A stretch of DNA of 9,608 bases, taken from Bacteroidota bacterium (GTDB lineage: Bacteria; Bacteroidota; Ignavibacteria; Ignavibacteriales; Melioribacteraceae). This document shows positions 1 through 9,608 of this stretch, piece by piece; position 1 is the stretch's first letter, and every line of letters begins with the position of its first letter. The stretch covers positions 1 through 9,608 of the forward strand of contig JAKAHQ010000033.1 of the NCBI GenBank assembly GCA_021814855.1, in the 5' to 3' direction. The notes below the pieces were generated by a model. That model did no database searches and was not told the origin of the DNA. It saw nothing but the letters and a program-made list of their open reading frames with translations. A program made the translations under genes and the position numbers.

Positions 1-33
1 AAAGAAGCTAAACGAAAACTGAACCAATTATGA
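1..33 (+). CDS. C-terminal tail of an upstream gene (partial, runs off the left edge)
   Basis: Frame 1 is open from the first base and reads ten codons (KEAKRKLNQL) before a TGA at 31-33. That stop overlaps the ATG of the next gene at 30-32 as ATGA, the kind of junction used for translational coupling. The same overlap style recurs at 4898-4901 and at 5297-5301, which supports this being a real gene end and the operon starting left of the window. The tail is basic and could be the end of a helix or coiled coil. The product cannot be identified from ten residues. Confidence 0.5.
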   Translation, partial: KEAKRKLNQL

Positions 34-1619
34 AAAAAATATTAGCGTTTTTTATTATAAGCTTTAGCTCGGTTTTATTCGCACAGAATGAGCAGCAGGG
101 AATTGAACTGCCAGATTTTGTAATCACGGGCAAACAAACAATTAATATTCCTACTGCAAAAAAACCAAAGCCGGAGTTTATTCCGACTCTCTCCCAGGCA
201 TTCTTCACGCCAACTTATAACCCGGAAGAACTGCCGCTTATGATTTCATCGGACCCTGTTTCCATTATCCCTTCCATCCAGCCGTATAGTGATTACTATA
301 ATTTTTCTCTCAAAGTACAAGCCGGAAGATATTCTTTTCCGACTGGAGAGTTTAACATTAATCAATCGCTGGATAGCTACCTCTTTAACGCAAAGGTCTG
401 GGGATCGAACATAAAGGATTATGTGCCTAACTCCGGCTTCAATACTTCCGGCGTTTCTATGACGCACGAATTTTTTATCAGTACGCGTTCGGGATTTCTG
501 CCGGGAACGGTTATTAAAATTTCCGGAGATTACTCAAGAGATTCTTACCGGTTGTTCGCTTCGCAGGACCCGTCATTCTTGCGGGAAACAAATAAAGGAA
601 GCGGTTTGCTTTCTATTTCGAGCAGACTGAACAGGTGGATAAATTACGGGGCAGCAGTAAAGGGAAACATATTAACCGCCGGCGAAAATAATTTTAAGGA
701 AGTACTTCTGAATCCTAACGCCTATTTCGACTTTAAATGGAATAATTTCATGTTCGGTTTCAAAGGAGATTATGAAAGACAAAGTCTCACTAATAATTTA
801 GGCGCAGATAATTCCTATAATTTTTATTCCGGCGAAGGTTATATTAAACTCATGCCCTCGGATAATTTCCGGTTTACCGCGGGCGCTTCTTATTCGGCCT
901 CTGGAAACAACTCGCTCTTAACACCGTTCGGTTCGGTAGAATTTAAATTGAACGACAATCTTACGCTCGATGCTGAATTTAAACCTCAAGCTAAGTTCTA
1001 TACCGTAAATGATCTCTTGAAGAAAAATATCTACTATAATTTCGGTGTAAACGATAACATATTCGAAAAATATGATAACAATATAACCGGTATGGTTCGT
1101 TACGAATACGATAAATATATAACCTTTGCTCTTTCCGGCGGCTATCAAAGTATAAAGAACTATCTCTACTTCGACGACTCGGCAAACCCGGGCAAGTTCG
1201 ATCTTAAGACATCGTCCGTCGCTAAAGTTTTGTTTTCTAAGCTGGATTTTTATTATTATACAAGTATCTACGGTTTCTTTATTGGAGAAATGACGTACAA
1301 AGACACGAGAAACGATTCGGATAATAAAATTCCTTACGAGCCGTTGCTTTCATCAAGTTTAACTTACGGCTACGATTTTGATTTTCATCTCGGTTTACGA
1401 GCGAGCTATCATATAGCTATGAATTCGTACACGGATCTAGCCAACACGAATAAACTGGAAGATTATCACAATCTTTCTTTCGCCTTAGATTACGAATTGT
1501 TAACCGGATTAAAATTAACGGCGGACTTTCAAAACATCTTGAATAGAAGTAATTTTGTTTGGAGACAGTATCAGGAAAAACCATTTGATATTCTTGCAGG
1601 AATTGAATACAGATGGTAA
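30..1619 (+). CDS. Outer-membrane beta-barrel protein, TonB-receptor-like but without a plug domain
   Basis: 529 residues. A signal peptide is visible (MKK, hydrophobic core, probable cleavage after A18 in VLFA-QN). The mature N-terminus carries IELPDFVITGK (residues 25-35), which resembles the TonB-box or plug-start motif (LPxVVVTG) of TonB-dependent receptors. A Pro/Lys-rich stretch follows. From about residue 90 to the end the protein alternates aromatic and polar residues in strand-sized blocks separated by Asn/Asp/Gly turns, and it ends in EYRW. An aromatic last residue is the usual signal for insertion by the Bam complex. Only about 55 residues separate the box-like motif from the first strands, too few for the normal plug of over 100 residues. 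It starts inside the preceding stop codon (ATGA) and is followed after 25 bases by the SPOR protein gene. The location is confident; the substrate and transport role are unknown. Confidence 0.8.
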   Translation: MKKILAFFIISFSSVLFAQNEQQGIELPDFVITGKQTINIPTAKKPKPEFIPTLSQAFFTPTYNPEELPLMISSDPVSIIPSIQPYSDYYNFSLKVQAGRYSFPTGEFNINQSLDSYLFNAKVWGSNIKDYVPNSGFNTSGVSMTHEFFISTRSGFLPGTVIKISGDYSRDSYRLFASQDPSFLRETNKGSGLLSISSRLNRWINYGAAVKGNILTAGENNFKEVLLNPNAYFDFKWNNFMFGFKGDYERQSLTNNLGADNSYNFYSGEGYIKLMPSDNFRFTAGASYSASGNNSLLTPFGSVEFKLNDNLTLDAEFKPQAKFYTVNDLLKKNIYYNFGVNDNIFEKYDNNITGMVRYEYDKYITFALSGGYQSIKNYLYFDDSANPGKFDLKTSSVAKVLFSKLDFYYYTSIYGFFIGEMTYKDTRNDSDNKIPYEPLLSSSLTYGYDFDFHLGLRASYHIAMNSYTDLANTNKLEDYHNLSFALDYELLTGLKLTADFQNILNRSNFVWRQYQEKPFDILAGIEYRW

Positions 1620-1644
1620 TATTACTTGAGAAAAATTAAACGGG

Positions 1645-4224
1645 ATGAATTTAAAAGACCTTCAAATAAAAATAGCCGATGTACTTGGTGTATCGTCTTC
1701 TCAAAAGGAATTGGCCTACGAGACTTTCATAGAAAAGGTATTGGAAAGTCTTCACGAAGGTCTGACTTTAAAAGTGCCCCGTATTGGATTTTTCCAATTG
1801 AAACCGTCCGACCAACAGGATAGCAGCGGACGCACAATAATATTTTCCAACCTGTTTGAAGATTTTGATCGAGATTCCAGAAATTTGTATTTAACGCTTG
1901 ATGTGACTCCAAAATCAAAAGGTAAAACCGAACTTGATGCAAACGTATTCAGCATAGGCGTTGGAAAACCTTTGCTGCCTCTCGCGGATGAAGAAATGCC
2001 CGATTCGGAAACTTCTTACGCGATGTTGAAGAAGTCTATTGATGAAAGAGCAAAAGAACTAATTATTGAGTCGGATCAAATTCCAAACTTCGATTTGTTT
2101 GACGGTTATTATAGTGAGAATAACGAATCGGCGGGCGAAGGAAACAAAATAAAAGACACGCTTTCAACTCTTACTTCTGAAATAAAAGATGAAAATGTTA
2201 AGGAAGTTGAAAATCCGGCAGAAGTTCCGGCGAATGATGAAACACCGGATGTGGAAATTCATGAAAGCGAGGAATATTACAATGCTGCCGATACCGTAAG
2301 CGCGGAGGTTAATCCTGATATTGCCGATGAAACTTTCGACAAGACCGATAGAGAGAATGAGGCAGAATTACCGCACGAGGAAATCAATAATGAAAAACCC
2401 GAAATTACAGAACCGCTTCAGGAAATTTCGCTTGCCGAATTGCTCGGCGAAACAATTTCCGGCACGGATGATAATATTTCCCATGAGGTAAATGAGCCGG
2501 ATCATCAAGAAGAACAACCGTCATTAAGTATAAATGAATTTTTAGCTCAAGATATTCCTGAAGCGGAAGAAATGCCAGGCGAGCAATCATTTGAAGAATC
2601 ACCGGAACCTTTAGAAGCAACCGGAACTGTAAATATCGAAACCTTTCTGAATCAGGAAGAGCAAGAGCCGGTTGCCGAAAATTTGGAGGAACAGTTTGAA
2701 TCTCAATTATCGAATGAACTAAGCGAGGATTCAATTATTGATGAAAATATCAATACCGATTTGATAGCCGGCCAGGATGTTGAGGATACCGGCGAGAAAA
2801 CGGAAGATGTTTCTGAGTTACATGTTGATAAGCGGACAGATGAAGTTCCGGACGAAAATCACGAAGCAGAAGAAGACCTTGTTTTAGAGGAAGACAAAAA
2901 AGTTGATCTTAAAAAAGATCTGTTTGCCGAGCTCGATGCTAATATAGAGGATTTTAAAACAATAGAAGAAAATGAAAGCGAGAGTTCGAATTTGAATCTC
3001 CCGGTTGACGAGACTACCGGGGATATTACCGAAGATATTGCTGATGAAGAAGATTTATGGCTTAAAGAAGATGAAACTACTGGTGAAAAGGTTGAGTGGA
3101 ATTGGGGAGATGAATTAAAAGAGGAGTTTGGAATAAACCGCTTTGAAGGCGAAGAAGCAAAGTATGAGATGGTGGATGATAAGGAGTTGGAGAATAAAGA
3201 CGATTCGATTTCCAGCAATAAATTGTATAAAGATCTTTTTGCGCAGCTCGAGAAAGCGATTGAAAAAGAGAAAACCATTTTCGAAGACGACATAAAAAAT
3301 GACGATTGGAAAGTCGATAAAGAAGAAGAATCCCAACCGAAATTTCCTACAAAAGAAGAAAGGCCTGTAAATAAATTTTCCATCAAGGATGATGAAAAAG
3401 TATATTTGGAATTTTCCAACCCTCCGACTAAATATGAATTTGTTGCCGCCAAAACTCCGGAACAAAACAAACGAATGTCGATCGTTCTTGAGGAAGAGCC
3501 GAGGAGGCGTACATATTCGAGGGAAAATTTGCCGCCGGCGCCTTCAAAACCGGAAAAAGATAATTATTTCGGAAAGATATTCATTCTGATTTTTTCGGCC
3601 TTCATAGTTATCTCAGCTTCCATCTATTTTCTTCTAAGGAACAACAGTCAGCAGAAAACCTCGATAGCTAATAATGCCGTTGCGCAAAAGCCGCAATCGG
3701 AACAATCAGTTGTCGATTCTATCATTCAAGCCAATGTTAGAAAATCCAATGTCGATTCAACAAGGATCGGGCTGGACGATTTTGATAATTTTCCCACAAC
3801 GGCAAAACCGCCTGTCCCTATAAAATCCGGCGGCAGTGATGAATCTTTAACTGCAAAAACCGGCATTAATAATGCGGTATCAACAAAGACAAATTCGGAA
3901 TTAACTGCCAAAAAAGAAAGTCCCGTTAAATCCTCTGCCGCGGAAAAAAGCGACGACAATTCGATGTACCGGACTCTAACCGCCGATACTCGTGTAAATA
4001 AAACTATTTACTTCGACGGAACAAAATATAATTTTCAAACTTCATCGTGGCGGAATAGAGACAAAGCAGAACAGGAAGCCAAGCGTTTAAGACGGCTGGG
4101 ATTTAAGGCGTTTATTGTTAGCGCGTATCTTCCCCAAAAGGGAGGCACATGGTACCGGGTCCGGATAGGTTCTTTCAACTCTCAAAATGAAGCCCAGGAT
4201 TTCATGAATAAAAATAAATTTTAA
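1645..4224 (+). CDS. Inner-membrane protein: HU-like domain, acidic linker, one TM helix, C-terminal SPOR domain
   Basis: 859 residues. Residues 1-88 resemble the HU/IHF fold: a helix pair (MNLKDLQIKIADVLGV, ETFIEKVLESLHEGL) followed by the beta-hairpin VPRIGFFQLK, matching the HU LVGFGTFEV region. The basic DNA-clasping arm and its intercalating proline are not recognisable. Residues about 115-635 are very rich in Glu/Asp and look disordered, with repeated short motifs. A single membrane helix spans about 645-664. Arg/Lys precede it, so the N-terminus should be cytoplasmic and the C-terminus periplasmic. A Ser/Lys/Thr-rich spacer leads to a SPOR domain at 788-859 (FQTSSWRNRDKAEQEAKRL, then WYRVRIGSF). 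SPOR domains bind peptidoglycan stripped of stem peptides, typically at division sites. HU-CCDC81-like plus SPOR proteins are known in Bacteroidota. Its position directly before exbB suggests it is the wall anchor of the same complex; this is inference. Confidence 0.85.
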   Translation: MNLKDLQIKIADVLGVSSSQKELAYETFIEKVLESLHEGLTLKVPRIGFFQLKPSDQQDSSGRTIIFSNLFEDFDRDSRNLYLTLDVTPKSKGKTELDANVFSIGVGKPLLPLADEEMPDSETSYAMLKKSIDERAKELIIESDQIPNFDLFDGYYSENNESAGEGNKIKDTLSTLTSEIKDENVKEVENPAEVPANDETPDVEIHESEEYYNAADTVSAEVNPDIADETFDKTDRENEAELPHEEINNEKPEITEPLQEISLAELLGETISGTDDNISHEVNEPDHQEEQPSLSINEFLAQDIPEAEEMPGEQSFEESPEPLEATGTVNIETFLNQEEQEPVAENLEEQFESQLSNELSEDSIIDENINTDLIAGQDVEDTGEKTEDVSELHVDKRTDEVPDENHEAEEDLVLEEDKKVDLKKDLFAELDANIEDFKTIEENESESSNLNLPVDETTGDITEDIADEEDLWLKEDETTGEKVEWNWGDELKEEFGINRFEGEEAKYEMVDDKELENKDDSISSNKLYKDLFAQLEKAIEKEKTIFEDDIKNDDWKVDKEEESQPKFPTKEERPVNKFSIKDDEKVYLEFSNPPTKYEFVAAKTPEQNKRMSIVLEEEPRRRTYSRENLPPAPSKPEKDNYFGKIFILIFSAFIVISASIYFLLRNNSQQKTSIANNAVAQKPQSEQSVVDSIIQANVRKSNVDSTRIGLDDFDNFPTTAKPPVPIKSGGSDESLTAKTGINNAVSTKTNSELTAKKESPVKSSAAEKSDDNSMYRTLTADTRVNKTIYFDGTKYNFQTSSWRNRDKAEQEAKRLRRLGFKAFIVSAYLPQKGGTWYRVRIGSFNSQNEAQDFMNKNKF

Positions 4225-4241
4225 CTTGCGGATTTTATTTT

Positions 4242-4901
4242 ATGAAATGGTTGGAATTATTTTTAAACCCCTCAATTGAGATTTGGATTCTAATCCTTAG
4301 TTTAATTTGGATTATTGCAATTGCCTTAAGAAAAATCAAAATGATTAATGAGGCAAAATCCGCTATACCTTCATTCGCAATTAAAATTAGAGCACTGCTG
4401 AAAAAGAATAATTTTAATGCCGCTTTGGAATTTTGCATGGAAGATAAATCGGCAATTTCTAATATTGTAAGAAGGGGATTGAAAAAGCACAAGTTTGGTA
4501 AAGCCAGGTTTGAAGAAGAACTCGATGCCTCCGGTCAATCGGAAGTAGTTAAGCTGGAAGAAAATATGGGCGCTCTGGCTGCTGTCTCCGCCGCCTCTCC
4601 GCTGGTAGGATTTTTAGGAACTGTATTAAGTATTGGCTCGCTGTTTAGGATGCTGGAAAATCCGCAGAACAATGCTACGTTCGGAGATTTTTCTGATGCA
4701 ATCTGGAATGCATTAGTCTCCTCCGGACTCGGCATTTTTGTGGGAATTGTTGCTGTCATTGTATATAATTATCTCGTAAATAAAATTTCGAAAGCAGTAA
4801 TCGATATGGAGAGAATTGCGTCGGAGATATTCGATCTCATAGAAATTCCTGAAAACGAAAGCGGCCCCGATGAATTTGAGAAGGAGAATGCCAAAGAATG
4901 A
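4242..4901 (+). CDS. exbB: MotA/TolQ/ExbB-family inner-membrane channel subunit, with variant TM3
   Basis: 219 residues, close to TolQ (230) and ExbB (244). TM1 lies near residues 12-29, TM2 near 110-135 and TM3 near 150-178. The cytoplasmic region leads into the family signature ASPLVGFLGTVLSI (T127 matches E. coli ExbB Thr148), and TM3 ends in GIFVGIVAVIVYN, aligning with GLVAAIPAVVIYN. ExbB subunits form a pentamer around an ExbD dimer and use the proton gradient to move TonB. In the ungapped TM3 alignment, E. coli Glu176 falls on N156 and Thr181 on S161, so the usual acidic residue is missing. The start is an ATG 17 bases after the preceding stop, with no clear Shine-Dalgarno site. The gene overlaps exbD by ATGA. 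It could equally be called tolQ-like; the adjacent tonB favours ExbB. Confidence 0.85.
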   Translation: MKWLELFLNPSIEIWILILSLIWIIAIALRKIKMINEAKSAIPSFAIKIRALLKKNNFNAALEFCMEDKSAISNIVRRGLKKHKFGKARFEEELDASGQSEVVKLEENMGALAAVSAASPLVGFLGTVLSIGSLFRMLENPQNNATFGDFSDAIWNALVSSGLGIFVGIVAVIVYNYLVNKISKAVIDMERIASEIFDLIEIPENESGPDEFEKENAKE

Positions 4902-5299
4902 AGCCGGGCATTCGACATAAATCAATTGAAACATTTCATTTCACTTTGGCGTTAAATGTGATAATGATACTCCTTGTTTTCGTGATTGTAATATTTGCAT
5001 CATTGCATAGATACGGTGTGAGAATAAAATACACCGAAACGAATATGAATACAGCAACGGCGGGCAATGAAACAATTGTCTTAAATGTAGATACAGATAA
5101 AATGCAGCTGGCAGGCCGAACGATTTCTCTTGCCGATTTGCCTGCTGAGTTAAAACGATTAAAGAAGAGTAAGAACCTGGATTTTATTATTCAGCCGACC
5201 GCTTCTGCCAAAATAAATTTTGTTCGGAATATAATTAGTTCGCTTAAGAATAATGGAATAAATAACGTAACATTGCAAACGGATTTAGCGTCATTCTAA
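4898..5299 (+). CDS. exbD: ExbD/TolR-family inner-membrane subunit lacking the conserved membrane aspartate
   Basis: 133 residues, typical of ExbD/TolR: a short cytoplasmic N-terminus, one membrane helix (about 15-35) and a periplasmic domain with the family pattern (IVLNVDTDKMQLAGRTISL, ELKRLKKSKNLDFIIQP, IISSLKNNGINNVTLQT). In E. coli ExbD the helix begins TPFIDVMLVLL, where Asp25 is essential for proton coupling. Here the equivalent reads TLALNVIMILL, so the aspartate is N20 (codon AAT at 4955-4957) and the preceding proline is also lost. E11 and H14 just upstream are the nearest ionisable residues. The start ATG sits in an ATGA overlap with exbB, and an AAGGAG lies at 4881-4886. The stop shares one base with the tonB start. 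The family call is strong; whether the subunit couples protons is doubtful. Confidence 0.85.
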   Translation: MKPGIRHKSIETFHFTLALNVIMILLVFVIVIFASLHRYGVRIKYTETNMNTATAGNETIVLNVDTDKMQLAGRTISLADLPAELKRLKKSKNLDFIIQPTASAKINFVRNIISSLKNNGINNVTLQTDLASF

Positions 5300-5994
5300 T
5301 GTCATTTAAAGGTCCCAAATATATTTCGTATTTATTTTCAATTTCTATTCACGCAATTTTTATAATTCTGCTTGTTCTCACAAACTTATCTCCAGGCACG
5401 CCGGAAGAAGAATATGTTTTGGTTGGTTACGGACCAGGATTCGGTTCGGGAGGCAAAGGCGGGAGCGGGCAGACGGATCAATCGGATAAAAATTCGCCGG
5501 TAGCAGAAACACCTCCAGAAAAAAAGGAGAAGGATAAAAAAGTTGAGCTGCCGAAAGCAGAGCCTGTAAAAGACGATGACCAAATTGCAAGTTCGGATAA
5601 GAATAAAAAAGAAAATAACTCCGACAGCAAGTTGAAGCCGCTGCTCAAAGGCAACACAAAGGGAGACGGTTTTGGATATGGCGGAGAAGGCACGGGCGGA
5701 GGTGGCGGTTTCGGTTTTGAACTTGATTTCGGAGGAAACGGCAAAAGAAGAATTTACAGTTATAGTTTGCCTGAGTACCCCGAAGGTGTATCTAAAGAAA
5801 TCGATTTACGACTACGCTTTACAATTTTACCGGACGGAACCGTTAGTAGAATAGTTCCGTTAATTAAAGCCGACGCGCAATTGGAAATGGCCGCGATAAA
5901 CTCTTTGCGTCAATGGCGCTTCGAGCCGCTTCCGCAAAATGCAAAACAAATGGAACAGACCGTTGTAATTACTTTTCCGTATCGCCTTCAGTAA
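5299..5994 (+). CDS. tonB: TonB energy-transducer protein
   Basis: 231 residues. An N-terminal membrane anchor (about 10-30) contains S14-I-S-I-H18, matching the SxxxH signature of E. coli TonB (Ser16/His20) that is needed to work with ExbB/ExbD. The spacer crossing the periplasm is unusual: two Gly-rich blocks (about 43-58 and 121-148) flank a Lys/Asp/Glu-rich segment, where E. coli has Pro-Glu/Pro-Lys repeats. The C-terminal TonB domain (about 153-231) shows LPEYP, LRFTILPDGTVSRIVPL and SLRQWRFEP, all standard family landmarks. This domain binds TonB boxes of outer-membrane proteins. Its ATG overlaps the exbD stop as TAATG, implying translational coupling. The last 26 bases overlap the convergent gene on the other strand. 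The barrel at 30-1619 with its box-like N-terminus is a candidate partner. Confidence 0.88.
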   Translation: MSFKGPKYISYLFSISIHAIFIILLVLTNLSPGTPEEEYVLVGYGPGFGSGGKGGSGQTDQSDKNSPVAETPPEKKEKDKKVELPKAEPVKDDDQIASSDKNKKENNSDSKLKPLLKGNTKGDGFGYGGEGTGGGGGFGFELDFGGNGKRRIYSYSLPEYPEGVSKEIDLRLRFTILPDGTVSRIVPLIKADAQLEMAAINSLRQWRFEPLPQNAKQMEQTVVITFPYRLQ

Positions 5995-6280
5995 TATCCT
6001 GCGGCGTTTCTTTTTCTCCGTAATAAAACCTGTAAAAAAAGAATTCCACTATCGATAAAAGAGTGAGGGAAATTGTATCCCCGTCGAATTGAATTCCGAA
6101 TCCTTTACTGTCGATAAATAATTTAACTACCGCGGTGGCAATCGACCAGCCAACGGCAAACAAGATTATTATCAACGCAAAATTGATGAAAGCCGATGAG
6201 AGCGATTCATCCTGCCATTTCTTTGTGAAAATGATCAGTATAAAAAATAGGTGCGCAGAAAAAATTAAAGCGGAAATCAT
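5969..6280 (-). CDS. Small membrane protein of unknown function
   Basis: 103 residues, not recognised. Hydrophobic segments at about 2-18, 31-55 and 70-86 suggest three membrane helices. These are followed by a charged hydrophilic tail (GEKETPQDITEGDTEK). There is no signal peptide, lipobox or known catalytic motif. The start ATG at 6280-6278 has AGAAGG (6296-6291) ten bases upstream, a plausible ribosome site. It is the last gene of the minus-strand run, 31 bases after the Cys-Cys membrane protein, and its 3' end overlaps the tonB 3' end by 26 bases tail to tail. The length, membrane pattern and ribosome site support a real gene, but it has no functional clue. Confidence 0.65.
   Translation of the reverse strand: MISALIFSAHLFFILIIFTKKWQDESLSSAFINFALIIILFAVGWSIATAVVKLFIDSKGFGIQFDGDTISLTLLSIVEFFFYRFYYGEKETPQDITEGDTEK
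5983..6015 (+). terminator. Probable intrinsic terminator of the exbB-exbD-tonB operon
   Basis: CGCC (5983-5986) pairs with GGCG (6003-6006) and CAG (5989-5991) with CTG (5999-6001), separated by a small internal mismatch and enclosing a 7-base loop. The hairpin is followed directly by TTTCTTTTT. It straddles the tonB stop codon and lies inside the 3' coding part of the convergent gene. The stem is short and interrupted, so it is weaker than the one at 8173-8198. The minus-strand side has no T tract. Confidence 0.45.
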
Positions 6281-6311
6281 TTTTGATAAACCTTCTGCAT
6301 ATTAAATTTTT

Positions 6312-6815
6312 TTAAACGTTGCCGGTTCTGCTGTTTATTATTTTCGATCCGACCAATCCGCCGACAATACCGAATACGATATTAACAAGAAAATTATTAA
6401 CGACCACGGAAAGCGTATAAAACCAGGAGAATCCGTAGGTAAGTATATCGCTTCTTACTTTTTGGAATAATGATATTACCTCGTTCTTAATATCTTCCGT
6501 AACCGGAAATCCTTGAATCATTCTTTGAAGTTCAGGGAAAGCGGCTATTACATCGTTCTGCTTTGTAACAAAAGTAATAAACAATTCAAACACGGTTCCA
6601 AACAAAGCCGCATAAAAGCCGGTTATTAAACCGATCATTAATGCTTTCTTGGCGGAGATAAAGCCAAAGGAGTTGGTCGCTCTTTGATCGAGCAGGAGCG
6701 CAAGAAACGCTGCAAGAGGCATTATCATACAACATGAAAAACTTTTAACGAATGGCACAATCTGTAAAACCCCTGCACCAAAACCGCAGACTAATGAAGG
6801 CAGATATTTTTTCAC
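6312..6815 (-). CDS. Multi-pass membrane protein with a Cys-Cys motif, function unknown
   Basis: 167 residues. Membrane segments are likely at about 5-22, 27-42, 57-82 and 130-157, with a soluble loop of roughly 45 residues (about 85-128) between the last two. A vicinal cysteine pair (SFSCCMIMPLAA, C27-C28) sits in the first hydrophobic region, and glycines are frequent (CGFGAGVLQ near the N-terminus, FGIVGGLVG near the C-terminus). The start is GTG at 6815-6813, forming a GTGA overlap with the stop of the DUF2085 gene; no better start exists before the first helix. It loosely resembles small conserved membrane families such as DUF4199, but I cannot assign it. Stop-start overlap with a Cys-containing DUF2085 protein suggests that the two are made together and may act together. 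Confidence 0.7.
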   Translation of the reverse strand: MKKYLPSLVCGFGAGVLQIVPFVKSFSCCMIMPLAAFLALLLDQRATNSFGFISAKKALMIGLITGFYAALFGTVFELFITFVTKQNDVIAAFPELQRMIQGFPVTEDIKNEVISLFQKVRSDILTYGFSWFYTLSVVVNNFLVNIVFGIVGGLVGSKIINSRTGNV

Positions 6816-7273
6816 ACTCGGTTGCTCTTTAATTCGGCAAATAGTTGATTCAACGCGCTGTAAAGATATAAAAATCCGGTCGAACCCAAAAGAATTCCCG
6901 TTGAAAAAGCTATAGTCTTTGAATAGTGATATATATTTAATGTGTGGAATATTACATCTGCGGCCAATGGAATGCTCGCATAAAAAAGATACTTTATTTT
7001 ATGAATAGATTTCAGTTCGATGAAAAGAGACGCGAAACTACAAATAAGCAGACCAATATAAATTCCGGAACACCTTGCGCATACCAGCGTTTCGTAGTGA
7101 TCAGATTTGATTAGCCGTTCTGGAAGCTGATGACAAACAAGCGAATAAGATTTTTCTAGAAATGGAATCGCTAATACTAAGGTTTGATTTATTGGAATAA
7201 GCCACTCGGAAAATATTCCTGCACACCAAATTAGAATTGCAAGGAAGATTAAAATCCGAAATGATCTATTCAT
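6812..7273 (-). CDS. DUF2085 family membrane protein
   Basis: 153 residues from the chosen start. It shows the hallmark DUF2085 pattern: a CHQLPER motif at C47-H48-Q49, then VCARCSGIYIG with C65 and C68, a later helix with D106 (PLAADVIFH), and a Gly-bearing helix (FSTGILLG, about 123-130). There are four or five membrane segments. The biochemical role of the family is not established; the Cys/His set suggests a metal site or redox-active site at the membrane. The frame is open up to an ATG at 7351, but that would overlap the upstream coding sequence by 76 bases. The ATG at 7273-7271 starts two bases after the upstream stop and directly before the first hydrophobic helix, so it is preferred. 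The 3' end overlaps the next gene as GTGA. Confidence 0.85.
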   Translation of the reverse strand: MNRSFRILIFLAILIWCAGIFSEWLIPINQTLVLAIPFLEKSYSLVCHQLPERLIKSDHYETLVCARCSGIYIGLLICSFASLFIELKSIHKIKYLFYASIPLAADVIFHTLNIYHYSKTIAFSTGILLGSTGFLYLYSALNQLFAELKSNRV

Positions 7274-7275
7274 GA

Positions 7276-8142
7276 TTATTTTTGCAGAACTATCTTGTAA
7301 ACTAAGATTGTCTCTTTTGTCAATATAAAGAGTTCCGAATTCATTGCACATGCATCCATAATGTCAGCGTCGATCTTAGGAGTAAGAACTATAGGGTTAA
7401 GCGTTCCGTTTTCCAAATCCGTATTTGAAAATACAGCCACCTGTTTTTTATCATTAACGGATATTAATTGTAAGAATGAGTTAATGTTTGTTGGTATGAA
7501 AGGTAATGAGAATTTCCTGATTCCGTTGCCGAATTGATCGAACTCTACAACCGAAGGCGGATCAACCGCAAGCAGTTTAATGCTGCTCGTAATAGCAAAA
7601 CTTACAGGGTTCGAAAGCGAGTACAATCCGGCATCAAAACCGCCGATGGTTGTTTGGAATTCTCCGCGTAGATTAAATTTTAGAATTCTCTTGTTATCGG
7701 AATCCAAAATAAAAAAGTCTCCCTGATTGGATACGGCGGAACAAGTAGGGTAATTAAACACGTAGCGGGAATCGGTTGAATTTTGAGTCGATAGTTGAGA
7801 AAGAAAATTTAAATCTTTATCGAAATATTGAATCCTATTATTATTCTTATCGGAAACATAAACATTCAACGAAGTGGCAAAAACATCTACCGGATCATCG
7901 AACGCCGAAGACTGCCATCCGTAACCGCCAATAAATTTAATTACGTTTCCGAGCGTATCAAGTTTTATCAATTCGTTTGAGGTTGTGTCTGTTACAAAAA
8001 CAAATCCGGCTGAAGTGAATGAAAAAGACTTTGCCCCTTTAAAAGAACCGAGTTGTTTTTCGAAGATCAAGGATTGTGCAGAGCACATGAAGGAATTAAA
8101 TAATATCCCGGCGATCAATATGTTAATAATTCTTTTCGACAT
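7276..8142 (-). CDS. Secreted NHL-repeat-like beta-propeller protein
   Basis: 288 residues. A signal peptide is clear (MSKRIINILIAGILFNSF, probable cleavage after CSA at residue 22). The cysteine at 20 does not form a good lipobox, so it is probably periplasmic or exported rather than lipidated. The body has recurring blade-like units of NHL type: DPVDVFATSLNVYVSDKNNN-RIQYFD (83-108), YPTCSAV...FFILDSDNKRILKF (131-156) and NPVSFAI...LLAVDPPSVVEFD (178-202). Less regular blades occur at 39-66 and 228-285. At 288 residues it fits one six-bladed propeller. Such domains bind proteins or glycans and need no catalytic residues; the partner is unknown. It lies just below the lipoprotein terminator and is followed after two bases by the DUF2085 gene. 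Confidence 0.75.
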   Translation of the reverse strand: MSKRIINILIAGILFNSFMCSAQSLIFEKQLGSFKGAKSFSFTSAGFVFVTDTTSNELIKLDTLGNVIKFIGGYGWQSSAFDDPVDVFATSLNVYVSDKNNNRIQYFDKDLNFLSQLSTQNSTDSRYVFNYPTCSAVSNQGDFFILDSDNKRILKFNLRGEFQTTIGGFDAGLYSLSNPVSFAITSSIKLLAVDPPSVVEFDQFGNGIRKFSLPFIPTNINSFLQLISVNDKKQVAVFSNTDLENGTLNPIVLTPKIDADIMDACAMNSELFILTKETILVYKIVLQK

Positions 8143-8172
8143 ATAGTTTTAATTTTGATAGGATAAAATAAA

Positions 8173-8198
8173 AAAGCCGGTTGGTATAAACCGGCTTT
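8173..8198 (-). terminator. Strong intrinsic terminator after the Ig-like lipoprotein gene
   Basis: A perfect 10-bp stem, AAAGCCGGTT (8173-8182) with AACCGGCTTT (8189-8198), closes a 6-base loop. Read on the minus strand, the stem runs straight into a T-rich tract (complement of 8175-8164). The plus-strand side lacks a T tract, so it acts on minus-strand transcripts. It starts about 18 bases beyond the stop codon at 8216. Confidence 0.85.
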
Positions 8199-8215
8199 CA
8201 AAAACAAAAAATTTG

Positions 8216-9608
8216 TTATCGGGATGTTCCGAAAATTGTATAGGAAAATGTTCCTCTAGGACCGGAGACAGTAATTATTAATGTCGAATTTTTCAATTCA
8301 TCAGTTTTAGGGTCGCTGTCTCCAATTGTAACTTTGAAATCAGTAATATTCGCTCCGCCGGTTAATGCATCTGGAATTGAATAGGATGTCGGGCTGGCAG
8401 TTAATGTGCCTCCCTGGGCATTAAACGAAATCGAATTATCGGAAGAGATCGGATTGCCGTTGACATCCGTGATGGAAAACGTAAAGGTTTGGCTTCCGCC
8501 GTTGTCTAATGCAAATGAAGTCGGATTTAAATTCGATAGCACAGGGTCGCCCGAAAGTAAACGAATAGTATAAGTCGAAATTGTGTCGGCGGTTTCAGTT
8601 ATAGTTTTTGCAGTAACTTTAAAGAAGCCCGGGCCCCAATACGGACTGGAGCCATCGTTAGGTAAATTGGGATTTCCGAATGTTGCTAATGTGGATTTCG
8701 CTCTTCCCAAATCGTCTGTGTATACAAATCTTCCAATCACCCCACTGGTTGTACTAAAATAAACGGCTGTGTTTTCTCTTACGGGATTCGAATATTTATC
8801 TCCCAACAACGCAACAAAAGATATTTCTTTATTCAGCACACCAAGATACGGGTAATTTAATTTATCGCTGGCAACCGCAAACCTTTCCTGAACCGGGAAT
8901 CCGCTGTAGATTGTAAACGGAATAGGTTTGGATTGAATTACCTTATTCTTCCAAGTAAACTTAGCGATTAATTGAATTACTCCCGCCTTTGTACCGCTGT
9001 TTAGTGTTACGGAAACTTTTCCGTCCGCATTGGTTTTATCATGTGTTGGAAAAAGATATTCTCCTCCGCCGGCAGTGCCGCCGAATTCAAATGAAACATC
9101 AACCGCACTATCCGAATTAATCGGGTAGCCGCTTGAATCTTTTACCTGGAAGATAAATGTTGCCGATTCAACCGCTCCCGTTTCTTTTACTCCAACACTG
9201 TTTGCACTTTGCGAAAACAGATCAATTGAAGCGGGGCTTCCCGAAGTTGCCGGAATTACAGATGAAGCCTTTAACCTAATTGTCGGAACATTTATGGTCT
9301 GATCGATAACGGCAAAAACATGGATTGTATCTGGGATATATCCTTCTTTGAAAGCTATCAAATTGAGATCGCCGCCTTTACTTAGAGTAAGGGCAAGATT
9401 AAATTTGCCGTCGCTGTCGGTTAAGACGCCCTGAGTTGTTGTATCAATTGCGACGTGGATAACAGCGCCTTCAATTGCATCGCCGCTGGAATTATCCACT
9501 ACTTGACCGTTAAATGTTACTTTACCTGAACCGCCCATCGGATTGGTTATATTGTTCTCGTTCTTTTTAAATGAACAACTGGCAAAGAGTGAAACAATCA
9601 ATAAAAAT
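8216..9608 (-). CDS. Surface or periplasmic lipoprotein with carboxypeptidase-regulatory-like and Ig-like domains (5' partial)
   Basis: At least 461 residues; the start lies beyond the right edge, because the frame stays open through the last base and a TTG at 9601 lies within the signal-peptide core. The visible start (FLLIVSLFASC, Cys codon at 9577-9575) is a type II signal peptide with a lipobox, so the mature protein is lipid-anchored at that Cys. Numbered from the TTG codon, residues about 26-112 form a carboxypeptidase-regulatory-like domain (VTFNGQVVD, AIEGAVIHV, TDSDGKFNLAL, FKEGYIPDTI). Residues about 121-233, 234-349 and 350-461 are Ig-like modules of the invasin (Big_1) sort, with recurrent phrases DSSGYPINSD, DKYSNPVREN and DVNGNPISSD and an ADGKVSVTLNSG motif. 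Such proteins act as adhesins or scaffolds. It ends at a TAA followed by a strong terminator, so it may be the last gene of its own transcript. Confidence 0.8.
   Translation of the reverse strand, partial: FLLIVSLFASCSFKKNENNITNPMGGSGKVTFNGQVVDNSSGDAIEGAVIHVAIDTTTQGVLTDSDGKFNLALTLSKGGDLNLIAFKEGYIPDTIHVFAVIDQTINVPTIRLKASSVIPATSGSPASIDLFSQSANSVGVKETGAVESATFIFQVKDSSGYPINSDSAVDVSFEFGGTAGGGEYLFPTHDKTNADGKVSVTLNSGTKAGVIQLIAKFTWKNKVIQSKPIPFTIYSGFPVQERFAVASDKLNYPYLGVLNKEISFVALLGDKYSNPVRENTAVYFSTTSGVIGRFVYTDDLGRAKSTLATFGNPNLPNDGSSPYWGPGFFKVTAKTITETADTISTYTIRLLSGDPVLSNLNPTSFALDNGGSQTFTFSITDVNGNPISSDNSISFNAQGGTLTASPTSYSIPDALTGGANITDFKVTIGDSDPKTDELKNSTLIITVSGPRGTFSYTIFGTSR

What the first reader, a model, noticed from the sequence alone, without database searches (positions are those of the whole stretch)
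4898..5299. ExbD with asparagine in place of the essential membrane aspartate
The helix reads TLALNVIMILL where E. coli ExbD reads TPFIDVMLVLL, placing N20 (AAT, 4955-4957) at Asp25. That aspartate is nearly invariant in ExbD/TolR and its D-to-N mutation abolishes activity in E. coli, yet this gene is otherwise intact with a normal periplasmic domain. The subunit may not move protons, or may use other residues such as E11 or H14.
Basis: partly seen in the sequence, partly recalled or inferred. Interest (0 to 1): 0.72.

Follow-up and report, generated by a model that had tools for sequence, protein, structure and literature searches.

The report
Ton motor without its proton path
A bacterial motor that normally uses proton flow to work on the outer membrane has here, in a group of related bacteria, lost amino acids thought to carry the protons while its parts are kept, which suggests that it has become a passive anchor.

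Summary
Confirmed: ExbD residue 20 (AAT, 4955-4957) is Asn where E. coli ExbD has Asp25. It is not an error or a lone mutation: 26 of 26 distinct clade ExbDs have Asn, one of 15 of 133 columns unchanged in 9 representatives. Of 121 orthologous loci plus the window, 110 are canonical, 7 degenerate, none mixed, 5 partly unreadable. A tree of neighbouring genes needs four changes of state, best read as four losses. The other three are an ExbD-TonB fusion without Asp (3 genomes), ExbD gone with TonB kept (1), and ExbD and TonB both gone from the locus with ExbB kept (1). In the six degenerate genomes searched, the other 19 ExbD matches keep Asp. Most likely this is a proton-inert ExbB platform that anchors TonB, and perhaps an FtsN-like SPOR protein, as an envelope tether. 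Loss of proton coupling is well supported by sequence, the tether is inferred, and nothing was measured. E11 or H14 as substitutes is not supported.

The parts
4898..5299 (+). ExbD-family subunit (PF02472), Asn20 at the position of E. coli Asp25; one membrane helix (15-38 in the model) and an ExbD-type periplasmic domain
4955..4957 (+). codon AAT, Asn20, in place of the proton-carrying Asp
   Evidence: alignments; Asn in 26 of 26 distinct clade proteins
4242..4901 (+). ExbB/TolQ-family subunit (PF01618, 77 bits), overlapping exbD by 4 bases (ATGA)
   Evidence: model matches TolQ/ExbB chains of the PDB
4620..4622 (+). ExbB Thr127 (E. coli T148), the channel threonine that is kept
4707..4709 (+). 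ExbB Asn156 in place of the conserved Glu (E. coli E176); Q, Y, N, Y, N, Q in the six other clade members
4722..4724 (+). ExbB Ser161 in place of the channel Thr (E. coli T181); S in five and A in one of the six other clade members
5299..5994 (+). TonB-family protein (PF03544, 35.6 bits against 24.6) with membrane-helix His18 and an intact C-terminal domain
1645..4224 (+). Protein with a weak HU-like N-terminus (below cut-off), long acidic linker, membrane helix and C-terminal SPOR domain; FtsN-like, below the FtsN cut-off
   Evidence: SPOR 47.6 bits, PF00216 17.1 of 22.4 bits; TIGR02223 30.9 of 107.65 bits; syntenic
30..1619 (+). 529-aa secreted protein, probably an outer-membrane barrel (inferred), with a Ton-box-like IELPDFVITGKQ after the signal peptide
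   Evidence: motif (I/V)ELP(D/E)F(V/I)I(T/L/I)G in 24 of 24 printed rows that show the N-terminus, 3 further printed rows lack that end, and not all loci were printed; no Pfam or NCBIfam match
5969..8142 (-). convergent neighbours kept in synteny: 103-aa membrane protein, DUF4199, DUF2085, NHL-repeat protein
   Evidence: the first three used with ORF529 for the tree

Best explanation
In this clade (Ignavibacteriota by its relatives) the ExbB-ExbD motor of the locus ORF529 - HU/SPOR - exbB - exbD - tonB has lost coupling to the proton gradient but is kept as a platform. Shown: the proton-carrying Asp of ExbD is a fixed Asn, and ExbB lost the second channel Thr and the TM3 Glu, while orthologues elsewhere keep them. 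Shown: at this locus Asp and that Thr were lost together in every degenerate case, with four changes of state on the tree, and the other ExbDs in the same genomes stayed canonical. Inferred: with no ionisable group in the pore the complex neither conducts nor turns; Asn imitates the protonated Asp and holds the ExbD helix in the ExbB ring by hydrogen bonds to Thr127 and Ser161. Inferred: the ring anchors TonB, whose C-terminal domain reaches an outer-membrane partner (probably ORF529 through its Ton-box-like N-terminus), and perhaps the FtsN-like SPOR protein, giving a passive link between inner membrane, wall and outer membrane.
For: (1) Census: of 121 orthologous loci plus the window, 110 have T148/E176/T181 and Asp, 7 have lost Asp and T181, none is mixed; 3 lack a readable ExbD and 2 end before TM3 (table [[110,0],[0,7]]). 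(2) Neighbour-gene tree, 53 rows: window and G031 are sisters (100/100); starred branches force 4 changes of state. (3) Window, G031 and five metagenomic ExbBs form one clade (100/98), all seven without the Glu and T181. (4) Asn in 26 of 26 distinct clade ExbDs; in an ExbD tree of 32 rows the 12 Asn rows used form one group (98/98). (5) Locus-specific: the other 19 of 20 PF02472 matches in six degenerate genomes have Asp. (6) G068-G070 carry an ExbD(1-31 or 1-34)-TonB fusion with S, S, A at the Asp position: ExbD N-terminal profile 16.5-21.3 bits for the first 40 residues, TonB N-terminal profile at most 1.6, best of 900 shuffles 7.1. G096 lacks exbD but keeps tonB. G032 lacks both at the locus but keeps exbB. 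(7) ExbB of G068 against G070 has dN/dS 0.078. (8) Of 8 proteins compared, ExbB and ExbD stand out in rate: window to G031 1.51 and 3.33 against 0.21 and 0.28 for the canonical pair L001-L004, while TonB is 0.49 against 0.43 and ORF529 0.62 against 0.72. (9) Literature passages: D25/T148/T181 named as the proton residues (PMC12965293, PMC12905483); ExbD(D25N) inactive (PMC11658791); E. coli TolQ contacts FtsN in a two-hybrid test and its overexpression phenotype needs neither TolR nor TolA (PMC3831626, abstract and passages).
Against: No conduction or function was measured. Thr to Ser is conservative, and T148 is kept in the window clade. G032 and G096 keep the Glu. The seven loci stand for about four events, so the table overstates independence; reading the four changes as losses assumes the canonical state is ancestral. 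The ExbD tree joins long branches (window 2.45) and warns about it. Most of the 26 ExbDs are close relatives (about 9 lineages), and they were found with a profile of two Asn proteins, which limits what could be found. Selection on the Asn-ExbD itself could not be measured; its rate is very high, which also fits partial decay. ExbB of G068/G070 (0.078) and the fusion (0.140) are less constrained than canonical ExbB (0.032-0.053) and TonB (0.060-0.092). Without the first 8 residues, the ExbD profile score of the G069 fusion (6.2) is within the shuffle range. Binding of TonB to ORF529, or of ExbB to the SPOR protein, rests on synteny and motifs. An E. coli study that argued against a proton path through ExbB threonines is recalled and was not read.
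Confidence: 0.6

Rival explanations
1. Powered in trans: the Asn-ExbD or its TonB works with Asp-bearing paralogues (mixed ExbD dimers, or TonB docking on another ExbB ring), so the local ExbBD is a passive or regulatory partner.
For: G031 encodes two other ExbB-ExbD systems with Asp, Glu and both Thr, and the other degenerate genomes keep Asp-bearing ExbDs. Window TonB keeps helix His18. TolQR partly replaces ExbBD in E. coli (PMC10907165, passage).
Against: It does not explain why ExbB of the locus lost T181 and the Glu in step, nor the fusion in G068-G070, which lacks TonB's own helix and the ExbD periplasmic domain. The ExbB paralogues listed are about 21-31% identical to the window ExbB.
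Confidence: 0.17
2. Decaying motor: the genes are losing function, and Asn, Ser and the losses elsewhere are stages of erosion.
For: Strong acceleration of ExbB and ExbD; loss of exbD or tonB in other lineages; Glu replaced by several residues.
Against: Open reading frames in 26 distinct ExbDs; Asn invariant in 9 representatives while 118 of 133 columns vary; ExbB of G068/G070 has dN/dS 0.078 and the fusion 0.140; TonB of the window evolves at the normal rate.
Confidence: 0.15
3. Still a proton or other ion motor by a different route (E11, H14, a water wire, or an unrecognised site).
For: T148 and a hydroxyl at 181 remain in the window, and the operon is complete.
Against: E11 and H14 are in the window alone among 9 representatives; no acidic residue is conserved in ExbB TM2 or TM3 of the clade.
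Confidence: 0.07
4. Sequencing error or isolated mutation.
For: None found.
Against: Same protein on 5 contigs; Asn in 26 distinct proteins; matched changes in ExbB.
Confidence: 0.01

Closest known systems
ExbB-ExbD-TonB motor of E. coli
   Same: Same three families and same ExbB, ExbD and periplasmic folds; TonB with helix His
   Different: Asp25, T181 and E176 replaced; encoded next to a SPOR protein and a secreted protein with a Ton-box-like motif; T148 kept
Canonical orthologous locus of Melioribacteraceae and other Ignavibacteriales (L001, L008, L011, L012)
   Same: Same locus with the same neighbours
   Different: Those keep Asp, Thr, Glu, Thr; canonical ExbB and ExbD evolve slowly
Tol-Pal (TolQ-TolR-TolA) with FtsN
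   Same: The window ExbB scores higher with TolQ (72.9 bits) than with ExbB (41) in NCBIfam, and a SPOR protein is encoded beside it; E. coli TolQ contacts FtsN (PMC3831626, abstract and passages)
   Different: Below the TolQ and FtsN cut-offs; no Pal or TolB match among the ten window proteins scanned with Pfam
vWA proteins with a pore-entering helix beside TolQ and without TolR/ExbD (PMC12204202, passages)
   Same: A periplasmic domain carried on an ExbD-like helix, as in the G068-G070 fusion
   Different: Those keep the proton-binding Asp; the fusions here have S, S, A
Laboratory mutants ExbD D25N and MotB D22N
   Same: Same Asp to Asn change; described as inactive (PMC11658791, passage) and as protonation-mimetic (PMC9389320, passage)
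   Different: Here it is natural, fixed in a clade, and matched by changes in ExbB

Membership tests
ExbD/TolR (PF02472) | Profile match over the curated cut-off | tested here: met
   45.1 bits against 25.4
ExbD/TolR (PF02472) | One membrane helix followed by the ExbD periplasmic fold | tested here: met
   (model mean pLDDT 72)
ExbD/TolR (PF02472) | Aspartate in the membrane helix | tested here: not met
   Asn20
ExbB/TolQ/MotA (PF01618) | Profile match and fold | tested here: met
   77 bits; TolQ and ExbB chains top the PDB search
ExbB/TolQ/MotA (PF01618) | Both channel threonines (T148, T181) | tested here: not met
   T127 kept, S161
ExbB/TolQ/MotA (PF01618) | Conserved TM3 glutamate (E176) | tested here: not met
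   N156
Proton-driven Ton motor | Proton conduction coupled to TonB | not testable with these tools
   needs biochemistry
TonB | TonB C-terminal domain | tested here: met
   PF03544 35.6 bits against 24.6
TonB | SHLS motor-docking motif in the membrane helix | tested here: inconclusive
   S14, H18, L25 and N29 at the recalled spacing; G031 has S29; the motif is named in PMC10907165 and PMC12905483 (passages), the spacing is recalled
FtsN (TIGR02223) | Equivalog cut-off | tested here: not met
   30.9 of 107.65 bits; the SPOR domain alone is over its cut-off
TonB-dependent transporter (for ORF529) | Plug and barrel family match | tested here: not met
   no Pfam or NCBIfam match; only a Ton-box-like motif

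The most novel reading that the evidence does not exclude
A rotary-motor ring turned tether: at one envelope locus in Ignavibacteriota the ExbB ring is kept for a motor-independent job (holding a TonB-type arm and probably an FtsN-like SPOR protein), so the proton path was lost about four times: once by a fixed Asp to Asn swap, once with an ExbD-helix/TonB fusion, and twice by dropping ExbD. If so, ExbB/TolQ rings have a selectable function without ExbD, TonB or proton flow.
Probability: 0.42. Interest if true: 0.8.

Novelty: new variant of a known kind. Interest (0 to 1): 0.7.

Why it matters
How proton flow through Asp25, T148 and T181 is turned into force in Ton and Tol motors is open. This locus is a natural mutation series of these residues: four changes of state, with intact relatives and intact paralogues in the same genomes. 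It makes testable whether the ExbB/TolQ ring has a job of its own, and it is comparative evidence that Asp and T181 are lost together. I saw no description of naturally Asp-free ExbDs or of an ExbD-TonB fusion in the listings and passages of my ten paper searches (open-licence PMC papers only). I did not survey PF02472 beyond this order.

Tried and rejected
Sequencing error or lone mutation: rejected. E11 or H14 as proton carriers: rejected, not conserved. New acidic residue in ExbB TM2/TM3: none conserved; the clade has R or K at ExbB 136 where four canonical loci have M136, followed by K or R at 137 in three, which looks like a charge moved by one residue and was not pursued. Fusion helix derived from TonB: rejected in favour of ExbD, although MAFFT first aligned it with TonB and the helix part alone is above the shuffles for two of three fusions only. 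The first genome-contig scan, with the single ExbB, found nothing; the alignment scan worked. The ExbD search with the window protein alone returned only itself; the two-row profile reached 29 more proteins. dN/dS between window and G031 was not attempted, because at 26-42% identity it would be saturated. A structure of the ExbB-ExbD complex was not possible with single-chain prediction. Not covered: 43 of the 164 genomes of the order had no orthologue found at the threshold (41 without a match, 2 with a paralogue only); the states of their locus are unknown. Rows dropped before counts: L006, L136 and L235 (ExbD unreadable: contig ends; masked bases in L235) and L112 and L205 (contig ends before TM3) are outside the table; P0033 (fragment) and P0035-P0037 (Asp-bearing, named as other phyla) are outside the 27 clade rows. 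The tree used 53 of the 122 loci, those with enough neighbours, with G096 as root. The ExbD tree used 12 of the 26 distinct Asn proteins.

Full report
Observation. The ORF at 4898-5299 (+) encodes 133 residues and matches the ExbD/TolR family (PF02472, 45.1 bits against a cut-off of 25.4). Residue 20 is Asn, codon AAT at 4955-4957. A profile of the ExbD alignment, compared with solved structures, puts it on residue D25 of ExbD (6tyi, 7ajq). The predicted structure has one helix (15-38) and a periplasmic domain that matches solved ExbD domains (8p9r_A, rank 2, TM-score 0.85 of the target; mean pLDDT 72).

The partner changed too. The ORF in front (4242-4901) is an ExbB/TolQ protein (PF01618, 77 bits) whose model matches TolQ and ExbB chains. 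In the alignment with E. coli ExbB (5sv0), T127 falls on T148, residue 156 on E176 and residue 161 on T181. Thr127 is kept, but the window has Asn156 and Ser161. D25, T148 and T181 are called the proton-transport residues of this family (PMC12965293 and PMC12905483; as a speculation in PMC6677748; passages seen). ExbD(D25N) is described as inactive (PMC11658791, passage). That E176 is also needed in E. coli is recalled, not from a call.

It is a clade, not an accident. No whole genome is held for the window. A protein search gave five further ExbBs, 47-66% identical in the alignment, one of them a fragment of 154 aa, with Y, N, Y, N, Q at the Glu position and S (four) or A (one) at the Thr position. 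A scan of public genomes gave 12 related loci, several titled Melioribacter or Ignavibacterium. The family and the order were then searched. One genome of the family, G031, has the same state: ExbD Asn, ExbB Gln and Ser. Window, G031 and the five metagenomic ExbBs form one group in the ExbB tree (100/98). A profile of the two ExbDs found 24 full-length Asn-bearing ExbDs of one kind (one of them G031's own) and one more, P0034, from a 7184-base contig, the same length as the contig of ExbB P0007. In all, 27 of 27 clade rows, 26 distinct proteins, have Asn. In an ExbD tree of 32 rows, the 12 Asn rows used form one group (98/98), with a warning about long branches (window 2.45). In 9 divergent representatives 15 of 133 columns are invariant, and Asn20 is one of them. 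Many of the 26 are close relatives, so the number of lineages is nearer nine, and a profile of two Asn proteins limits what could be found.

Census of the locus. I read the residues at 121 orthologous loci and the window: 110 have T148, E176, T181 and Asp; 3 have the three ExbB residues but no readable ExbD; 2 end before TM3; 7 are degenerate: window, G031, G032, G068, G069, G070, G096. Among readable loci the table of T181 against Asp is 110, 0, 0, 7. The Glu was lost in 5 of the 7 (G032 and G096 keep it), and T148 was lost only in G032. A Fisher test of that table ignores descent. Another 43 of the 164 genomes of the order gave no orthologue at the threshold used, so their state is unknown.

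Other degenerate forms. In G068-G070 the gene after exbB is a fusion: the first 31-34 residues fit the ExbD N-terminal profile (16.5-21.3 bits for the first 40 residues) and not the TonB one (at most 1.6), with 7.1 as the best of 900 shuffles, and the rest fits TonB (106-109 bits). Without the first 8 residues the scores are 10.6, 9.8 and, for G069, 6.2, which is within the shuffle range. The fusions have S, S and A at the Asp position, and neither an ExbD periplasmic domain nor TonB's own helix. In G096, exbD is absent and tonB (232 aa) follows exbB after 142 bases. In G032, exbD and tonB are both absent from the locus, and exbB lies beside the convergent neighbour gene. No PF02472 match lies at the locus in these five genomes. 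A tree of four neighbour proteins (53 rows, G096 as root) places window with G031 (100/100), and starred branches force four changes of state; four losses is the simplest reading if the canonical state is ancestral. The order search held no other locus of the window type at its score (353 bits for G031, next 286).

The loss is confined to this locus. In the six degenerate genomes 19 of 20 PF02472 matches have Asp in the helix; the only Asn is that of G031 at this locus. G031 has two other ExbB-ExbD systems with Asp, Glu and both Thr.

Rates and selection. On a fixed topology the window-G031 distance is 1.51 for ExbB and 3.33 for ExbD, while a canonical pair of like divergence (L001-L004) has 0.21 and 0.28. 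TonB (0.49 against 0.43) and ORF529 (0.62 against 0.72) are not accelerated. By identity, the ten canonical pairs with ORF529 at 57-61% have ExbB 85-92% and ExbD 80-93%; window-G031 has 42% and 26%. So constraint on the two motor subunits was released. It was not abolished in the sister case: ExbB of G068 against G070 has dN/dS 0.078 (canonical pairs 0.032-0.053) and the fusion 0.140 (canonical TonB 0.060-0.092). For the Asn-ExbD itself this could not be measured.

Setting. The operon begins with a 529-aa secreted protein without a family match. It carries IELPDFVITGKQ after the signal peptide, kept with small changes in 24 of 24 printed rows with a complete N-terminus; it resembles a Ton box (recalled). 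Next is an 859-aa protein with a weak HU-like start, a membrane helix and a SPOR domain (FtsN model 30.9 of 107.65 bits). The window ExbB scores higher with TolQ than with ExbB in NCBIfam (72.9 and 41 bits, both below cut-off). E. coli TolQ contacts the periplasmic part of FtsN in a two-hybrid test, and its overexpression phenotype needs neither TolR nor TolA (PMC3831626, abstract and passages). ExbB is reported to form stable oligomers without ExbD (PMC6778125, passage).

Mechanism. The best reading is a proton-inert ExbB platform. With Asn for Asp the helix carries no ionisable group in the pore; the Asn can act as the protonated Asp does, as described for MotB D22N (PMC9389320, passage), and keep the helix seated against Thr127 and Ser161. 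TonB stays anchored and reaches the outer membrane, probably ORF529. Because ExbB survives in G032 without ExbD and TonB at the locus, the ring may have a use of its own; the SPOR protein encoded beside it is the best candidate partner. The residue states, their joint loss and the locus-specificity are shown; inertness follows from knowledge of the family; the tether and its partners are inferred.

Rivals. Powering in trans by paralogues is possible for the window clade but does not explain the joint ExbB changes or the fusion. Decay without function fits the rates but not the invariant Asn or the purifying selection in the sister case. A new proton route through E11 or H14 is unlikely, because neither is conserved.

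Known or new. Each part belongs to a known family; residues that define the working motor were tested and not met, so I do not file it as a proton-driven Ton motor. It is a new variant of a known kind. Asp-bearing helix carriers beside TolQ without TolR are in print (PMC12204202, passages). My ten paper searches, limited to open-licence PMC papers and seen mostly as listings, showed no description of natural Asp-free ExbDs with matching ExbB changes.

Noticed in passing
window 30-1619: Secreted 529-aa protein without a Pfam or NCBIfam match but with a well-kept Ton-box-like IELPDFVITGKQ after the signal peptide and an aromatic C-terminus (EYRW); probably a plug-less outer-membrane barrel that docks TonB.
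   Followed up: partly
window 1645-4224: Protein joining a weak HU-like N-terminus, a very long acidic linker, a membrane helix and a SPOR domain; could link the cytoplasm to septal peptidoglycan.
   Followed up: partly
L100 2481-3062, L106 2586-3167, L098 2240-2818: Natural fusion of the ExbD N-terminal helix with a TonB C-terminal domain, GTG start overlapping the exbB stop by 4 bases.
   Followed up: yes
L203 1307-1448 and L045 2019-2048: Places where exbD (L203), or exbD and tonB (L045), are missing between exbB and the next gene while exbB stays open.
   Followed up: yes
window 4647-4652 (ExbB residues 136-137): All seven clade ExbBs have R or K at 136 where four canonical loci have Met, followed by Lys or Arg at 137 in three of the four; a charge moved by one residue near the end of TM2, meaning unknown.
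   Followed up: partly
window 5969-8142, minus strand: Convergent cluster of a 103-aa membrane protein, DUF4199, DUF2085 and an NHL-repeat protein kept in synteny in many of the loci read; the NHL protein might be a TolB-like propeller.
   Followed up: no
window 8216-9601, minus strand: Protein with Big_1/invasin-type Ig-like repeats and a carboxypeptidase-regulatory-like domain, probably a surface protein; no link to the finding was seen.
   Followed up: no
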